Shown piece after piece: positions 1 through 64,000 of a stretch of 64,000 bases of DNA; positions within the stretch are counted from its first letter, which is position 1, and each line of letters opens with the position of its first letter. A program made the translations under genes and the position numbers. The stretch comes from a virus. The notes beneath the pieces are model-generated. The model made no database searches, was not told the origin of the DNA, and saw only the letters and a program-made list of their open reading frames with translations. The stretch spans positions 1 through 64,000 of the IMG/VR virus record IMGVR_UViG_3300028829_002978; one strand, 5' to 3'.

Positions 1-1
1 C

Positions 2-118
2 ACAGGAAAACTTCACTCATCTACTTTTGTAGACGGAGAATATACAGGATACTTCGCAACAGAACAAGAAGCAATAGACGCAAGTAACAAATACCTAGGA
101 ATAAAGGAGGAGCAACCA
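2..118 (+). CDS. 3' part of an upstream reading frame, open into the next gene
   Basis: This frame is open from the window edge and continues without a stop into the ATG at 119. The 39 codons read like the tail of a small AP2-like or domain-of-unknown-function phage protein (pattern with GYFATEQEAIDASNKYL). Its last codons, KEEQP, are themselves the Shine-Dalgarno sequence of the next start. The real start lies outside the window, so this may be an N-terminal part of the following protein or a gene that lost its stop. Confidence 0.4.
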
Positions 119-1498
119 ATGACAAAACTATCAGACTTCCTCAAAGAGAAAGGTGTATATGCACAATTCTTAGCAAACTTAGACAGTAATCATCATAATT
201 ATCAAGCTTTCTGTAAAGATGATAATATACATGATGCAATTTGCGATGCTTTTATATGGCCAGATTCTCCAGAAGGGTATGCTTTCTGGCGAAACATTGC
301 CGAATCAATCGATGCCTCTTGTATTAATGATGTCCGAGCACCTAACGATACCGACTATTGGGAAGAACAATTCCAAGCAGGTAGAAAGATCTGGTATGTA
401 GATCCATCAGATAATGAAATTAATGGATCTATGAATATACCACCAAGTATGTGTACAAACTTTACCAACTGGTACGCAGAAAAGCCAACTTGGTTAACCG
501 TTAAAACAGAAGAGGAACAAATGAAACAACCAATCGCAAAAGTAGGTGCCAAAGTAATCTGTCTATCAGGATGCTCTATAGGAAACCACGAACCAGGATC
601 AATCGAAACTATTACTAGAGTAGATGGTAATAGGATTTGGGTATCAAATACAAACGACTCACTTTGGATACTAGGTTCTACTTGGAGATTATACGCAGAT
701 AACATCCAAGCAGTAGATACTGAACCATCAGACACAACGAGCATTAAGGGAGCTAGTATGGAAACACCAGAAAAAATGGCAAGTATACATTTACGAAATA
801 CTGTAGGTAAAATATCAGGTGTTTCTCATGACTGGAAGGCTGAATGTATAATGGAATTATGGCGTCGTGGTGATGCGTATGCAACTAATGGTCCTGGATC
901 ATATAGAAATGAGAGGCATCTAGCGAGTTTTATAACTTATTCATATAGAGTGTTCTTCCCGGATTACGCATATACACATGATGATTATAACCAACAACAA
1001 GCAGATAAGCTTAATAGACAGTTATCAATTGAACAAGGTTATTTAACAGATAAGCAAATTGATGATTTATTTATGGTTATAAAAGAAAATATAGTTCTTT
1101 CGTATACAACAGGAATTAATCTAACTTATGAAGAGTTAGGTGTAGAACTTTTTGGTAGTGATTATCTTACTACAACAACATCAGCTTTAGTGAGCACAGA
1201 GGAAAATAGTATGACACCACAAGAATTAACAGAAGCAGTAACAGCAGGTGTAATTGCATCAAAAGCTAAACCAAGTAAGTGTAAAAAAGAAAAAACTGAT
1301 TTACAACAAATGAAATCTAAACCATGGACTGGGGTTATTGTAGATGCACAAGGTAAAAGAGTAGCAGAGATCTCAGCTAAAACTGAAGATAAACTAAACA
1401 CATTGTTTGAAGATGCGAAGTATAGAGATATGTCTATGAGAGTTAGTGAGTATCAACATACTGTTTCTGAAGATAGAAAATTCAAAAAGAGTAAATAA
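119..1498 (+). CDS. Hypothetical protein, modular, with internal start sites
   Basis: No family recognised for this 459-residue protein. ATG 119 follows a strong AAAGGAGG ribosome binding site. Three further in-frame ATGs at 521, 758 and 1211 each follow a purine-rich SD-like stretch (around 510-517, 746-751 and 1199-1206), and the SD is read in frame as Glu-Glu. The protein therefore looks like four small phage proteins in series: residues 1-134 with many Trp/Asp, 135-213 with a beta-rich block, 214-364 mainly helical, and 365-459 Lys-rich. Its stop overlaps the next ATG by one base. It is either one fused protein or a nested set of products. Confidence 0.75.
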   Translation: MTKLSDFLKEKGVYAQFLANLDSNHHNYQAFCKDDNIHDAICDAFIWPDSPEGYAFWRNIAESIDASCINDVRAPNDTDYWEEQFQAGRKIWYVDPSDNEINGSMNIPPSMCTNFTNWYAEKPTWLTVKTEEEQMKQPIAKVGAKVICLSGCSIGNHEPGSIETITRVDGNRIWVSNTNDSLWILGSTWRLYADNIQAVDTEPSDTTSIKGASMETPEKMASIHLRNTVGKISGVSHDWKAECIMELWRRGDAYATNGPGSYRNERHLASFITYSYRVFFPDYAYTHDDYNQQQADKLNRQLSIEQGYLTDKQIDDLFMVIKENIVLSYTTGINLTYEELGVELFGSDYLTTTTSALVSTEENSMTPQELTEAVTAGVIASKAKPSKCKKEKTDLQQMKSKPWTGVIVDAQGKRVAEISAKTEDKLNTLFEDAKYRDMSMRVSEYQHTVSEDRKFKKSK

Positions 1499-1770
1499 TG
1501 TCTAAAAAATTAGTATTAATACTAGCTTTAGCTATTGCAGCTAATGCTGGTTTGTGGAGTACTGTAAGTGGTGCGCTCATGGACACAGTAAAACCTATTG
1601 AGTATACAATAGATACTGCTGGATTTAACCCAAGGGTGTATGAATGGCAATCTCAAACAGACCCAGGAATGGTTTGTTCAGTTATCTTTGGTAACTCAAT
1701 TAAAGACACTACTTCGGCTCAACCATCTATGTTTTGCTGGAAAGCAACTAGTGAAGTTTTAGTTAAGTAG
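1498..1770 (+). CDS. Small exported protein
   Basis: Ninety residues with a typical signal peptide: Lys-Lys at positions 3-4, a hydrophobic core to about residue 16, then Ala-Asn-Ala before the mature part. The mature part has two Cys (about 60 and 80) that could form a disulfide in the periplasm. The start overlaps the upstream stop by one base, and the gene lies just ahead of the TerD gene, so it may belong to the same stress cassette. Function unknown. Confidence 0.7.
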   Translation: MSKKLVLILALAIAANAGLWSTVSGALMDTVKPIEYTIDTAGFNPRVYEWQSQTDPGMVCSVIFGNSIKDTTSAQPSMFCWKATSEVLVK

Positions 1771-1810
1771 TTTTAGTGTCACCCTGACATAAACTGGAGG
1801 AAAAATTCTT

Positions 1811-2584
1811 ATGAAGAAAATAACAAAAGCGTTAAAAAATCTAGGTAGCGCAATAGCGTCAACCGGAAAAGAGGTAGCTCAAGAAGCTAGAACAACTTTA
1901 GCAGATGGTGTGGAATCATTTGTTAACAATAATAAAAGTCTAAAAGGACACAAAATGATCGAAATTATAGAAAAAGTACCGTTTAAAAATGAAAATGAAA
2001 TAGTTGTATTAGAAAAAGGTGCTAACCTTACAGTTGCAGCTGAAACTACAAAAGTAGGTTGTGGTATTGAATGGGATGAAGTAACTACAGGTGTAGACTT
2101 TGATGCAGATGTTTCTTGTTTATTAGTTAAAGAAGATACTTCTAAAAATGAACTTATCTATTATGGTACAAATAAAGTAAATGGTGAAATCGCATCTAGT
2201 TGTGGATCTGTATTACATACAGGTGATAACTTAACAGGTGCAGATGATGCAGTTGAAGGTGTTGCAGTTAATGAAGATGATGAAACTATTTATGTTGATT
2301 TAGCTAAATTACCAGCTGATGTTAAAAAAGTAGTATTCTTTGTAAATATCTATGGTGCTGAAAATAAAAAACAAAATTTTGGAACAACTGGTACAATGGG
2401 TGCTAGATTATATGATGGTGCAACTGCTCATATCTTTATGGAAGCTGATCTTATGGAAGATAATGCTACACAAACATCTATGATTATTGGTGAATTTTAC
2501 AGAAAAGATGCTGGTTTTAAATACAAAAATATGGCTCAGGGTGGTAAACAAACACTTACTGAGTTTGCAAACTCTTACAAGTAG
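1811..2584 (+). CDS. terD: TerD-family stress/tellurite-resistance protein
   Basis: 257 residues. After a Lys/Ala-rich N-terminal extension of about 50 residues comes a TerD-like beta-sandwich. The diagnostic features are the segments FDADVSCLL (around residue 97), the DNLTG motif (around 138) with following acidic calcium-binding residues, VDLAKLP, and VVFFVNIYGA. TerD proteins bind calcium and associate with the membrane protein TerC in the ter stress/phage-inhibition system. The SD GGAGGA lies upstream. TerC and TerB homologues follow on the same strand, which supports the call. The extended N-terminus is unusual for the family. Confidence 0.85.
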   Translation: MKKITKALKNLGSAIASTGKEVAQEARTTLADGVESFVNNNKSLKGHKMIEIIEKVPFKNENEIVVLEKGANLTVAAETTKVGCGIEWDEVTTGVDFDADVSCLLVKEDTSKNELIYYGTNKVNGEIASSCGSVLHTGDNLTGADDAVEGVAVNEDDETIYVDLAKLPADVKKVVFFVNIYGAENKKQNFGTTGTMGARLYDGATAHIFMEADLMEDNATQTSMIIGEFYRKDAGFKYKNMAQGGKQTLTEFANSYK

Positions 2585-2590
2585 TAATTG

Positions 2591-3568
2591 ATGAGTCCTT
2601 ACTACACATGGTCACATATAATCCTAGTACTTAGTGTACTAGGTGGGTATACTCTTGGTGGTTTCGCTGGGATGACAGCTATTATAATGTTAGCGGCTTT
2701 AGAAGTATCATTATCATTCGACAACGCGGTTGTTAATGCGAAGGTACTGAAGACAATGACACCAGCGTGGAGAAAGGCATTCATTAAATATGGTATACCA
2801 ATTGCAGTGTTTGGAATGAGATTCTTATTCCCAATCGCAATAGTTGCTATAGCTACTGGATTATCTGTAATCTCAACGTTTAATATGGCTATAGGTCAGC
2901 CAGAACTGTACCATTCAGCCTTAGAAGATAATAAGGTTGGTATCTTTGCGTTTGGTGGATCATTCCTCTTCATGGTGTTCTTAGGCTTCTTCTTCGATGA
3001 TGATAGAGAAGATAAATGGATTACTATATTAGAAGACAATACTATTACAAATAAAGTTGGATCTATTCAGCATATTGAAGTAATAATTGCGACTGCTGTG
3101 GGTATGGGATTAGTATATTATACTGATTCTACCACAGTAACTTTAGCATTCTTTGGAGGAATTTTACTCCACGAAGTTATTGGTTCATTAGATGATTTAC
3201 TGTCTACAAATGGTGTGAGATCAGGTATCGCAGGATTCTTATATCTTGAAGTATTAGATGCATCATTCTCATTTGATGGTGTAATAGGAGCATTTGCTAT
3301 ATCTAATAATATATTTGTAATTATGGTAGGTTTAGGTATTGGAGCTATGTATGTCAGATCTATGACTCTCGACTTTGTAGAAAAAGGTACCTTAGCTACT
3401 TATAGATATCTAGAACATGGAGCTCATTATGCAATTGGAGCATTAGCAATCATTATGTTTGCTAAAATGTTTCACGAAATACCAGAGTTAGTGGTTGGTT
3501 CTGTTGGAATTAGTTTAATTATTGCTGCATTTGCACATTCAATTATAGTTAATAAAAAAGAGAAGTAA
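2591..3568 (+). CDS. terC: TerC/DUF475-like integral membrane protein
   Basis: About 325 residues with eight or nine hydrophobic segments. The family signatures are ALEVSLSFDNAVVNA near residue 35 and the mirrored EVLDASFSFDGVIGAFA near 215; conserved Asp/Asn lie inside membrane helices, as in TerC and the DUF475 subgroup. TerC-type proteins are thought to move divalent metal ions or to anchor Ter complexes. ATG 2591 is chosen over TTG 2588 three bases upstream; neither has a strong SD, so coupling to terD translation is likely. The stop overlaps the next ATG by one base. Confidence 0.85.
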   Translation: MSPYYTWSHIILVLSVLGGYTLGGFAGMTAIIMLAALEVSLSFDNAVVNAKVLKTMTPAWRKAFIKYGIPIAVFGMRFLFPIAIVAIATGLSVISTFNMAIGQPELYHSALEDNKVGIFAFGGSFLFMVFLGFFFDDDREDKWITILEDNTITNKVGSIQHIEVIIATAVGMGLVYYTDSTTVTLAFFGGILLHEVIGSLDDLLSTNGVRSGIAGFLYLEVLDASFSFDGVIGAFAISNNIFVIMVGLGIGAMYVRSMTLDFVEKGTLATYRYLEHGAHYAIGALAIIMFAKMFHEIPELVVGSVGISLIIAAFAHSIIVNKKEK

Positions 3569-3759
3569 TGTTTGGTTTACTGAACGATGTTACTGATCTA
3601 ACTACAAAAGTAGCTGGAGATGTAATTGAAGTAGGTACACTTGGTTTAGTTCAATCTAAAGACGCTAAGAAATTAGCTGATCTTGGATGGGACATATATA
3701 AAATCTCGAATGAACTTAATATATCTGTTGAAGATGTTGAAAAGTTACTTAAAAAATAA
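3568..3759 (+). CDS. Small hypothetical protein in the ter cassette
   Basis: 63 residues, amphipathic. The start overlaps the terC stop (TAATG), so translation is probably coupled. The first half has Val/Thr/Gly-rich pattern; the second half (about 34-63) looks like a small helix-turn-helix ending in Leu-Leu-Lys-Lys. No family recognised. Position between terC and terB suggests an accessory part of the same module. Confidence 0.65.
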   Translation: MFGLLNDVTDLTTKVAGDVIEVGTLGLVQSKDAKKLADLGWDIYKISNELNISVEDVEKLLKK

Positions 3760-3786
3760 AGACCTCAGAGAGGCAAAGGAAACATA

Positions 3787-4230
3787 ATGTTAGGAAATTT
3801 TTTTAAAAAATTAAAAGGTGGAGCTGAAAATTTAGCTACATCAGCTTTAAGCTCAGGTGATAAAGATGTAATGGAAGCTATGGTTGCTGCTGCAGTTATC
3901 ACTGCTTATGCAGATGGAGATTGTTCAGATGATGAAGTATCTGTAATTAGTAAAATTTTAGCTACAAGTACTCAATTAGAGTCTTTTGGTGATGAACCTC
4001 TTCTATTATTTGAAGCTTATTGTAACAAGATGGAAGCATCTAAAAGAATGGGTAAAAATGAATTGATGAAAGAAATTTCAGACCTTACTGGTGATAAAAA
4101 TAATTCTGTTAGAGTTCTTATTATGGCTATTGAAGTTGCAGACGCAGATGATGATATCGATACAGATGAGATGAAAGTATTAGAAGCTATTGCTAAAACA
4201 CTTGATCTTACTTTAAGAGATTACATTTAA
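3787..4230 (+). CDS. terB: TerB-like tellurite-resistance protein
   Basis: 147 residues, all helical. TerB signatures are visible: an AAAVITAYADGDCSDDE stretch near residues 35-50, and a second acidic metal-binding site EVADADDDIDTDEM near 117-130. TerB links TerC at the membrane to cytoplasmic Ter partners and binds divalent metal. The length matches the family (about 150). It closes the operon and is followed by a strong terminator. Confidence 0.85.
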   Translation: MLGNFFKKLKGGAENLATSALSSGDKDVMEAMVAAAVITAYADGDCSDDEVSVISKILATSTQLESFGDEPLLLFEAYCNKMEASKRMGKNELMKEISDLTGDKNNSVRVLIMAIEVADADDDIDTDEMKVLEAIAKTLDLTLRDYI

Positions 4231-4237
4231 TTAAAAT

Positions 4238-4276
4238 AAAGATCTGAGAGTATTTACTCTTCGGTCTTTTTATTTG
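4238..4276 (+). terminator. Rho-independent terminator after the ter cassette
   Basis: A 13-position stem with one mismatch (4238-4250 with 4257-4269), a six-base loop, then a T-rich tail TTTTATTT. It directly follows terB. Confidence 0.8.
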
Positions 4277-4321
4277 TAAGGGTATACTGATATTTTTAAA
4301 TATAAATAAAAAGGAAGTAGT

Positions 4322-4882
4322 ATGAACAAAGAATTAATTAAGAAATACAAAGCAGAATTCGATCACATGTTGGATGGAGGAAAATTACTCCATTGCTATG
4401 ACTCTAATTTTCTATGGTACTCTTCAGGTGTAGGTATATGGAATATGCGTCTATTATCAAATAATAACATAACACATATAGTAATAAACGATGAATATGC
4501 TGAATTTCGTAAAGCATTAGCTGAAGGTAAAACTATCCAATGGTGTTTTGGGGATGATGGGTGGAAAGACTACCCTTATTTCGATAACGAAGTAAAGCAT
4601 TACCGTATCAAACCTGATGAACCTAAATTCAAAGTAGGTGATTGGGTAACTCAAGTAGATGGAATTCCTTTTCAATTTAAAGAAAATACTTGCTACCTTG
4701 GGTTATCTCTATGGACTCCTCAACCTAATGAATGGTGTTGCTTTTGGGACAATGACTATAGGCATTTTGAAGTAGGTAAATTTGTTAAGTCTGAAAAAGG
4801 CTCTCATTACTTTGATGATGGAACTATTAATAGAGATAATATTCAGCCTTATACTGGGCCAGTACCTAAAGAACTTGCTTAA
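4322..4882 (+). CDS. Hypothetical phage protein, Trp-rich
   Basis: 186 residues, rich in Trp, Tyr and Asp. Residues about 58-75 (KALAEGKTIQW) lead to HYRIKP followed by a KFKVGDWV block. Such blocks are common in small accessory proteins of many tailed phages and may form a beta barrel. ATG 4322 follows an AAGGAAG ribosome binding site. The stop overlaps a tiny membrane-protein ORF. Function unknown. Confidence 0.75.
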   Translation: MNKELIKKYKAEFDHMLDGGKLLHCYDSNFLWYSSGVGIWNMRLLSNNNITHIVINDEYAEFRKALAEGKTIQWCFGDDGWKDYPYFDNEVKHYRIKPDEPKFKVGDWVTQVDGIPFQFKENTCYLGLSLWTPQPNEWCCFWDNDYRHFEVGKFVKSEKGSHYFDDGTINRDNIQPYTGPVPKELA

Positions 4883-4971
4883 TGATTCATGAATTAGGTC
4901 AAATAGCAGCTACTATTATTTTAATAGTTGCATTTATAACCTCAGTAGCAATACAAATTAAACAAGGATAA
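4882..4971 (+). CDS. Tiny single-span membrane protein
   Basis: 29 residues. ATG overlaps the upstream stop by one base. Residues 8-24 form one hydrophobic segment (IAATIILIVAFITSVAI) followed by a Lys end. Too short for a confident call, but the tight overlap and the clear transmembrane pattern support a real micro-gene. Confidence 0.5.
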   Translation: MIHELGQIAATIILIVAFITSVAIQIKQG

Positions 4972-4974
4972 TAC

Positions 4975-5343
4975 ATGACAATAATAAAACAATTTGAAAG
5001 ATTACTACTAATCAATCGTAGATTACATGCGTTAGATATACCAGTAGTATGTACTTTACATATAGATAGTAATAGTAGTTTTTTAGTGCTATCACATATA
5101 TATGTAGATAAGAAAGCCTTTGGTACAGGTATAAATGATTCTATTAAATCGATAGTAGAGGAAGCTATAACATTAGCTAAACCTACATACACTCAAGTTA
5201 AACAAATTTGTTTCGACATGCTGGCTACTCAATTTTATCTAGACAAAGAAGAGGTAGTAACTGTTGAATCGATTAATAGTGAAGGTGTATTATTATCAAC
5301 AGGTGAAACTGTAGAACACACTAGGTTATTTATTAAAGAATAA
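4975..5343 (+). CDS. Hypothetical protein
   Basis: 122 residues with alternating helix and strand pattern and no recognised motif. Three bases after the preceding micro-ORF, with SD AAGGA upstream. It is the last gene before the tRNA-like/structured RNA region. Confidence 0.65.
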   Translation: MTIIKQFERLLLINRRLHALDIPVVCTLHIDSNSSFLVLSHIYVDKKAFGTGINDSIKSIVEEAITLAKPTYTQVKQICFDMLATQFYLDKEEVVTVESINSEGVLLSTGETVEHTRLFIKE

Positions 5344-5356
5344 TCTAGTTAATTAT

Positions 5357-5459
5357 GGGACTGTAGCTCAGAGGTAGAGCGAATATTTAATGTATAACCT
5401 TATTAAATATGTAGGAGATTAGGTACTCTAGGTCATAGGTTCGACTCCTATCAGCCCCC
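5357..5459 (+). tRNA. tRNA-like element, anticodon not assignable
   Basis: Acceptor strands 5357-5363 and 5452-5458 pair at six of seven positions (one A/C mismatch). The D arm is canonical (GCTC 5366-5369 with GAGC 5377-5380), and so is the T arm (ATAGG 5435-5439, loop TTCGACT, CCTAT 5447-5451). The middle is abnormal: 54 bases instead of about 23, holding a perfect nine-pair hairpin (5382-5390 with 5401-5409) and a second weak hairpin (5414-5429). No normal five-pair, seven-base anticodon arm is visible. CCA is not encoded. It is either a remodelled tRNA or the tRNA-like head of a larger RNA. Confidence 0.6.
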
Positions 5460-5934
5460 TTACGACAAGTCGAGATCTCACATTAGTTTATCACTATTGA
5501 TCGACCTAAACCTTTGAGAGGTTGGCAACCTACTGCCCTTGTAAATTCTATTCAAAATATGGCAGTCATTAATAGTGACAGAAAGGAACCCTCATTTATG
5601 TATATTAAAAAGACGACTCCCTGAGTATAGACTCATAGAGGATAGTGTTCATATTTTGAGTAGAGTCTATAAGGCTCGACTGTTATACCACAGACTAAAA
5701 AGTAAGTATCTAAAAACTATTGGCGTATGATTAGATATAAGTTATTATCTTCTAAGTAAAAATTAGGGGATTAGGAGAGTGCATCATCACTCTTCTATAA
5801 TTATATATACTCCCGGAATCGGTTTAGTTAAATTAAAAGGAAGATTACCTTTTTAAATTGTTTAAAATTAACGTCCCTGCTTACGCATACAGACCCCAAG
5901 TAATTAGTATATATAATTATAGAAGGATATAAAT
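5460..5934 (+). ncRNA. Candidate large structured non-coding RNA beside the tRNA-like element
   Basis: 475 bases without a plausible gene but dense in inverted repeats. The stems are 5491-5501/5568-5578 (10 of 11), enclosing hairpins 5509-5523 and 5532-5566; 5627-5634/5663-5670 (8 of 8); 5773-5781/5788-5796 (9 pairs); and 5792-5811/5906-5925 (20 of 20). The size and the link to a tRNA recall the GOLLD and ROOL ornate phage RNAs, but no consensus can be confirmed by eye. The last stem shares bases with the preceding hairpin and covers the SD of the next gene. Confidence 0.55.
5792..5925 (+). repeat. Perfect 20-base inverted repeat
   Basis: Arms 5792-5811 and 5906-5925 are exact reverse complements and enclose 94 bases. 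The right arm ends in the AAG of the SD for the ORF at 5935. Five bases of the left arm (5792-5796) are also part of the upstream hairpin 5773-5796, so the two stems exclude each other. Confidence 0.85.
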
Positions 5935-6108
5935 ATGAAACAAACTCAAGAATTTTTAGTGTTACAAACAACAGCTATAGAGACTCAAAAGAAAATTAAA
6001 ACTTGGATATCTACAGACTACACAATAGATATTATTGCTCAGTCATCTGTAGTAACACCTAAGGGTGAAGTTATAGTAATTACGTCTCTATGGAGGAGTA
6101 AGTTATAG
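5935..6108 (+). CDS. Small hypothetical protein
   Basis: 57 residues starting MKQTQEFLV. The SD AGAAGGA sits partly inside the right arm of a 20-pair inverted repeat, so translation could be controlled by folding. The stop TAG overlaps the next GTG start by one base. No family recognised. Confidence 0.6.
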   Translation: MKQTQEFLVLQTTAIETQKKIKTWISTDYTIDIIAQSSVVTPKGEVIVITSLWRSKL

Positions 6109-6326
6109 TGTCAGATGATCATAAATATGATGAAGCAAAAGATGATTTAATATTATGTAAATCAAACAAGGAGGCATTAAGAATGTCAAAAATATACCCA
6201 AACTCAATGTTAAGGTTTTTACCTAAAAAATTTAGGTACTACTTATACACGGTAAACTGTCGTAATGATAATAAGTTTCCAACAAATTATCAAAACTTAG
6301 GTTGGGATAATCTAAAGAAAAACTAA
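6108..6326 (+). CDS. Small hypothetical protein (GTG start)
   Basis: 72 residues, charged and Lys/Asn/Tyr-rich. The GTG start overlaps the previous stop and follows GGAGGAG at good spacing. No motif recognised. Confidence 0.6.
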   Translation: MSDDHKYDEAKDDLILCKSNKEALRMSKIYPNSMLRFLPKKFRYYLYTVNCRNDNKFPTNYQNLGWDNLKKN

Positions 6327-6358
6327 TTATAATGGCTTACTAAAAATAAGGATTAGTT

Positions 6359-6556
6359 ATGAATCAAGAAAAAATAAGACACATAGGCGAAAGAAAGTAT
6401 GAAGTGAATATGGCTAAAGCATTAACAAGAACAGACAAAGAGTTGCAAGATAAATGGTTAGAACATAATAATGTAACAATTTGTCCTGCACAGAAATTAA
6501 TGTTCGTAGAATTACCAATTAGTGTAATAGCCATACCAATAAATAAAAAGGAATAA
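6359..6556 (+). CDS. Small hypothetical protein
   Basis: 65 residues. Charged N-terminal helix region, hydrophobic C-terminal strand region (LPISVIAIPI). SD AAGGA upstream. Two bases separate it from the next gene. Function unknown. Confidence 0.6.
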   Translation: MNQEKIRHIGERKYEVNMAKALTRTDKELQDKWLEHNNVTICPAQKLMFVELPISVIAIPINKKE

Positions 6557-6558
6557 AA

Positions 6559-6900
6559 ATGTTAAAAAATGAATTAGAAGCAGAAGTAAAAAGATTACAA
6601 GAAATCATTATGAAAGCAGCAAAAGACGTAGTAGACGCTAAAACAGAGTTAAGCAAACTAGAAGCAGAGACTAAAGTTCTTAGAAAAACCAATGAAGCAC
6701 AGGTAAGAGAGTCTGAAAATTTAAAAGAAAACAGAGAAAAAGCAATATTATTAATTACAATGGCTTTAGAAACTAGACATATACGTTTAGATGAACAGAA
6801 AAATAAAGTGTACTCAAACTCAGTTGACGCTAACACATTAAAATTCTTAAAACGTACGTTACAAAATGATAGCTATGAGATTGATCGATTGAGTTTCTGA
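6559..6900 (+). CDS. Coiled-coil protein upstream of helicase
   Basis: 113 residues. Residues about 3-60 are a continuous heptad-like coiled coil rich in Glu, Lys, Ala and Leu. The last base of its stop is the A of the helicase ATG, so the two are coupled. It may be an accessory subunit of the helicase, which is inference from position only. Confidence 0.65.
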   Translation: MLKNELEAEVKRLQEIIMKAAKDVVDAKTELSKLEAETKVLRKTNEAQVRESENLKENREKAILLITMALETRHIRLDEQKNKVYSNSVDANTLKFLKRTLQNDSYEIDRLSF

Positions 6901-8273
6901 TGTATGACTTAACCACACAACAAAATCTAGTGCTATCAACAGTAGATACAGTAAACAATAGAATTATATTAGTAGAGGCAAAAGCTGGGTGTGCTAAAAC
7001 TTCTACCTCGTTATTAGTAGTAGACACGGTTAAACCGAAGAAAGCTTTATACACAGCTTTTAATAAAGCAATTGTATTAGAAGGTAAAGAAAGATTTACA
7101 ACTAATGTGGAATGTAGAACTATTCATGCATTAGCTTTAAGCTATGTAAGACCTAAATTAGAGATAGAGCCTTTTACATATCTGTGTATTAAAGAGAAAC
7201 TAAGTTATCCTGATAAATTAAAGATTATTAACGCTATTGATGATTTTTATAGATCAGATAGTGTTGATATGGGAGAGTATTTCTCTGAATTACTTGAAGA
7301 TGATTACTTAGAAGAATTAGCTATTAAATATGTAGAGTTAATGGTAGATGACAAAGTAAATCCTACATTCAATTTTTTATTAAAATATTTTCACCTCCTA
7401 TTAGTAGAGGAGCAAATTGTAGTAAAATATGATCTCATGATCTTAGATGAAATTCAAGATTCAACAGGAGTTGCTTTAGAAATATTCAAATTAATTACTT
7501 CACCTAAAAAATTAGGTTTAGGGGACCCTCATCAAGCTATTTATGGTTTTATGAATCTAGTGAATGGTTTTGATATTTTAAAAGATACAATTAATCTAGA
7601 GTTGAACCACTCATTTAGATGTAGTGAAGAGATTGCAGGTAGAATTGAATCATACGGCCAACAGTGGCTTGCTGCAGACTTTGTGTTTGAAGGTACTGAG
7701 AAACCTAAGGATAATGGGTTAACAGCGTATATAACAGCTACAAATGCTCAAATTATCTTTAGAATTAATGAGTTACATCAAGCTAATACAGGTTACACGC
7801 TTACAAGAGATGTAAAAGATATTTTTGCATGCCCATTAGCTTTAGTTACAGCAGCTTCAGGAAAAGAAGTTTATCATAAAAAATATAAATTTTTAGAAAA
7901 AGAATACAGAAACTATACAATGTCTGGATACAAAACATTCTTTACTTATTTGAAAAAAGAAGTAAGAGATGATGAGATTGAATCAGCAATTGAATTGCTT
8001 ATGAAGTTTAAAACGAAAAATATTAATATCTTTGATGTATTATCTGCAGCTAAAAAGTCTAAAAAAGACCCAATTACTACAGTGGGTACATACTTTTCTT
8101 TAAAAGGTTTAGAATACAGCACTGTATATATTGAGGATGATCTAAATGGTCAAGTTGGTCGAATCATTGAAAATGGCGGACCAGATGATAGTAACAGTCA
8201 TACAACTATGAAGGGTTATTACGTGGCTGGAAGTAGGGCAAAGCTTTATCTCAAAAACGCTAAACACATGTAA
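6900..8273 (+). CDS. SF1 (UvrD/Rep-like) DNA helicase
   Basis: 457 residues with the superfamily 1 motif series: Walker A AKAGCAKT at 27-34, Walker B LMILDEIQD at 179-187, motif III GLGDPHQAIYG at 206-216, motif IV NHSFRCSEEI, motif V YFSLKGLEYSTVYI, and motif VI YYVAGSRAKLYL near the end. It unwinds DNA with ATP, probably in phage replication or recombination (the N4 helicase role). It is shorter than UvrD (about 720). The downstream 47 codons are in the same frame and end with a second version of the C-terminus. Confidence 0.9.
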   Translation: MYDLTTQQNLVLSTVDTVNNRIILVEAKAGCAKTSTSLLVVDTVKPKKALYTAFNKAIVLEGKERFTTNVECRTIHALALSYVRPKLEIEPFTYLCIKEKLSYPDKLKIINAIDDFYRSDSVDMGEYFSELLEDDYLEELAIKYVELMVDDKVNPTFNFLLKYFHLLLVEEQIVVKYDLMILDEIQDSTGVALEIFKLITSPKKLGLGDPHQAIYGFMNLVNGFDILKDTINLELNHSFRCSEEIAGRIESYGQQWLAADFVFEGTEKPKDNGLTAYITATNAQIIFRINELHQANTGYTLTRDVKDIFACPLALVTAASGKEVYHKKYKFLEKEYRNYTMSGYKTFFTYLKKEVRDDEIESAIELLMKFKTKNINIFDVLSAAKKSKKDPITTVGTYFSLKGLEYSTVYIEDDLNGQVGRIIENGGPDDSNSHTTMKGYYVAGSRAKLYLKNAKHM

Positions 8274-8414
8274 CGCTTATATTACACTACGTGTTTACAT
8301 GCTTTAGAACCTTTTAAATGGGTTCCAGTACACGCAAGTAATTTACTGTTTATATCAAAAGATGTAGCAGCTTCTAGATGTAAAATCTACTTAAAGAACG
8401 CAAAGTATTTGTAA
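8274..8414 (+). pseudogene. In-frame second copy of the helicase C-terminal motif VI
   Basis: Directly after the helicase TAA the same frame stays open for 46 codons and stops at 8412-8414. The last 16 codons (VAASRCKIYLKNAKYL) match the helicase ending (VAGSRAKLYLKNAKHM) at 11 of 16 residues, yet codon choice differs strongly. The segment before it, LLFISKD, fits an SF1 motif VI as well. There is no start codon with SD. It is probably the displaced end of an older helicase gene or a recombination scar. Confidence 0.6.
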
Positions 8415-8555
8415 TGGTGTAGTTAACAGACTTACCAAAAGAAGGAAACGCGGTATGTTATACCGTCTAATATGATTGCTCGTAAGAGTAACCAAGATCT
8501 ATACAAATAAAACATGGCAGCCGTAGAGTCGTAAGCCCAACCACAAGGAACCATT
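8415..8555 (+). promoter_or_regulatory. Intergenic leader with a repeated 13-mer
   Basis: About 140 bases before the next gene. It contains GCGGTATGTTATACCG-type inverted repeat near 8450-8466 and the 13-mer TGCTCGTAAGAGT at 8477-8489, which recurs at 60769-60781 ahead of the RNA polymerase II gene. It may hold a phage promoter or RNA element; type uncertain. Confidence 0.35.
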
Positions 8556-8900
8556 ATGAAATTATCAGAAATTTTAGTATCAGAAGAGATTAAAGATTCA
8601 GAAAAAGTTGCAAAGATTGCAGAAGTAGTTGCTAAAGCTAGAAAAGCTTATGGTAATGATGACAAAGTTATTACTGCACCAGAAGTTAACACAACTGAAG
8701 GTGTACAAGATTTAGCTATGCTAAGTGATAAATCAAAAGTTGCTATTGCAGATAGTGAAATTAGAAGAATTAAACAATTCGCTAATGAATTCACTAAAGT
8801 AAACGAAGGTGTTATGTTTGATAAAAAAGTTGAAGAGCTTATTGCTTTATCTGCTATTCTTGTAAACATTACAACTACTACAGAATCAGAATACATCTAA
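8556..8900 (+). CDS. Hypothetical protein
   Basis: 114 residues, helical, Lys/Glu/Ala/Val-rich, no motif recognised. Strong start context (AAGGA then ATG). It stands alone between a 280-base leader and a clear terminator, so it is a separate transcription unit, perhaps highly expressed. Confidence 0.7.
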   Translation: MKLSEILVSEEIKDSEKVAKIAEVVAKARKAYGNDDKVITAPEVNTTEGVQDLAMLSDKSKVAIADSEIRRIKQFANEFTKVNEGVMFDKKVEELIALSAILVNITTTTESEYI

Positions 8901-8929
8901 TAAACTTTATGTTTTTAGAGTATTAATAG

Positions 8930-8960
8930 AAAAAGGTGTGTTTAATTATACACCTTTTTT
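8930..8960 (+). terminator. Rho-independent terminator
   Basis: Perfect ten-pair stem (8930-8939 with 8950-8959) whose right arm ends in a T run. It follows the gene ending at 8900. Confidence 0.85.
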
Positions 8961-8989
8961 AATGTTTAATAAAATTTAAAGGAAAAATT

Positions 8990-9601
8990 ATGAGAAACCC
9001 ATTCAAATTTACAGCTGTTAAACCAGGAGTTCAAGAGCTGTATAGTAAATTAGAAAAGACTTACACTACTAGTATAGAATCTTTTAAACCAGAAGACATT
9101 CATATTTTACTGTTCTTTTACCTATCATTAGGAAATTGGATAGAGAATAAAATAGCGTTAGATACTCCAGTTGAGATAACTAGAGTCTTAAAACAAACTA
9201 AAAATGTATTAGCGTATAAAGATGATAAGCATCAAAGAATTTTAACACATACACATGTGTTAGAGAACCCATTTAGTATACCAACAAACTTGTATGCTTT
9301 TGCAATAGCAGCAGGAGTGTCTGTAGCTAAATTTAAAGAGTTATTTAATGTAGAAGTAGGAGACACAATTGTAGAAGACTACTTAAAAAATGAAAACACA
9401 GTACAAGTAATTAATAATAAAATTAATATTTTAAGTGAATTTACTAGACATATAAAAATTGACCCTACTATACCAAAGGTACTAATACAAGATAAAGAAG
9501 AGATGGAGCATATAATTTTTACTGGTATATTAAAAAAACAGAAAGCTATTGCTCCATTTGAACTAATATTAGAGGAGGAGGAGATAGAGGATGACTCATA
9601 A
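8990..9601 (+). CDS. Hypothetical protein upstream of AAA ATPase
   Basis: 203 residues, mostly helical, ending in a run of acidic residues (EEEEIEDD). That acidic tail is encoded by a GAGGAGGAG stretch that also serves as SD for the overlapping ATPase gene. No family recognised. Overlap of 11 bases suggests coupled expression with the ATPase. Confidence 0.65.
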   Translation: MRNPFKFTAVKPGVQELYSKLEKTYTTSIESFKPEDIHILLFFYLSLGNWIENKIALDTPVEITRVLKQTKNVLAYKDDKHQRILTHTHVLENPFSIPTNLYAFAIAAGVSVAKFKELFNVEVGDTIVEDYLKNENTVQVINNKINILSEFTRHIKIDPTIPKVLIQDKEEMEHIIFTGILKKQKAIAPFELILEEEEIEDDS

Positions 9602-10694
9602 AAAACAAAAAGAGATAGAACAACTAATCAATGCAAAAATTAATGTGTTATTAGAAGGTGAAAAAGGTTCTGGTAAGTCTACTATTATTAAAAATATAGC
9701 AGAGAAACTTAAAACTAATTTCTACACAATTGCTATGACAAAACAGACTACTTTAAATGCCTTATTAGGATTCTTATCTATTAATGGTGTATATATACCT
9801 TCTCAGCTTAGAAAGGCTGTAGAAGAGGGTGGTATCATGTTATTAGATGAGATTGATGCAGGTGATCCAAATGTTTTACTTGCATTGAATACTTTAGAAA
9901 ATGGTTATTTAGCATTTCCTGATGGTATTATAAAGACTCATCCAGATTTTAGACTATGTGCAACATCTAATCCTGCAGGTGAACATCAAATGTATACAGG
10001 AAGATCTAAACTAGATGCAGCGACATTAGATAGATTTGATATAGTATGGATTGATCGTGACCCTAAACTAGAAATTAGATTAACAGATAGGTTAACCGCT
10101 TTAGAATTAGATATTATGAGAAAAGTTTTATCTGATAATAATGTGTCTAAGGTATTATCTATGAGAGATACTATAAGATACTATAAGAGAAAACAAATTG
10201 GCTTAGCAGACGGGTATGAAAAGACACTTTTAGGGGAAGATTCATATGTATCTAGTTATAATACTGAACTTGAAAAAGCTAAACCTAAAAATCCTAAATT
10301 ACAGATAGATTGTAATGCAACTACAGAGTTGTGGGAGGTTTTAGAAGCTGAGGGAAAGCCGCAACCTGGAGCTTATAATAAAGTTCCAGGACACACAATG
10401 GGAGTTGATTATATTGATGATGAAGGGTGTATATATGGAGATGGAGCTAGTGAACCAAAGTGGGTTGATGTAAGTACACCTGCTCCTAAATATACATCAG
10501 CTCCAGAATTACCTCCTCATTTTACTTATAAATTTATAAAAGAGGTGGTTGCTGACTATGTTCTAGATGGTGTTCCATTGCCTAAAGAAATTAGAGTAGT
10601 ACATGGTGCAAGAGATGGAGACCCATTTGGAAATAGTGTATCAGTGTTCTTATCAAATGGACAACAATATAAATTCAATAAGGAGGATTTATGA
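9591..10694 (+). CDS. MoxR/CobS-like AAA+ ATPase (N4 gp24-like)
   Basis: 367 residues. Walker A GEKGSGKST at 23-31, Walker B IMLLDEIDAGD at 82-92, sensor 1 CATSNP, and the GRSKLDAATLDRFD element before the Arg finger. The last 170 residues are a variable domain. N4-like phages carry such an ATPase next to a von Willebrand-like partner. These pairs are thought to remodel protein complexes, but their phage role is not settled. The next gene overlaps by four bases. Confidence 0.8.
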   Translation: MTHKKQKEIEQLINAKINVLLEGEKGSGKSTIIKNIAEKLKTNFYTIAMTKQTTLNALLGFLSINGVYIPSQLRKAVEEGGIMLLDEIDAGDPNVLLALNTLENGYLAFPDGIIKTHPDFRLCATSNPAGEHQMYTGRSKLDAATLDRFDIVWIDRDPKLEIRLTDRLTALELDIMRKVLSDNNVSKVLSMRDTIRYYKRKQIGLADGYEKTLLGEDSYVSSYNTELEKAKPKNPKLQIDCNATTELWEVLEAEGKPQPGAYNKVPGHTMGVDYIDDEGCIYGDGASEPKWVDVSTPAPKYTSAPELPPHFTYKFIKEVVADYVLDGVPLPKEIRVVHGARDGDPFGNSVSVFLSNGQQYKFNKEDL

Positions 10695-11521
10695 AATTAG
10701 AAATAAACATGACGAAACCGTTACATGACATTTTACCCAAGGAGTGGTCTACAGAGCTTAATACTAAGAACTTAGACTATATACCTTTCAGAAATCTATT
10801 ACATTTTAAAAATTATGTATCTAAGATTAAACAGAAGAACGATGATCAGTGTGGAGTATCATACAAAACAGCATTAGATGATCTAGTGAAAGAAAAGTCT
10901 CAGTATTCTAAAATTGAATATGAGTCTATCCGAAACCTGGTTAGAGCTAACTTATTAAAAAGAGGATTCATATCTGAAGAGATTTATGAATCATTTAAAT
11001 ACACATCAGAAGGTGTTATCGTAGATATAGCTAAAGTTATAGATGAAGATCCAGCGTGTTTTTTAACACCTGTAAAATCATACACAAACCATTTTTATGA
11101 GTTGTATGTATCTATCAGTTATTCTGCTTATGTAAGTGATGAGACAGTTCGTAGAAATGCTATCAAATTATTATCTACTATTGAAGAACTAGAAAGACAA
11201 CATATTTATATTAAAGTTACTTTAGTATTTGGAGATCACAATCCAATAAGTAGTAAGAATAAAGATATGTTAGTTACGATTCCACTCTTTAGTTATAAAG
11301 ATTTTAAATCTATAGAAACCATGAGTGCAGTTTTAAATGAGAGACTGTTGCGTAAATTTATGTTTGCATTACTAGAAGATGTGTATGCAAAAGACCTAGA
11401 TTATGGGTATGGTCAAGCAATGACTATGACAACAGCAATTAATATCGGAGAAGAACTAGAAGAAACAGTACTATTCTCTAAAATATTAGATGAAGTAGTT
11501 ACACCTGGATCATCTCGTTAA
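10691..11521 (+). CDS. Partner protein of the AAA ATPase (vWA-like, DUF7192-type)
   Basis: 276 residues. The middle holds an alternating strand/helix pattern (EGVIVDIAKVIDEDP, then YELYVSISYSA, IEELERQHIYIKVTLVFG) like the degenerate von Willebrand A fold seen beside phage CobS-like ATPases (N4 gp25 position). A full MIDAS motif is not evident. ATGA overlap with the ATPase gene supports a two-protein complex. The family name is from memory. Confidence 0.55.
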   Translation: MKLEINMTKPLHDILPKEWSTELNTKNLDYIPFRNLLHFKNYVSKIKQKNDDQCGVSYKTALDDLVKEKSQYSKIEYESIRNLVRANLLKRGFISEEIYESFKYTSEGVIVDIAKVIDEDPACFLTPVKSYTNHFYELYVSISYSAYVSDETVRRNAIKLLSTIEELERQHIYIKVTLVFGDHNPISSKNKDMLVTIPLFSYKDFKSIETMSAVLNERLLRKFMFALLEDVYAKDLDYGYGQAMTMTTAINIGEELEETVLFSKILDEVVTPGSSR

Positions 11522-11537
11522 CTACTTTATGATATAG

Positions 11538-11714
11538 GGTTATAATCCTGATAATTATAGAGGGGTAAATAAAACAATACAAGCACAAATAGGACTTAAA
11601 GGTACTCGATTAAATATTGGGACTTTTCAAACAGAAAATGAGGCAGCATTAGCATATAACAATTTTGTAATATCTAATAATACAGCCCATACATTAAATA
11701 TCATAAAGGATTAA
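11538..11714 (+). pseudogene. Orphan AP2-domain fragment
   Basis: An open stretch of 58 codons encodes a clear AP2 DNA-binding domain: NYRGV, then QAQIG, then NIGTFQTENEAALAYNNFV. The frame is closed by TAG at 11535 and has no ATG, GTG or TTG start. AP2 domains are usual at the end of HNH homing endonucleases, so this looks like a remnant of such a gene left between the AAA partner and the TS-like gene. Confidence 0.6.
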
Positions 11715-11715
11715 T

Positions 11716-12420
11716 ATGAGTGAATATACAGACAAGTATAAAAATTTAGTACAACATATTTTAATGAGAGGTACAAAACAAGTTTGTAGAAATGGTTCTC
11801 AACTGATCATACCAAGTTATAGTTTCACTATTGACGATATGGAAAATGATCACAAATTACTGCTACGAAAAATGTGGTATAAAGGTGTTAAAGGTGAATT
11901 TGATACATTAGTATCAGATGAACCATTAACTAACGTTTCACAATTTGAGGCTAAAGGTTGTAATTACTGGAAATTATGGGGTGGACCTAATGGTGAGCTG
12001 AGTTTAGATTATTATAATGAACTTCACCCAGCGCTAGAAAATGTAATTAATCAAATTAAAGCAGACCCAAATAGTAGAAGACATGTAATCAGTCTTTGGA
12101 ATAATGAACACGCATTTGATGACAGTTTATCATTACATTGTTGTTGGCATAATCATACTTACTCTGTAATTAATGGTGTATTACATCTTACATGGACTCA
12201 GAGATCAGTAGATACGATGATTGGACTTCCAGCGGATATTTACTTGGCTTACTTGTTTATGAAACATATAGCTGATATATGTGATCTAAAAGTAGGCTCA
12301 TGTATGTTTAGTTTATCTAATGTGCATGTTTACACCGAACATATAGAAAACGCTAACGAATTATTAACTAGAACTGAAGATGATTTTGATAAAAAATTAG
12401 ATTTTGAGTTGAAAGGGTAA
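11716..12420 (+). CDS. Thymidylate-synthase-family enzyme, probably dCMP-specific
   Basis: 234 residues with the TS fold signatures: SRRHVISLW (Arg121/122 phosphate ligands), catalytic Cys143 in HCCWHN, QRSVD (Arg163), and VHVYTEH (His204, Tyr206). The pyrimidine-specifying Asn of TS (E. coli 177, in GLPFNIASY) is Asp174 here (GLPADI). That Asn-to-Asp change is the known mark of dCMP hydroxymethylases such as T4 gp42. It probably makes 5-hydroxymethyl- or 5-methyl-dCMP for modified phage DNA rather than dTMP. MazG-like and dCMP deaminase genes lie downstream. Confidence 0.8.
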   Translation: MSEYTDKYKNLVQHILMRGTKQVCRNGSQLIIPSYSFTIDDMENDHKLLLRKMWYKGVKGEFDTLVSDEPLTNVSQFEAKGCNYWKLWGGPNGELSLDYYNELHPALENVINQIKADPNSRRHVISLWNNEHAFDDSLSLHCCWHNHTYSVINGVLHLTWTQRSVDTMIGLPADIYLAYLFMKHIADICDLKVGSCMFSLSNVHVYTEHIENANELLTRTEDDFDKKLDFELKG

Positions 12421-12423
12421 ATT

Positions 12424-12714
12424 ATGGTTATAGAGTTACAAGCATTAGTAGTTCGTATAGACAATAAAGTTGTTGCATATCAAGGGCTTGATGATCATTA
12501 CACGTCATCACAGCTCTTTATTAAAGATCAAGAACTAGAATCACAAGGGGTAGACTTTTGGAAACATGTTGCTAAAACAAGTTGGTGGGCTATGTCAGAT
12601 AGCGGTTTAACTATTAGGGAACAAGAAGCTAAAGATCAGTGTGTGGATTTAGAAAATTTTAAAATTAGTATTGAAACTTTTAGTATTGATACTGATCTTA
12701 AAAAAGAGAGGTAA
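12424..12714 (+). CDS. Hypothetical protein
   Basis: 96 residues, acidic, with Trp at about 40, 49 and 50. Starts three bases after the TS-like stop and shares its operon. No family recognised. Confidence 0.65.
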   Translation: MVIELQALVVRIDNKVVAYQGLDDHYTSSQLFIKDQELESQGVDFWKHVAKTSWWAMSDSGLTIREQEAKDQCVDLENFKISIETFSIDTDLKKER

Positions 12715-12717
12715 ATT

Positions 12718-12933
12718 ATGAGTGAAAATAGACAATGGATCAGTGATATATTTTACCCTGCTTTAGCTAAATATAATGAAGAAGAAAAAGATTTTCATAT
12801 TCAACAATCTATAAACGCACATATTGGTTGGGTTAATTGTATTGAAAACTATGATATAGAACCAAGTGGAAAAGACATGGAAGAGATGCAACAAATGTAT
12901 CGAGAATCTCAAGGAGATATAGATGGAGTTTAA
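12718..12933 (+). CDS. Small hypothetical protein
   Basis: 71 residues, acidic, helical. GAGAGG ribosome binding site lies in the end of the upstream gene. Function unknown; part of the nucleotide-metabolism operon by position. Confidence 0.6.
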   Translation: MSENRQWISDIFYPALAKYNEEEKDFHIQQSINAHIGWVNCIENYDIEPSGKDMEEMQQMYRESQGDIDGV

Positions 12934-12934
12934 A

Positions 12935-13099
12935 ATGAGAGTTACTGAAACTTTAGTTAAAACTGTTACTATTAATGCTGAAGATATAGAAGATGCAGAA
13001 GATATTGTACGTCAAAAATATGATAATCAAGAGATAGTTTTATCTTCAGATGACTTCTTAGATGTAGACTTTTCAGAGGAAGTTGATGATGGTTGTTAG
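12935..13099 (+). CDS. DpnD/PcfM-like small protein
   Basis: 54 residues. The sequence follows the DpnD-PcfM family: an N-terminal strand VTETLVKTVTI, then AEDIEDAEDIVRQKYDN, then EIVLSSDDFLDVDF. These tiny proteins occur in phages, plasmids and the DpnII restriction locus; their role is not known. SD GGAG upstream; its end overlaps the next gene. Confidence 0.65.
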   Translation: MRVTETLVKTVTINAEDIEDAEDIVRQKYDNQEIVLSSDDFLDVDFSEEVDDGC

Positions 13100-13448
13100 C
13101 TCAATATTATTATCTCGAAATGGTTGTTATGTAGATGAAGATGGAAATTTACCTCCTAGACCTTCTTTTGATAAAGCTTTTTTAGCTGCATTAGTAAGAG
13201 GTCAACATATCTCAGATAGCGCATATCTAATGTTACCTTCATCGATGAGAGATACAACATTCTCAGCTACAAATGCAGGAGTAGAACCAGAAATTGGTAT
13301 TACTATTCCTGAAATAGCTGGATTAACAGATTTGTTAATTGTAGTAAGGAACTCTCAAAACTTATCAAGTGGAAAGAAATTTAGATTAGATGCTTTTGAT
13401 CTAATTGTTTCTTTTGAACATATAGAAATTTATAGGAGAAAACAATGA
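13086..13448 (+). CDS. Hypothetical protein, possible remote DHFR-like
   Basis: About 120 residues. ATG 13086 is chosen because GAGGA lies six bases upstream inside the preceding ORF; TTG 13083 is also possible. The N-terminus (SSILLSRNGCYVDEDGNLP) recalls the start of dihydrofolate reductase, and the neighbours are nucleotide enzymes, but the usual folate-binding pattern is not clear. Ends overlapping the MazG-like gene by four bases. Confidence 0.6.
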   Translation: MMVVSSILLSRNGCYVDEDGNLPPRPSFDKAFLAALVRGQHISDSAYLMLPSSMRDTTFSATNAGVEPEIGITIPEIAGLTDLLIVVRNSQNLSSGKKFRLDAFDLIVSFEHIEIYRRKQ

Positions 13449-13795
13449 GTAAGCTAAAAACAATTGATGAGCTAACGAAAAATATCGATACATGGCATGA
13501 TGATCGTAAGATCGTCCCAAACTCATCACCAAGCACCCAATGTCTAAAAGCAATGTCTGAACTTGGAGAGTTAGCCGACAATATAGCCAAAGGTAAAGAT
13601 GTTAAAGATGATATTGGTGATATATATGTGTGTCTATGCTCAATTGCAAGGTTGTCAGGTACAACTATGCAAGAGTCTATTTCACATGCGTATGAAGATA
13701 TTCGTTTACGAAAAGGGGTACTTCTTGAAAATGGAAACTTTGTTAAATCAACAGACCCTTTATACGTTCAAATGGAGAAAGAAGGGAAACTATGA
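13445..13795 (+). CDS. MazG-like nucleotide pyrophosphohydrolase
   Basis: 116 residues. The all-alpha NTP pyrophosphatase signature is present: SELGEL near residues 39-44 and DDIGDIYVCL near 56-65, which provide the Glu/Asp magnesium ligands. Such enzymes split nucleoside triphosphates to monophosphates. Given the dCMP-type TS homologue upstream, dCTP is an attractive substrate, since phages with modified C must remove dCTP; this is inference. Overlaps the dCMP deaminase by four bases. Confidence 0.7.
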   Translation: MSKLKTIDELTKNIDTWHDDRKIVPNSSPSTQCLKAMSELGELADNIAKGKDVKDDIGDIYVCLCSIARLSGTTMQESISHAYEDIRLRKGVLLENGNFVKSTDPLYVQMEKEGKL

Positions 13796-14118
13796 CAGAA
13801 AGAGAAGAACAACTTTGGGAACATGTTGCAGAGTTAGCTAAGAAAACTAACTGTAAAAAGAGAGCAGTAGGGGCTATTGTTTTTAATAAAAAACTAGATT
13901 TAATTGTTGGACAAGGGTATAATTTTCATCCAGATGGAATTTGTGATTGTGATTCAACTAGAACTGCTATTCATGCAGAAGATATGGCTATTCAACAAGT
14001 AGCTAAAAGTCATGATAGAGAAGATCTAATTGTATTTGTAAATCATGCTCCTTGTGCAAACTGTAAAAGTTTAATAGAAACAAGAGTGAAAGAAGTGAGA
14101 TATAGATCTCAGAAATAA
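13792..14118 (+). CDS. dCMP deaminase-like zinc cytidine deaminase
   Basis: 108 residues. The zinc site is complete: H61-A-E63 and PC88-A-N-C91, with catalytic Glu63. The reaction is dCMP to dUMP plus ammonia. It is short compared with T4 Cd (193) and lacks long allosteric insertions. An adjacent run CDCDSTRT resembles the deoxycytidylate-deaminase class. It is the last gene of the operon. Confidence 0.8.
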   Translation: MTEREEQLWEHVAELAKKTNCKKRAVGAIVFNKKLDLIVGQGYNFHPDGICDCDSTRTAIHAEDMAIQQVAKSHDREDLIVFVNHAPCANCKSLIETRVKEVRYRSQK

Positions 14119-14435
14119 ATTAATCGGGACTTAGTGTTGAGGACGAGAGGAAGTAGCAGACCAATCAATTACTGTTTTGCAAAACACTTGCGATATTACC
14201 TGTGAAACTGCCTTATCCAATAGGCGATGGATGGACACAAAACTTACCACACGCGGGCTTTCGGTAGGAATAGGGATGGAATTTCCCATGTCTGATGGAA
14301 ATTTAGACTATGATGTCATACAAAGTAAATTTGACAAAGCAAATATATATATATCGGAGCTGCAATTTTTAGTCATCTAACAAGATACTATAATTCAGTT
14401 CTAGTATGTGTATATCAAAAAATAAAGGAGATTAT
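14119..14435 (+). other. Intergenic region, possible structured RNA
   Basis: About 300 bases before the primase. Locally GC-richer than its surroundings (for example around 14248-14272, where a six-pair stem encloses ACACGCGGGCTTTC). Contains a TGTTTTGCAAAACA palindrome near 14172 and the 10-mer GTTGAGGACG at 14136-14145, which recurs at 58827-58836. A 67-codon frame at 14177-14380 has no SD and odd codons and is not called as a gene. A -10-like TATAAT lies near 14388. Confidence 0.35.
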
Positions 14436-16622
14436 ATGGGAACGACAAAAGATATGTTACACACATATTTAAAGGAGAATGGGGTGTTTGTAAATGAAAT
14501 TCACCCATTGGTAACAAAGGCTATTAACACTATATCAGGAGAAGTCCCATATAGATTAAAGCTAAGTATTGCGCTATCAGAGCTAATCACATTAACATCA
14601 CATTTAAGAAAACCTATTGTTTTACATGATGGAACTATTGTACCTTGTAATGCTATTACATTTGCTTTAGCTAGATCAGGTGTAGCAAAAGATTCATCTA
14701 TGAATATGGTACGAAAAGCATTAAAATCTGGTTATAACATTATAGACCAATATCGAAGAGATTTAGCTAGACATAACGCAGAAAAAGCTGCTATCTTAGA
14801 TGGTAAAACTAAAGAAGATTGGATGAATTACTATTCTAAACCTAGAGATTTACAAGCAGGTTTAGGTACAGTTGAAGGTATTATACAACATTTTGCAGAT
14901 CTAGAGCAAGGTGAAGTAGGTGCAGGGTTTATCAGTTCGAGTGAAATTGGTACTGATTTACAAACAAATGGTAGTATGTCAGATATTATCAAAACTTTAG
15001 CAGTCGGATATGACTTAGGTAAAATTCCTGCTAAAATTATTAAATCTACAGATAGTCAAACTGCAAGTATTGATGGTTTACCTATGAATGCTTTATTCTT
15101 TGGTTCAGAAGATGCTATTCTATTTAATAATGCTATTAAGGCATTGTTTAAACAAATATTTGGTACACAGTTAGCTAGAAGATGTATCTTTGGTTTTACA
15201 CCTGAGATTGTAGCGCCTATTAATTTTAAGTCAGTAGAAGAGTTAAATGATTATAAAGATAGAGAAAGAAAGACTACACTTGAAGCACAGGAAGCTATGT
15301 TGCAAGATATTGTGAAGATAGTAGAAACTACTGATCGAGATCCTTTATCATTGTCAACTGAAGCACAAACGCTATTTGATGTATATAAAGAGCATAATAA
15401 TTTAGTTGCTAATGACATGAAGTCACAGTACCCAATTACTAAACTTTCAAGAAGACATAAACAATGGTTAGCTTTAAAACTATCAGGGAATTATGCGATC
15501 TTAGATGGTAATTCTGAAGTTACAAAAGAGAATTATGTAATGGCTGTTAATACTATTGAAATGTTTGCAGATGATTTAATGAATTTTGAAAAAGAATTAG
15601 TAAAAGAACCTTACGAATTATTTGCTGAATTCTGTCATCATGAAGCAGAAGATGGTAAATTTAATATTGGTTTACATGAATTAAGAAAATTAGGTTATAT
15701 ACCTATGACTGGTGCCGCTAAAGGTAAGATTGAAGAACTAGTGCATTTAGCTTCAAGTTATGATACTGAAGGTATTTATACTGCTTGTGTTCAAAATGGT
15801 ATTTGTTATGAAGAAATTATTAGAACAGATGTTGCTGGGTTATCATATCTAGAAGTAGGTGGAACTAAAGATCAAAGAGCTAATCAATGTAGTTCAGGTT
15901 TTGATTTCTATGAAACAGACTTTGAAGAACTAGGTAACATGCTAGGAGGAGACTACGCTTATTCACCATTCAGGTTTGAAGGAGGTGTTAGAGGTAAAGA
16001 TAACATTTTAGGTGGTTGTAAATTTGTAGCATTAGATGTAGACAAATCATCAATTACTGATGAAGAATGTCATTTATTACTAGAAGGTATTAATCATCAT
16101 ATTGCTAGAACCTCTGATAAAAATAACCAATTCAAATTTAGAGTATTAGTTGAACTAGAGTCTATTGTTGATATTGAAGATAGACATTGGAGATATTTCT
16201 TAGAAGAAATTGGTATTGAGTTAGGTTTAAACGTAGACTTATTACCTAAATCTCAAATATACTTCGCATACGACGGTAGAGAGGTACTATCTGAATTAGA
16301 TGGTGAACCTCTAGGAACTAAAGATTTAATTGTTAAAGCTATGGAAAAAGAAGCTAATAAACCTAAACCTAAAAGTATATCATCTGCTCAGCAAAAGATT
16401 ATGTTAACAGATAAAATGAATACATTTGATTTTGCATATAATGCAGTAAATGGTGAAGGATCAAGATCATTAGTAAGAGCTGGTCTCTATGCTATTGACT
16501 TAGGTGCGTCTCAAATTGAAGTTGAAGGACTTATTAAAGACATAAATAATTTCTGGGTTTCTTCTATGGATGAAGACCGATTAGAATACACAGTTCTTAA
16601 TTACCTTCGTCGAAAGTTTTAG
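14436..16622 (+). CDS. AEP-type primase / replication protein
   Basis: 728 residues from ATG 14436, chosen for its AAAGGAG eight bases upstream (14406 is further up without SD). The C-terminal third is an archaeo-eukaryotic-primase-like domain: FVALDVDKSS with a DxD metal site, the FKFRVLVEL strand, and the HWRYF...LGLNVD...YFAYDGRE pattern usual in phage and plasmid primases. The first 450 residues are helical and unrecognised. It probably primes DNA synthesis for the split DNA polymerase downstream. Confidence 0.7.
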   Translation: MGTTKDMLHTYLKENGVFVNEIHPLVTKAINTISGEVPYRLKLSIALSELITLTSHLRKPIVLHDGTIVPCNAITFALARSGVAKDSSMNMVRKALKSGYNIIDQYRRDLARHNAEKAAILDGKTKEDWMNYYSKPRDLQAGLGTVEGIIQHFADLEQGEVGAGFISSSEIGTDLQTNGSMSDIIKTLAVGYDLGKIPAKIIKSTDSQTASIDGLPMNALFFGSEDAILFNNAIKALFKQIFGTQLARRCIFGFTPEIVAPINFKSVEELNDYKDRERKTTLEAQEAMLQDIVKIVETTDRDPLSLSTEAQTLFDVYKEHNNLVANDMKSQYPITKLSRRHKQWLALKLSGNYAILDGNSEVTKENYVMAVNTIEMFADDLMNFEKELVKEPYELFAEFCHHEAEDGKFNIGLHELRKLGYIPMTGAAKGKIEELVHLASSYDTEGIYTACVQNGICYEEIIRTDVAGLSYLEVGGTKDQRANQCSSGFDFYETDFEELGNMLGGDYAYSPFRFEGGVRGKDNILGGCKFVALDVDKSSITDEECHLLLEGINHHIARTSDKNNQFKFRVLVELESIVDIEDRHWRYFLEEIGIELGLNVDLLPKSQIYFAYDGREVLSELDGEPLGTKDLIVKAMEKEANKPKPKSISSAQQKIMLTDKMNTFDFAYNAVNGEGSRSLVRAGLYAIDLGASQIEVEGLIKDINNFWVSSMDEDRLEYTVLNYLRRKF

Positions 16623-16623
16623 A

Positions 16624-17046
16624 ATGATTAACTGGACATATAAAGAAAAGGAAGTGTTATCTCATGATGACCTTCCTGATAATTGCACAGACTTTGTATA
16701 TGAGCTTAAGTTTGATGATGAGACTAAATATATTGGTAAGAAAACGGTTCGAGCTATGAGACGTTTACAGCCTACTAAAGCACAATTAGCAATACGTAAA
16801 AATTACAAAAGAGTAGAACTAAAAGATTTACCTTTTGCAAAGTATGTAGGGTCTAGTGATGAAAACAATGATAAAGTCTTAGTATCTAAAACTATATTGT
16901 ATTTATCATCTAACAAAAAGACAGCTTCATATATTGAGACTGCATTATTATTCGGTAATGACGTGTTGTTTACTGACGAGTATACTAATAAAAATATATC
17001 AGGGACGTACTTTGATAATAGTTTAGATGGTTTAATTGAGGACTAA
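16624..17046 (+). CDS. GIY-YIG-type nuclease (SegE-like)
   Basis: 140 residues. Variant GIY-YIG motif: DFVYELKF about 13 residues before KYIGKK, then KYVGSS, the helix with SYIETALLFG (Glu metal ligand), and a final NKNISGTYFDN element. This order fits the SegE-type phage GIY-YIG family. Such free-standing endonucleases are often mobile. It starts one base after the primase stop. Confidence 0.65.
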   Translation: MINWTYKEKEVLSHDDLPDNCTDFVYELKFDDETKYIGKKTVRAMRRLQPTKAQLAIRKNYKRVELKDLPFAKYVGSSDENNDKVLVSKTILYLSSNKKTASYIETALLFGNDVLFTDEYTNKNISGTYFDNSLDGLIED

Positions 17047-17085
17047 TAATTATGTAAGTATAATAACTTTCAAGATTAATCAGTA

Positions 17086-17137
17086 GAGCCGTAGCTTCTC
17101 CTACGCTCCTACGGTTCTTCTAATTAATGAGCGTAGG
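17086..17137 (+). promoter_or_regulatory. Mutually exclusive hairpins (attenuator-like)
   Basis: Four related segments: a 17086-17094, b 17100-17108, c 17109-17117, d 17129-17137. Segment a can pair with b (eight pairs, one bulge) or with c (nine pairs, one wobble), while b can pair perfectly with d over nine bases. The two folds a:b and a:c plus b:d exclude each other. No U tract follows. Confidence 0.45.
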
Positions 17138-17145
17138 AACTCCTA

Positions 17146-17289
17146 ATGATACTAGCACAAACAGTAACAAATAAAAAGTCGATAAGTACTTATAATAAAT
17201 TAATGGAACGATTTATTAATGTCCATAATCAAACATATTCATATACTAATGCAATTTATAGAGTATATAACAATATTACAAACAACTGA
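17146..17289 (+). CDS. Short ORF, possibly first half of a frameshifted gene
   Basis: 47 codons starting MILAQTVTNKK. The reading is protein-like up to TGA at 17287, where the overlapping frame 17219-17443 continues with an equally protein-like sequence (TEYALGKDCYKAEQ). The two may be one gene with a frameshift, or two overlapping genes. No family recognised. Confidence 0.35.
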   Translation: MILAQTVTNKKSISTYNKLMERFINVHNQTYSYTNAIYRVYNNITNN

Positions 17290-17443
17290 GTATGCTTTAG
17301 GCAAAGATTGCTATAAAGCAGAACAAATGATTATTAAAAAATTTAGTAATCAACGATATATTGGTCCTGCATTACTAAAAATTGGTAATACAGAGTTATT
17401 TAGTACTGATATATTAAAACTGGAAGGACTAATAGAATGTTAG
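17249..17443 (+). CDS. Small hypothetical protein
   Basis: About 64 residues from ATG 17249 (17219 is another possible start). It overlaps the 47-codon frame upstream. Its stop overlaps the next start by seven bases. The sequence KFSNQRYIGPALLKIGNTELF looks like a real fold, but no family is recognised. Confidence 0.45.
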   Translation: MQFIEYITILQTTEYALGKDCYKAEQMIIKKFSNQRYIGPALLKIGNTELFSTDILKLEGLIEC

Positions 17444-17907
17444 AAATTAAATTAACTGGTACAGAAGCTGTAGATTACTTATGTAAAGAAAGTAGTACTA
17501 TGGTTAAGTTTAATGCTTTACAAAAAGCTTATGATAAACTATATGAAAAATATGAGCGATCTAAAGTATCACAGGTAGAAGAAACATCTCATCATATTGA
17601 AGATCAATCTCAATTATTAAAAGATGTGAAAACAAGTAAACCTGGTTTTGTAAAAGCTAGTAGTTATAAAGAACATAAAAAAGATGTACCTGGTGAAATT
17701 GGTGCTATAGTACCTCAAGGTAATAAAACTTATACCCAAGGTGATTTAGGTGTTATTAAGGCTGCGTTACTTAAAAGCCCAAATAACAATGACAGATCAA
17801 TTCAAGTTGTTGCTGCAAAGTTAGGTAGAACTGAGTCTGCTTTAAGAAGTAAACTAAATGAATTAGGTTTAACTACGAAGAAAAATATTATCTATAAAAG
17901 ACCTTAG
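17437..17907 (+). CDS. Protein with coiled coil and C-terminal helix-turn-helix
   Basis: 156 residues. Residues about 20-45 are coiled-coil-like. The C-terminal 50 residues read as a Myb/SANT- or resolvase-like helix-turn-helix: GDLGVIKAALLKS, then VVAAKLGRTESALRSKL. It may bind DNA near the replication genes; role unknown. Starts inside the end of the previous ORF. Confidence 0.6.
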   Translation: MLEIKLTGTEAVDYLCKESSTMVKFNALQKAYDKLYEKYERSKVSQVEETSHHIEDQSQLLKDVKTSKPGFVKASSYKEHKKDVPGEIGAIVPQGNKTYTQGDLGVIKAALLKSPNNNDRSIQVVAAKLGRTESALRSKLNELGLTTKKNIIYKRP

Positions 17908-17908
17908 T

Positions 17909-18574
17909 ATGCAAGATTTTATAGAGGTAAAGTTTAAATATTATACAACTCAGTATACAATCTCTAAAGCACTGGATAAATTAGTTGATAGAGAGGTTAT
18001 GTCTCTAGACTTTGAAGTTCAATCTATTTATACAGTAGAAGAACGAAAAGAAGCTAAAGAACTGGTTAAGAAGTTCCAAGAAGATTTAAATAACGAAGAC
18101 CTTAGATTATCTAAAGTTGTAGCTAGATGTTCTGGATTATCTCATCCAAGTATTACAAAAACTACTCACGCTATCTTTGGTTTGTCTGAAGATGAAGCTG
18201 TAGTATTTGTAGTTAATGATAAAAAGACTGAACAATTTATTATGGACTGGATTGTAAAATTCAAAGGTAAACTTGTTATTCATAATAGTTTATATGATCT
18301 AAAACTAGTTCATCATAGAACAGGTAAATTTCCTATAGATATTGAGGACACTCAATTACTAGCCAGATGTCTTATTAATCATACTCAAGATTGGGAATGT
18401 AAGACAGGTTTAAAACACACTATGGGAGGGTATTATGATCCAAAATGGATTATGATAGAATCTTATGATATTGTTGACCTAAAAAATAAAGATTTCCTTA
18501 GATATTGTGCTATTGATGGTGCATCAACTATGAAATTATGGAATCAATTACAGGAGGTAAGAAATGACGCGTGA
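17909..18574 (+). CDS. Stand-alone 3'-5' exonuclease subunit of DNA polymerase
   Basis: 221 residues with the DEDD exonuclease motifs: LDFE (Asp34, Glu36), HNSLYDL (Asp130) and YCAID (Tyr199, Asp203). It is the proofreading domain of a family A polymerase. In N4 this domain is fused to the polymerase; here the polymerase domain is a separate gene beginning about 700 bases downstream. Three small genes lie between. The next ATG overlaps its end by 11 bases. Confidence 0.85.
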   Translation: MQDFIEVKFKYYTTQYTISKALDKLVDREVMSLDFEVQSIYTVEERKEAKELVKKFQEDLNNEDLRLSKVVARCSGLSHPSITKTTHAIFGLSEDEAVVFVVNDKKTEQFIMDWIVKFKGKLVIHNSLYDLKLVHHRTGKFPIDIEDTQLLARCLINHTQDWECKTGLKHTMGGYYDPKWIMIESYDIVDLKNKDFLRYCAIDGASTMKLWNQLQEVRNDA

Positions 18575-18755
18575 TGAAGCTAAAGATTTATTATACGATA
18601 AACATGGCGAGGATGTTGATTTAATTGATAGAATTTATGATGACTTTGAAAAAGAACTTATTGAAAAAAGTAAACCTGTAGATAGTAATTTATGTATCTG
18701 TAAAGGGTTTCTTAAACCTAATCATTGTCCTGTACATAGAAAGGGTAGGTCATGA
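18564..18755 (+). CDS. Small protein with Cys/His cluster
   Basis: 63 residues. An acidic helical N-terminus is followed by C-I-C, then a C and H near the end (LCICKGFLKP, HCPVHRK), a possible zinc knuckle. Lies between exonuclease and polymerase genes. Function unknown. Confidence 0.6.
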   Translation: MTRDEAKDLLYDKHGEDVDLIDRIYDDFEKELIEKSKPVDSNLCICKGFLKPNHCPVHRKGRS

Positions 18756-19075
18756 GCACTTTAACAAAAGAAGAAGTTGATACTATAGTTAAACTATCCA
18801 AGAAACCAAGTTTAAACATCAAAGGTTGTAGTCATGGTAATTATTATTATGGTATTCAACATGATAGAGATGAATGGTCTGATGAAATAAAATCTGATGT
18901 AGAGACATTAGAAATTATTATTAAAAAAATTTTACCTTCATTATCAAGTTTTTCTAATTTTACTGGAGACACTCCAAATAGAATTAGAGTTCAATCACAT
19001 TATAGCTCTTCGTTTACGGGTGTATTTTATATACCTCTTATTGAGATTGTTAATGATTACACGAAAGGATTATAG
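18752..19075 (+). CDS. Hypothetical protein
   Basis: 107 residues, no recognised motif. It overlaps the previous gene by four bases (ATGA) and ends directly before the next ATG. Part of the insert between the two halves of the DNA polymerase. Confidence 0.6.
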   Translation: MSTLTKEEVDTIVKLSKKPSLNIKGCSHGNYYYGIQHDRDEWSDEIKSDVETLEIIIKKILPSLSSFSNFTGDTPNRIRVQSHYSSSFTGVFYIPLIEIVNDYTKGL

Positions 19076-19288
19076 ATGACAACTGATGCAATTATAAATA
19101 TATCTGAAACTATACATAACTATGCAGTAGCTTATGAAGACTGGGTCACTAAAGGAAAAGAAGGGAAACCTCCTTTAAATCCTGTTGTTTCAATAGTTAT
19201 GTCTTTTGAGTGTAGAGAAAAAGAGCATAAAAAAACTATTTTTGATCTACAGTTAAAAATCAATAAAGTACAAAAGGCTATATTATGA
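19076..19288 (+). CDS. Small hypothetical protein
   Basis: 70 residues, helical, Lys/Glu-rich at the C-terminus. It abuts the upstream stop and overlaps the polymerase ATG by four bases, so it is translationally coupled to the polymerase. Confidence 0.6.
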   Translation: MTTDAIINISETIHNYAVAYEDWVTKGKEGKPPLNPVVSIVMSFECREKEHKKTIFDLQLKINKVQKAIL

Positions 19289-21096
19289 TACCTAAAAATT
19301 TATTACCAATACCTCATCCTACTACTTATGATCCAGGTCCTAATTACTTTTATGAGAATGTTGTAAAACATCTAATACCTGACTTTATTCGTATTATGAA
19401 TAATGGTCTTACTATTGATGATAAAGCAGTAGATGAGCTTCGTGGTGTCTTAGATAAGATGTTAAAAAGTATTGCAGCTCGCTTAGCTAATAATCAAGTT
19501 ATTCTTGACTTTCAAGCACAAGAGTATCCTAAGAAATTTGCAGAGTACAAAACTAAAGTTACAGCTTCATGTAGAACTATGGAACATTTCTTAAAAGATT
19601 ATGATCCTACAAACGCTGTTCATAGAACATATATTGTAAATAACTATTTAAATAGTATAGAACAATTAGAACATGTACACCCAAAATGGTCTGTTAAAGA
19701 CACAAAATTGATAAGTGAATTTTTAAATGATCAATTTTTAGTAGATATTGTGAATAAAAAAGTTAGTAAAAAAGATCCTATGGCTATACTTGCTATGGAG
19801 AGTCTAGCACTTAATAAAATGAGTTTATGGAATAAAGTTAGAACTGATAAAGTAGCAGATGCTACACAAGAAAAATTGTTACCACCTTTTAATCCAGGAA
19901 GCTCCTTACAGCTTAGGAAATTATTTGAGTTCTTGAAAATAGAACCTTTGAAGTTTTCTAAAGATACTGGTGAACCAAGTTGGGGACGAGAGCAAATAGA
20001 AGAAATATTAAATGAACAATGTACTGATCCTGTTCTAGAGGAATTACTTGTTGCATTTGTAGATTATTCATTTAGTTCAATTGTTAGAACTACATTTATA
20101 GAAGGGTTTGATGCTTATACTATTAATCATAAACTTCATGGTAATTTTAAGTTATTTGGAGCAAAGAGTTTCAGACCAACGTCTAATAAAATTAATCTAT
20201 TAAATATGCCATCGACTAAATCTATATATGCTGAACCGCTAAAGAAGTGTATTGTTGCACCTCCAGGTTATGTAGTATGGACAATTGATTATTCTGCATT
20301 GGAAGATAGGGTTATAGCAAATCTAAGTAATGATACAAATAAACTAGATATTTTTAGAGAAGGTTTAGATGGACATTCACTTAATGCTGTAGGCTATTTC
20401 CCAGAAAAGGTTGCTAAAATTCTAGGACCTAATGAAGATAATGTAGCGTATGTTAAAGCGTTTAAACAAGGTGTTGATGATGGAAATAAAGATCTAAAGA
20501 AAATCAGACAAGAAGGAAAAGGTCCTACTTTCGGATTAGCTTATGGTGCTTATCCTCCTAAGATCGCAGCAACTATTAAATGTTCAATAGCAGCAGCTAC
20601 AACAATCTTTAATAATTATCATGATGTATTGTATCCAGGTATTACTAATTTTCGAGAGAATATTATTATACCTCAAGCAAACTATAATGGATATGTTCAT
20701 TTAGGTTTAGGTTGTCGTCTATACGTAGATGATGTACAAAAAGATTCTAGAACACTATTTAATGCTTGTTCTCAGTTTTGGTCTATATTGACACTTATAT
20801 CTATTCATAGGTTACACAATGAATTAGATATTCAAGAGAAACTAGAAGAAACAGGTGTAACTGTTAATGCTACTATTTATGACTCTATTTATGGTATTGT
20901 TAAAGCTGATGCTGAATCTATAAAATGGTTGAATGACACAATTTGTCCTATCATGGAAGAAGACTTCTTAGAAGATCAGATTGTAAAAAATGAAGCTAAT
21001 TTAGAGATCGGACACAGTTGGGCAGACATGGTTGAATTACAACATAACGCATCTACTGAAGAAATTCAAGGAGTGTTAGATGATTCAATGGTTTAA
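19285..21096 (+). CDS. Family A DNA polymerase, polymerase domain only
   Basis: 603 residues. Motif A IDYSALEDR with Asp335, motif B RQEGKGPTFGLAYG with the Arg, Lys, Phe and Tyr of the O helix, and motif C IYDSIYG with Asp533 (His of HDE replaced by Tyr). The exonuclease domain is missing and is supplied by the gene at 17909. It synthesises the phage DNA, probably with the AEP-like primase and SSB. Start chosen at ATG 19285, overlapping the previous gene by four bases. Confidence 0.9.
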   Translation: MIPKNLLPIPHPTTYDPGPNYFYENVVKHLIPDFIRIMNNGLTIDDKAVDELRGVLDKMLKSIAARLANNQVILDFQAQEYPKKFAEYKTKVTASCRTMEHFLKDYDPTNAVHRTYIVNNYLNSIEQLEHVHPKWSVKDTKLISEFLNDQFLVDIVNKKVSKKDPMAILAMESLALNKMSLWNKVRTDKVADATQEKLLPPFNPGSSLQLRKLFEFLKIEPLKFSKDTGEPSWGREQIEEILNEQCTDPVLEELLVAFVDYSFSSIVRTTFIEGFDAYTINHKLHGNFKLFGAKSFRPTSNKINLLNMPSTKSIYAEPLKKCIVAPPGYVVWTIDYSALEDRVIANLSNDTNKLDIFREGLDGHSLNAVGYFPEKVAKILGPNEDNVAYVKAFKQGVDDGNKDLKKIRQEGKGPTFGLAYGAYPPKIAATIKCSIAAATTIFNNYHDVLYPGITNFRENIIIPQANYNGYVHLGLGCRLYVDDVQKDSRTLFNACSQFWSILTLISIHRLHNELDIQEKLEETGVTVNATIYDSIYGIVKADAESIKWLNDTICPIMEEDFLEDQIVKNEANLEIGHSWADMVELQHNASTEEIQGVLDDSMV

Positions 21097-21229
21097 ACAG
21101 ACATTTTGTAATCATGATTGGAAACCTAGAGTTTTTAGTAGTCGTTGTTACGACCAAGAAATTTGGTACGAATGTACAAAGTGTAATAAACAAAGTGTAA
21201 TAAACAAAGTTAAAGAGGAAAATAAATGA
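21080..21229 (+). CDS. Small zinc-ribbon-like protein
   Basis: 49 residues starting MIQWFKQTFCNHDW. Potential zinc ligands are Cys10-His12 and Cys-X2-Cys in YECTKCNK. Such small H/CxxC proteins are common in phage genomes. The gene overlaps the polymerase end and the next start. Near its end a 14-base unit (AAAGTGTAATAAAC) is repeated twice in tandem, probably a recent duplication. Confidence 0.55.
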   Translation: MIQWFKQTFCNHDWKPRVFSSRCYDQEIWYECTKCNKQSVINKVKEENK

Positions 21230-22056
21230 GTAAAGTAGAAAAAGTTAAGACCGATTTGGATTATAATAATGGTAAAGGTATTTTACCTGAAGGTGCATTT
21301 AGAATAAGTGCCTCTCAATTTAATACGTTTATGAGTTACCCACATCAATGGTTTAGAGAGCAAGTATTAGGTGAATCAGGATTTATCGGTAATACTGGAT
21401 CTGTGTTAGGTACATGTGTACATTATATTGCAGAAAAAGTAGGTAAAGGTGAACACCCAGACGTTGCTCAAATTGAACAATATATTGAGAATCACTCAAA
21501 TCCTATTGAATTCCCTGATGTAGATGTTCACGTAGTTAGAGCGCAGTATAAACTTATGGGTGAGACATTAGTAAATCAGTATATCTTACAAAATAAACCT
21601 TATAGAGTTGAAGAGTTTATCTCTACTGAACTGTATAAAGGTATATACCCATCAGGTAGTTGTGACGCTGTAGATGGTTCAGATGATTCTGCTTGTATTG
21701 TTGATTATAAAACATATAGTAGTAAAACTAAACCTAAAGCTATACCTATGAACTATAAGTATCAATTACTTATGTATGCTTATATCTACACTGAGCAAGG
21801 TATAAACGTTGATCGTATTAGATTAGTATATGTCAATAGATATATTGATGGCGGTATCTCAGAGAAGACTGGTAAACCTTTAAAATCTTATGCCCCTGAG
21901 GTAACAGTACTCACAGAGTCTATTACTAAAGACGATTTAGATTTTATTGAATCAGTTATGTGTTTATGTTCAGAAACTTATCTGAAATATAAAGAAGATC
22001 CAAGTTTAGGGTACTTATTATACCGAGACTATAGATTAAAAACAGAAGGAAATTAA
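21226..22056 (+). CDS. PD-(D/E)XK nuclease (Cas4/RecB-like)
   Basis: 276 residues. The nuclease core is visible: His66 in the TCVHYIAEK helix, Glu130, Asp147 in SGSCDAVDG, and Asp160/Lys162 in IVDYKT, followed by the YKYQLLMYAYIY helix that replaces the usual QxxxY motif. It probably acts as exonuclease in phage recombination together with the RecA-like ATPase and the probable SSB that follow. Abuts the next gene with no gap. Confidence 0.8.
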   Translation: MSKVEKVKTDLDYNNGKGILPEGAFRISASQFNTFMSYPHQWFREQVLGESGFIGNTGSVLGTCVHYIAEKVGKGEHPDVAQIEQYIENHSNPIEFPDVDVHVVRAQYKLMGETLVNQYILQNKPYRVEEFISTELYKGIYPSGSCDAVDGSDDSACIVDYKTYSSKTKPKAIPMNYKYQLLMYAYIYTEQGINVDRIRLVYVNRYIDGGISEKTGKPLKSYAPEVTVLTESITKDDLDFIESVMCLCSETYLKYKEDPSLGYLLYRDYRLKTEGN

Positions 22057-22815
22057 ATGGCTTTAAAATTATTAATTAATGGGGAAGCAGGTGTAGGTAA
22101 AACTGAACTGTTAGACTCATTAGACAAGAAAACATTTGTAGCGTCTAGAGATGCTAAGAAATTTGGGCTTAAACTCCCACACTTCTTATTAGAGGAGTGG
22201 ACAGACATGAGTACATTTATTTATGGTGTAGGCGAAGGTGAAAACCGAATACCAGGTATTGTAGACAAAATGGAAGATTATAATGAAAAGTTTGGTGAAT
22301 ACCCAACTAATGTAGCTTTTGATTCAGTGTCTCAAATCTTTATGGATGTTATTGATAAAGCATCTCAGACACCTAATGTATATGGTAGTCAGGGTGCAGA
22401 AGTAACTAAAGAAATGGCGATTTTAACAAAGTTTATCCATGAAGATTTAGAGTTAAATGGTATAAATGTTATACTATTAAATCACGTTATCGAAGAAAGA
22501 GATGAAGGTAAACCAACTGGATCTTATGTTTCATTTGGAGCAGGTAAATTCTTAGCTAAAGGTGGATTCTACAGTACAACTAATGAGTCTATTACACTAG
22601 TAGCATCTGGTGAAAACAGAAAAGTTATTACTAGAGGTAAAGATAAACAAGCAAGAACTACTTTAAAAGATACTCCTGAAATTATGTGGGTAGAAAATAC
22701 AGTAGATCCAAAAAGAAGTAAAAAGCTTAAAGAAGGTGAAGAATACTTTACATTAGCTGGTTATTTAGAACTATTATTAAATGATCAATCAGATGTAGAG
22801 GAATGGTCTCTGTAA
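22057..22815 (+). CDS. RecA-like ATPase (Sak4-type)
   Basis: 252 residues. Walker A GEAGVGKTE at 8-16; Walker B-like strand VAFDSVSQIF; then the INVILLNHV strand and FGAGKFLAKGGFY loop. This pattern matches Sak4-type single-strand annealing or strand-exchange ATPases, which work with an adjacent SSB. The neighbours, a Cas4-like nuclease upstream and a probable SSB downstream, fit this role. Confidence 0.75.
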   Translation: MALKLLINGEAGVGKTELLDSLDKKTFVASRDAKKFGLKLPHFLLEEWTDMSTFIYGVGEGENRIPGIVDKMEDYNEKFGEYPTNVAFDSVSQIFMDVIDKASQTPNVYGSQGAEVTKEMAILTKFIHEDLELNGINVILLNHVIEERDEGKPTGSYVSFGAGKFLAKGGFYSTTNESITLVASGENRKVITRGKDKQARTTLKDTPEIMWVENTVDPKRSKKLKEGEEYFTLAGYLELLLNDQSDVEEWSL

Positions 22816-22837
22816 TAGAGGCTAGCTTCTTTAATGT

Positions 22838-22862
22838 ACGACTAGGTATAATTATACCCCAA
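22838..22862 (+). promoter_or_regulatory. Palindromic promoter-like site before SSB gene
   Basis: The sequence GGTATAATTATACC near 22844-22857 is a perfect palindrome containing the -10-like TATAAT on both strands. It lies in the 84-base gap between the RecA-like and SSB-like genes. It could be a promoter with an overlapping operator; a clear -35 is not seen. Confidence 0.4.
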
Positions 22863-22899
22863 CAAATACCTCCCAAGGTAAAAATCTAAAGGATAAAAC

Positions 22900-23601
22900 A
22901 TGGCACCATTTTTTAAAAAGAAAACAAACGAAGAAGACGTAGTAGAATACACAGGATCTGGAAACAGTAAATATATCGGTCAATCAGGAATGTTCCCTAT
23001 TAATATAGTAGCACCATTCGTAAACCCAGGTAACGCGAAAGCATCAGTTATTGATTTATTTGTAGACTATAATGGTCAAAAACAAGTTATCTATGGTAAC
23101 ATGTCATTCACAAATAAAGATGGATCTGACAATAAAATTGGTCAAGAAATTTTCAATAAACTAGTTGTAATTACTGATGTTGATGATGTTGAAGAACCAA
23201 TTGAAGCTGAATTACCAATAGGTAAAAAAGGTGTTAATAAAGATTGTGCTGTACTAGAATCATTAGCTGGTTTTGATGTAATCATGCAAATTAGAATGGA
23301 ATATGGTATCTGGAACAACAATATTATTGAAAAGACTGTTATTAAATCATTCTTTAGAGCTGAAGATAATGCTTCTGCTGAAGAAATTGTAGCTGCTGAA
23401 GCTGGTAAAGAAGTAGTATTTGGTACTCAATACACTAAATTAGAAGAAGGTGCAGATTTTGTTACTTACAATGATGGACTAGATGAAGAGAAAGTTGCAG
23501 CTTGGATTAAAGCTAAAAGACCTAAAGGTACAGGTACTAGTGGACCTGCAACTGCAACTAAAAAACCATCATTTGGTAAACCTAAATTTGGTGCGAAATA
23601 A
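22900..23601 (+). CDS. Probable single-stranded DNA-binding protein (N4 gp45 position)
   Basis: 233 residues. Beta-rich middle, and a basic Gly/Pro/Lys-rich tail (residues about 205-233). The call rests on position after a nuclease and a RecA-like ATPase, own promoter-like site, size close to N4 SSB (265) and the composition. N4 SSB also activates host polymerase at late promoters, so this gene may have a regulatory role. No OB-fold signature can be proven by eye. Confidence 0.6.
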   Translation: MAPFFKKKTNEEDVVEYTGSGNSKYIGQSGMFPINIVAPFVNPGNAKASVIDLFVDYNGQKQVIYGNMSFTNKDGSDNKIGQEIFNKLVVITDVDDVEEPIEAELPIGKKGVNKDCAVLESLAGFDVIMQIRMEYGIWNNNIIEKTVIKSFFRAEDNASAEEIVAAEAGKEVVFGTQYTKLEEGADFVTYNDGLDEEKVAAWIKAKRPKGTGTSGPATATKKPSFGKPKFGAK

Positions 23602-24104
23602 TGCAACAGTTCATCGGAGTTAAGCTAATTAACGCTACTCCTATGGACCGTCTAACTTACAATGTCTATCGAGGGTGGAAACTACCTGATGATGAAAATG
23701 GTACAGACGAAGGTTTCTTAGTTGAGTATGTTGATGGCGGAGAGGCAAATACTCCTGATTATAAAGGGTACGTTTCTTGGTCTCCAAAAGGTGTGTTTGA
23801 GGCATCATATAGAGCTACTAGTGGTTTAACCTTTGGATTAGCTATAGATGCTATGAAACTAGGTCATAAAGTAGCTAGAATTGGTTGGAATGGTAAAGGT
23901 ATGTGGGTTGCACTAGGTAGAGGAACTAAAGACTTAGATTCTACTAAATTCTGGAATCCTCACACTAAAGCTCATGCTGAATCACAAGGTGGAACTGCAA
24001 CTGTTGATGACTACTTAATCATGAAAACAGCTGGCCAAACTATTTGTATGGGTTGGTTAGCGTCTCAAGCTGATATCTTAGCTGAGGATTGGGTAATACT
24101 ATAA
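23601..24104 (+). CDS. Tad2-like (DUF2829) anti-Thoeris protein with N-terminal phage domain
   Basis: 167 residues in two parts. Residues 1-70 are a common phage accessory domain (YRGWKLPDDENG, EYVDGG, GYVSWSPK). Residues 74-167 are a DUF2829 domain: LTFGLAIDAMKLGHKVAR, GWNGKGMWV, a long loop, DYLIMKT and the final ILAEDWVIL. DUF2829 members named Tad2 bind the Thoeris signal molecule gcADPR and block that defence. One-base overlap with the SSB gene. Function is inferred from family; the N-terminal fusion may add another activity. Confidence 0.75.
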   Translation: MQQFIGVKLINATPMDRLTYNVYRGWKLPDDENGTDEGFLVEYVDGGEANTPDYKGYVSWSPKGVFEASYRATSGLTFGLAIDAMKLGHKVARIGWNGKGMWVALGRGTKDLDSTKFWNPHTKAHAESQGGTATVDDYLIMKTAGQTICMGWLASQADILAEDWVIL

Positions 24105-24235
24105 TGGCACTTAAGTATCAATGTAAAAAATGTAAGAAAATTATTCCTTATAGAGATCCAGATGGCAATAAAACTTGTGGTCCTGAACGAATTTGCCTTA
24201 CTTGTCAAGATAAACCAAAAGAACCAACCGACTAA
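24104..24235 (+). CDS. Small zinc-ribbon protein
   Basis: 43 residues with two Cys-X2-Cys pairs (CKKC at 7-10 and CLTC near 33-36), Lys-rich. Starts on the last base of the previous stop. Likely a structural zinc ribbon; partner unknown. Confidence 0.55.
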   Translation: MALKYQCKKCKKIIPYRDPDGNKTCGPERICLTCQDKPKEPTD

Positions 24236-24236
24236 A

Positions 24237-24264
24237 TATATACCGGGCCTACTCTCGGTATATA
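24237..24264 (+). promoter_or_regulatory. Nine-pair hairpin
   Basis: Perfect stem 24237-24245 with 24256-24264 and a ten-base loop, without T tract. It lies right after the zinc-ribbon gene. It may be a processing site or weak terminator. Confidence 0.45.
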
Positions 24265-24296
24265 AAATAGTAAAATAAAAATTAAAAGGATTCATT

Positions 24297-24476
24297 ATGA
24301 CTGAATTACAAAAACTAGAAAAAGATTTAGAGCCACTATTAAAAGAAGTTGTTGCATACAATGTAAAACCAAATAAATCGATCTCAGCTAGAGTTAGAAA
24401 AGGTTTAGGTTCTTTGAAAAAAGAGACTACAAATATCAGAGCTAAATTAGTAGCAGCAGATAAAGCTGGGTACTAA
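24297..24476 (+). CDS. Small basic protein, histone H1-like (Hc1-type) pattern
   Basis: 59 residues. The C-terminal half (ARVRKGLGSLKKETTNIR) resembles short Hc1/H1-like phage proteins with regularly spaced Arg/Lys. SD AAAAGGA upstream. It could bind nucleic acid. Weak call. Confidence 0.5.
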   Translation: MTELQKLEKDLEPLLKEVVAYNVKPNKSISARVRKGLGSLKKETTNIRAKLVAADKAGY

Positions 24477-24477
24477 C

Positions 24478-24849
24478 ATGCAAAAACATATTAATATGGT
24501 TGCTGCATTAGTTAAACCCGGGGAAGATATCTTAACTACATTAAACCCAGGAAAAACTAACTTATTACACATGACAATTGGTGTATCTGGTGAAGCAGGG
24601 GAATTACTCGACGCTGTTAAAAAGCATGTTGTTTATAACAAAGATTTAGATCGTGTTAACATAGTTGAAGAATTAGGTGATTTAGAGTTCTATTTAGAAG
24701 GTATTAGACAAGAGTTAAATATCACTAGAGATGAAACTTTAGAAGCTAATATTAGTAAGTTGTTAACAAGTGATAAAGCTCGTTATAAAATGGGTAAATA
24801 TACTGATGCTCAAGCTCAAGATAGAGCGGATAAAAAAACAGGAGAATAA
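24478..24849 (+). CDS. MazG-like nucleotide pyrophosphohydrolase (second copy)
   Basis: 123 residues. Signature GVSGEAGELLDAVKKH near residues 34-49 and IVEELGDLEFYL near 61-72 supply the four acidic magnesium ligands of the MazG/dUTPase-type all-alpha fold. It is distinct from the copy at 13445. It would hydrolyse a (d)NTP. Placed just before ribonucleotide reductase. Confidence 0.8.
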   Translation: MQKHINMVAALVKPGEDILTTLNPGKTNLLHMTIGVSGEAGELLDAVKKHVVYNKDLDRVNIVEELGDLEFYLEGIRQELNITRDETLEANISKLLTSDKARYKMGKYTDAQAQDRADKKTGE

Positions 24850-24850
24850 C

Positions 24851-25159
24851 ATGCTAGATGCTGAAAGAGAAGAACAAATAAAAACTAAAGGTTTAGTCGC
24901 TCCTCGACTTACACCTGATAATATTGAAGCTGTTATTGTATCTGAAGATTACTATGTATTCCCAGGTACTACAACTACAATTTGTAGATTAGGTCTCGCT
25001 AATGGTTTTAGTACTATTGGTGAATCAGCTGCTGTTTCTTTAGAAAATTTTGATAAAGAAATTGGTGAACAAATTGCTAAAGGTAATGCTAGAGATAAAA
25101 TCTGGCCATTAGAAGGTTATTTACTTAAGCAAAAGCTTTTTGAAACTAAAGAAGATTAG
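24851..25159 (+). CDS. Gp49-like phage protein
   Basis: 102 residues from ATG 24851 (an upstream in-frame extension overlaps the MazG gene and is not needed). Matches the phage Gp49-like family: LTPDNIEAVIVSEDYY, then CRLGLANGFSTIGESA, ENFDKEIGEQIAK, and a final KIWPLEGYLLKQKL. Family role unknown. It ends one base before nrdA. Confidence 0.7.
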   Translation: MLDAEREEQIKTKGLVAPRLTPDNIEAVIVSEDYYVFPGTTTTICRLGLANGFSTIGESAAVSLENFDKEIGEQIAKGNARDKIWPLEGYLLKQKLFETKED

Positions 25160-26926
25160 ATGAAAGGCTGGGCAGGATTACCTGATTTTAGTAAAGCATT
25201 ATATAATGATACTTATTTCCTACCTGGGGAAAATTATCAAGGTTGGGTAGAACGTGTAACTAACGCTTATAGTAATGATGTAGATCACGCTATAAGAATG
25301 GAGTCTTATATTAAGAACTATTGGTTTCACCCTTCAACCCCTCCTAGTAGTAATGCTGGTACAGATAGAGGTTTACCTATATCATGTTTTACTAAATCAG
25401 TAGAAGATAATAAACCTAGTATTTTTAGCAACTATAATGAAGGTTTTGTTCTTGGTGCTGAAGGTGGTGGGATTGGGACTACTTGGTCAAATGTTAGAGA
25501 ACTAAATCATGATGCAGGTAAGTATGGTGGTAAAACATCTGGTGTCATACCTTTCTTAGGTATATCAGATAAAGCAACTCTAGCAATATCACAAGGTGGT
25601 TTAAGAAGAGCCTCAGAAGCTGCTTACTTAATAGATTCTCATCCAGAAATAGAAGAGTTTACCGATTTAAGAAAACCAACTGGTGATCAAAATAGAAGAG
25701 CTCCTAATTTACATCATGGTATCTGTATAACTAATAAGTTTATGCATGCTGTTATTCATGATTTACCTTGGGATTTAATCTCACCTAAATCTAATGAAGT
25801 TGTTAAAACTATTAGTGCTAGAATGTTATGGGAAAAAATAATGGATGTAAGAACCACTTTAAAAGGTGAACCTTACTTATTATTTATTGACACTGTTAAT
25901 GATCTAGCGCCTGGTGAATACAAAGAAGAAGGTATTGTAGTTATTACAAGTAACTTATGTACTGAAATTACTCTTAGAACTGATGAGAAACATGCTGGTG
26001 TATGTTGTTTAGGTAGTATTAACTTAGAATTTTGGGAAGAATATCAACATTGTTTTGAGCAATTTATTGCTGATTGTAGTGATTTCTTAGATAACATATT
26101 ACAATCATTTATAGATAAAACTAAGGGCTTAAAAGGTTTTAAACGATCAAGAGCTGGAGCTATAGATGAAAGATCTATTGGTTTAGGTGTTATGGGTTAT
26201 CATTCACTATTACAGTCTAAGATGATCCCATTTGATGGTCCTATTGCTAAAGGTTTTAACATAAAAATCTTTAAACAAATTAAAGAGGCTGCTGATAAAC
26301 ATAATACATCATTAGATACTGCTATTTGCCCTATGGCAAAGAGATGTGGTACAACTAAGAGAAATATTCATGTTACAGCTATTGCTCCTACAATGAGTAT
26401 ATCTAGTTTATGTAATGTAGCTAGTTCTGGTATTGAACCATGGATCACTAACGCGTTTACAAAGAAAGTTCAACAGGGATCATTTGCTATTGTTAATCGA
26501 CATTTATCTAAAATTATCAGTGCGTATGCAGATGATAATAACTTAGATTTAAAATGGGTAGCTGTTCAATGGTTATCTATTAAGAAAAATAATGGTTCAG
26601 TACAGCATTTAGATTGGTTGGATGACTTTACAAAAGAAGTTTTTAAGACCGCTTTTGAAATAGATCAAGCTCATATTGTAGAACAAGCTGGAGATAGGCA
26701 ACGGTATATTGATCAAGCACAGTCATTAAATTTATTTATACCAGGTGGTAGTCATGTACAACGTATCTCTGATCTCCATATCTTGGCGTGGAAGCGAAAA
26801 GTTAAATCCCTTTACTATTTACGTAGCACAGCAATTGAACGTGCTTCAACTGGGAACACGGAACGAAAAGTAATTGAAGTAAAGGAAGTAGATATGATGA
26901 ATGATACTTGTATAGGGTGTGGTTAA
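25160..26926 (+). CDS. nrdA: Ribonucleoside-diphosphate reductase class I, alpha subunit
   Basis: 588 residues. Active-site triad in SNLCTEI: Asn265, Cys267, Glu269. Redox Cys in PISCF (around 75) and VCCLGSIN (around 290); C-terminal CIGC for thioredoxin or glutaredoxin. It reduces NDPs to dNDPs with NrdB. At 588 residues it is much shorter than E. coli NrdA (761) and lacks an N-terminal ATP cone, so dATP feedback inhibition is probably absent. Confidence 0.93.
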   Translation: MKGWAGLPDFSKALYNDTYFLPGENYQGWVERVTNAYSNDVDHAIRMESYIKNYWFHPSTPPSSNAGTDRGLPISCFTKSVEDNKPSIFSNYNEGFVLGAEGGGIGTTWSNVRELNHDAGKYGGKTSGVIPFLGISDKATLAISQGGLRRASEAAYLIDSHPEIEEFTDLRKPTGDQNRRAPNLHHGICITNKFMHAVIHDLPWDLISPKSNEVVKTISARMLWEKIMDVRTTLKGEPYLLFIDTVNDLAPGEYKEEGIVVITSNLCTEITLRTDEKHAGVCCLGSINLEFWEEYQHCFEQFIADCSDFLDNILQSFIDKTKGLKGFKRSRAGAIDERSIGLGVMGYHSLLQSKMIPFDGPIAKGFNIKIFKQIKEAADKHNTSLDTAICPMAKRCGTTKRNIHVTAIAPTMSISSLCNVASSGIEPWITNAFTKKVQQGSFAIVNRHLSKIISAYADDNNLDLKWVAVQWLSIKKNNGSVQHLDWLDDFTKEVFKTAFEIDQAHIVEQAGDRQRYIDQAQSLNLFIPGGSHVQRISDLHILAWKRKVKSLYYLRSTAIERASTGNTERKVIEVKEVDMMNDTCIGCG

Positions 26927-26927
26927 A

Positions 26928-27932
26928 ATGAGTTTAATTAAACAATATGGTCTACCAATATATAAACCAACTACGGGGTTTAAGTACCCTTGGGCTATGG
27001 AATATTGGGAGAAACATGATAATGCTATCTGGCATAAACATGAGTATTCGTTAAGTAAAGATATTGCTGATTATGAGCAAGCTAGTCCTGAAGAACGTTT
27101 AGATCTAGAGAACATAATGGCACTATTCACACAGAATGATGTAGAAGCAACTACTGGTTATGAAGCTATGCTTAGAATCTTTAAGCCTATGGAAGTTAGA
27201 TTAATGCTTGGAGGGTTCAATGCTAGAGAGGGTACACATGTTGTAAACTATGCTAACTTTATTGAAACTCTAGGTATGCCTGACAGTATGTTTACAAAAT
27301 TCTTAGATAATCCAGTTATGTCAACTAAAGTTGAGTATCTAGAGAAAGCTAAAGTTAAAAAGTATGAAGACTATAAAGCAGTAGGATTATCTGATGCGCA
27401 AGTAGATGAAGAGTTTAGAAGAGCAGTGGCTAGAATGCTTGCAGTATATGCAGGTGGTTTAGAAGGTACTTCTCTTATGGCTCAATTTGCTATGTTATTA
27501 GAATACCAATTTGAAGGTAAGTATCCAGGGCTTTGTACAATAGTTGAATGGTCAATTAAAGATGAGATGATGCACCTAATCGGTAATGCTAAATTATTTA
27601 GAACATACATTGAAGAGAATCCTGATATTTGGGATGATACTTTAAAATATGATATTTATGAAGCGTTTAGAGAGATGGTATCATACGAACATGCTTTAAT
27701 AGACTACTTAGGTAAACCAGATAAGTATAAGCGGTATGTTGAATACATGGCAGATAATGCCTTAAGTGAACTAGGTATGCAAAAGAACTGGAAATTAGAT
27801 CTAAACCCTATCCTATTTATGGATGATGTGGTAAGTATTCAATTAACGGATTTCTTTGCAGGATCTGTCGCAGAGTATTCTAAAGTAGTAGAAGGTGAAT
27901 GGAATCAAGTAGATTACACAAACTGGAAATAA
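26928..27932 (+). CDS. nrdB: Ribonucleoside-diphosphate reductase class I, beta subunit
   Basis: 334 residues from ATG 26928 (GTG 26919 lies within nrdA). Di-metal ligands and radical site can be seen: AREGTHVVNY with Glu, His and the radical Tyr seven residues after the Glu; the later Glu in ALEGTSL/GGLEGTS; and KDEMMHL with Glu-x2-His. The Tyr supports a tyrosyl-radical class Ia/b type enzyme. Follows nrdA directly. Confidence 0.93.
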   Translation: MSLIKQYGLPIYKPTTGFKYPWAMEYWEKHDNAIWHKHEYSLSKDIADYEQASPEERLDLENIMALFTQNDVEATTGYEAMLRIFKPMEVRLMLGGFNAREGTHVVNYANFIETLGMPDSMFTKFLDNPVMSTKVEYLEKAKVKKYEDYKAVGLSDAQVDEEFRRAVARMLAVYAGGLEGTSLMAQFAMLLEYQFEGKYPGLCTIVEWSIKDEMMHLIGNAKLFRTYIEENPDIWDDTLKYDIYEAFREMVSYEHALIDYLGKPDKYKRYVEYMADNALSELGMQKNWKLDLNPILFMDDVVSIQLTDFFAGSVAEYSKVVEGEWNQVDYTNWK

Positions 27933-27941
27933 AGGAAAAGT

Positions 27942-28244
27942 ATGGGAAAAGATAAATTTACAAAACATGATAATGGTAAACCAATGGTCTCTCTAGTAGA
28001 GACTGAGTTTATCCTTGGTGTAGCTCAAGTGTTAACATTTGGAGCTAAAAAATATGATATAGACAACTGGAAGAATATGGAAGAAAAAGATCTAAGAAGA
28101 ATTAAAGATTCTGCGCTTAGACATACTTTAGCTTACACTTCAGGGGAACTATTAGATCCCGAAACAGGGTTAAGCCATGCTTATCATGCTTCTTGTAATC
28201 TTATGTTCCTAGACTATTTTGATAAACTAAAGAAGCAAGTATGA
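27942..28244 (+). CDS. DUF5664 protein (dATP/dGTP diphosphohydrolase N-terminal-like)
   Basis: 100 residues. Typical family pattern: KHDNGKPMVSLV, VLTFGAKKYDIDNWKN, RHTLAYTSGE, HAYHASCNLMFL. Related domains belong to nucleotide (dATP/dGTP) pyrophosphohydrolases. It fits the nucleotide-pool cluster with nrdAB and the MazG-like genes. Overlaps the next ATG by four bases. Confidence 0.7.
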   Translation: MGKDKFTKHDNGKPMVSLVETEFILGVAQVLTFGAKKYDIDNWKNMEEKDLRRIKDSALRHTLAYTSGELLDPETGLSHAYHASCNLMFLDYFDKLKKQV

Positions 28245-28411
28245 TTAATACAATTATGAACTTGTTTAAAACAGCTTTTATTGTAATACTTGTAGGAATA
28301 TGTATGATGGTAATTTTTTACGCATCATACTTAATTGTTCCTATGTTAATACTTTCATTTGTTGGTCTTATTACATACTTTGTTATAAAGTTTAAGAATA
28401 ATCCCTTCTAG
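28241..28411 (+). CDS. Small two-span membrane protein
   Basis: 56 residues with two hydrophobic segments (about 12-32 and 33-49) and a Lys-rich end. ATGA overlap with the previous gene. It could be holin-like, but it lies in the replication block rather than next to the endolysin. It is the last plus-strand gene and its stop directly touches the stop of the vRNAP gene on the other strand. Confidence 0.55.
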   Translation: MINTIMNLFKTAFIVILVGICMMVIFYASYLIVPMLILSFVGLITYFVIKFKNNPF

Positions 28412-31400
28412 CTATTTAAACAGCTCAGTAGGGAATATTGAATTAATACCAATAATATCTAATGGTGTATGAACTATATCTACACCCGAATCTAATCTAA
28501 CAGGTAATGTCGCATCGAGAATTGTCTCCATGTGCATTTCTGTTATACTATCCAACTCAAGACCTAACGCAGTATTTACAGCTCGTTTTGTGAGCATTCT
28601 GTATGCAGGTACATGTATTCTAGCCCAGTAAGACGGGAACATTAAAACACCGTAATCACTTAAAATTTTCATTGCCAGGGGCATATTTTCTTTGTAATCT
28701 GGAAAAGATTCAACTACAAGAACTTCAGCTTCTTTTGAGTCCATATTCTTACTCTTAGTTAAATATCTATAGTACGTTTCTTTTGCTATTGTATCAATAG
28801 CATCATTATACCAAACACCTGCTTTCACAATTTCCGAGTTAGGTGAAATAATAAAGTTGTTTAAATAAGCAACACTATCTTTCTGAGTTTTAATCTTTTT
28901 AATCCTCTCAGCTGCCCCATCTAATAGCCTCCCCATTTCCTCAGTCGATTCAGACTTTTTAACAATATTACCAACATACTTTAATACCTCAGTACCATCT
29001 CCAGTTACATTTGCAATATCACTAATAAACTTGTTTAAAAGATTTGGAGTACCATCTTTTTTATTTAACATGTATTCTAAACCAGTATTTATATCTGCTT
29101 GTAAACCTTTTAATGAATCAATATTATTATTGTAAATATCAGAACTTAATGAGTTCATAAATCCACGTTTAACTACACCATTCAATGGGTGATCTTCTAA
29201 TCTTTGGATTAAATTATCATACTTAGTTTGCAAATTTGTATCTTTAGGGTATGCGACTTGTTTAACTCTAATTTTAGCGATTTGAGTTCTTAGTTGCCCT
29301 AATGTATTCATCTCCGCCATAATAGCTTTACCTTCAGTAGCTTGTGTGCTTAAAGGGACACCCATAGTAGTTAAGAATGCGACATTTGATGCAGTATCTT
29401 TAGCTAATTTTGTAGGGTTTGCAACAGCCATACCAATCTTAGCACCACTAATTAGTTGTTTAACTACTTTACTAGCTCTTTGCAGCTTAGGGTTATTGTT
29501 AAAGAATGATGTATTATCACCTATTAACCAGTAAGCCATATCTTTTCTAACTAACGATACTTCATTTTTGAACCCATCTAGATTCGATAAATTTGTATCA
29601 ATAGGTTTATACTTAGCTTTAATATCCGCTGGTAAGTCTACATATTTAGCACCTTGACCTAATTTGATAAACCAATGATGATCAACATCTTTATCTTTTA
29701 TTAGTGTTTGTAATACTTCTACATTTGAGCTATCATTAGTCTCAATAACTATCCTAATATCATCTTTTAGCATTTCCTTACGTAATATACCAGCTTCTTG
29801 TGCAGCGATCATGTGTGACGTTGTATGGACTAATGAATGACCTGGTTTTCTAATGATTCCCATTTCAGTCTTTTCTTCAGATGTTAACACTTTCCTAAAG
29901 TCATTATCTCCAACTTGAACAATATTATTAGCCTCTAAATCTAAATTTTTAGCTAAACTAGAACTAATTTTAATATCATTAGATGTTGTACCTAAATCAA
30001 TACCTGCACCTTCTAAATAGAATGAGTCATCAATAGTTCTAACAGCTAATCCTACTTTACCATTTTCTGGTCTAGTAATAATTCTCCAACCTGTACCCTC
30101 TGTATATCCAAATTTATCTATATCGTTTTCAGTAATGATTTGTTTTTGTAAACCTTTACTATAATACTCCCCAACTAATGAACCTTTAACATCAGGTCTC
30201 ATACTAACACCACTACCTATGTCTTTATGGATCATAGCTAATGCTACAGCGTTATCTTTAATAATATCATGTAACTCAGTGTTACTTTGGAACATTTCAA
30301 ACTTGTCTAAACCAAATTTTTCTAAACCTTTTAAGGCAATTAATTCTTTAATTTCATTAGCTTTCTTACTTCCAGATATTAAGTGGTCTAAATTATACCC
30401 GTATTTACTATTAACTACTTTATTATCACTATAAAGACTCACAAAGTGATTCACATAACTTAAATGTTTCTCAGACATAGATTCATCTAACTCTAAGATT
30501 CTAGCTTGTATGTCCGCTGTAGACGTGTTTTCATAACCATATAAAAAGTAATCTGATAAAGGTACTTTATTTATTACATTATACAAGTCTTTATGTTGCT
30601 CTTTTGTAAAATCAGCTGTTAGATCATCAATCTTAGTCATAATATCATTATCTCTAGTTGTCCTATCTTGATGTAACTTACTAGACACTGATTGAATCAT
30701 ATTTTTATGTTGTTTCTTATTTAGTTTACTTAAATGTGTAAACTGTAATAATTGCTGTAAAGCAGTAGACCCATCATACACACCTTGAATTTTGTTAGAA
30801 ACATCTACATATAATGGAAATTTTTCTTTTAAAAGTTTATGAGTATTTTTTGTAACAGTTTCAGCTTTAGCTTCTACTTTACTTAATAACATAGAGTGTA
30901 CAGCATCATTTAGATTAGTAACTCTATTACTTATAAGAGTTTCAGCTTTAGAGAATGTGCCTTTACTATCATCAATTCTACTATATAGTACACCTGGTGT
31001 TTCACTTGTAGATTTACCTAAATTATCATTTCTTAAAAATGAGTCTGTTAGCGCGTTACGTAACTCTTCTTTAGTATTCTCATCAAAGTTAGTACTAAAT
31101 GTATCTTTTAACCATTTACCTAATGCTTCCCAGAAACCTTGTACTTCTCCGTCTTGCTCAACTGTTTGTTTACCTATAGCATCAACTAGATTCTCTTCAG
31201 AACCCCATTTCTTTATAGCTGCTTGTACTATTGGAGTATCTCTAAACATAGCAATATAATGATGTGCATATTCATGTGGTAAAGTATCTTCAGTCATCTT
31301 AGAAGGGTCCAAAAGTACTGTTTTAGCATTAATATCTGCTTGACCTTTAATATCACTATCTAAAGCTTTGTATTCTAGATTAATATCTGGGTATACATCT

Positions 31401-34400
31401 TTAAGAATTTTTTCTATCTTAGTTTTTATAGTAGAATCATTTTCAACTGTTGTAATAATATCTTCACTTTTAATATCCCCATCAAATGGAGTAGACTCTG
31501 GTTTAGCACCCTTTAGCTTTTTAGCTTGTTCAATACCTAATTCTTTTTGAGTTGTTTCTGTATCCTCGGTTGTTTCAGCTTTAGGTACTGGTTTTTTATC
31601 AGGATCTGGATCTGGTTTCTTGTTAATAACTGGGTCTGGAACTTGACTTACATCTTGACCAAATATAGATTTTGTGTTATCATTAAATTGTGTATCAATA
31701 ATATTTTGTTTTTCAGTAATAATTGCATCGATCTGTGTTCTTAATTTAGGAATACCAGGATTAGCAGGGTCCATCAATTCAGCAGTTTTTAATGCGTTAT
31801 CTAAGATATCATAGTCTCTAGCCATTTGTTTAAATCTTTTAATATAATGACCTTGAGCAGCTTCTCCAGTAACAGGATCAGCAATAATCTCATCATGTAC
31901 TGGAATAATACCATTAGATGATTCTATATCTGTCATTGCATCATTAGTTGCTGAATAGATATTAAATGTATCTTTAGCATGTACAGCATTCGCTTTCAAA
32001 GTAGTTAATGTAGGACGTTCTTCTCTAGTAGCAACTTCCCATACAGTACCAGCTTTAGTCTTAACATCTTTTGCAACATCAAAGATTTTTTCTAGTGGGA
32101 TTCCATATTTATTTAAATTTTCTTTAGTAAACTCGATTCCATTTAAAACAGCTGAAGGAGGCATCAATTTAATATGTTCACCTTTCTTCTTTTGAATATC
32201 AGTTAACACGTTAAATACATCACCTAAAATTGTATTTCTCTCTTTAAACAGTTTGTTAGCAACTTCTTGGTTAAGCGTTGTATATAAAATTACTGCTGGA
32301 GATAAATTACCATCTTTTAAAGCATCAACTGTTTCTGAGTAAATTGTAGGGTCTGACAATATCTGTTTATAATTTAAACCGTCTTTACCTAATAATGTAG
32401 AAAGATACTTACCAGCTTTTTTACGGCCTGGTCCATTCTTTTGCATAGCAACAAATAACTTATTAGCCATACCTTCCGCAATAGTATTAGTAGCAGCTTT
32501 CTTACCTTGACCATATATCAATGTCATTGTAGGGTCTTTAGATAGCTCTCTAGTATCTACTTTACCATTCTTATCATATATACCTGATTCCATTAAAGCA
32601 TTAATTACTGGTCCAAAGTTCTTCTGAGCTAATGTACCTGTTTTTAGTTGTTCAACTTTAGATAGTCCTGAACTGTCTTTAGTAAACTCATTAATAGCTT
32701 GTTGTAAGATCCCATATACATCATTTAATGATTTTGTATCACCATCTAAATTTAATACGTCCATACTTTTTAGTATTTTAGCTACTTTAGGATTTGTACC
32801 TAATGCTTCCATTAGTGTAATCATACCACCAGAAGCTTTCGCATCGGACTTAGTTGCATATTCAGTAGTTACTGAACCTGTTTCTAAACCTGATCTAACA
32901 TCATTAATAGCCGCTAATGTAGATAATAAAGTTGTAGGTTGACCTTTAAACTGGTTATTCTCACTTATTACATCATCTAGAAATTTAACCTTAACCCCTA
33001 AATCACTTTCATTTTCAAATAGATCTTTATATACTTCTAAGTACGCATCTAAATCTGTATTCTTACCTGGAGTAGTAATGTCTTCAACACTAAAACCTGA
33101 TTCATCTTCAAGTTCTGATACCATATGTTTATACACTCTAATACCTTCTTCTGAAGTAATATCAAATGTAACTTCACCTGTAGTTAATCCATGTCTAGCA
33201 AATTTACTAGTTTGTGCATTTAGTATAGTAGTCATATTATGCAATCTAGCATTTCTTACAAAGTTATAATCAAAATGTAAATTAATTGGATTTCCATCAG
33301 TATCTAGATAATCTGAATATTTTACTAGTAAGTCTTCCATTGGAGCAGATTGAGATAAGTTTTGTCCACCTTGACTTTCTTTCTTTTCTAATGACATTTT
33401 TAAATCATTTAACCCAAATATATTATTTAAAGCATCTGTACTACCAGCAACTAATTCTAATGACCAATCATTAAATCCTCTTTCAATACCACTTTCATTA
33501 TATACTTCAGCTAGCTGTTTAATAAATGAGTGATTACCTTTAGATAACTTACTTCCTGTTTTAGCAATAGTCTTTCTAGCTTCTTGTAACATAGGTGATA
33601 CATCACTATAATCATTATCTGACATCTTATCAATATCTGTATCTGAAGGTTTAGATAAGCTTGGCTCTACAATAGTAGAAGCAGTAGTTAATTTATTAGT
33701 AACACTTAATATACCTGCAATAGTATCTAGTTCTGGTGCTTTCTGTCCATCTTTTTTATATTCATATGCCATTTCTCTAGCTAATGCGTTATTACTAAAG
33801 TATAGTTCATTATATTTACCATATCGGTCATTATCTGTAACGAGACTATCAATATTAATATTTACAACTTGTCCTACACTAGTTTTTTCTTCATTACTAA
33901 TATTAACAGTTGGTTGATAGTTATCACCTTCTACAAAGTCATTTATATATGAACCTTTAGAAATAGTAACTGCACCAGTTGATTCTAAATCTTTTAGGAC
34001 AGTTAAACCAACTTTACTATACATAACTTCAATTTGTGAAGGTACTCTTAAATTTTCTTTAGTAGATTTAAATCTAAAACCTTGTTGATACATTACCTTT
34101 CTACCTATAACAGCAGCTAATCTTCTAATAGGAATATTAGGTGTAATACCATTTGAACTAATTCTAGATGTACTAATATTATTATTTTTAGCTTTATCAG
34201 ATTCACCTTTAATAGCATCAATTACATTCTGTAAACCTACAGATCGTTGTACAGCATTTTCTGGTTCTGATAATATATCTAAAAATTTTGAAACACTTTT
34301 AATATTTTTACTTTGGATAAAACCAATCTTTTTATAGAATGCTTTACCTACTAAATCTTTGATAGCTGATATAGATGTAGAATTACCTTTTAAAAAACCA

Positions 34401-34537
34401 ATCAAATCCTTAGGATTCAATTGAGTTATATCAAATCGTAAAGATTTCTCTTTATCAAAGTTTACACCTACTTTACTATTGAAGTGTATTGTATGCAACA
34501 CTTCTAATAGTTCTTCTTTTGTAATACAATTAGCCAT
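28412..34537 (-). CDS. Virion RNA polymerase (N4 vRNAP-like) with C-terminal zincin motif
   Basis: 2041 residues. Single-subunit RNA polymerase motifs: motif A SDAKASGG with Asp565; motif B with Arg663, Lys667 and Tyr675 in KDPTMTLIYG (the T7 R-x3-K-x7-Y spacing); VHAKDTFNIYS like the T7 VHSQDGSHL helix; motif C VHDE with His881-Asp882. The spacing matches N4 mini-vRNAP. Unlike N4 vRNAP (about 3500, with about 1000 residues before the core), the polymerase starts at the N-terminus. Residues 1088-1092 are HEYAH, a zincin (HExxH) site. It would be packaged, ejected and transcribe early genes. Confidence 0.87.
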   Translation of the reverse strand: MANCITKEELLEVLHTIHFNSKVGVNFDKEKSLRFDITQLNPKDLIGFLKGNSTSISAIKDLVGKAFYKKIGFIQSKNIKSVSKFLDILSEPENAVQRSVGLQNVIDAIKGESDKAKNNNISTSRISSNGITPNIPIRRLAAVIGRKVMYQQGFRFKSTKENLRVPSQIEVMYSKVGLTVLKDLESTGAVTISKGSYINDFVEGDNYQPTVNISNEEKTSVGQVVNINIDSLVTDNDRYGKYNELYFSNNALAREMAYEYKKDGQKAPELDTIAGILSVTNKLTTASTIVEPSLSKPSDTDIDKMSDNDYSDVSPMLQEARKTIAKTGSKLSKGNHSFIKQLAEVYNESGIERGFNDWSLELVAGSTDALNNIFGLNDLKMSLEKKESQGGQNLSQSAPMEDLLVKYSDYLDTDGNPINLHFDYNFVRNARLHNMTTILNAQTSKFARHGLTTGEVTFDITSEEGIRVYKHMVSELEDESGFSVEDITTPGKNTDLDAYLEVYKDLFENESDLGVKVKFLDDVISENNQFKGQPTTLLSTLAAINDVRSGLETGSVTTEYATKSDAKASGGMITLMEALGTNPKVAKILKSMDVLNLDGDTKSLNDVYGILQQAINEFTKDSSGLSKVEQLKTGTLAQKNFGPVINALMESGIYDKNGKVDTRELSKDPTMTLIYGQGKKAATNTIAEGMANKLFVAMQKNGPGRKKAGKYLSTLLGKDGLNYKQILSDPTIYSETVDALKDGNLSPAVILYTTLNQEVANKLFKERNTILGDVFNVLTDIQKKKGEHIKLMPPSAVLNGIEFTKENLNKYGIPLEKIFDVAKDVKTKAGTVWEVATREERPTLTTLKANAVHAKDTFNIYSATNDAMTDIESSNGIIPVHDEIIADPVTGEAAQGHYIKRFKQMARDYDILDNALKTAELMDPANPGIPKLRTQIDAIITEKQNIIDTQFNDNTKSIFGQDVSQVPDPVINKKPDPDPDKKPVPKAETTEDTETTQKELGIEQAKKLKGAKPESTPFDGDIKSEDIITTVENDSTIKTKIEKILKDVYPDINLEYKALDSDIKGQADINAKTVLLDPSKMTEDTLPHEYAHHYIAMFRDTPIVQAAIKKWGSEENLVDAIGKQTVEQDGEVQGFWEALGKWLKDTFSTNFDENTKEELRNALTDSFLRNDNLGKSTSETPGVLYSRIDDSKGTFSKAETLISNRVTNLNDAVHSMLLSKVEAKAETVTKNTHKLLKEKFPLYVDVSNKIQGVYDGSTALQQLLQFTHLSKLNKKQHKNMIQSVSSKLHQDRTTRDNDIMTKIDDLTADFTKEQHKDLYNVINKVPLSDYFLYGYENTSTADIQARILELDESMSEKHLSYVNHFVSLYSDNKVVNSKYGYNLDHLISGSKKANEIKELIALKGLEKFGLDKFEMFQSNTELHDIIKDNAVALAMIHKDIGSGVSMRPDVKGSLVGEYYSKGLQKQIITENDIDKFGYTEGTGWRIITRPENGKVGLAVRTIDDSFYLEGAGIDLGTTSNDIKISSSLAKNLDLEANNIVQVGDNDFRKVLTSEEKTEMGIIRKPGHSLVHTTSHMIAAQEAGILRKEMLKDDIRIVIETNDSSNVEVLQTLIKDKDVDHHWFIKLGQGAKYVDLPADIKAKYKPIDTNLSNLDGFKNEVSLVRKDMAYWLIGDNTSFFNNNPKLQRASKVVKQLISGAKIGMAVANPTKLAKDTASNVAFLTTMGVPLSTQATEGKAIMAEMNTLGQLRTQIAKIRVKQVAYPKDTNLQTKYDNLIQRLEDHPLNGVVKRGFMNSLSSDIYNNNIDSLKGLQADINTGLEYMLNKKDGTPNLLNKFISDIANVTGDGTEVLKYVGNIVKKSESTEEMGRLLDGAAERIKKIKTQKDSVAYLNNFIISPNSEIVKAGVWYNDAIDTIAKETYYRYLTKSKNMDSKEAEVLVVESFPDYKENMPLAMKILSDYGVLMFPSYWARIHVPAYRMLTKRAVNTALGLELDSITEMHMETILDATLPVRLDSGVDIVHTPLDIIGINSIFPTELFK

Positions 34538-34546
34538 TTATTTTCC

Positions 34547-37282
34547 TTATTTACAAAGAGTATCTTTTAACGCTTCAGCAAATAAATCTACTTCAGCGTC
34601 AATTTCTGTACTTTTAACTTTTTGAGTATTAAAATTTTGATCTATTTTATCCTCTTGATCTAGTATTGTATCCTCTTCATGTTTAGTAGATGATTGTTTA
34701 GGATCTAATATACCTAATATATCTTGAACTAATGAGTCATCTTTTGTAGCAATTTCATTATCTACTAAATCTGGGTACTGTTCATAAAATAGTTTATTTA
34801 ATTTACCTATGTTTTCAATATCACCTTCTTTTTCAATTAGTTTAGATGCAACTCTTGCAGACATAACACGTTTTTCACCTTTAGTAAGACTCTTATCATT
34901 TATTAATGACTCAGTAATATTTTTACTAGTAACACCTTCTTCTTTTGCAATTTGTTTAGCTTTTTCAGCAAGTTCTTGAACCTTAGGTTTTAATGCTTTG
35001 TAATATTGTTTAGTCTTTTTAACAACTGCATCTACACCTTCTTTAATTTTACTTACTACTGTTTGTTCTTTATAACCTTTTTTAATTTTACGCTCTAAAC
35101 TATTATATTGTTTAGTTGTAATATCTTTAGATCTATCTAAAACTTTTAATGCGGTATCTAATTTCTTCTTAATTTCTGGGTCAATTACTTGTTGACCTGA
35201 TATACCTTGTAATTCATTATAAATTACAATAGCTTGGTTCTTAGTAACATTTGCAGAAGATTTTAACTTAGCTATAGTAGACTGTTCAGGTAATACTGTA
35301 AGTATTTTATCAGATATAATACCTAAAGTTTTTCTGGCATTTATTCTAGTATCTTTAGCAGTAGTTAATAGTTTTTTAACATATGGAGAATTTGATGCAA
35401 CACCAATCATAGTATCTAAATCACCATCTGTGATCTCATTTATAACTTTTTTAAGTTTCTTATCAATCTCTTTATTAGATAACGCATTATTAGCTCTCCC
35501 TTCAATAACATCATCCATAAACCCTCTAGCAGCTGTTGTATCTAAATTTTTAGCTGTGTCCACAGTAGTGTCAATTGTCTTACCTGTAAAATCTTTTGTA
35601 ATTTTATAAGCTTCAGTAGCAGTTTTAACTACACCTTTAATAGCATCTGAACCTACAATCTTTTTTACACCTTGTTTTGCATTATTATATACTCTATAAG
35701 TTGCATCATTAGCTCGTGCAGCTTCCAGGATCGTCTTTGACTTAAGAGTTGCATCATTATTAGCACTCATAGCTTTACGGGCTATAGCAGTTGCCATTTG
35801 ATCAGTAACTACTGTACCTTTATCTTTTAGTTTATCTAGACTTGCTTGGATACTATTACTAGCTGTGTGGATTTTACCACCTACATTATTTTCAGGGTCA
35901 TTTATAAATTTATCTAAATCTGTTTTAGTAGTAATTTTATCTAGTGCCTCAGTTTGAGAATCTAATTGACTTGTAAATGTTTGATGTAGTGTATCTTCAG
36001 CTTCATATTTATCTTGTATAGATTGTCTATCTTCTTTTGTAAGCGCTTTATATCCAGCTTTAGCTGAAATATCTGCTATTTTATTAGCAACAGTCTTAGT
36101 AGTCTTACTTACACCTCGTGCAGCTAAATTTGTTGTACCGGTTACTGCCAGAGGGGCAGCTCTAATAGAACCTGAAGTTGCTCCACCTAAAATAGCAGAT
36201 ATGTTAGCTTCTTTTTGATTAGCCTTATTACTAAGTAAATCACCAAAGTTACCTGGATTCTCTGTAAGAATTTGTGTCCAAGTTTGTAAATATTCTTGAC
36301 CTGCTTCTGACCCTACAGCTTGTGCTATTCTACTTGCATTAATACTTATATTTTTAGTTAAACCTTTTAAACCACCACTTGCTAATGCTTTAGCTGTACC
36401 TATAGTTAAGTCTTCAGCAATATCTGTAGGAATAGCTTTTGCCATACCTTTAAAAATATTAAATTCAATACCCATTAATGCAATATTTGCAGTACTAGAA
36501 CCCACAATACGTTGCCAAGAAGCTTCTTTACCAGTAGCTTCCTCATACGCTCGTTTCTGTTGATTCGCCATACCAGCACCAATAGTTATAGTAGCTGGAT
36601 TAACCTTTACTACTTTATCTAATGCTTTTAACATTTTAGGTACTGTTTTACTACCAGCTTTAGCAGCAACCATACCTAATTTACTTAATACATTAGCTTG
36701 ACCTACTCCCGGTATTAACATAGAACCAATAATAGCAGTACTATCAGCAGCTAAACCTGGAACCGCAGTTAATGCATCTCTAGTTAAGTTCCAACCAGCT
36801 CCTAATATATTACCTACTCCACCTTGGTCTACTGCTTGACCGAATGCATCATAACTCTCACCTACATTTGTAATATTTTGTTGATGTGCTCTATCATCAA
36901 ATCCTACGTGTTGATTAATCTCTTCATCAGTTCTATAATCTATGTTACGTAACTGTTCAGCTTGTTGATCGAAACCTAATTGTTCAGCACCCCATCCAGC
37001 AATATCTGTACCTAATTGTGCAGTATCTCTACCTAACTTATAAACTCCTGCTTGTACTTGATCTACGTAATCAGATTGAGGTTCATTTGTAGGTGTATTA
37101 CCATATAGGTTGTTAAAAGTATCATCTAATGAACCTAGTAAAGGAGCTGGTTCTGGTGCTATATTATTTAGCTTAACATTCTTATTCTTAGCAAGTAGAT
37201 CCATCTTTTGTTGAGCTAGAGATGGAGTACTTGTAGGTACATCAAAATTTAAACCTTGTGTTTGTTGTTCTTCATAACGCAT
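34547..37282 (-). CDS. Internal virion / ejection protein (N4 gp51 position)
   Basis: 911 residues. Residues about 150-300 hold several Gly/Ala-rich hydrophobic stretches (for example STAIIGSMLIPGVGQ and NIALMGIEF) that could cross a membrane; the rest is helical and Lys/Glu/Thr-rich coiled coil. Such proteins are released with the DNA and form the channel into the cell. Located between the vRNAP and another coiled-coil virion protein, nine bases apart on each side. Confidence 0.7.
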   Translation of the reverse strand: MRYEEQQTQGLNFDVPTSTPSLAQQKMDLLAKNKNVKLNNIAPEPAPLLGSLDDTFNNLYGNTPTNEPQSDYVDQVQAGVYKLGRDTAQLGTDIAGWGAEQLGFDQQAEQLRNIDYRTDEEINQHVGFDDRAHQQNITNVGESYDAFGQAVDQGGVGNILGAGWNLTRDALTAVPGLAADSTAIIGSMLIPGVGQANVLSKLGMVAAKAGSKTVPKMLKALDKVVKVNPATITIGAGMANQQKRAYEEATGKEASWQRIVGSSTANIALMGIEFNIFKGMAKAIPTDIAEDLTIGTAKALASGGLKGLTKNISINASRIAQAVGSEAGQEYLQTWTQILTENPGNFGDLLSNKANQKEANISAILGGATSGSIRAAPLAVTGTTNLAARGVSKTTKTVANKIADISAKAGYKALTKEDRQSIQDKYEAEDTLHQTFTSQLDSQTEALDKITTKTDLDKFINDPENNVGGKIHTASNSIQASLDKLKDKGTVVTDQMATAIARKAMSANNDATLKSKTILEAARANDATYRVYNNAKQGVKKIVGSDAIKGVVKTATEAYKITKDFTGKTIDTTVDTAKNLDTTAARGFMDDVIEGRANNALSNKEIDKKLKKVINEITDGDLDTMIGVASNSPYVKKLLTTAKDTRINARKTLGIISDKILTVLPEQSTIAKLKSSANVTKNQAIVIYNELQGISGQQVIDPEIKKKLDTALKVLDRSKDITTKQYNSLERKIKKGYKEQTVVSKIKEGVDAVVKKTKQYYKALKPKVQELAEKAKQIAKEEGVTSKNITESLINDKSLTKGEKRVMSARVASKLIEKEGDIENIGKLNKLFYEQYPDLVDNEIATKDDSLVQDILGILDPKQSSTKHEEDTILDQEDKIDQNFNTQKVKSTEIDAEVDLFAEALKDTLCK

Positions 37283-37291
37283 TTAATGTCC

Positions 37292-38947
37292 TTATCTTGT
37301 AACAGATTTAGTGAAATTTCTAATATCTCTCTTTTTTATAGCTCTTTCATAAACAGCTTTTCGTTCTCTTGCATTTTTAGCTTTTTTATAGTCTTCTGCA
37401 AGACCGATAGTATTGATTAAGCTAATTTGATCTTCATGTTTATAAGTATCTCTTTTATACTGTTCTTTCTTCTCAGCCCTATCGTCTTTAATTCTTTGTC
37501 TTTTATCTATTTGGTTTTGAGCTTTCTGTCTAGTAAAAAAATTAAGACTTTTTAATTCTTTCTTTTCTTGTTGTGTTATTTTCACCTTTGAAGGATCTTC
37601 TTTAAGGCTCTCTTCATCTTGATTAATAGCATCATCACTATATCCTTCAATAACAGACGTTAAATCTTCTGGTTCTTTAGTTTTATCTGAACTTGTACTA
37701 CTTTTTTTAGTATCCACTACTTTTGGTCCATTAAAAAATGTGTCTAAAGATGTTTTATCAGCTGTACCTCTTAAACCTGATTGAGCTATCTTAACATCGT
37801 TCTCTTGGAAATTTTTAGTAAGTAATGCCATTTGTTTTCTTATATCAACATTATTTGCTTCTACAGAATTAGATCTACTACCACCGTCATTAGTTGTTCT
37901 AACGCTTGAAGCTGAAGGTTTACCCATATATGATGCAATAGTTGCAGGATCTGCTAATGCGTCATCTATTAACCAATTCTCTTTTACACCTGCTTCTAAA
38001 CCTCTAGCAATTTGAGTATCATCATAACCATAGTTTTTAAGTACAGTAACTGTTTTATTTAGGTTCCCTGTTGTAGGTCTTGTTTCACCAAATAGTGTAC
38101 CACTAATTTTACCTGTAATATCTTTACCTATTGCTAATTTTTCAATAGTATTAGATATTAATGTTGGATTGTCTTTTTGAGTAGAAACAGTTTTATTACC
38201 TTTACCTACAGAAATAGTACCATCCTCATTAACAGTCATACCACTACCACTTCCAATACCTTTTTTAAGAATAGCCATATTTTCTTTATAAATAGTTTCA
38301 TTCATCTCTCTTTCAGCTTTAATATTTTCAGCTGAATTTACAGGATAACGTGAAGCCAACTCTGAAGCTACAACACTATCTGCTTCTGCTTTAGTAAACT
38401 TACCGGTATTCATTAATTGAGCTAATGCTTGTTCTTTAAAAGCACTAGGGTCTCTATTAAGTGTATAATCTGCTTTAGTATTATCAATCGATTGACCATC
38501 TCCTAAATCAGTATATAAACCCTGGTTTAAGATATTTAATTCTTTATCAAAGTTACCTCTTGCTACTGGATCATTTTGTAAATCTTGACCTTCATATTTC
38601 TTATTTAGTTCAACAAATTTATTATTTACATCAGCAGTAAGTTGTGTGTTAACAGGATTTGCTATTTTACTTAACTCAATACCTGCATTACGTTGATCTA
38701 TAAGTCTTTGTTGTTCAGTCATAGTTGCATCATGACTTGCTTGTTGTCTAGTATTAGCTTGGTTTAATAGATTAAGTCTTTTATCTGACTCAATTCTATC
38801 TTGTTTTAACTTTTGTTGTTGTAAATTTCGATCTAGTGTTTGGCTTGCAATAGTAGAAACATTAGACAAATTCCTAGAAGCATTAACCATTGCCTGGTCA
38901 CTACCAAAACCTCTAGCTACACTATTCCATCTTAAATCTTGAGCCAT
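37292..38947 (-). CDS. Internal virion protein, coiled coil (N4 gp52 position)
   Basis: 551 residues. Starts MAQDLRWNSVARGFGSDQ and continues as a long Gln/Asn/Lys/Glu-rich coiled coil (about 35-150); the C-terminal 100 residues are very basic. The pattern is that of ejection or internal core proteins of podoviruses. Part of the block 28412-39577. Confidence 0.65.
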   Translation of the reverse strand: MAQDLRWNSVARGFGSDQAMVNASRNLSNVSTIASQTLDRNLQQQKLKQDRIESDKRLNLLNQANTRQQASHDATMTEQQRLIDQRNAGIELSKIANPVNTQLTADVNNKFVELNKKYEGQDLQNDPVARGNFDKELNILNQGLYTDLGDGQSIDNTKADYTLNRDPSAFKEQALAQLMNTGKFTKAEADSVVASELASRYPVNSAENIKAEREMNETIYKENMAILKKGIGSGSGMTVNEDGTISVGKGNKTVSTQKDNPTLISNTIEKLAIGKDITGKISGTLFGETRPTTGNLNKTVTVLKNYGYDDTQIARGLEAGVKENWLIDDALADPATIASYMGKPSASSVRTTNDGGSRSNSVEANNVDIRKQMALLTKNFQENDVKIAQSGLRGTADKTSLDTFFNGPKVVDTKKSSTSSDKTKEPEDLTSVIEGYSDDAINQDEESLKEDPSKVKITQQEKKELKSLNFFTRQKAQNQIDKRQRIKDDRAEKKEQYKRDTYKHEDQISLINTIGLAEDYKKAKNARERKAVYERAIKKRDIRNFTKSVTR

Positions 38948-38956
38948 AATTAATCC

Positions 38957-39577
38957 TTATACTATTTTATTTTCTGAGAGTTTTCTACTATTTATATAGT
39001 TTTGACTTGCGGTTATTTGGTCTTGAGTCATTGCAGACCCACCTAATGCTAAACCTACATCTTGAGAGTTTTGTAACCCTGTGTTATAACCCATTGCTTG
39101 TGCAATATAATCTGCATTAGTTGTAGCTTTTTCAGCTGCGAACTTCTCTTTAGCTAAACCATAATTCTTATAACCTAGATAAGCATTTGCCACACCAGTA
39201 AGAGCCTGAACACCATTCATAGCTGTATTCAAACCTGATGATATATTACTACCATCTAGATTCTGACCATTAGGACTCTCTTGTAAATATTTTGTTGCTT
39301 CAGGATTATTAGATAAATCACCTGTGTACATTTGCTTACCATTTTCTACATATCCAAATGTATTGTTATCTTGCATTCCTGTAGCAAACCCAAATGAAGT
39401 ACCTAAATTCTTATTTACACCTGCTTCAAATCTATTTGGAGTATTAGTACCTTGTGTTGGTACAGATCCTAATCCTTTGTTAAACACACTAGGAGAAACT
39501 TTTGCACCAACCGATCTAGTATTTGTGCCCCCACCAATTATTTGTCCTGAATATGGGTCTTTAAATGTATCAGACAT
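38957..39577 (-). CDS. Virion protein (N4 gp53 position)
   Basis: 206 residues. The N-terminal half is Gly/Asn/Thr/Ser-rich and low in complexity. The second half has an Ala-rich helix with GVANAYLGYKNYGLAKEKFAAEKATT, which is common in internal core proteins of podoviruses. A host-like promoter with TGGTATAAT lies 30 bases upstream, so it heads the transcript of the ejection proteins. Confidence 0.65.
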   Translation of the reverse strand: MSDTFKDPYSGQIIGGGTNTRSVGAKVSPSVFNKGLGSVPTQGTNTPNRFEAGVNKNLGTSFGFATGMQDNNTFGYVENGKQMYTGDLSNNPEATKYLQESPNGQNLDGSNISSGLNTAMNGVQALTGVANAYLGYKNYGLAKEKFAAEKATTNADYIAQAMGYNTGLQNSQDVGLALGGSAMTQDQITASQNYINSRKLSENKIV

Positions 39578-39606
39578 TTTTTATCCTTTTTTATTTTTAT
39601 TTTAAA

Positions 39607-39616
39607 ATTATACCAT
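39607..39616 (-). promoter_or_regulatory. Extended -10 late promoter
   Basis: On the minus strand ATGGTATAATTTT, with -10 TATAAT at 39607-39612 and the TGN extension at 39613-39615. It points to the 206-residue virion gene and the downstream ejection-protein genes. Nearly identical sites occur at 47785 and 59473. Confidence 0.6.
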
Positions 39617-39620
39617 AATA

Positions 39621-42074
39621 TTATACAACACCGCTATGATAATATTTTTCATAGTCAAACTGGTTAGTATAAAAATCATGTACCGTTAAATCAATTGCTT
39701 TAAAGTTAAGTTCAATTGCTTTATACATCATTGCATCTACACCATCTATAAAAGGTGGTATATGTTCTATTGTAGCTAACTCTGCTACTTGTGCGGTACT
39801 AAAATAATCTATCTCAGTACTAATAGCCTCCTCTAATTTACGATTAGCTTCATCTGCAGCTATCTGTGCTCCATGTATATCATCATTTAACACTTGCATC
39901 TTATCTTGTGTAATACTCGTGAATGTTTGAGTAAATGAAGATACCGCAAATATTATCGTGTTTGCTGTTGTTAAACCTACAGAACCTACATCAAAGGCTC
40001 CAGAATACACCATTATTACCACATATATTGCTGTATATATAGCTTTTAATATAGCATTATCAGTAGACTCTAATAGCATTTTAAAAGCATAGGAGGCTGC
40101 AAATGTTATTAATAAGGCTTTAACTGCCGCTAAGAAGGCAGCACTTGTTGCACCTCCTGTAAACCAAGTAACTACAAATATTACAATAGCAATAACATAC
40201 ATAACAATCTTAACAAATTTTCCAAATTTTTCTGTTTGATAATATTTTAAATGTGTTACTTGTACCGCATATATAGATAATCTTAATGATTTAGCAAATA
40301 AATCCATTTGTTCTAAAGGCGTAAGTTTATCAATAAAAAACTTAGAGATAGGTATAATTAATGTACCTTCAGCTAAAGTACCTGAAGTAGTATTATAGTA
40401 TTTACCATCTGCAATAAATGTAGTACTAGCTAAATATGTAATCTCATACTCAACATATAACGTAGTAGTTATCTGTCTTCTAACAAGTAATGTATCTATT
40501 GTGTTTATCTCAGTCTCAATCTGTATTTGACCATTAGGACCTTCAATCTCAACATCTGTTTCAATATCTTTAGTACCTACTACATTTTCATACGTGTTTA
40601 TAGGCCCAATACTTCCAGTATTTGTAGTCCTATTAAACTCTTTCCATAGTAATGAAGCATTATAAGCACCTTCAATCATTGTTACTGAATAGGATGAGTT
40701 ATCATCTTTGTATAAAGAAGAATCAACATACACATAATCAAATAACTCATATAAAGCCCTAGCTATAATAGGATCTTCTACTCTTGGGTCTACACCAAAA
40801 TGAATATGGGCTGATGTAACATCTTCTATATCAGGGCTCTCCTCTATACTTTCTAAAAGTAAGTCTGGATCTAAGCCTATTGTATGTAATATAGATTTTG
40901 CATCTAAGTACTCTTCTGATTCTTTGTCTTCTGTGATACTTACTTTACTATTTCTAAGAGATATAACCGGAAGCATTTCTAAATTAGTAATCACCTCTGT
41001 TGCGTTATCTAGCTCTGTGTATGTACCTAAACCAATTTGGTAAGTCCAATACCTAATATCATCAATATTACCTGTATGGTATACCATAATATAATGCAAG
41101 GTTGGCTCTGAAGCAGGTACATATAATGTTACTGGTTCATATGGTTCACCCTCCTCCTCTTCCTCCTCAACAGAATCAACTATCTCAGTCTCAATAGGGA
41201 CCTCTGTTACTACTGTCTCATCTAAAATTATTATATTATTAGGATCTACTTCCTCACCAGGCTCTACCCCCTCTTCAACCTCTTCAACTTCTACTTTATC
41301 TACTAATTCTAATGTTACTAGAACATGTGTAGTAACTAATTTTGTAATTGCTGGTATAGGTTCAGGTTCAGGGTTAGCCTCAGTAGCCTCTGGGATAGTG
41401 TCCGGTATACTAGTAATTGTAACTGTAGTAACTGTACGTTGTATTGTTTTTCGACCAATAATAACATCATAGTTATCAGTAGAGTAGTTATAATCAATAC
41501 TAGTAATGTGATAAACAAAACTATTATATGATAAAGTATTTGTATAATGAGTATAACCATACTGATTAAATAATACACTTGACACTACTTCCTGTTTTGT
41601 TGGTACACTTCGTTTAGCTAATACTTTAGTAGGGTTCACACCATATTGAGCACTAATAATCGCCAATATTTTAGCAGAAGGTATTGTGTTTGCTTGTAAA
41701 TTTGTCTCTGGTAGTCCGTGTAAATACTCGTTTTCTCCATTATAAAAGTAGTTATTATAAGCACCTCTAATATTATTAGAACTTTGTGTAAGTAAGGTAA
41801 TAATACCAATATCTGTTTTAGCATGAGTAATCGCTAGTTGTGTTAACATACTAGATATATCTTCAGACTCTTCAAACAGTAATTGGTCATGTACATTTAC
41901 ACTGACTAGGTCTTCTCCTTCAATACCAAATACAAGAAGTGATTCCCCTATAGAATCCGACATAAAATGTTCAAAATCATCAGATAGTAAGACTAGCCCC
42001 CCAGTAAGTGATATTAAAGCCGCACCTGTAAGAACTTTAAGTCCTCCTACAAGAGACTTACCTATACTACCCAT
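39621..42074 (-). CDS. Large virion-associated protein with membrane segments (N4 gp54 position)
   Basis: 817 residues. Hydrophobic N-terminus (11-29), acidic Val/Glu/Pro-rich linker (about 215-300), and three strong hydrophobic segments around 605-690, including KIVMYVIAIVIFVVTWF. The design suggests an internal capsid protein that enters the envelope during ejection. Its ATG overlaps the end of the acyltransferase-like gene, so it is coupled to the ACP/ketosynthase cassette. It may be the target of acylation; this is inference. Confidence 0.65.
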   Translation of the reverse strand: MGSIGKSLVGGLKVLTGAALISLTGGLVLLSDDFEHFMSDSIGESLLVFGIEGEDLVSVNVHDQLLFEESEDISSMLTQLAITHAKTDIGIITLLTQSSNNIRGAYNNYFYNGENEYLHGLPETNLQANTIPSAKILAIISAQYGVNPTKVLAKRSVPTKQEVVSSVLFNQYGYTHYTNTLSYNSFVYHITSIDYNYSTDNYDVIIGRKTIQRTVTTVTITSIPDTIPEATEANPEPEPIPAITKLVTTHVLVTLELVDKVEVEEVEEGVEPGEEVDPNNIIILDETVVTEVPIETEIVDSVEEEEEEGEPYEPVTLYVPASEPTLHYIMVYHTGNIDDIRYWTYQIGLGTYTELDNATEVITNLEMLPVISLRNSKVSITEDKESEEYLDAKSILHTIGLDPDLLLESIEESPDIEDVTSAHIHFGVDPRVEDPIIARALYELFDYVYVDSSLYKDDNSSYSVTMIEGAYNASLLWKEFNRTTNTGSIGPINTYENVVGTKDIETDVEIEGPNGQIQIETEINTIDTLLVRRQITTTLYVEYEITYLASTTFIADGKYYNTTSGTLAEGTLIIPISKFFIDKLTPLEQMDLFAKSLRLSIYAVQVTHLKYYQTEKFGKFVKIVMYVIAIVIFVVTWFTGGATSAAFLAAVKALLITFAASYAFKMLLESTDNAILKAIYTAIYVVIMVYSGAFDVGSVGLTTANTIIFAVSSFTQTFTSITQDKMQVLNDDIHGAQIAADEANRKLEEAISTEIDYFSTAQVAELATIEHIPPFIDGVDAMMYKAIELNFKAIDLTVHDFYTNQFDYEKYYHSGVV

Positions 42075-42558
42075 CAGTTAATCCTAAATATTTAAACATT
42101 TTTTTACCTTTCTCATAGATATCTTCTCTTAGTATAGTTAATGGTGAACCATGAGTATGATAGGCCCTAATACTTGAACCTGTAGCCATTGATAAAAAGT
42201 ATTTTAAACCACCTGGGTGTGGTGTAACTTTTATCTTATGTGCATCATATATTTCAAATATAGTTCTTAAACCGATTAACATACCTGTTACATCTTTTTC
42301 AAGATGTATACTTACACCTATATACATATTGTCTTTCACTAACATATACACAAAACCAATTCGTTTATCTTCTTTAAATATTGCAAAAGCTAAACCTTGC
42401 TCTAATGAAGTCACCATATTCTTTTTGTATAGAGGTAGATAAGTATCTATTAACTTGTCCTCAACTTCAGCTATATCTAAGTCTATTTGGTTTAGGTCTT
42501 CAATTTTGTGTACAGTGTATTGAGCTCCTTGTTTATTTGTGTAAGACACATGAAGCAT
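42067..42558 (-). CDS. GNAT-like acyltransferase
   Basis: 163 residues with a GNAT-like order: FAIFKEDKRIGFVYMLV as beta 2-3, YIGVSIHL as beta 4, DVTGMLIGLRTIFE as the CoA-side helix, and a C-terminal HGSPLTILREDI. GNAT enzymes move acyl groups from CoA or, as in HlyC- and LuxI-like enzymes, from acyl-ACP. A strong GGAGGA ribosome binding site lies inside the overlapping ketosynthase gene. The link to an ACP and a ketosynthase suggests an acyl-ACP donor. Confidence 0.5.
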   Translation of the reverse strand: MLHVSYTNKQGAQYTVHKIEDLNQIDLDIAEVEDKLIDTYLPLYKKNMVTSLEQGLAFAIFKEDKRIGFVYMLVKDNMYIGVSIHLEKDVTGMLIGLRTIFEIYDAHKIKVTPHPGGLKYFLSMATGSSIRAYHTHGSPLTILREDIYEKGKKMFKYLGLTDG

Positions 42559-43393
42559 AAAATCCTCCTAGCCCACTAGCAACACATAATACCTTACCTT
42601 GTAGTTTTATATCATCTGCAACCATACATAACTCTAATAAACCACTTGATCCTTGACTATGACCAATTTTAGCTTTATAACCTATTACATTAGGTCCAAA
42701 GGCTTCGTACTCAGCTTTGTCATTTACTTCAGTTCCTGTTGCATGACCTTTAACCATATCTGAAGCAGTATACACCTTTTTATATCCCTCTGCTGTTACT
42801 AGAAATGGATTATTACTATATGTATAGGATTTCTTACAATGACTTACTTCAAACCCTTCTCCTTCTTTAGAGAATACAGCACAAGCAAAACCATCACTGG
42901 CTCTTACAGATATTCTATGTTCATGAAATATTCGTACAGTATCAAAACTAGTTTTTTCTTCTGTTATTACTATTACATGATCCATCCCAGAATCTAACAT
43001 TTCTTTAGCTTTTATTATTCCATACATACTACTTGCACATGTATTACTAACTATCTCCATATCATTGATCTGTACATCATTTTGTGCAAACAAACTAGTG
43101 TACTTATGTGCCATATGGGCTACTAAACCTTTTATAGCCATAGGACTAGGTAAATCATTATCAAGAGAGTTACTATAGTCTTTTTTACATACTCTATGTT
43201 CTGATTGGTGGAAAGAGGCTCCATTAGAGTACACTAACCCTACTTTACCTTTCAGCTTAATACTATCTAATTCTTCTTTGAACATTTCCATGTATTGGGG
43301 AGTCATATATGCACTTCTATCTAGTTCAGGAATCGCAATTCTATCTTTGCAATCTTGTGTTGCGTGTTTGTAGAAATATTTAGTTAGAGTCAT
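42533..43393 (-). CDS. Compact beta-ketoacyl-ACP synthase (KAS I/II-like)
   Basis: 286 residues from ATG 43393 (a TTG at 43408 is further upstream). The complete thiolase-fold Cys-His-His site is visible: SNTCASS (Cys119), VKGHATGTEVND (His217, as in the HGTST motif), and KAKIGHSQGSSG (Lys240, His245). It would condense malonyl-ACP with an acyl group. It is far shorter than FabF (about 410), mostly through loss of N-terminal-half parts. It overlaps the ACP gene by 14 bases and the GNAT-like gene by 26 bases. Very unusual inside a virion operon. Confidence 0.85.
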   Translation of the reverse strand: MTLTKYFYKHATQDCKDRIAIPELDRSAYMTPQYMEMFKEELDSIKLKGKVGLVYSNGASFHQSEHRVCKKDYSNSLDNDLPSPMAIKGLVAHMAHKYTSLFAQNDVQINDMEIVSNTCASSMYGIIKAKEMLDSGMDHVIVITEEKTSFDTVRIFHEHRISVRASDGFACAVFSKEGEGFEVSHCKKSYTYSNNPFLVTAEGYKKVYTASDMVKGHATGTEVNDKAEYEAFGPNVIGYKAKIGHSQGSSGLLELCMVADDIKLQGKVLCVASGLGGFYASCVLHK

Positions 43394-43628
43394 TGGTAAC
43401 TCTTTCAACGATTGTTTTAATTGTTAAGTCTTCTATGCTATTCTTTTCAAGCCATTCAGAGCTAAATCTAGAGTACTTTTCATCTAAGGCTAGCAAAACC
43501 ATACTAATACCAAAACTATCAACACCACAGTCAATTAACTTGCTATCAATAGTAATCCTATTACCATGTTCTTCCCTTACTGTTTTATTTATAAAATCCA
43601 CTATTTCATGTTCTATAAGTTTCATCAT
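43380..43628 (-). CDS. Acyl carrier protein
   Basis: 82 residues. Four-helix ACP pattern with the phosphopantetheine site GVDSFGISMVLLALDE, Ser38, preceded by the DSKLIDC turn. It needs activation by a host phosphopantetheinyl transferase. First gene of an overlapping ACP - ketosynthase - acyltransferase - virion protein series. SD AAAGGGA upstream. Confidence 0.85.
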   Translation of the reverse strand: MMKLIEHEIVDFINKTVREEHGNRITIDSKLIDCGVDSFGISMVLLALDEKYSRFSSEWLEKNSIEDLTIKTIVERVTNDSN

Positions 43629-43690
43629 AATCCCTTTATATTTTTTATCATATACTATATCATGATTCTTCTTATAGTCATGTTAAAATT

Positions 43691-44383
43691 TTAAGAAATA
43701 CCTAATGGGTTTGATTTAACTGTTAAACCTAAACCTGCCATTGCACCTTTCATAACACTATCAATAGAATCTACTTTAATAGTATCAGGTACTGAGTTTG
43801 CATCTTTTGCGACAGAATAAGCAACAGACCAACTATCTAAAGTTTGTTTTAATAATTTTTGTATCGCATCATCATCAAAACCTTTAGTTTGTCTTGCTAC
43901 TAGTAAAGCTTTTTTATCTTCAGTGATTGCTTGTTTTTCAACTAACTCTCCTTGATTCTCTTTTAATACACCTTCATTAGTAAGAACAATACCTTCTAAG
44001 CCTTTATTAACTCTATCTATTACACCATTTAATTTTAACTCAGAATCTTGTGTTTGTAAAAGATCAGTTTCTTCAGCAATTCTCTCACCTTCTAAACCTG
44101 TAATAGTTATATCAGCAGCTAATTTTTCTGCTTGTAATGTTGCAATATCTTTACCTAATAAAAACCTAACTGCTTCTGTTAATGTATTTTGGAATGCACC
44201 TAAATATACAGTTGCATAATCTTTTTGTGTAATACGTTCAGCATTGTACTGAGCATTAATATGTTGATTTGCTGTTGCCATTAAGATATCAAACACACCG
44301 TCTCCTGTAACAACAAAATTTTCATCTGTTGTTACATTACTTGTTAAATCACTAATTTCTAAGTCTGTGATAGTTATTGACAT
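43691..44383 (-). CDS. Virion structural protein (N4 gp55 position)
   Basis: 230 residues. N-terminal region with a conserved-looking block (MATANQHINAQYNAERIT, then YLGAFQNTLTEAVRFLLG), followed by a long coiled coil (about 80-175) and a Gly-rich end. Helical phage structural proteins of this type occur next to N4-like capsid genes. Exact place in the particle unknown. Confidence 0.6.
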   Translation of the reverse strand: MSITITDLEISDLTSNVTTDENFVVTGDGVFDILMATANQHINAQYNAERITQKDYATVYLGAFQNTLTEAVRFLLGKDIATLQAEKLAADITITGLEGERIAEETDLLQTQDSELKLNGVIDRVNKGLEGIVLTNEGVLKENQGELVEKQAITEDKKALLVARQTKGFDDDAIQKLLKQTLDSWSVAYSVAKDANSVPDTIKVDSIDSVMKGAMAGLGLTVKSNPLGIS

Positions 44384-44394
44384 CGTTGTACCTT

Positions 44395-44910
44395 TTAATC
44401 TTCTGGGTTTTCGTCGAGTACTACAACATTATATCTCGCTGTAGTTCTAGCTACTTTATTTCCTGTTGGTCTTTTTGTAATTGCATGTTTTTCATCAACA
44501 AATTGAACCATAGTTTTAGCTTGAATAGCTGCTACTACTGCCGCAGGGACTTTTTGTTCAATTGTTTTTTGAGTAATACAACCAATTTTAAAATACTTAT
44601 TTACAATGTTTGTAACGATCGTTGGATCATTTTGCTGTGATGGATCTAAATCCATAACTTTCACAAGCATTGGTTTCTTTGCTATCTCTTCTGCACTTAG
44701 TACAGCCTTATTAGGTCCTACGGATGTAGATGTTTCTACTGTTTGACCAGATTCCTCTAGTTTTAAGTCAACTTTTAACTTTAATGTGTCAAATCCAATA
44801 TTTGGGCTGAATGTAACACCTAATAAACTTGCTTTTTGTTTTAGATCTGCAAATAGTTTATCATCTTTAGTTTCAACTTTGTTGTCATTTTTTGTATTGT
44901 CTGTAGACAT
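44395..44910 (-). CDS. Small virion-associated protein with HeH/LEM-like motif
   Basis: 171 residues. Residues about 18-52 (LFADLKQKASLLGVTF, then FDTLKLKVDLKLEE) fit a HeH/LEM-like helix-extension-helix. The C-terminal half (KVMDLDPSQQ, NIVNKYFKIGC, PAAVVAAIQAKTM) resembles capsid-associated proteins next to major capsid genes in podoviruses. Possibly a head decoration protein. Confidence 0.6.
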   Translation of the reverse strand: MSTDNTKNDNKVETKDDKLFADLKQKASLLGVTFSPNIGFDTLKLKVDLKLEESGQTVETSTSVGPNKAVLSAEEIAKKPMLVKVMDLDPSQQNDPTIVTNIVNKYFKIGCITQKTIEQKVPAAVVAAIQAKTMVQFVDEKHAITKRPTGNKVARTTARYNVVVLDENPED

Positions 44911-44972
44911 TTGATTTCCTTTTTATGATTAATATAAAAAAGAGAGGATACTAAACCCTCCCTTTCACCTTA

Positions 44973-46205
44973 CTAGTATTTTGTAGCGTGTACAATTCTA
45001 GCCATTTTTTCAGGCTCTAGTGCAATACTTCCTGCGAAGAAATTGAACGAGTAGATACCTTGTAATCCGTGTGGATCTTCATATGAAGCAACACCTGGTT
45101 TTTTACTTAAGAAATTAATCTTTTTGTTACCTTGTAATCCAACAGTTGCAAAAGCACCTTTAGTTACATAGATAATTGGAAGACCATCGTAATAAGTTCC
45201 TGCACCTGATTGACCTCTAGCAGTAGCTTGAGCAGCAGTTAAAGTAGTTGATTTATATCCTTCTAAAGGAGATGCACCAACAACAGCACCACAACCGTCA
45301 TATCTCATCATTCTTTGTGCTTGAATGAATCTAGTTGAGTGAACAGCACCAACTTCATTTTTAGCTAAGTTACCTGCAGCTGCATACATTCTAGCTGGTA
45401 CAAATGCTTTTTGTTCAAAATCATCTTTTAGACCATTTAATGTTCTAACTGAATCTCTACCACAATAAGCAAAGTAAGCAGCGTTTACTGGTACAGTACC
45501 TGCATTTCTTGAACCATCAATAATAGATGTATTCATTTTAGCATAGTTAGCTTCTAAGCTATCTTCAACATTTAGAATAGTTTCATACTCTAATGCAGTT
45601 TCATTACCTGAAACAGTTGTACCGTCAACACCTGATACTGTTAATAGAGAAGTAGCAATACCACCATATACTTCAATACCACAAGAACCTAAAAGCTCTT
45701 TTTGTAAATAATCATCATATAACTCAGCAGCTAGTTCACCCATTTTTTCATAATATTGAGATTCCATTTTAGCATCTGAAAATTTATCAACTTCATCAGT
45801 GTATTCTAAGAATGCACCCATTCTAGTTAATGTACCTTCTTTAGTAATTCTAGTAACACCAACTCTATTTACTCTACCAGCACCTTCTGAAAGAAGTGGT
45901 AAACCATTTGTAACATCAACAACAGATCTAGATCCACCATATAAGTTACCATTTGCATTTGGATCTTGTTTTACACCAGTTGAATCCAGACCTTGATCTG
46001 TAACGTTGGCATCATCTAAGATATATAAAGTCTTGTGAACTTTAAGCGTTTTACCATGATTTAATGGTAGTGTTCTTGAATCAACTAATTGTTCAAAAAT
46101 AATATCTTTTTTTGCTGTTCTAATACCTTTTTCAATAAGGGCCTCAACCCTTACGTTTGCTCCATTAGTTGCTGTACTTTTACCATTTCCATATACTTGT
46201 GACAT
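44973..46205 (-). CDS. Major capsid protein, N4-gp56 family
   Basis: 410 residues with HK97-fold features of the N4-gp56 family: N-terminal GIRTAKKDIIFEQLVDSRTLP with GKTLKVHK, RVGVTRITKEGTLTRMG, a central Tyr/Glu helix ESQYYEKMGELAAELYDD, and C-terminal MRYDGCGAVVG and FFAGSIALEPEKMARI. It forms the head shell. Scaffold gene lies just upstream. Confidence 0.92.
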   Translation of the reverse strand: MSQVYGNGKSTATNGANVRVEALIEKGIRTAKKDIIFEQLVDSRTLPLNHGKTLKVHKTLYILDDANVTDQGLDSTGVKQDPNANGNLYGGSRSVVDVTNGLPLLSEGAGRVNRVGVTRITKEGTLTRMGAFLEYTDEVDKFSDAKMESQYYEKMGELAAELYDDYLQKELLGSCGIEVYGGIATSLLTVSGVDGTTVSGNETALEYETILNVEDSLEANYAKMNTSIIDGSRNAGTVPVNAAYFAYCGRDSVRTLNGLKDDFEQKAFVPARMYAAAGNLAKNEVGAVHSTRFIQAQRMMRYDGCGAVVGASPLEGYKSTTLTAAQATARGQSGAGTYYDGLPIIYVTKGAFATVGLQGNKKINFLSKKPGVASYEDPHGLQGIYSFNFFAGSIALEPEKMARIVHATKY

Positions 46206-46221
46206 TTTCTAACCTTTTTAT

Positions 46222-47337
46222 TTATGCTTTATCGAGGAATGCATCTAATTCTGCATCACTCATAGCACCAAAATCTAGAGTTGTTGCTCCAGCTTTAGTA
46301 CCACCTGTTAAGGAAGCGGCTTTCTTTTTTTCTTTAGTATTAGGTTTAACCTTAGGTGTTTGAGCAGCTTCTGCATCTAGCTTGGTTTTTTCAAACTGTT
46401 CAATCTCTTGCACTTTTGCTGCTCTTGCACTCATATATACTTCGTAATCAGATCTACCGTCTCCCGACAATTTCATTTTTTCTGCAATTGGTGATACTAA
46501 GTCATACATACTTTTATCAGTCCCTTCAATAGGAGTCATTTCCTCATGGAGGTTTCTAATCATACTTGGATCTTTTAAAAATATTTGTTGACTTTGTTCA
46601 TCCCAACCTGTCAAAAGTAGTTCTTGTACTTTTGGAAATATAGGACTATCACCTATTTCACCGACAACCTCATCATAACTTACTTCAAAATCACTCACAG
46701 AGTAATCCTTAGCTTCTAATATTTCTGATGGTAAATCTAATGAGTCTATATTGTTATCCTGCAAAAGCCTTGCAATAGCATTTTGAGGGTTTTCTTTATA
46801 GTTAGCCATAAAATTTACAGCTTCATCAATATTAACACCAGCTTTCTCAGCTGCCATAATAGATCTTTTATGACCTGCAATAGCTTGGAACTTTTGTTGA
46901 GCTCCTACACCAGCACTTGCCATTTTATATAATTCATCTATACTATCTATTGGATACTCTTTACCATTAGCTTTTAATGGTTGGAATTTTGTTATACCAT
47001 CTGATTGTTTATCATCTGTAGTTGTACCCTTATCTTCATTTTCTTTTGTGTCTTCATCATCCACCTCGTCAGTTTCAGTTGTAGTTTCCGGTCCATTATC
47101 ATCAGTTTGGTCATCTCCAGTTGAATCCTCTTCTGAGTCCGTTTCCGAATTTGCAGACTGATCGACACCAGTTCCTGCTTCTTCTTCTTCCGGTTGTTCT
47201 TCCGATTCTTCGCTTGCCGGGCTTACAGAGTTATTATCACTCAGGCCAGATTCGCTTTCACCCTCAAATGTAGGTTCACTTGCTTCAATTGCTGCATCTA
47301 ATTCAGCATCAGACATATTATCAAATTGATTTTCCAT
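46222..47337 (-). CDS. Scaffolding protein
   Basis: 371 residues. Very acidic Glu/Asp/Ser/Thr-rich N-terminal third, helical middle, basic Lys-rich C-terminus ending with MSDAELDAFLDKA. The same short motif, MSDAELDAAIEA, opens the protein, so both ends carry one copy. Position before the capsid gene and composition are typical of scaffolds. Confidence 0.8.
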   Translation of the reverse strand: MENQFDNMSDAELDAAIEASEPTFEGESESGLSDNNSVSPASEESEEQPEEEEAGTGVDQSANSETDSEEDSTGDDQTDDNGPETTTETDEVDDEDTKENEDKGTTTDDKQSDGITKFQPLKANGKEYPIDSIDELYKMASAGVGAQQKFQAIAGHKRSIMAAEKAGVNIDEAVNFMANYKENPQNAIARLLQDNNIDSLDLPSEILEAKDYSVSDFEVSYDEVVGEIGDSPIFPKVQELLLTGWDEQSQQIFLKDPSMIRNLHEEMTPIEGTDKSMYDLVSPIAEKMKLSGDGRSDYEVYMSARAAKVQEIEQFEKTKLDAEAAQTPKVKPNTKEKKKAASLTGGTKAGATTLDFGAMSDAELDAFLDKA

Positions 47338-47338
47338 C

Positions 47339-47704
47339 TTAAGCTTCTTCGTCTTTTAATATAGGTTCACCAGAAAGTTCATCAAACTCAACATCTTTAT
47401 TATTTTCTGCATCAACTTTTTCACGTTCCATTGCTTCTAAACTAAATTGTACTTGATTACCTAAAGTAATAGCACTGTTTAAATACACATGTAAGTGACC
47501 AATACCTGCAATTTTTTCTCTAATAATTCTTTGTTCAATCTCATCTTGCATTTCATTATCAACTAATGCAAGAGGTAATCTCATTGCTTCATCTTTAAAA
47601 TAACCTTCTTCAAATACTATTTTGTATTTTGGATCTTGAAACAATTCGATAATTGTGTCTCTTAACAATAAGGCTTTATCACCTTGTTCTGTTGTCATAT
47701 TCAT
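47339..47704 (-). CDS. Small head-assembly protein (N4 gp58 position)
   Basis: 121 residues. ATG 47704 is chosen for its GAGGA ribosome binding site; an upstream ATG 11 codons earlier is less likely. Acidic and helical, no motif. First gene after the late promoter at 47785, followed one base later by the scaffold gene. Confidence 0.65.
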   Translation of the reverse strand: MNMTTEQGDKALLLRDTIIELFQDPKYKIVFEEGYFKDEAMRLPLALVDNEMQDEIEQRIIREKIAGIGHLHVYLNSAITLGNQVQFSLEAMEREKVDAENNKDVEFDELSGEPILKDEEA

Positions 47705-47784
47705 TATATTTTCCTCTACTTTATTGACCTTAGTCATTAGATTATATCTATATGTTAGCCTAGTGGCACCGTTTTATTGAAATC

Positions 47785-47794
47785 ATTATACCAT
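47785..47794 (-). promoter_or_regulatory. Extended -10 late promoter
   Basis: On the minus strand ATGGTATAATG: -10 TATAAT at 47785-47790 with TGN at 47791-47793. It lies about 80 bases ahead of the gp58-like gene and drives the scaffold/capsid transcript. A TTGATA lies 20 bases upstream of the -10. Confidence 0.6.
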
Positions 47795-47825
47795 ATTTAT
47801 ATTAAATTATTATCAATTCAATAAC

Positions 47826-47847
47826 AACAGTCTTTTTAAGGACTGTT
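47826..47847 (-). terminator. Hairpin after the portal gene
   Basis: Seven-pair perfect stem (47826-47832 with 47841-47847). It lies between the portal stop and the next promoter. The T tract on the minus strand is weak, so it may be a terminator or an RNA processing site. Confidence 0.5.
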
Positions 47848-47894
47848 ATCTCTTTTTACTAATAGTAAGTGAATCTAATATTTCTCGACTCATA

Positions 47895-49850
47895 TTATAT
47901 TCCTGCTTTTTTACTAGCATTATTGTCTTTTACTTGACCTTGAACACTGATTTTTTCTAGTTCTCTTTCATGACTTAGACCTTGTTCTTTTTCAAGATAA
48001 TCTAAATCTTTAAGGTCACTATCACTATTACCTAATCTTGCTTTAGCTTGTTCAACTGCTGTTTTTGCTTTCTTAAGCTCTACATCTACTGCATTCTCTG
48101 CACCTTTAGCTTGTTCATTATAAATTTGTGCTTTTAATTTAGCAACATTTAATTGATGCATTTCTTCTGCTTGTTTCATTGTTGCCTCTTGTGCTGGATC
48201 TGGTTCAGGATTTTCAATCTTATAAGCAATATCAGGTTCTCCAATTAATTTCATATAACGACTTAGTAATGTTTGTTGTGCTGTTTGAGGCATATTAGGT
48301 CCCATTGTTTGTAGCACGAAACCAGTAGACTGTGCTTTAGATTCTCTAGTTTCTGCGCTCTCAAGTATAATTTTAATATTAAATTCACTAGCTCTTTGTG
48401 ATTCTACAAAGGGTTTGTCAGTTATAGCTTCAACTTCTTCTGGTGATAAAAACTCCCTATTGTACTTACTAAATTTCTTTAGTATTGGGATAATACAATC
48501 TTGTGCAACACCTCTAGTTATAAGCATCTCTCTTTTAGCACTTGAAGAAGTAGTAGCACCAACAGCTGCAGCTGATGAACCTAAAGCGTTTCCACCTGTA
48601 CCGTGGTTCATTTGACTTACACCTACTGCTGATTCTGCTGAACTTTCATTTTTATCTAATACTTGGAACACAGATGGGTTAAGACCTTTATATGAATCTT
48701 CATACACATCTGCCATAGACGTATTATACTCAAAATCTAAACCTTGTTTCATCTTACGTAGATTAGTTTCATCTGTAAAACCTTTTTTAGTTCCAGTTTG
48801 TCCATTATTAGCTAATTTCATATCATCAAAAATACCTCTATATAATACAGATTCAATTTGTTGTTTCTTACCAGTTTTAGCTGCAAGAGGTTCTCCCCAA
48901 ACTGCACCAGGTATTTTCTTATATACTGCTTTTTCAAATGGTATTTCTTGACCTGGTAATGGGTTCTCTTCTTCTCTAATAACTACATCACCAACCCATG
49001 CAATAACTATAGGTTCTACTATACCATCACCATTGAGATCATAATTTCCCCAATATTCATGAACAATAAGTTTTCTTCTTAATGCATCTTCAAACTTAAA
49101 TGTTTCATCTGTAGTATCTCTACTTTGGTATGTTTCATCTCGTTCTAATTCATCTAGTATCTTATCTAGATTTTTATACCTACCATCTTTTTTTAGTGTG
49201 CTTAAATCTGTCTCCCAATCATGAATTACAAATGAGGCTTTATTTAAGTCACCATTACATGTAGGGTCAACTCTAATGTCTATAGGGTCAATTAAAATTC
49301 TAGTTGGTCTATTTACAGTAGTAAACATTTTAGTAACTGGTTTAGTACCTATCTGTGTAACTTGATTTGTTATAGGATGAGTAACTAAGATTGGTTCTTG
49401 GACCTCTCGTTCTTCTTCCTGGAAGTCCCAACCAGTCTTAACAAACGCTGTACCTTTTTCAGCTATGTAAGTCATTAAATCAGTCATAAAACTTTGATGA
49501 TCTAGTGTTTGGATAAACTGGTATGTTAGTACTGTCTCTTCTTGTTCTGAGATTGCGTAATCTTTATGTGTGTAAGGTTTAGCATTAATAAGGTCTTGAG
49601 AACTAGTAAATGGATCTATTAGTGAAGGGATTTGCCAATCTAATAAATTTTTAGTTAAATCACTAACATACTTACTTTTATGATCTACTTCAGTACCATA
49701 GGGCTTAGAATCTCTTATTCCTTCCCAAGCAGCAATCTTATTATCATTCTCATTTTTTGCAACCTCACTACCTTTATAATCAGCTTTTGCATGTAGTAGT
49801 AATTTACTACTATTTTTTTGTGAGTCACTTGTGTTAACATCTGATGTCAT
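47895..49850 (-). CDS. Portal protein (N4 gp59-like)
   Basis: 651 residues. Portal pattern: N-terminal Lys/Asp-rich region; the YIAEKGTAFVKTGWDF clip region; HEYWGNYDLNGDGIVEP stem part; LYRGIFDDMKLANNGQ; Ser/Ala-rich GSSAAAVGATTSSSAKREML; and a C-terminal coiled coil (about 560-640). It forms the dodecameric DNA gate of the head. Downstream of the lysis block and upstream of the head-assembly genes as in N4. Confidence 0.85.
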   Translation of the reverse strand: MTSDVNTSDSQKNSSKLLLHAKADYKGSEVAKNENDNKIAAWEGIRDSKPYGTEVDHKSKYVSDLTKNLLDWQIPSLIDPFTSSQDLINAKPYTHKDYAISEQEETVLTYQFIQTLDHQSFMTDLMTYIAEKGTAFVKTGWDFQEEEREVQEPILVTHPITNQVTQIGTKPVTKMFTTVNRPTRILIDPIDIRVDPTCNGDLNKASFVIHDWETDLSTLKKDGRYKNLDKILDELERDETYQSRDTTDETFKFEDALRRKLIVHEYWGNYDLNGDGIVEPIVIAWVGDVVIREEENPLPGQEIPFEKAVYKKIPGAVWGEPLAAKTGKKQQIESVLYRGIFDDMKLANNGQTGTKKGFTDETNLRKMKQGLDFEYNTSMADVYEDSYKGLNPSVFQVLDKNESSAESAVGVSQMNHGTGGNALGSSAAAVGATTSSSAKREMLITRGVAQDCIIPILKKFSKYNREFLSPEEVEAITDKPFVESQRASEFNIKIILESAETRESKAQSTGFVLQTMGPNMPQTAQQTLLSRYMKLIGEPDIAYKIENPEPDPAQEATMKQAEEMHQLNVAKLKAQIYNEQAKGAENAVDVELKKAKTAVEQAKARLGNSDSDLKDLDYLEKEQGLSHERELEKISVQGQVKDNNASKKAGI

Positions 49851-49874
49851 ATTATTCCTTTATTACAATTTATA

Positions 49875-50303
49875 CTATGGAGTAAAAGTAAGTATTTTAC
49901 CATTTCGTCTAGGTCTTACATCTATATGTAGCCAAGAAACACCTAACTCAACTCCCCCAATAAAAGGAAATTCATCTGGGTTATCTAGAATATAATTTCT
50001 AATATCATCTACATTATACCGGGAAAAAATACAATCTATTGCTTTTCCGACACTATGTTGAGATCGTTCAGAGTAATACTTACTATCTTTTGTTCTTAGA
50101 CCACTTTGACTTCTATTACCACTCCATAAGTAGTTATTAATAGACATAGAACCATCATTAAACTTTTCTTTAAGCTTGTCTATAGTTTGGAGTAGTTTAT
50201 CATCCAGGAGACCCCATAAGACATCTTCATGTGCTAATTTTACTATAGCAGGAGAAACTAATTCTTCTATTTTAAAATATTTACTTTTTACTATTTGTGC
50301 CAT
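49875..50303 (-). CDS. M15-type peptidase endolysin
   Basis: 142 residues from ATG 50303 (AGGTGG ahead; the GTG at 50312 is weaker). Peptidase M15 zinc site: SQHSVGKAID (His83, Asp90) and WLHIDVRP (His126, Asp128). It would cut peptidoglycan stem peptides and serves as endolysin. No signal peptide, so it needs the membrane protein encoded just upstream for release. Confidence 0.8.
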   Translation of the reverse strand: MAQIVKSKYFKIEELVSPAIVKLAHEDVLWGLLDDKLLQTIDKLKEKFNDGSMSINNYLWSGNRSQSGLRTKDSKYYSERSQHSVGKAIDCIFSRYNVDDIRNYILDNPDEFPFIGGVELGVSWLHIDVRPRRNGKILTFTP

Positions 50304-50304
50304 A

Positions 50305-50748
50305 TTAACCACCTATTCTATTTAATTGACTTATAAGATTTATAATCCATAAAACTAAACTACCTAACACACCAATAGTTAAGAACACCCCAGAACCAAT
50401 CCAAAAGATTTTAAACCCTTTACGAATAGCATCTGACATAACTTTTATATCTTCTTTAACATCGTTCATTTCTTTCTTAGTCACATACTTGTCCTCAAGA
50501 CTTTTAATTTCATCTCTCATTGCAATTATCGCAACCTCTATTTTATTGTAAGTCTCTGTCTCTTCTTTACCATGTGTTTTAAACATTTCCATAAATGCAG
50601 ACACTTGTTGAACAACTAATTTTATATTAGTATTATTCTCCGATAGGTCTTTATCTGCTTCGTTAATTCGATCATGTACTTTAGCTTCTGACTCACGAAA
50701 AATCTTAGCCAGTTTATCCAGATCTGCTTTAACCTCTTTACTTCCCAT
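50305..50748 (-). CDS. Coiled-coil protein with C-terminal membrane anchor (holin/spanin-like)
   Basis: 147 residues. Residues 1-115 are a long coiled coil; 116-140 form one hydrophobic span (IFWIGSGVFLTIGVLGSLVLW). It ends one base before the endolysin start. Likely a lysis component (holin or inner spanin), but topology alone cannot tell which. Confidence 0.6.
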   Translation of the reverse strand: MGSKEVKADLDKLAKIFRESEAKVHDRINEADKDLSENNTNIKLVVQQVSAFMEMFKTHGKEETETYNKIEVAIIAMRDEIKSLEDKYVTKKEMNDVKEDIKVMSDAIRKGFKIFWIGSGVFLTIGVLGSLVLWIINLISQLNRIGG

Positions 50749-50900
50749 AATACGCCTTGTTTAATTTTTATAAATATATTAACCCAATTATATCTAAATA
50801 TTTTTAAAGTAAATTACTTTTTATATTTATTTTAAAAATACCTAAATTTTATATTCTACTACCACTAATGTGTGATAGTAAAATATTCACCATTTACAAC

Positions 50901-51161
50901 CTATTTCAAGGTATCTTTTTCTAATTCTAATTTTACATCGTTTCCCTCAACAAGCTTATAAGTACCAACTATAAATTTATCTGTAGTGTCTAAATGAAGC
51001 TTTTTAATTTGCTCTTCACTTACAAATGTAACTACACCTTCTTTAACTACTTTATATATAACTTTAACATCATCTTTTGTGTACGTGTGTCCAGACACTA
51101 CACCTGTACACCCACTAAACATTACTGCTAAACTTATTACAACTAATACTAATTTTTTCAT
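50901..51161 (-). CDS. Small lipoprotein (possible outer spanin or exclusion protein)
   Basis: 86 residues. Lys-Lys start, hydrophobic core, and lipobox VMFSGC with Cys at 18, so it is a predicted lipoprotein. In a lysis cluster this could be an o-spanin; superinfection exclusion is an alternative. Starts three bases after the PLA2-like gene on the same strand. Confidence 0.65.
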   Translation of the reverse strand: MKKLVLVVISLAVMFSGCTGVVSGHTYTKDDVKVIYKVVKEGVVTFVSEEQIKKLHLDTTDKFIVGTYKLVEGNDVKLELEKDTLK

Positions 51162-51163
51162 TT

Positions 51164-51532
51164 TTATATCTCCTTTAATTTAAAATCGAATGCACTCTCA
51201 CCATGATCTTTTACAAAACTATAGTAAGTCATACATCTATTCCTAGCCCATTTAGTAGGGTAGTACCATCTATTTACTGATTCAACTGCAAGAATTAAGT
51301 TATCAAAAAACTCCTCATCTGCTAGCTCTTTATCATCTTCAGTTCCACCAAACTCATACCTATCATCATGACGACAACAAATAGGTGTTATATTAAGAAA
51401 AAAGATAGTATCAGGCACTAGGTTTTTATTCCACCCACTACCACAACCATTACAATTTTTCTTTGGCATATAGCCAACTCTCTGAGAGAGATTGGTCATA
51501 GTATCTTTTGGTATTTGTAACAATTTAAACAT
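51164..51532 (-). CDS. Phospholipase A2-like protein
   Basis: 122 residues. Cys-rich N-terminal CNGCGSG, then the PLA2 active-site pattern ICCRHDDRY with His55-Asp56, a following acidic helix DKELADEEFFDNLI, and a basic C-terminal helix ARNRCMTYYSFVK. Similar small PLA2-like proteins are known in many phages. It may hydrolyse membrane phospholipids for lysis or entry. It sits between a tail gene and a lipoprotein gene. Confidence 0.65.
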   Translation of the reverse strand: MFKLLQIPKDTMTNLSQRVGYMPKKNCNGCGSGWNKNLVPDTIFFLNITPICCRHDDRYEFGGTEDDKELADEEFFDNLILAVESVNRWYYPTKWARNRCMTYYSFVKDHGESAFDFKLKEI

Positions 51533-52088
51533 CTAGAATAATAGCTTCTAATTCTTCAGTAGTAGTACAAGCCTTAATCGCATCCCTTTTAGCTACCATC
51601 TCCCCCTCTTGTGTAGCTAAATAGTTTACTTTTGCTATAACTGCATAGAGAAGTTCTGTTCTTTTTATTGGATCGTTTTGTACCATTGCATCTATTGTAG
51701 GTGTTGGTGTTGTATTATCTAAGTTCCAAGCCATAGCTTCATTTTGTTTTGTTGCAAATGTTGCTATTTCTCTTGCTGGATATTGTGATAAATAATCATC
51801 ATAGTGTTTTTGGTACTCATCGTGAAGTTCATCTATAGCTAGTTGTTGAGCTTCCTCAAAAGTAGGTAAACTTGCAATTCGTTCTGCTTCGATTCTATCA
51901 GCTTTTATCTGTTCCCAGCCATCAATGAGATTGAATGTAGTACCATCATATTCATAGAGATCAATTGATTCTTTGAAATTAAAATCAGTTTGAAAGTAAT
52001 TAGGATTTTTTTCTAAAAACTCTAACTCTTTACTTTGTGAAGCGATAATTTTTGAGATCACTTTATTGTTATTTATTAATACTAACAT
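51525..52088 (-). CDS. Tail-fibre assembly-like protein
   Basis: 187 residues. N-terminal strand region (VLINNNKVISKIIA), then a helical region with EAERIASLPTFEEAQQLAIDELHDEY, as in small fibre-assembly or DUF4376-type proteins encoded after tail fibres. Overlaps the PLA2-like gene by eight bases. Confidence 0.5.
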   Translation of the reverse strand: MLVLINNNKVISKIIASQSKELEFLEKNPNYFQTDFNFKESIDLYEYDGTTFNLIDGWEQIKADRIEAERIASLPTFEEAQQLAIDELHDEYQKHYDDYLSQYPAREIATFATKQNEAMAWNLDNTTPTPTIDAMVQNDPIKRTELLYAVIAKVNYLATQEGEMVAKRDAIKACTTTEELEAIILDV

Positions 52089-52729
52089 TATACATTATCC
52101 TCCTCAACAATTAAAAGATTTATCTCTACTTTAAATGTTCTTTGATATACAGGATAATGGTTATTATCTAGCATTACTGCTATAAAGTCTTCAACTGCAT
52201 CAAAACGAATCTCTTCTTCTTCTAAAAGAACTACAGGATACTCCTCTAAATCTGCATCTAAATAGATTTTTTCATCTTCTGAAGTCCTACTATTTCCATC
52301 TTTTTCTGTAACAATCAAGGGCCTACCACTCGATAGACCATTAAAGTTCATATACCCTATATATTGAACACTTTTATTATCTCCTAAATTAACATCAAAA
52401 GCATTTTCAGGAATATTTAAAGATGTAAACCTATTATCTATTTGGCTACCACTAAAAAGTACATTAGTATTAGAAAAAGTTACTATATCTTGATCACTTA
52501 TCCTTAATATTTTTGCTCGTTTACCTAGTGGTACTGTATATAAAATCTCAGATATATTTGGGGTAGTTATTTTATAAACTAACGAACCCATTTTAGTTTC
52601 TCCAGTACCATCAGTTGGGTGTACATACCCAACTATTCCTGCATCTGACATTTCTTGTGTTAATACACCATCTTCTATTTCTGTTCCCGTAAATTCAAAA
52701 CTGTAATTTATTTTTTCTAATCTTGCCAT
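52088..52729 (-). CDS. Tail-associated protein
   Basis: 213 residues from ATG 52729, chosen because GGAGGA precedes it; a longer version would overlap the fibre gene by 65 bases. Beta-rich, with GYVHPTDGTGETKMGSL and LYTVPLGKRAKILR elements that look like a fibre tip or capsule-binding fold. Directly follows the fibre gene. Confidence 0.55.
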   Translation of the reverse strand: MARLEKINYSFEFTGTEIEDGVLTQEMSDAGIVGYVHPTDGTGETKMGSLVYKITTPNISEILYTVPLGKRAKILRISDQDIVTFSNTNVLFSGSQIDNRFTSLNIPENAFDVNLGDNKSVQYIGYMNFNGLSSGRPLIVTEKDGNSRTSEDEKIYLDADLEEYPVVLLEEEEIRFDAVEDFIAVMLDNNHYPVYQRTFKVEINLLIVEEDNV

Positions 52730-52730
52730 T

Positions 52731-55142
52731 TTATAATCCTCCGAATAATGCTTTTTCAAAAAGCGGTTTTGTCCCTGATGAAATAACGATATCACCAGCT
52801 CCCGTTACATCTTCACCATTTATTTTTTTGATGTTTGTACCACTTACTAACTTGTCTTGTTTGAGTGCTAACTTTGTTGTAACACTTGTTTTATCTTCTT
52901 TAAGACCCAGTTTTATATCTGTTTGATTTTGTGTATATTTATCTAAATCAGTAATATCTGTTTCTACTAGTGCCACATCACCAGTCTTACCAGCTACACT
53001 AAGTACTGAACTGTCTAGTCCATTATAAATAGGAAAATCAAGATGTGTACCATCATTAAAACTTGTTCTATATGTGTCAGTAGCACCACTTTTTCCAGCT
53101 AAACCACTTGCATCTGTAGTGCTGTGAAATACATGAGTAGTTATAGATTTACCATTTTTAACAGTAAAAGTTGAAGTAATATTATCTGTATATGTGATAG
53201 TATAAGTATCAGTTAGCCCAGTGGTAGAAGTCTTAACTGCTCCACCTAAGATACCTTTTCCTGTATCTCCTTTTTCACCTTTATCTCCTTTACCAAATGG
53301 TACACCTACTGACCAATCCCCACTAGTATCACTTTTCTTAAAATAAACTAATGTTGGGTCTTCATCTAGTGATAGGAAAGAAAAACCTGTTGCTGCTCCA
53401 TCATAAGCAGTTCTACTAGCAATTGGACCTGATGCAGCAACTGTAAATGCCTCACCTCTATCACCTTTTAAACCTACTGGGATACCTAATGTTAAAACAT
53501 TAGTTGTGCTATTATAACTTTGAGAAGGGGCTGAACCACTTGTCAATTGTACAACTTCAACTGTTAAACCTGTTAATTGGTCTGTGTAAGATAAGGCTAA
53601 TGCAGCTTGAGCTGTAGCAGTATCTGCATTCGCAGTTGCATTTTGTATTGCTACTAAATTTGCAATAATCTCATTTAAAGTTGGGATCGTATCAACAACA
53701 GTTCCAACATCATCCATATTATCACTTACTTGTCGAACAGTACTTGAAGCATCTAAATCTAAGTCTGCTGCAAGGGTATTGATTGCTTCAATATTAGTAC
53801 CCGCTTTAACAATATTACTCTCAATACCTTTAGCTAAATCTACTGCTAAGTCATTAACACTTGTTTCATTATTTGCTACTATATCAATATTTGTTTTATT
53901 ATTATGTACACTGATAATACTGTTTAAGTTATTGTAGACTGCTAATAATTCAGTTAACTTATTATATAGTGTGATATCACCATTTGGTGTACCATTAGTA
54001 TAAGTATCAACTAGTTCTGGTATACTTGATTGTAACAGTAATAACTCATTTACACTATCGGCTAGCTTAATTAAATTATCAATATTGTTACCTAAAGCAA
54101 TAACATCTCCGGCTCTCATAGCTAAAGTTTCTAATGCTGATGTAGTAACACCCCAGTAGTACATTGGTGATTCTTCTTTAAACGAACCACTAACTGCATG
54201 TAGTTGGATTCTCTCAATATTTGAATTTACCCCAATAACATCATATGCTCTAACAATTTCACCAACAACTGGATCTGCAAAAGTAGCGATACTTGTATCC
54301 TTAAGTTTCTTTAAAAAAGCAGATTCAGCAACCCCAGCTTCTCTATGCTCAACAGTAGTAGTTGAAAATAAGTTAGCCCCTGTAGTTAATACAAAAGGTT
54401 CACCTGGAACATCACCTGTTAAGAGTATAGTTGTTCCTGTTGTTGAAGCAGTTACTGGCACTATACCATTTGTTTGTGTAACATTAATTTCTAATAGTAG
54501 CCCTGTAATAATATCAGAGACTGTTACTCCTACGCCTGCTGTGTATGAATAGTCTACATTGTTAATAGACACTGTGTACGTTGCATTATTTACAGGAGTA
54601 ATACTACTAATAGTATCAACTTGTGCTAAAGCAGTTACAATATCCACCTTATTAAATTGACTTAATAAATCTGCATGTGTACTAATAGTAACAGGAGTAG
54701 CATCAAATTCAAAATTTAATCTAATAACTTCACCATCTACAAAAGTAACATCTGCATAATCATATTGCACTGTCTTAGTCGCATCAGTCCATATTGCTCT
54801 TGCATCACTTTCTACAGAATCAACATCTATACCTATCATATTTAATGAGAGATTAATATCTGTTTTTCTGTTACCTAAGTAACTACCTTTCGCTAAATCT
54901 TCTGTTAACTCTATCAAATCCACTGTAGCTAATTCAGCTAGTTTTGCAGCTGATTCGTCACCTATATTTACTAACACTTCTGCTAGTACACTAAAGTCTA
55001 CTCCTGAGTCGAGGATCGCAGCTAATTTAGTTACGTCTGGTATTACATCTGCAATTTTCTTAACATCATCGTAGGCACTATCATTAATACCATTACCTGT
55101 TGCAAGAGCTGTAGATCTAAAATTACTCATTCTTTTACTCAT
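52731..55142 (-). CDS. Tail fibre protein with collagen-like repeats
   Basis: 803 residues. N-terminal attachment region, a long Asn/Leu/Val-rich helical region (about 330-500), then collagen-like Gly-X-Y parts (GLKGDRGEA and GKGDKGEKGDTGKG around 545-655) and a C-terminal Thr/Asp/Gly-rich part. This is a host receptor-binding fibre design. AGGAGA ribosome binding site precedes ATG 55142. Confidence 0.75.
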   Translation of the reverse strand: MSKRMSNFRSTALATGNGINDSAYDDVKKIADVIPDVTKLAAILDSGVDFSVLAEVLVNIGDESAAKLAELATVDLIELTEDLAKGSYLGNRKTDINLSLNMIGIDVDSVESDARAIWTDATKTVQYDYADVTFVDGEVIRLNFEFDATPVTISTHADLLSQFNKVDIVTALAQVDTISSITPVNNATYTVSINNVDYSYTAGVGVTVSDIITGLLLEINVTQTNGIVPVTASTTGTTILLTGDVPGEPFVLTTGANLFSTTTVEHREAGVAESAFLKKLKDTSIATFADPVVGEIVRAYDVIGVNSNIERIQLHAVSGSFKEESPMYYWGVTTSALETLAMRAGDVIALGNNIDNLIKLADSVNELLLLQSSIPELVDTYTNGTPNGDITLYNKLTELLAVYNNLNSIISVHNNKTNIDIVANNETSVNDLAVDLAKGIESNIVKAGTNIEAINTLAADLDLDASSTVRQVSDNMDDVGTVVDTIPTLNEIIANLVAIQNATANADTATAQAALALSYTDQLTGLTVEVVQLTSGSAPSQSYNSTTNVLTLGIPVGLKGDRGEAFTVAASGPIASRTAYDGAATGFSFLSLDEDPTLVYFKKSDTSGDWSVGVPFGKGDKGEKGDTGKGILGGAVKTSTTGLTDTYTITYTDNITSTFTVKNGKSITTHVFHSTTDASGLAGKSGATDTYRTSFNDGTHLDFPIYNGLDSSVLSVAGKTGDVALVETDITDLDKYTQNQTDIKLGLKEDKTSVTTKLALKQDKLVSGTNIKKINGEDVTGAGDIVISSGTKPLFEKALFGGL

Positions 55143-55159
55143 TTTTTCTCCTTTTGATT

Positions 55160-55792
55160 TTAAATATCAGAGTGTCGGTGTGTGGAACCTACACTGCTGA
55201 TATCTTCTTTTAGACTCACATAAGCAGGAACAACCGCACTTCGTACAGTACCTAGATCTTTTATTCGTTTACAACTTGCTTCATATCTCATATAATGTGT
55301 ATTGTTTTCAGCTTTAATATCACCATCCATTGATCCATGTGCTCTATATCCAATATAATGTAAAAGAGGTTCTAGTAATTGAGGAGGTAGAGGTATTCTA
55401 GTATCTAAACTCATTTCATCTGTATAAACAATCCATTTCGGCGCGGGTAAATAAACCACACTAAGAGTTGCTCCTGTTTCTGGGTTTGGTACTTGGATAG
55501 TTTCAAAATCTATTTGTAATACACTAAATAATGAGTCTTCATCATCTAATGTAAATTCATCCCCATCTTCGTCATATACACCTGTAATAGTCATTAAATC
55601 AGGGTTAAGTGTGTACTCAACAATATGACTATACAATGGTATAATTTGTTCAGAAGATTTTAAGCTAAATCGTCCATACAATGCAATCAAAGCTAGATTT
55701 ATATATGAAACTATTGCTTCTACATCATCTTTAACAGCTATTGATCTAAGTTCACCATATTTTAATTGTGATACTACGTCTCTTAATGTCAT
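55160..55792 (-). CDS. Head-tail adaptor protein (N4 gp67 position)
   Basis: 210 residues. Pattern of podoviral adaptors: helix VEAIVSYINLALIALYGRF at the N-terminus, an acidic loop (YDEDGDEFTLDDEDS), TLSVVYLPAP, and a final helix PLLHYIGYRAHGSM. It connects portal and tail. Confidence 0.7.
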   Translation of the reverse strand: MTLRDVVSQLKYGELRSIAVKDDVEAIVSYINLALIALYGRFSLKSSEQIIPLYSHIVEYTLNPDLMTITGVYDEDGDEFTLDDEDSLFSVLQIDFETIQVPNPETGATLSVVYLPAPKWIVYTDEMSLDTRIPLPPQLLEPLLHYIGYRAHGSMDGDIKAENNTHYMRYEASCKRIKDLGTVRSAVVPAYVSLKEDISSVGSTHRHSDI

Positions 55793-55821
55793 TGTATAAA
55801 TCCTTATAATATTCTAATAAA

Positions 55822-55827
55822 ATTATA
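55822..55827 (-). promoter_or_regulatory. -10-like promoter element
   Basis: TATAAT on the minus strand, 30 bases upstream of the adaptor gene, without the TGN extension seen at other late sites. Weak candidate. Confidence 0.35.
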
Positions 55828-55849
55828 GCGTAATTTTACTAGATTCTCC

Positions 55850-56068
55850 TTATTTTCCTGTAGCAGTTATAATTTTACAGTTATAACTCCCTACTGATTT
55901 AACTAAAGCTAGCGCTTTTCTATTAGTTAGACTCTCAGGAATAATTAGTTTATTAGGCTTTCTACCTTTAAATTTTAAAACTTTATTATTTCTACTTAAG
56001 ATAAATGGTCTTGTAAATACCTCTTCTTCATTTTCCCATATTGCTACTATTACTACTTCTGTTTTCAT
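55850..56068 (-). CDS. Small hypothetical protein
   Basis: 72 residues, basic, beta-strand pattern (MKTEVVIVAIWEN, then FILSRNNKVLKFKG). Between terminase and adaptor genes. Function unknown. Confidence 0.6.
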   Translation of the reverse strand: MKTEVVIVAIWENEEEVFTRPFILSRNNKVLKFKGRKPNKLIIPESLTNRKALALVKSVGSYNCKIITATGK

Positions 56069-56077
56069 TTTAAATCC

Positions 56078-57745
56078 TTACACCACATCATACGATGAAT
56101 CTATATTTTCCGGTATGTAATCATTTTTCCACACCGCATCATCTGTTTTATCTACCATAATTTCTTCACCTGGCTTCCAAGGGTCCATTACTGATAACAT
56201 ACTCACTGTATCTATAAAATCATCATGTTTACTTTTAAATCCTGATTTAGAGGCATTTGATAATTCTTCTAGTATTTCTCTCATCTCCACTGAGTCAATT
56301 AAATCTTTAGGAAATCTTATCTTTTTTAGTTTAAATTGAGGTAAGATTGTGTGAAATCTAACCATTTTATTATCACCTCGTGAAGGTCTGATACCAGGTT
56401 CCCCATTGTTCTTATCACTAGCTAAATTAAATGTAATGTTTCTTTCGATCATTAAGTTTTCAATCCAACTAATAAATCCACCTTGTTGACCTGAAACTTC
56501 TATTCCAACCTTCTGTGGTTTGTATTCTGAAACTAATCTAAATACATCATTAATATTATCAATCATTAATTGTCTTTTAATTACACCATCTACCCAAAAC
56601 CAATCACCATTATTAGTATAAGCCCAAACTGATATAACACTAAAATCAGCTGATTCTTTTTGACTAGTAGCAAAATCTGTAGTAATATAGAAGTTATATC
56701 TATGTTTATTATCTCTAACCATATTAACTTGTTCATACCATCTAATATCATTCTCTTTAACTAGTCTATCTTCTTCTGACATAATTCTCAACATAAGCTC
56801 CTGGTTGAAGTTGGCTGGCATACCTAAAGCTTGCGCTTCCTCATACTCGTCTTTTACATACTCGTAGGTAAATCGATCAGGCCAAGATCCTCTAAAATCT
56901 TCTTCTGTTACTGGGTATTCTTCACAAATAGGAAATACTGATACTTGCCAGGCACCTGATTCAACTGCTAAGTATAATGGATCTTTTGCATTAAATGGAG
57001 TACCTAACCAAATCATCTTCTGTTTAGTAGGACTTAAAGCTTTAGATACCGCTTTATACACTGTATTCTTAATTGTAGCTATAATAGTTGCAGATTCTGC
57101 ATCTGTATCAGATACCAAGTCATCTAATATTGCTAATGTTGGTCTTTGTCCCATTTCTTTAGCACCTCGGACTCCTGTGGTCGCTCCATATCCTTTTACT
57201 ACAGTTGTATGCCCCTTATGGTTTACAAACTCAAGACGGATGTCTGTGAACTTCCTACCACCTGATACTTGTTTCTCGTATTCATCTGGATCTACATGTC
57301 CATCTCCATCTGTACCAATAGTAATCCTCTTATTAGGTATCAGTTTCTGTAAAAATTCACTATTTGCATATCTAAACTCAACATTACGTCTTAGATTCTT
57401 TACACCATTTTCAATAGAATCTGTAACATATAATATAAGATTAGTTTTACCAAATCCTGGTACATAACCAAATGCTGCACAAAATAATATTAGGTACTCT
57501 GCAAATAACGTAGTTTTACCAATACCCCGGTGACACAAAATAGCACATCTTTTTTCACCATTAAATACTGTATCCATCATTTTTAAATGGACAGGAGGAG
57601 TTTGGTTCTCTTCTTGCCCATTATTTACTTCTTTAATAAAGTTTACAAATAATAACGCTTCAGCAGTTGGCATATAACCTTTAAATTCATAATCTGTGTC
57701 ATTAAGGTGATGTTCCACAGGTTTCTTTATGTATTTAGTTGCCAT
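56078..57745 (-). CDS. terL: Terminase large subunit (N4 gp68-like)
   Basis: 555 residues. ATPase: Walker A HRGIGKTT at 72-79, Walker B LAILDDL at 204-210, coupling region with KMIWLGTPF. Nuclease: FYITTDFAT with Asp, KVGIEVSGQQGG with Glu, and HDDFIDTVSML with Asp. It packages DNA into the prohead. Confidence 0.92.
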   Translation of the reverse strand: MATKYIKKPVEHHLNDTDYEFKGYMPTAEALLFVNFIKEVNNGQEENQTPPVHLKMMDTVFNGEKRCAILCHRGIGKTTLFAEYLILFCAAFGYVPGFGKTNLILYVTDSIENGVKNLRRNVEFRYANSEFLQKLIPNKRITIGTDGDGHVDPDEYEKQVSGGRKFTDIRLEFVNHKGHTTVVKGYGATTGVRGAKEMGQRPTLAILDDLVSDTDAESATIIATIKNTVYKAVSKALSPTKQKMIWLGTPFNAKDPLYLAVESGAWQVSVFPICEEYPVTEEDFRGSWPDRFTYEYVKDEYEEAQALGMPANFNQELMLRIMSEEDRLVKENDIRWYEQVNMVRDNKHRYNFYITTDFATSQKESADFSVISVWAYTNNGDWFWVDGVIKRQLMIDNINDVFRLVSEYKPQKVGIEVSGQQGGFISWIENLMIERNITFNLASDKNNGEPGIRPSRGDNKMVRFHTILPQFKLKKIRFPKDLIDSVEMREILEELSNASKSGFKSKHDDFIDTVSMLSVMDPWKPGEEIMVDKTDDAVWKNDYIPENIDSSYDVV

Positions 57746-57842
57746 AATGCGTTTCCTGTGGAACTGTATTACCTAACAACTGTTTACCATATAGTAGTTC
57801 TCTTCTATAACAACCTAATAACAATTCTTTTATAAAGTCCAT
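57735..57842 (-). CDS. Short bridging ORF between terminase genes
   Basis: 35 codons starting MDFIKELLLGCYRREL, overlapping the end of the small terminase gene by 13 bases and the start of the large one by 11. No separate SD is needed if translation re-initiates. It may only help translational coupling. Confidence 0.4.
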   Translation of the reverse strand: MDFIKELLLGCYRRELLYGKQLLGNTVPQETHYGN

Positions 57843-58603
57843 TTATCATCTCCTGTTGGTAAGTCTAGGTTTTCAAGATCATCTAGTTTAGGTTCTTCAA
57901 ATATTGTTTCTTCTAAATCAGCTTCTATAATCTCTTCTTTAGATGTTACTTTTATACTCGCGTTGGTAATCATCCCCAAATCACCACCTGCTCCAATAAG
58001 TTCTAGTTGTTTATCTACCATATTTCTCATTACTGTTTCATAATCATCAATAATACTACCCTCATTAATAGATATACCTAAATCAATTTTAGCAGTCTCT
58101 GGTGGTTTAGTATTAGCTAGAATGGTGTTACACGCATTTACCTTAGCAATATCAGATCCAGATGTCATAGCTACGTGCAGGGCAATATTAAGAGCTTCCT
58201 GATGCATAGGTGCATTTAACACATGACTAGGAACTATTGTTTGCTCAAATATCTGTACAACTAATTTATTCTTTTTATAGCTAGATACATAAGGTGCAAT
58301 ATCATCTCTAGTTTCACCTGAGTTAATAAGTCTTTGGTACCTTTCTGGGAAAGTGATAGCATAAGCATCTATATCTGTATGACCTATTAGCTTATATGAT
58401 ACAAATCTAACCGCATTCATATAATCATCTACTTTAAACCTACCTGTTTTTAATACTCCTATATATGAGAGCACATTGTCTTTAAATCCACCTAATAATT
58501 TAGGGTCATCATTCCAAGTATTCAATTTATCAACTAAATCTTGTGTTATCATAGATCTAGATTTTTTAGGTGCTACATCTCTTAATACATCTAATGTAAT
58601 CAT
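57830..58603 (-). CDS. Probable terminase small subunit (N4 gp69 position)
   Basis: 257 residues, mostly helical, with an acidic C-terminus (ADLEETIFEEPKLDDLENL). Position directly upstream of the large terminase and the helical make-up support a small-subunit role. A TGATATAAT promoter-like site lies 60 bases upstream. Confidence 0.6.
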   Translation of the reverse strand: MITLDVLRDVAPKKSRSMITQDLVDKLNTWNDDPKLLGGFKDNVLSYIGVLKTGRFKVDDYMNAVRFVSYKLIGHTDIDAYAITFPERYQRLINSGETRDDIAPYVSSYKKNKLVVQIFEQTIVPSHVLNAPMHQEALNIALHVAMTSGSDIAKVNACNTILANTKPPETAKIDLGISINEGSIIDDYETVMRNMVDKQLELIGAGGDLGMITNASIKVTSKEEIIEADLEETIFEEPKLDDLENLDLPTGDDKWTL

Positions 58604-58991
58604 AATATTCTCTTTATATAACTATTCATTTATTATCCTTTAGCTTATAAGCTTGGTATAGGTATTATATCATTTTATCCTTAATTTACCTAATAGTACG
58701 AAAAGTTATTATGAAGAGTGAAGGAAATCTGAATATTATAATCTTTATAAAGACAGACATAGGAGCGTAGCGAGTATGTGTCTGTTAAAGTTATAATGTG
58801 AAGAATTCATGAGCGATGAGTAATAAGTTGAGGACGGTACAACTATTGTGCATCAACTGTACTAAAATTGTACGATAAAATCATTTACTTTTACTCCATA
58901 TTTCGGTAATATATACCTATTATATTTGATTGTCTATGCATGGAGTACAAATAGCCTTAGCGGACTCGAGCGGGAGGTTTGCCTCGAACTA
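58604..58991 (-). ncRNA. Structured intergenic region near terminase genes
   Basis: 388 bases without a gene. Holds a composite stem 58735-58797 (segments 58735-58741/58791-58797, 58743-58747/58786-58790, 58753-58761/58775-58785) with a GGAGCGTAGCGAG head, an H-type pseudoknot pattern (58826-58831 with 58853-58858; 58837-58842 with 58868-58873) and a GAGG/CCTC hairpin near 58970. The 10-mer GTTGAGGACG at 58827 recurs at 14136. Strand of transcription is unclear; a packaging site is also possible. Confidence 0.4.
58664..58672 (-). promoter_or_regulatory. Extended -10 promoter before small terminase gene
   Basis: Minus strand TGATATAAT, -10 at 58664-58669, about 60 bases ahead of the small terminase ATG. 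Confidence 0.5.
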
Positions 58992-59453
58992 TCAGAATAA
59001 CAAATGATCTTCCTCTTCTTGTTTATCTAAATAGTCTTTCACTTGTTTTAATTCACTATCTTTTATCTTGTCTGAATCTAAAAATATATTATAATCTATA
59101 TTATCTATATAACTAAGTACCACTTGTTCATTTAAACCACCAAAGAATTCTGTAGACCCATCAAACTTCTTGTCAAACCTAAAATTAAATTCATCTAAGA
59201 CCTCATGTATATGTTGTTCAACTAATAATGGAACTAAGAACTTCTTATTCTTTCTCATAGTAACTGACGGAATATACCTATACTGTTGAAAAAATGACTG
59301 TAATATCTCCATCATCCTAGAAACTGACCTATCACTATTACACATACCTATCTTATGCAAAATAGTCCCATCTCTCATCTCAAACCTAAGAACATACAGT
59401 CTACCAAATTCATCTGTATTCTTAGGATTCCCTACATTCTTCTTAAAAAACAT
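58992..59453 (-). CDS. T5orf172/MUG113-like GIY-YIG domain protein
   Basis: 153 residues. Degenerate GIY-YIG pattern: RLYVLRFEM, then HKIGMCNS, VSRMMEIL, VEQHIHEVL (Glu-containing helix) and DGSTEFF at the usual spacing of the T5orf172 family. It may be a nuclease or nucleic-acid binder. It is the first gene of the late strand and has its own late promoter. Confidence 0.65.
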   Translation of the reverse strand: MFFKKNVGNPKNTDEFGRLYVLRFEMRDGTILHKIGMCNSDRSVSRMMEILQSFFQQYRYIPSVTMRKNKKFLVPLLVEQHIHEVLDEFNFRFDKKFDGSTEFFGGLNEQVVLSYIDNIDYNIFLDSDKIKDSELKQVKDYLDKQEEEDHLLF

Positions 59454-59472
59454 ACTAATCCTTTATCAGAAA

Positions 59473-59481
59473 ATTATACCA
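59473..59481 (-). promoter_or_regulatory. Extended -10 late promoter
   Basis: Minus strand ATGGTATAATTTTC, -10 at 59473-59478 with TGN, 20 bases ahead of ATG 59453. Same core as the sites at 39607 and 47785. Confidence 0.6.
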
Positions 59482-59724
59482 TAGAAAATATAAAATATTA
59501 TTTTACTAAGGCTAATTCTCTACCTTATAAAAATACACAATGAACTACACGGATAATGACTCCGGTTTGTTTTTGAATAATTTTAATTTTTTATGTGATG
59601 TCAGTAATAGTGTGTAAGCACTACAAGGGTGGGAATACCCCCCTAGGTTTATTAGCCTTAAGGTTAATTTCAAACACATCGTACACACATACGTGTATGT
59701 ATCATACAATCATAAAGGATTAAC
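59482..59724 (+). promoter_or_regulatory. Divergent control region between late and early genes
   Basis: Perfect ten-base inverted repeat (59507-59516 with 59651-59660), a GC-rich hairpin (59627-59633 with 59638-59643) and a palindrome ACATAC-GT-GTATGT near 59685-59698 just ahead of the first early gene. Probably holds the early promoter(s), and hairpin promoters for the vRNAP would be expected here. Confidence 0.45.
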
Positions 59725-60129
59725 ATGAAAAACTTAACACAAATCATAGCACAAGCACAATCAGTAGAGACAGTAGCAACACCTAAAGCATCAATGAGAC
59801 AATCGTTCAGAGAACTTAAAGGTTTAATTGGTAACACAATTGTTACATCAGTGTCAGTAGCGAATGAAGCATTAGCAATAACTAATGATGTAGTATCAGC
59901 TGTACCTGTAATAGTACAAGGATCTAAAGAAGTAGTGTCATTAACATGGTTATTCGCTAGAGCAGTAACACTTAACAGTATGTTAACAGAGAAACAAATA
60001 GAAGCGTACAATAACCTAAACGCTGAGCAAAGAGTAGTATTTAGAAAAGCATTAACAGAAAAAGGTGGTCATGATTTAGTGAAAGCTATATCCGAATTAT
60101 TCAGAGAAGAAGAAGTAGAAGTAAAGTAA
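59725..60129 (+). CDS. Early hypothetical protein
   Basis: 134 residues, helical, with a Val/Ala-rich middle (NTIVTSVSVANEALAITND, then VVSAVPVIVQ) that could contact a membrane. First gene of the early strand after the divergent control region; AAGGATTAAC before ATG. Function unknown; host takeover is possible by position. Confidence 0.6.
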   Translation: MKNLTQIIAQAQSVETVATPKASMRQSFRELKGLIGNTIVTSVSVANEALAITNDVVSAVPVIVQGSKEVVSLTWLFARAVTLNSMLTEKQIEAYNNLNAEQRVVFRKALTEKGGHDLVKAISELFREEEVEVK

Positions 60130-60249
60130 TACGCACGTAATACCTTAGTCACGCTTATACACTGTCTGTACAGTAACATAGTACAGATAGTAGTATAATA
60201 GTTAGTATATAGCATACAACAAATACCAGATATCTTGAAAGGATATAGA

Positions 60250-60621
60250 ATGTCAACAGTAGCAAATAAAGTACAAGTAATTAATGATCAGTCAGTAAGT
60301 ATAGAAACAAAGTTTAATACAATAGCTGAAGAAGGTACAATTAAGGAATCTTTATTAACATTCCCTAATGGTTATAAAGTATCGGTATTACAGTCTATAG
60401 AGAGTACTAGTGGTAATAGGACTAACGGTATCTATTCTTGTATAGGAGAGGACTCATTAGAATTAGCGATATTAGATCCAGAAGGTGAGATCGTATATGA
60501 TAGCGGTATTACATATACAGATATATATGGAGATGAAGTAGGGATTGATGGAGATGTATGTGGGTATATAACTAAGGATGCAGCTAAACAAATAATAAGG
60601 AGAGTATTATGTATGGCGTAA
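60250..60621 (+). CDS. Early hypothetical protein
   Basis: 123 residues from ATG 60250 (AAAGGAT upstream; TTG 60235 not used). Mixed alpha/beta, with an acidic block DPEGEIVYDSGITYTD. Upstream lies an ACTGT/ACAGT hairpin and a TATAAT at about 60194. Function unknown. Confidence 0.6.
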   Translation: MSTVANKVQVINDQSVSIETKFNTIAEEGTIKESLLTFPNGYKVSVLQSIESTSGNRTNGIYSCIGEDSLELAILDPEGEIVYDSGITYTDIYGDEVGIDGDVCGYITKDAAKQIIRRVLCMA

Positions 60622-60701
60622 TAACATGGGTCTATGTAGTAGTAGGTCTAGTAACCTATATAGGGTTACATGTATTAGCTGACTATGTAAGTAGTATGTA
60701 A
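60609..60701 (+). CDS. Tiny single-span membrane protein
   Basis: 30 residues, starting inside the previous gene. Hydrophobic segment GVITWVYVVVGLVTYIGL. A further 15-codon ORF overlaps its end (60701-60748). Very short, so confidence is limited. Confidence 0.4.
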   Translation: MYGVITWVYVVVGLVTYIGLHVLADYVSSM

Positions 60702-60820
60702 TGATAGATGCATTATGTCAATGGTTAGCAGATCACGATTGGTTATAGAAATATAACTATGTAGTAGGTGCTCGTAAGAGTTAACAATTATAAATATACA
60801 ATGTATATAAAGGATAAACC

Positions 60821-62776
60821 ATGTTAAATAGAATCAAACAAATCAAAGCAAACCTAAGAGTATCAAGTGAGATAAACAGTTCAATGATTAAATTAAGAAG
60901 CTTAGTTAGTACAGAGTATAACTTACAAGCAGAACTGATAGAAGCTTTTTTAGTATTAAACACACACGATAAAGCTATTGCGTCTGCAATGGATAAGATA
61001 ATAAATAGTAAAGAAGAGACAGAAATTCACAATGTGATCGCATCTCTAAGTTATGCAATACCAGCGTATGGTATTCCTATGTATCCATTATATTATGCAG
61101 ATAAAGTAAAGGTAGCGTTAGCTTCAGTTATTATGGTTGAGTATATAAAAGTGTATGGTGCTAGAGAAGACCAAACAATTAAAGTTATTAGAGGGAGATC
61201 TATTGGTGTAGATACTCACTATGTACAAGCATTAGACACAAATAAAGTGGAGAAGAACCTATTATATGGTATAGAATATATACCAGGTGTTATTAATACT
61301 AAACAAATTAAGACTAAACCGGGAGCTCCGAGATTGAAGCCTTGTAAAGTATTAAAAGAGACAGCTAGAGCTGTATCAAGTATGGCCTTAGAAATAGTAG
61401 ATGATATTTCATCTAATGATATACTAAATGAGTTAATGAAAGGTAAAGATTATCTATCAGTAATCAATCCAAAAGGTCGAGTACAAGAACATAGATTAGC
61501 AATGAAAGACAGATTTGAGACTTACGCAGAGATATTTGGTGAGATCCAAGAAGCTAGTAAATTAGGTATCTATTTAACAGTGTACTTCTGCTATAGAAAT
61601 AGAATGTACTATGATGTACCATTACAAGTATTAAACCCTCAATCTAAGATTGGTAAATATGTGTATCAAGCGCATAAACCAAGATTATTAACAGAAGAAG
61701 ATTACAATGAATTAGCATTTGCAGCAGCATCATCTACTAGTAGATGTACATTAGCAGAGGGTAGAGCTATGTTTGAAGCAAATGAAGATTCAATTAGAGA
61801 AGAACTATTAGCAGAGGAGAGCTTCCTAGACCTAACATATAATAAGAGACTATTAAATGCAATAGATGATTATAGAGTAGGATTACCTAGTAAATTCTTA
61901 TTGTTATTAGACTACACAACAGGTGGATTAATTCACTTTAGTAGTGGATACACTCAAGAAAAACAAGCTATGAAACTAAGTAATATAATAGAAGGTGAGA
62001 CAATGCAAGATACTCATCAAACAATGGCAAATGCTATTATTGATGTGGTAGGACTAGAAATATCTAGAAGTGATGCTAAGGTAATTAATCAGTCTATACT
62101 TGCTGGGGTATCACCTAAATCAGCTACAGAGAAGTTTAACAAACACTTTGGAGAAGAAGTAATAACTGAAGATCAATTAGTTAAAGTAGGTAGAGCAGTA
62201 TATGGTGGTACATTTGATGCATTTCACTCATATAACAAATGGGGAAAATCACTAGTAGATAACGACAATTCATCTCTTATGTTTACTATGAGTGATGGAG
62301 TTAAATGTATGTCAAGTGCATATATTAAAGGTCAAGAAGTTAAAGTATATGTGCCTACTACAAGTGGTATGAAACAAATGAGTATTCATAGAAATATGCC
62401 TTTGTTAATAGATAATAATAGTCATACACCATTATTAGTAGGGACAGATGCATCAGTTAAAATGAGTGGTTGGTTAGCAAATACTACACATGCGCATGAC
62501 GGTAAAGCTATTAGAAAGATCGCTGTTGCAATACATAAAGCAGGTCAAGTAGGTATCTTTATTCACGATAATATTGGAGCATTTGGTTCAGTACATGCAG
62601 ATGTAGTAAGACCTACAGCTAAAGCAGATGTACAAGAGAATTATGATAATAAATCATTCTTAGATATTCAAAGACAAGTTTCTGAGAATAGAAAAGGAGC
62701 ATCTATATCTGTTATGAGTTATTCTGTAAATGATGTAGAAGATTTTGAAATTAGTGATAATTTCTTACAAGCATAA
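60821..62776 (+). CDS. Single-subunit RNA polymerase (RNAPII-like, single chain)
   Basis: 651 residues with T7/N4-type motifs: motif A LLLDYTTGGLIHFSSG (Asp364; compare T7 DGSCSGIQHFSA), motif B with Arg416 and Lys420, the THAHDGKAIRK helix (T7 VHSQDGSHLRK), and motif C FIHDNIGAFGS (His582-Asp583). N4 RNAPII consists of two proteins, gp15 and gp16, whose combined size (about 670) is close to this single chain. At the place of T7 Tyr639 there is Ala428 before Gly429. It would transcribe middle genes. Confidence 0.85.
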   Translation: MLNRIKQIKANLRVSSEINSSMIKLRSLVSTEYNLQAELIEAFLVLNTHDKAIASAMDKIINSKEETEIHNVIASLSYAIPAYGIPMYPLYYADKVKVALASVIMVEYIKVYGAREDQTIKVIRGRSIGVDTHYVQALDTNKVEKNLLYGIEYIPGVINTKQIKTKPGAPRLKPCKVLKETARAVSSMALEIVDDISSNDILNELMKGKDYLSVINPKGRVQEHRLAMKDRFETYAEIFGEIQEASKLGIYLTVYFCYRNRMYYDVPLQVLNPQSKIGKYVYQAHKPRLLTEEDYNELAFAAASSTSRCTLAEGRAMFEANEDSIREELLAEESFLDLTYNKRLLNAIDDYRVGLPSKFLLLLDYTTGGLIHFSSGYTQEKQAMKLSNIIEGETMQDTHQTMANAIIDVVGLEISRSDAKVINQSILAGVSPKSATEKFNKHFGEEVITEDQLVKVGRAVYGGTFDAFHSYNKWGKSLVDNDNSSLMFTMSDGVKCMSSAYIKGQEVKVYVPTTSGMKQMSIHRNMPLLIDNNSHTPLLVGTDASVKMSGWLANTTHAHDGKAIRKIAVAIHKAGQVGIFIHDNIGAFGSVHADVVRPTAKADVQENYDNKSFLDIQRQVSENRKGASISVMSYSVNDVEDFEISDNFLQA

Positions 62777-62785
62777 AACTAATAT

Positions 62786-62803
62786 ATCAACCTTCGGGTT
62801 GGT
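62786..62803 (+). promoter_or_regulatory. Stable UUCG-type hairpin after the RNA polymerase gene
   Basis: Seven-pair stem closed by a C(TTCG)G tetraloop, ten bases after the stop codon. No T tract follows, so it may protect the 3' end of the mRNA or slow transcription. Confidence 0.6.
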
Positions 62804-63024
62804 GTAGAGGATAGAGTATAGCTTATTTATATAAGTTGTACTGTGTCTTTTGAGATATAAGCACCTAACAAGCTTTAGGTTAATTCTCAGCTGATACAAA
62901 CAAAGTACGTAAGTACACCGTAGCCATTACTTTAATGGTTAGATACGACATTTTTTAATGTTCGCATTCACTCTCTATAATAAATTATATTGGTATAAAA
63001 ATTAAAGAAAACAAAGGATTAGAA
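62804..63024 (+). other. Early intergenic region with stacked hairpins
   Basis: About 220 bases without a gene. Nested stem TGAGA/TCTCA around ACCTAA/TTAGGT (about 62850-62890), then an eight-pair hairpin with a three-base loop (62922-62929 with 62933-62940), and a TTGGTATAAA -10-like site at about 62990 ahead of the next gene. The short stem with three-base loop resembles the kind of promoter hairpin used by N4 vRNAP. Confidence 0.4.
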
Positions 63025-63333
63025 ATGCAACATAAAAATGAGTTATTACCTCTAGCGTATAAACAAGCTAAGGGAATCAAAGAAAAAATCGGAGAATTAG
63101 GTATCACTAAAGAGATGACACAAGATGCTAAAGATAAATTAACTATTAGTTTAGCAAAAGCTAAAGCAGAAGAAAGTGGTAAGCCATACACAGCTCATTT
63201 GAGCGGTATGGAATGGTATATAGAATCGTTGATTGCTAAATCTCAATTAGAAGACAAAGAGTTATTACAAACACAGTATGATGAGCTGCTTCCAGCAAAT
63301 TCATCTTTTGATGAGTTAGTAGGTATGTTGTAA
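63025..63333 (+). CDS. Early hypothetical protein
   Basis: 102 residues, Lys/Glu-rich, helical. AAAGGA before ATG 63025. The stop overlaps a 25-codon ORF (63333-63410) that starts AYYIAFDGTL, which resembles the first strand of HAD phosphatases but is too short to be functional alone. Confidence 0.6.
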   Translation: MQHKNELLPLAYKQAKGIKEKIGELGITKEMTQDAKDKLTISLAKAKAEESGKPYTAHLSGMEWYIESLIAKSQLEDKELLQTQYDELLPANSSFDELVGML

Positions 63334-63410
63334 TGGCCTATTATATAGCATTTGATGGCACATTATGTGAAACTGTCGAGCAAGTAAGAGAGTATAACGC
63401 TGGTAGATAA

Positions 63411-63441
63411 CAAAAGTTAACTACTTAAATGCTAACTTTTG
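63411..63441 (+). promoter_or_regulatory. Nine-pair hairpin
   Basis: Perfect stem 63411-63419 with 63433-63441, 13-base loop, no T tract. Lies directly after the tiny ORF ending at 63410. Confidence 0.5.
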
Positions 63442-63639
63442 CTTGGGTGTGTAAAATACCTAAGCTTTGGTTAGATACTAACGAGTATATATTGATGCTA
63501 ACTAAGATTAATATCAATATGTACGCAAAGGAATTAAATGAGGTAATTTTAATAGATGATTTGTAAAGGAATACAGGGGAAACAATCTGGAAATCATCGT
63601 TTAAGACTATTAATTAAACTAAATATAAAAGGATAAAAT

Positions 63640-63870
63640 ATGAAACGTAAAGTTCAACTAAGTGACGGAATAATTAGTGGTTTTGATAAAACTAAACTAT
63701 TAGGTCTAATGCCAGAGTTAGTGTTTAAACAGCGTAAAACTTATGATGAGTACTATTATATGGACTCTGAAACACCAGAAATTGAAGTTACAATATCACT
63801 ATTAAAGAATTTAAGTGAAATGTATTACCCTTCAACTGTTGATATCAAATATCTAACAATTAAATTATAA
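63640..63870 (+). CDS. Early hypothetical protein
   Basis: 76 residues, mixed alpha/beta, starts MKRKVQLSDGI with AAAGGA ribosome binding site. The 200 bases before it show only a 23-codon frame (63495-63566) and nothing else clear. Function unknown. Confidence 0.6.
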   Translation: MKRKVQLSDGIISGFDKTKLLGLMPELVFKQRKTYDEYYYMDSETPEIEVTISLLKNLSEMYYPSTVDIKYLTIKL

Positions 63871-63879
63871 GGATTTATA

Positions 63880-64000
63880 ATGATATTTATAATTAACAAT
63901 AAAGGTACACTAATCAAGGGTACAAAAGATGGTTGGAGAGTAACTCTTAAAAGAGGAGTTAGTTATTTAATCCCTTATAATGATAAGGATAATGGAACAG
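63880..64000 (+). CDS. Partial early gene running off the window
   Basis: ATG 63880 with AAGGA upstream; 40 codons (MIFIINNKGTLIKG, then GWRVTLKRGVSYLIPY) before the window edge. No family visible from this part. Confidence 0.5.
   Translation, partial: MIFIINNKGTLIKGTKDGWRVTLKRGVSYLIPYNDKDNGT

Follow-up and report, generated by a model that had tools for sequence, protein, structure and literature searches.

Phage tRNA genes interrupted by introns have been described in Lak megaphages, where they were called enigmatic and, to the knowledge of those authors, were the first to be reported in phages (PMC6784885). Our literature search, which covered part of the literature, found no later paper explaining phage tRNA introns. 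In archaea, tRNA introns lie mostly at the known site 37/38 (bulge-helix-bulge). Other structured elements of phages also bear on the locus described here. The large RNAs GOLLD and ROOL sit near tRNA islands, and GOLLD can contain tRNAs (PMC12286853). Finally, some phage mRNAs carry structured leaders that hide the ribosome-binding site.

Of the 66,436 bases in the IMG/VR virus record (hereafter G000), the window that we analysed comprises 64,000. It carries a swollen tRNA-like gene at 5357-5459 followed by 475 nucleotides at 5460-5934. Like the Lak genes, this is a phage tRNA gene whose anticodon region contains an insert and for which no splicing machinery is known, but it does not become a canonical tRNA on excision, and the hosts and phage family differ. 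The element shares a size range and nearness to tRNA with GOLLD and ROOL, yet matches neither in sequence or structure. As in structured leaders, a long helix runs across the Shine-Dalgarno sequence of the next open reading frame (ORF), although here that sequence is predicted to be only partly sequestered and the arrangement is known from one genome. With moderate confidence, we read 5357-5459 as an insert-bearing, decayed or unrecognised tRNA of an N4-like phage and 5460-5934 as the structured leader of the gene that follows.

The tRNA-like gene at 5357-5459

The helicase, DNA polymerase and terminase of G000 have their nearest counterparts in N4-like phages, such as the Alteromonas phages PT11-V19 and R22Y (~44-58% identity), and judged by these proteins the source virus is an N4-like phage. 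The features in and before the tRNA-like gene are as follows.

4975-5343, plus strand: upstream ORF, 122 aa, no Pfam or PHROG match
5357-5459, plus strand: swollen tRNA-like gene (Rfam tRNA, 42.2 bits, E 1.3e-7, local search)
5357-5363, plus strand: 5' strand of the acceptor, GGGACTG, pairing with CAGCCCC at 5452-5458 (sequence and Rfam alignment)
5366-5380, plus strand: D arm, GCTC-AGAGGTA-GAGC (Rfam alignment)
5381-5434, plus strand: expanded middle, 54 nt (sequence, inverted-repeat pairing)
5435-5451, plus strand: T arm, ATAGG-TTCGACT-CCTAT (Rfam alignment)
5452-5459, plus strand: 3' strand of the acceptor plus the C at position 73 (sequence)

The Rfam tRNA model (RF00005), which has a gathering score of 29, aligns to this gene with a 46-nt insert, and both the alignment and the sequence bear out the D arm and T arm that the initial annotation had reported. 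The acceptor keeps six of its seven pairs, the exception being an A.C mismatch (A4.C69). While the acceptor, D and T arms thus resemble the model, the region between them does not: the 54 nt of the middle, as against ~23 nt in a class I tRNA, open with the perfect nine-pair hairpin noted earlier (5383-5391/5402-5410), after which 5411-5434 holds a weak hairpin (TAGGAG/CTCTA) and an AGGTC variable loop of canonical look. We found no canonical 5-bp anticodon stem with a 7-nt loop in the gene, and ARAGORN with default settings calls no tRNA there, in agreement with the claim that a normal anticodon arm is absent. Nor is CCA encoded at the 3' end, where CTTA follows the acceptor; an encoded CCA is common in gammaproteobacterial hosts but not strictly required.

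Several conventional identities were considered and set aside. With introns allowed, ARAGORN proposes a tRNA-Ile(TAT) with an 11-nt intron, a poor and unconvincing solution that leaves a 24-nt variable region. A tmRNA was found neither by ARAGORN with default settings nor among Rfam matches; low-threshold ARAGORN tmRNA hits overlap one another, and tags were not identified in them. No group I or group II intron model of Rfam matches 5340-5940 at E<=10. The upstream ORF stops 13 nt before the tRNA-like gene, which places the gene within an operon-like run, and the two are therefore probably co-transcribed.

We then asked whether the middle of this gene behaves as an intron under a splicing test that requires, once one block is removed, an anticodon stem of 5 bp together with U33 and a purine at position 37. 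No single excision from the middle gives a significant canonical arm, with 59 of 400 shuffles equalling the best score. The most natural excision, 5382-5412 (31 nt, between positions 26 and 27), leaves U33, the anticodon UAG, G37 and the AGGTC variable loop, but two of the five stem pairs fail (30:40 and 31:39). That remnant, together with the breadth of such genes in phages, some of which have their insert at 26/27 (as in L252), is what speaks for a working tRNA with an intron of the anticodon-arm class, whose insert would be excised and whose halves would be joined. We consider this distinctly unlikely, given the non-pairs, a best excision no better than shuffles, the absent CCA and mismatched acceptor, and the finding of no phage RNA ligase. 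The middle also has no conserved core in common with the recurring insert families described below. Since 5357-5459 does not resolve to a canonical tRNA, it would be either a decayed copy or the bearer of an insert of unrecognised kind; the acceptor mismatch, missing CCA and failed stem pairs make these likelier, on sequence grounds, than a working tRNA.

Another account is that of a pseudogene without any role in processing: chance insertions would have disrupted a phage tRNA, and drift would have kept it. The mismatched acceptor, lack of CCA and lack of a canonical arm would all follow from it, but nothing disrupts the D arm, the T arm or six of the acceptor pairs, and G000 contains a second swollen tRNA, with CCA, just beyond the window at 65130-65270 (L070 1130-1274). 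There the anticodon arm, GGTTC-TTTTTAA-GAGCT, is that of tRNA-Lys(UUU), and ~75 nt rather than the normal 5 separate it from the T arm; ACCA is encoded. The extra block lies in the variable region, and 2 of 400 shuffles reach its score, a result largely driven by the intact arm. With its intact arm and its extra block in the variable region, 65130-65270 is more likely than 5357-5459 to be a functional tRNA. CTGCAA occurs in its insert, but we do not assign it the hairpin-CWGCAA core described below, as the position differs and chance is plausible.

Related phages have swollen tRNAs as well, and the fact that their inserts differ suggests a recurrent process, which again tells against the pseudogene account; we regard that account as unlikely. 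A scan for tRNA frames with a free middle, which gave 0 hits on reversed sequence, recovered such frames in N4-like relatives. Swollen frames in related N4-like phages lie at L011 803-952, L030 3296-3385, L177 10111-10305 and L050 817-931. Inspection by eye and with ARAGORN adds, from L011 and L030, a tRNA-Ile(GAU) whose variable region is large and another tRNA whose anticodon loop carries a 16-nt insert. A further swollen frame, in Alteromonas phage R22Y (L040 1393-1559, minus strand, at 38.4-38.5 kb), has a perfect 7-bp acceptor with 118 nt inside it, including a second T-arm-like hairpin.

Some other features of these genomes are worth recording. Phage-borne tellurite-resistance-like genes occupy 1811-4230 of the window; these include a TerB-like gene at 3787-4230 (Pfam TerB) and, at 2588-3568, a membrane protein by PHROG that we take to be TerC-like. 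The homologous helicase of one relative (G030, L208 1164-3029) has an apparent in-frame intein-like insertion, and a contig of a related N4-like phage carries a group I intron (Rfam 65 bits) at L030 13341-13584.

The 475-nucleotide stretch at 5460-5934

The stretch that follows the tRNA-like gene has these features.

5460-5934, plus strand: gene-free structured stretch (folding z -3.58)
5537-5561, plus strand: 5' arm of a long imperfect stem, 84% complementary over 25 nt to 5650-5674
5650-5674, plus strand: 3' arm of that stem, partner of 5537-5561
5792-5811, plus strand: 5' arm of a perfect stem of 20 bp with 94 nt between its arms; no perfect inverted repeat in the genome is longer
5906-5925, plus strand: 3' arm of the 20-bp stem (inverted-repeat search)
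5935-6108, plus strand: downstream ORF, 57 aa, no Pfam or PHROG match; its ribosome-binding site is at the base of the 20-bp stem

The initial annotation had described 475 gene-free bases full of long perfect stems. The stretch does contain only a 51-aa ORF without a Pfam match, and it folds better than shuffles, with a minimum free energy of -113.5 where shuffles average -90.9 and 0 of 100 shuffles as low. One stem is indeed long and perfect: the 20-nt repeat compares with a maximum of 14 in 200 shuffles of the region, and within the span searched only one other perfect inverted repeat of at least 12 nt occurs in the 66-kb genome. The second pair, at 84% complementarity, does not fit the description. 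Folding at least as strong is predicted for other gaps of G000 (63334-63639, z about -5 to -7; 62777-63024, z -5.2), and a structured gap by itself therefore marks no special RNA here. The first of these gaps begins with a short ORF that resembles the start of a HAD-type phosphatase and ends early.

From the tRNA-like head and this tail, the initial annotation proposed a member of GOLLD or ROOL, or a new RNA class. Membership found no support: Rfam, searched with permissive filters, returned only tRNA and chance snoRNA-like scores, with no other family at E<=10, and searches of the phage's own genome with the GOLLD (RF02032) and ROOL (RF03087) models were empty, the latter run without a positive control. 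A single new ornate noncoding RNA of ~580 nt with a tRNA-like head, acting like GOLLD or ROOL, has some points in its favour: its size would be comparable, it has the tRNA neighbourhood familiar from GOLLD and ROOL, head and tail fold together with a z of -3.46 (5357-5934), and it would contain one very long perfect stem. Nevertheless, neither known RNA matches, the tail has no homologue in any set searched (34 relative loci, ~200 fetched loci and IMG/VR, by blastn, nhmmer and an IMG/VR pattern scan), other gaps of the genome are equally well folded, and the longest stem terminates on the Shine-Dalgarno sequence of the next gene. Swollen tRNAs also occur in several relatives without a tail like 5460-5934. 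The joining of 5357-5459 and 5460-5934 into one RNA molecule is not supported, and we judge an ornate RNA of this kind very unlikely. The observation behind the proposal is confirmed and its interpretation is supported in part; our comparisons suggest that a better lead than a single ornate RNA is the swollen middle itself, which is recurrent across phages and intron-like in many.

The position of the 20-bp stem points instead to the downstream gene. Its 3' arm covers five of the six bases of the Shine-Dalgarno sequence AGAAGG (5921-5926) of the 57-aa ORF, which in the predicted ensemble is partly, not fully, paired (unpaired probability 0.07-0.66). We envision a scenario in which the anticodon domain of 5357-5459 was invaded or rebuilt by a structured insert, and in which tRNA end-processing enzymes could still act on its acceptor and T halves and release the gene from the transcript of the operon. 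Such a cut would separate the upstream mRNA from the 475-nt stretch, which would then serve as a structured 5' leader of the 57-aa ORF, its ribosome-binding site partly held in the 20-bp stem. Processing of the tRNA-like gene and control of the downstream gene are what we infer from this arrangement, and the leader role is drawn from a single genome. Our preferred reading, an insert-bearing tRNA followed by a leader, is weakened by the failed splicing test, the acceptor mismatch, the lack of CCA and of a common core, and the lack of an RNA ligase of the families searched.

Insert-bearing tRNA genes in other phages

Under the preferred reading, 5357-5459 would belong to a broad group of insert-bearing tRNA genes in phages, one that is poorly described. 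Viruses commonly carry swollen tRNA genes: a pattern of D arm and T arm with 48-78 nt between, run twice over IMG/VR, recovered at least 162 distinct swollen frames that keep the acceptor and T arm. Among the matches listed, 39 of 162 frames can be spliced to a canonical arm under the test applied above, as against 0.5% of shuffled middles, and the commonest cut falls after position 28, inside the anticodon stem; L252 has its insert at 26/27. The joined loops include CTTTTAA (Lys), CTGTTAA (Asn) and CTTATAA (Ile), among others. In the spliced arms each of the five stem positions changes together with its partner; these sequences were selected for pairing, and the count free of that bias is 39 of 162 among the matches listed. 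A search of GTDB genomes with this pattern turned up halophilic archaea, which mostly splice at the known archaeal site, 37/38; this provides a positive control for the test. Both archaeal introns and phage inserts are single blocks interrupting the anticodon arm, but the archaeal ones are mostly at 37/38 whereas those of phages cluster at 28/29. Bacterial contigs in GTDB splice at 28/29, several of them with a hairpin-CWGCAA core in Lachnospiraceae assemblies.

To the introns known from Lak megaphages our scans add insert families that recur at 28/29 in further phages. In one set of inserts CWGCAA comes after a hairpin; 28 of 106 long middles contain the motif, where shuffles would give 3.0, and the hairpins average 5.7 pairs, compared with 3.25. 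Other sets of inserts have in common GTTCCTA or a UCAnGGnnAAGGrCC core. In the latter family (L403 4654-4752, L420, L219, L370 and others) the core lies in the anticodon loop, and the splicing test speaks against a simple intron.

Isolated phages carry these inserts too. The hairpin-CWGCAA insert is present in Serratia phage BF, Erwinia pEa_SNUABM phages, Pectobacterium CBB and Cronobacter GAP32, in genes annotated as tRNA-Lys, tRNA-Phe or tRNA-OTHER. Once spliced in silico, the tRNA-Lys of Serratia phage BF aligns over the junction with the intron-free tRNA-Lys of Pseudomonas phage PaBG at 88.9%. In KVP40, we read the gene annotated as tRNA-Pseudo-3 as a tRNA-Asn(GUU) carrying an insert of 41 nt, whose removal is predicted to join ACG to TGCCTGTTAA; a match is present in 49 Vibrio phage records. 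Annotation tools drop such genes or, as in KVP40, file them as pseudo-tRNAs.

The 28/29 excision pattern fits introns of the Lak "enigmatic" kind, as far as sequence can tell. In the clear members of the set, the insert is most readily understood as an intron, a single block often at 28/29, whose removal in silico leaves a perfect arm and a canonical loop; that introns are removed at all is our inference. It is possible, and we suggest it tentatively, that these genes form an undescribed phage class of ~40-50 nt anticodon-stem introns, mostly at 28/29 and with a few conserved cores, of which 5357-5459 would be a divergent N4-like member. If the pattern does reflect splicing, phages would have a tRNA splicing route positionally distinct from that of archaea, and phage RNA ligases a possible job in sealing a nick within a double-stranded stem. 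T4 RNA ligase 2 joins such nicks in vitro. Of 19 genomes selected because they have insert-bearing tRNAs, most of them from jumbo phages and some with inserts other than the hairpin-CWGCAA type, 15 encode an RNA ligase (PF09414 or PF09511), and no ligase (PF09414, PF01139, PF09511) was found in G000 and the closest relatives examined; we do not rely on the association, since genome size confounds it and it does not extend to the clade of the window. Since isolated laboratory phages carry the 28/29 pattern, splicing is directly testable.

Further examples may be useful for comparison. Intron-like blocks at 28/29 are found at IMG/VR loci including L399 905-1025, L430 5763-5882, L382 2477-2590 and L279 2906-3017 (KVP40), and many genes of this type have the hairpin-CWGCAA core. 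A conserved 70-nt middle (GCCCGACGCTCGGGAGGTCGGCAATGCC...) is common to L269, L276, L232 and L313. Bacteroidota contigs L459, L504, L527 and L564 have an insert family of the form AATTACC...GGTCAA...TTTACTTC, several members of which interrupt the anticodon stem at 28/29.
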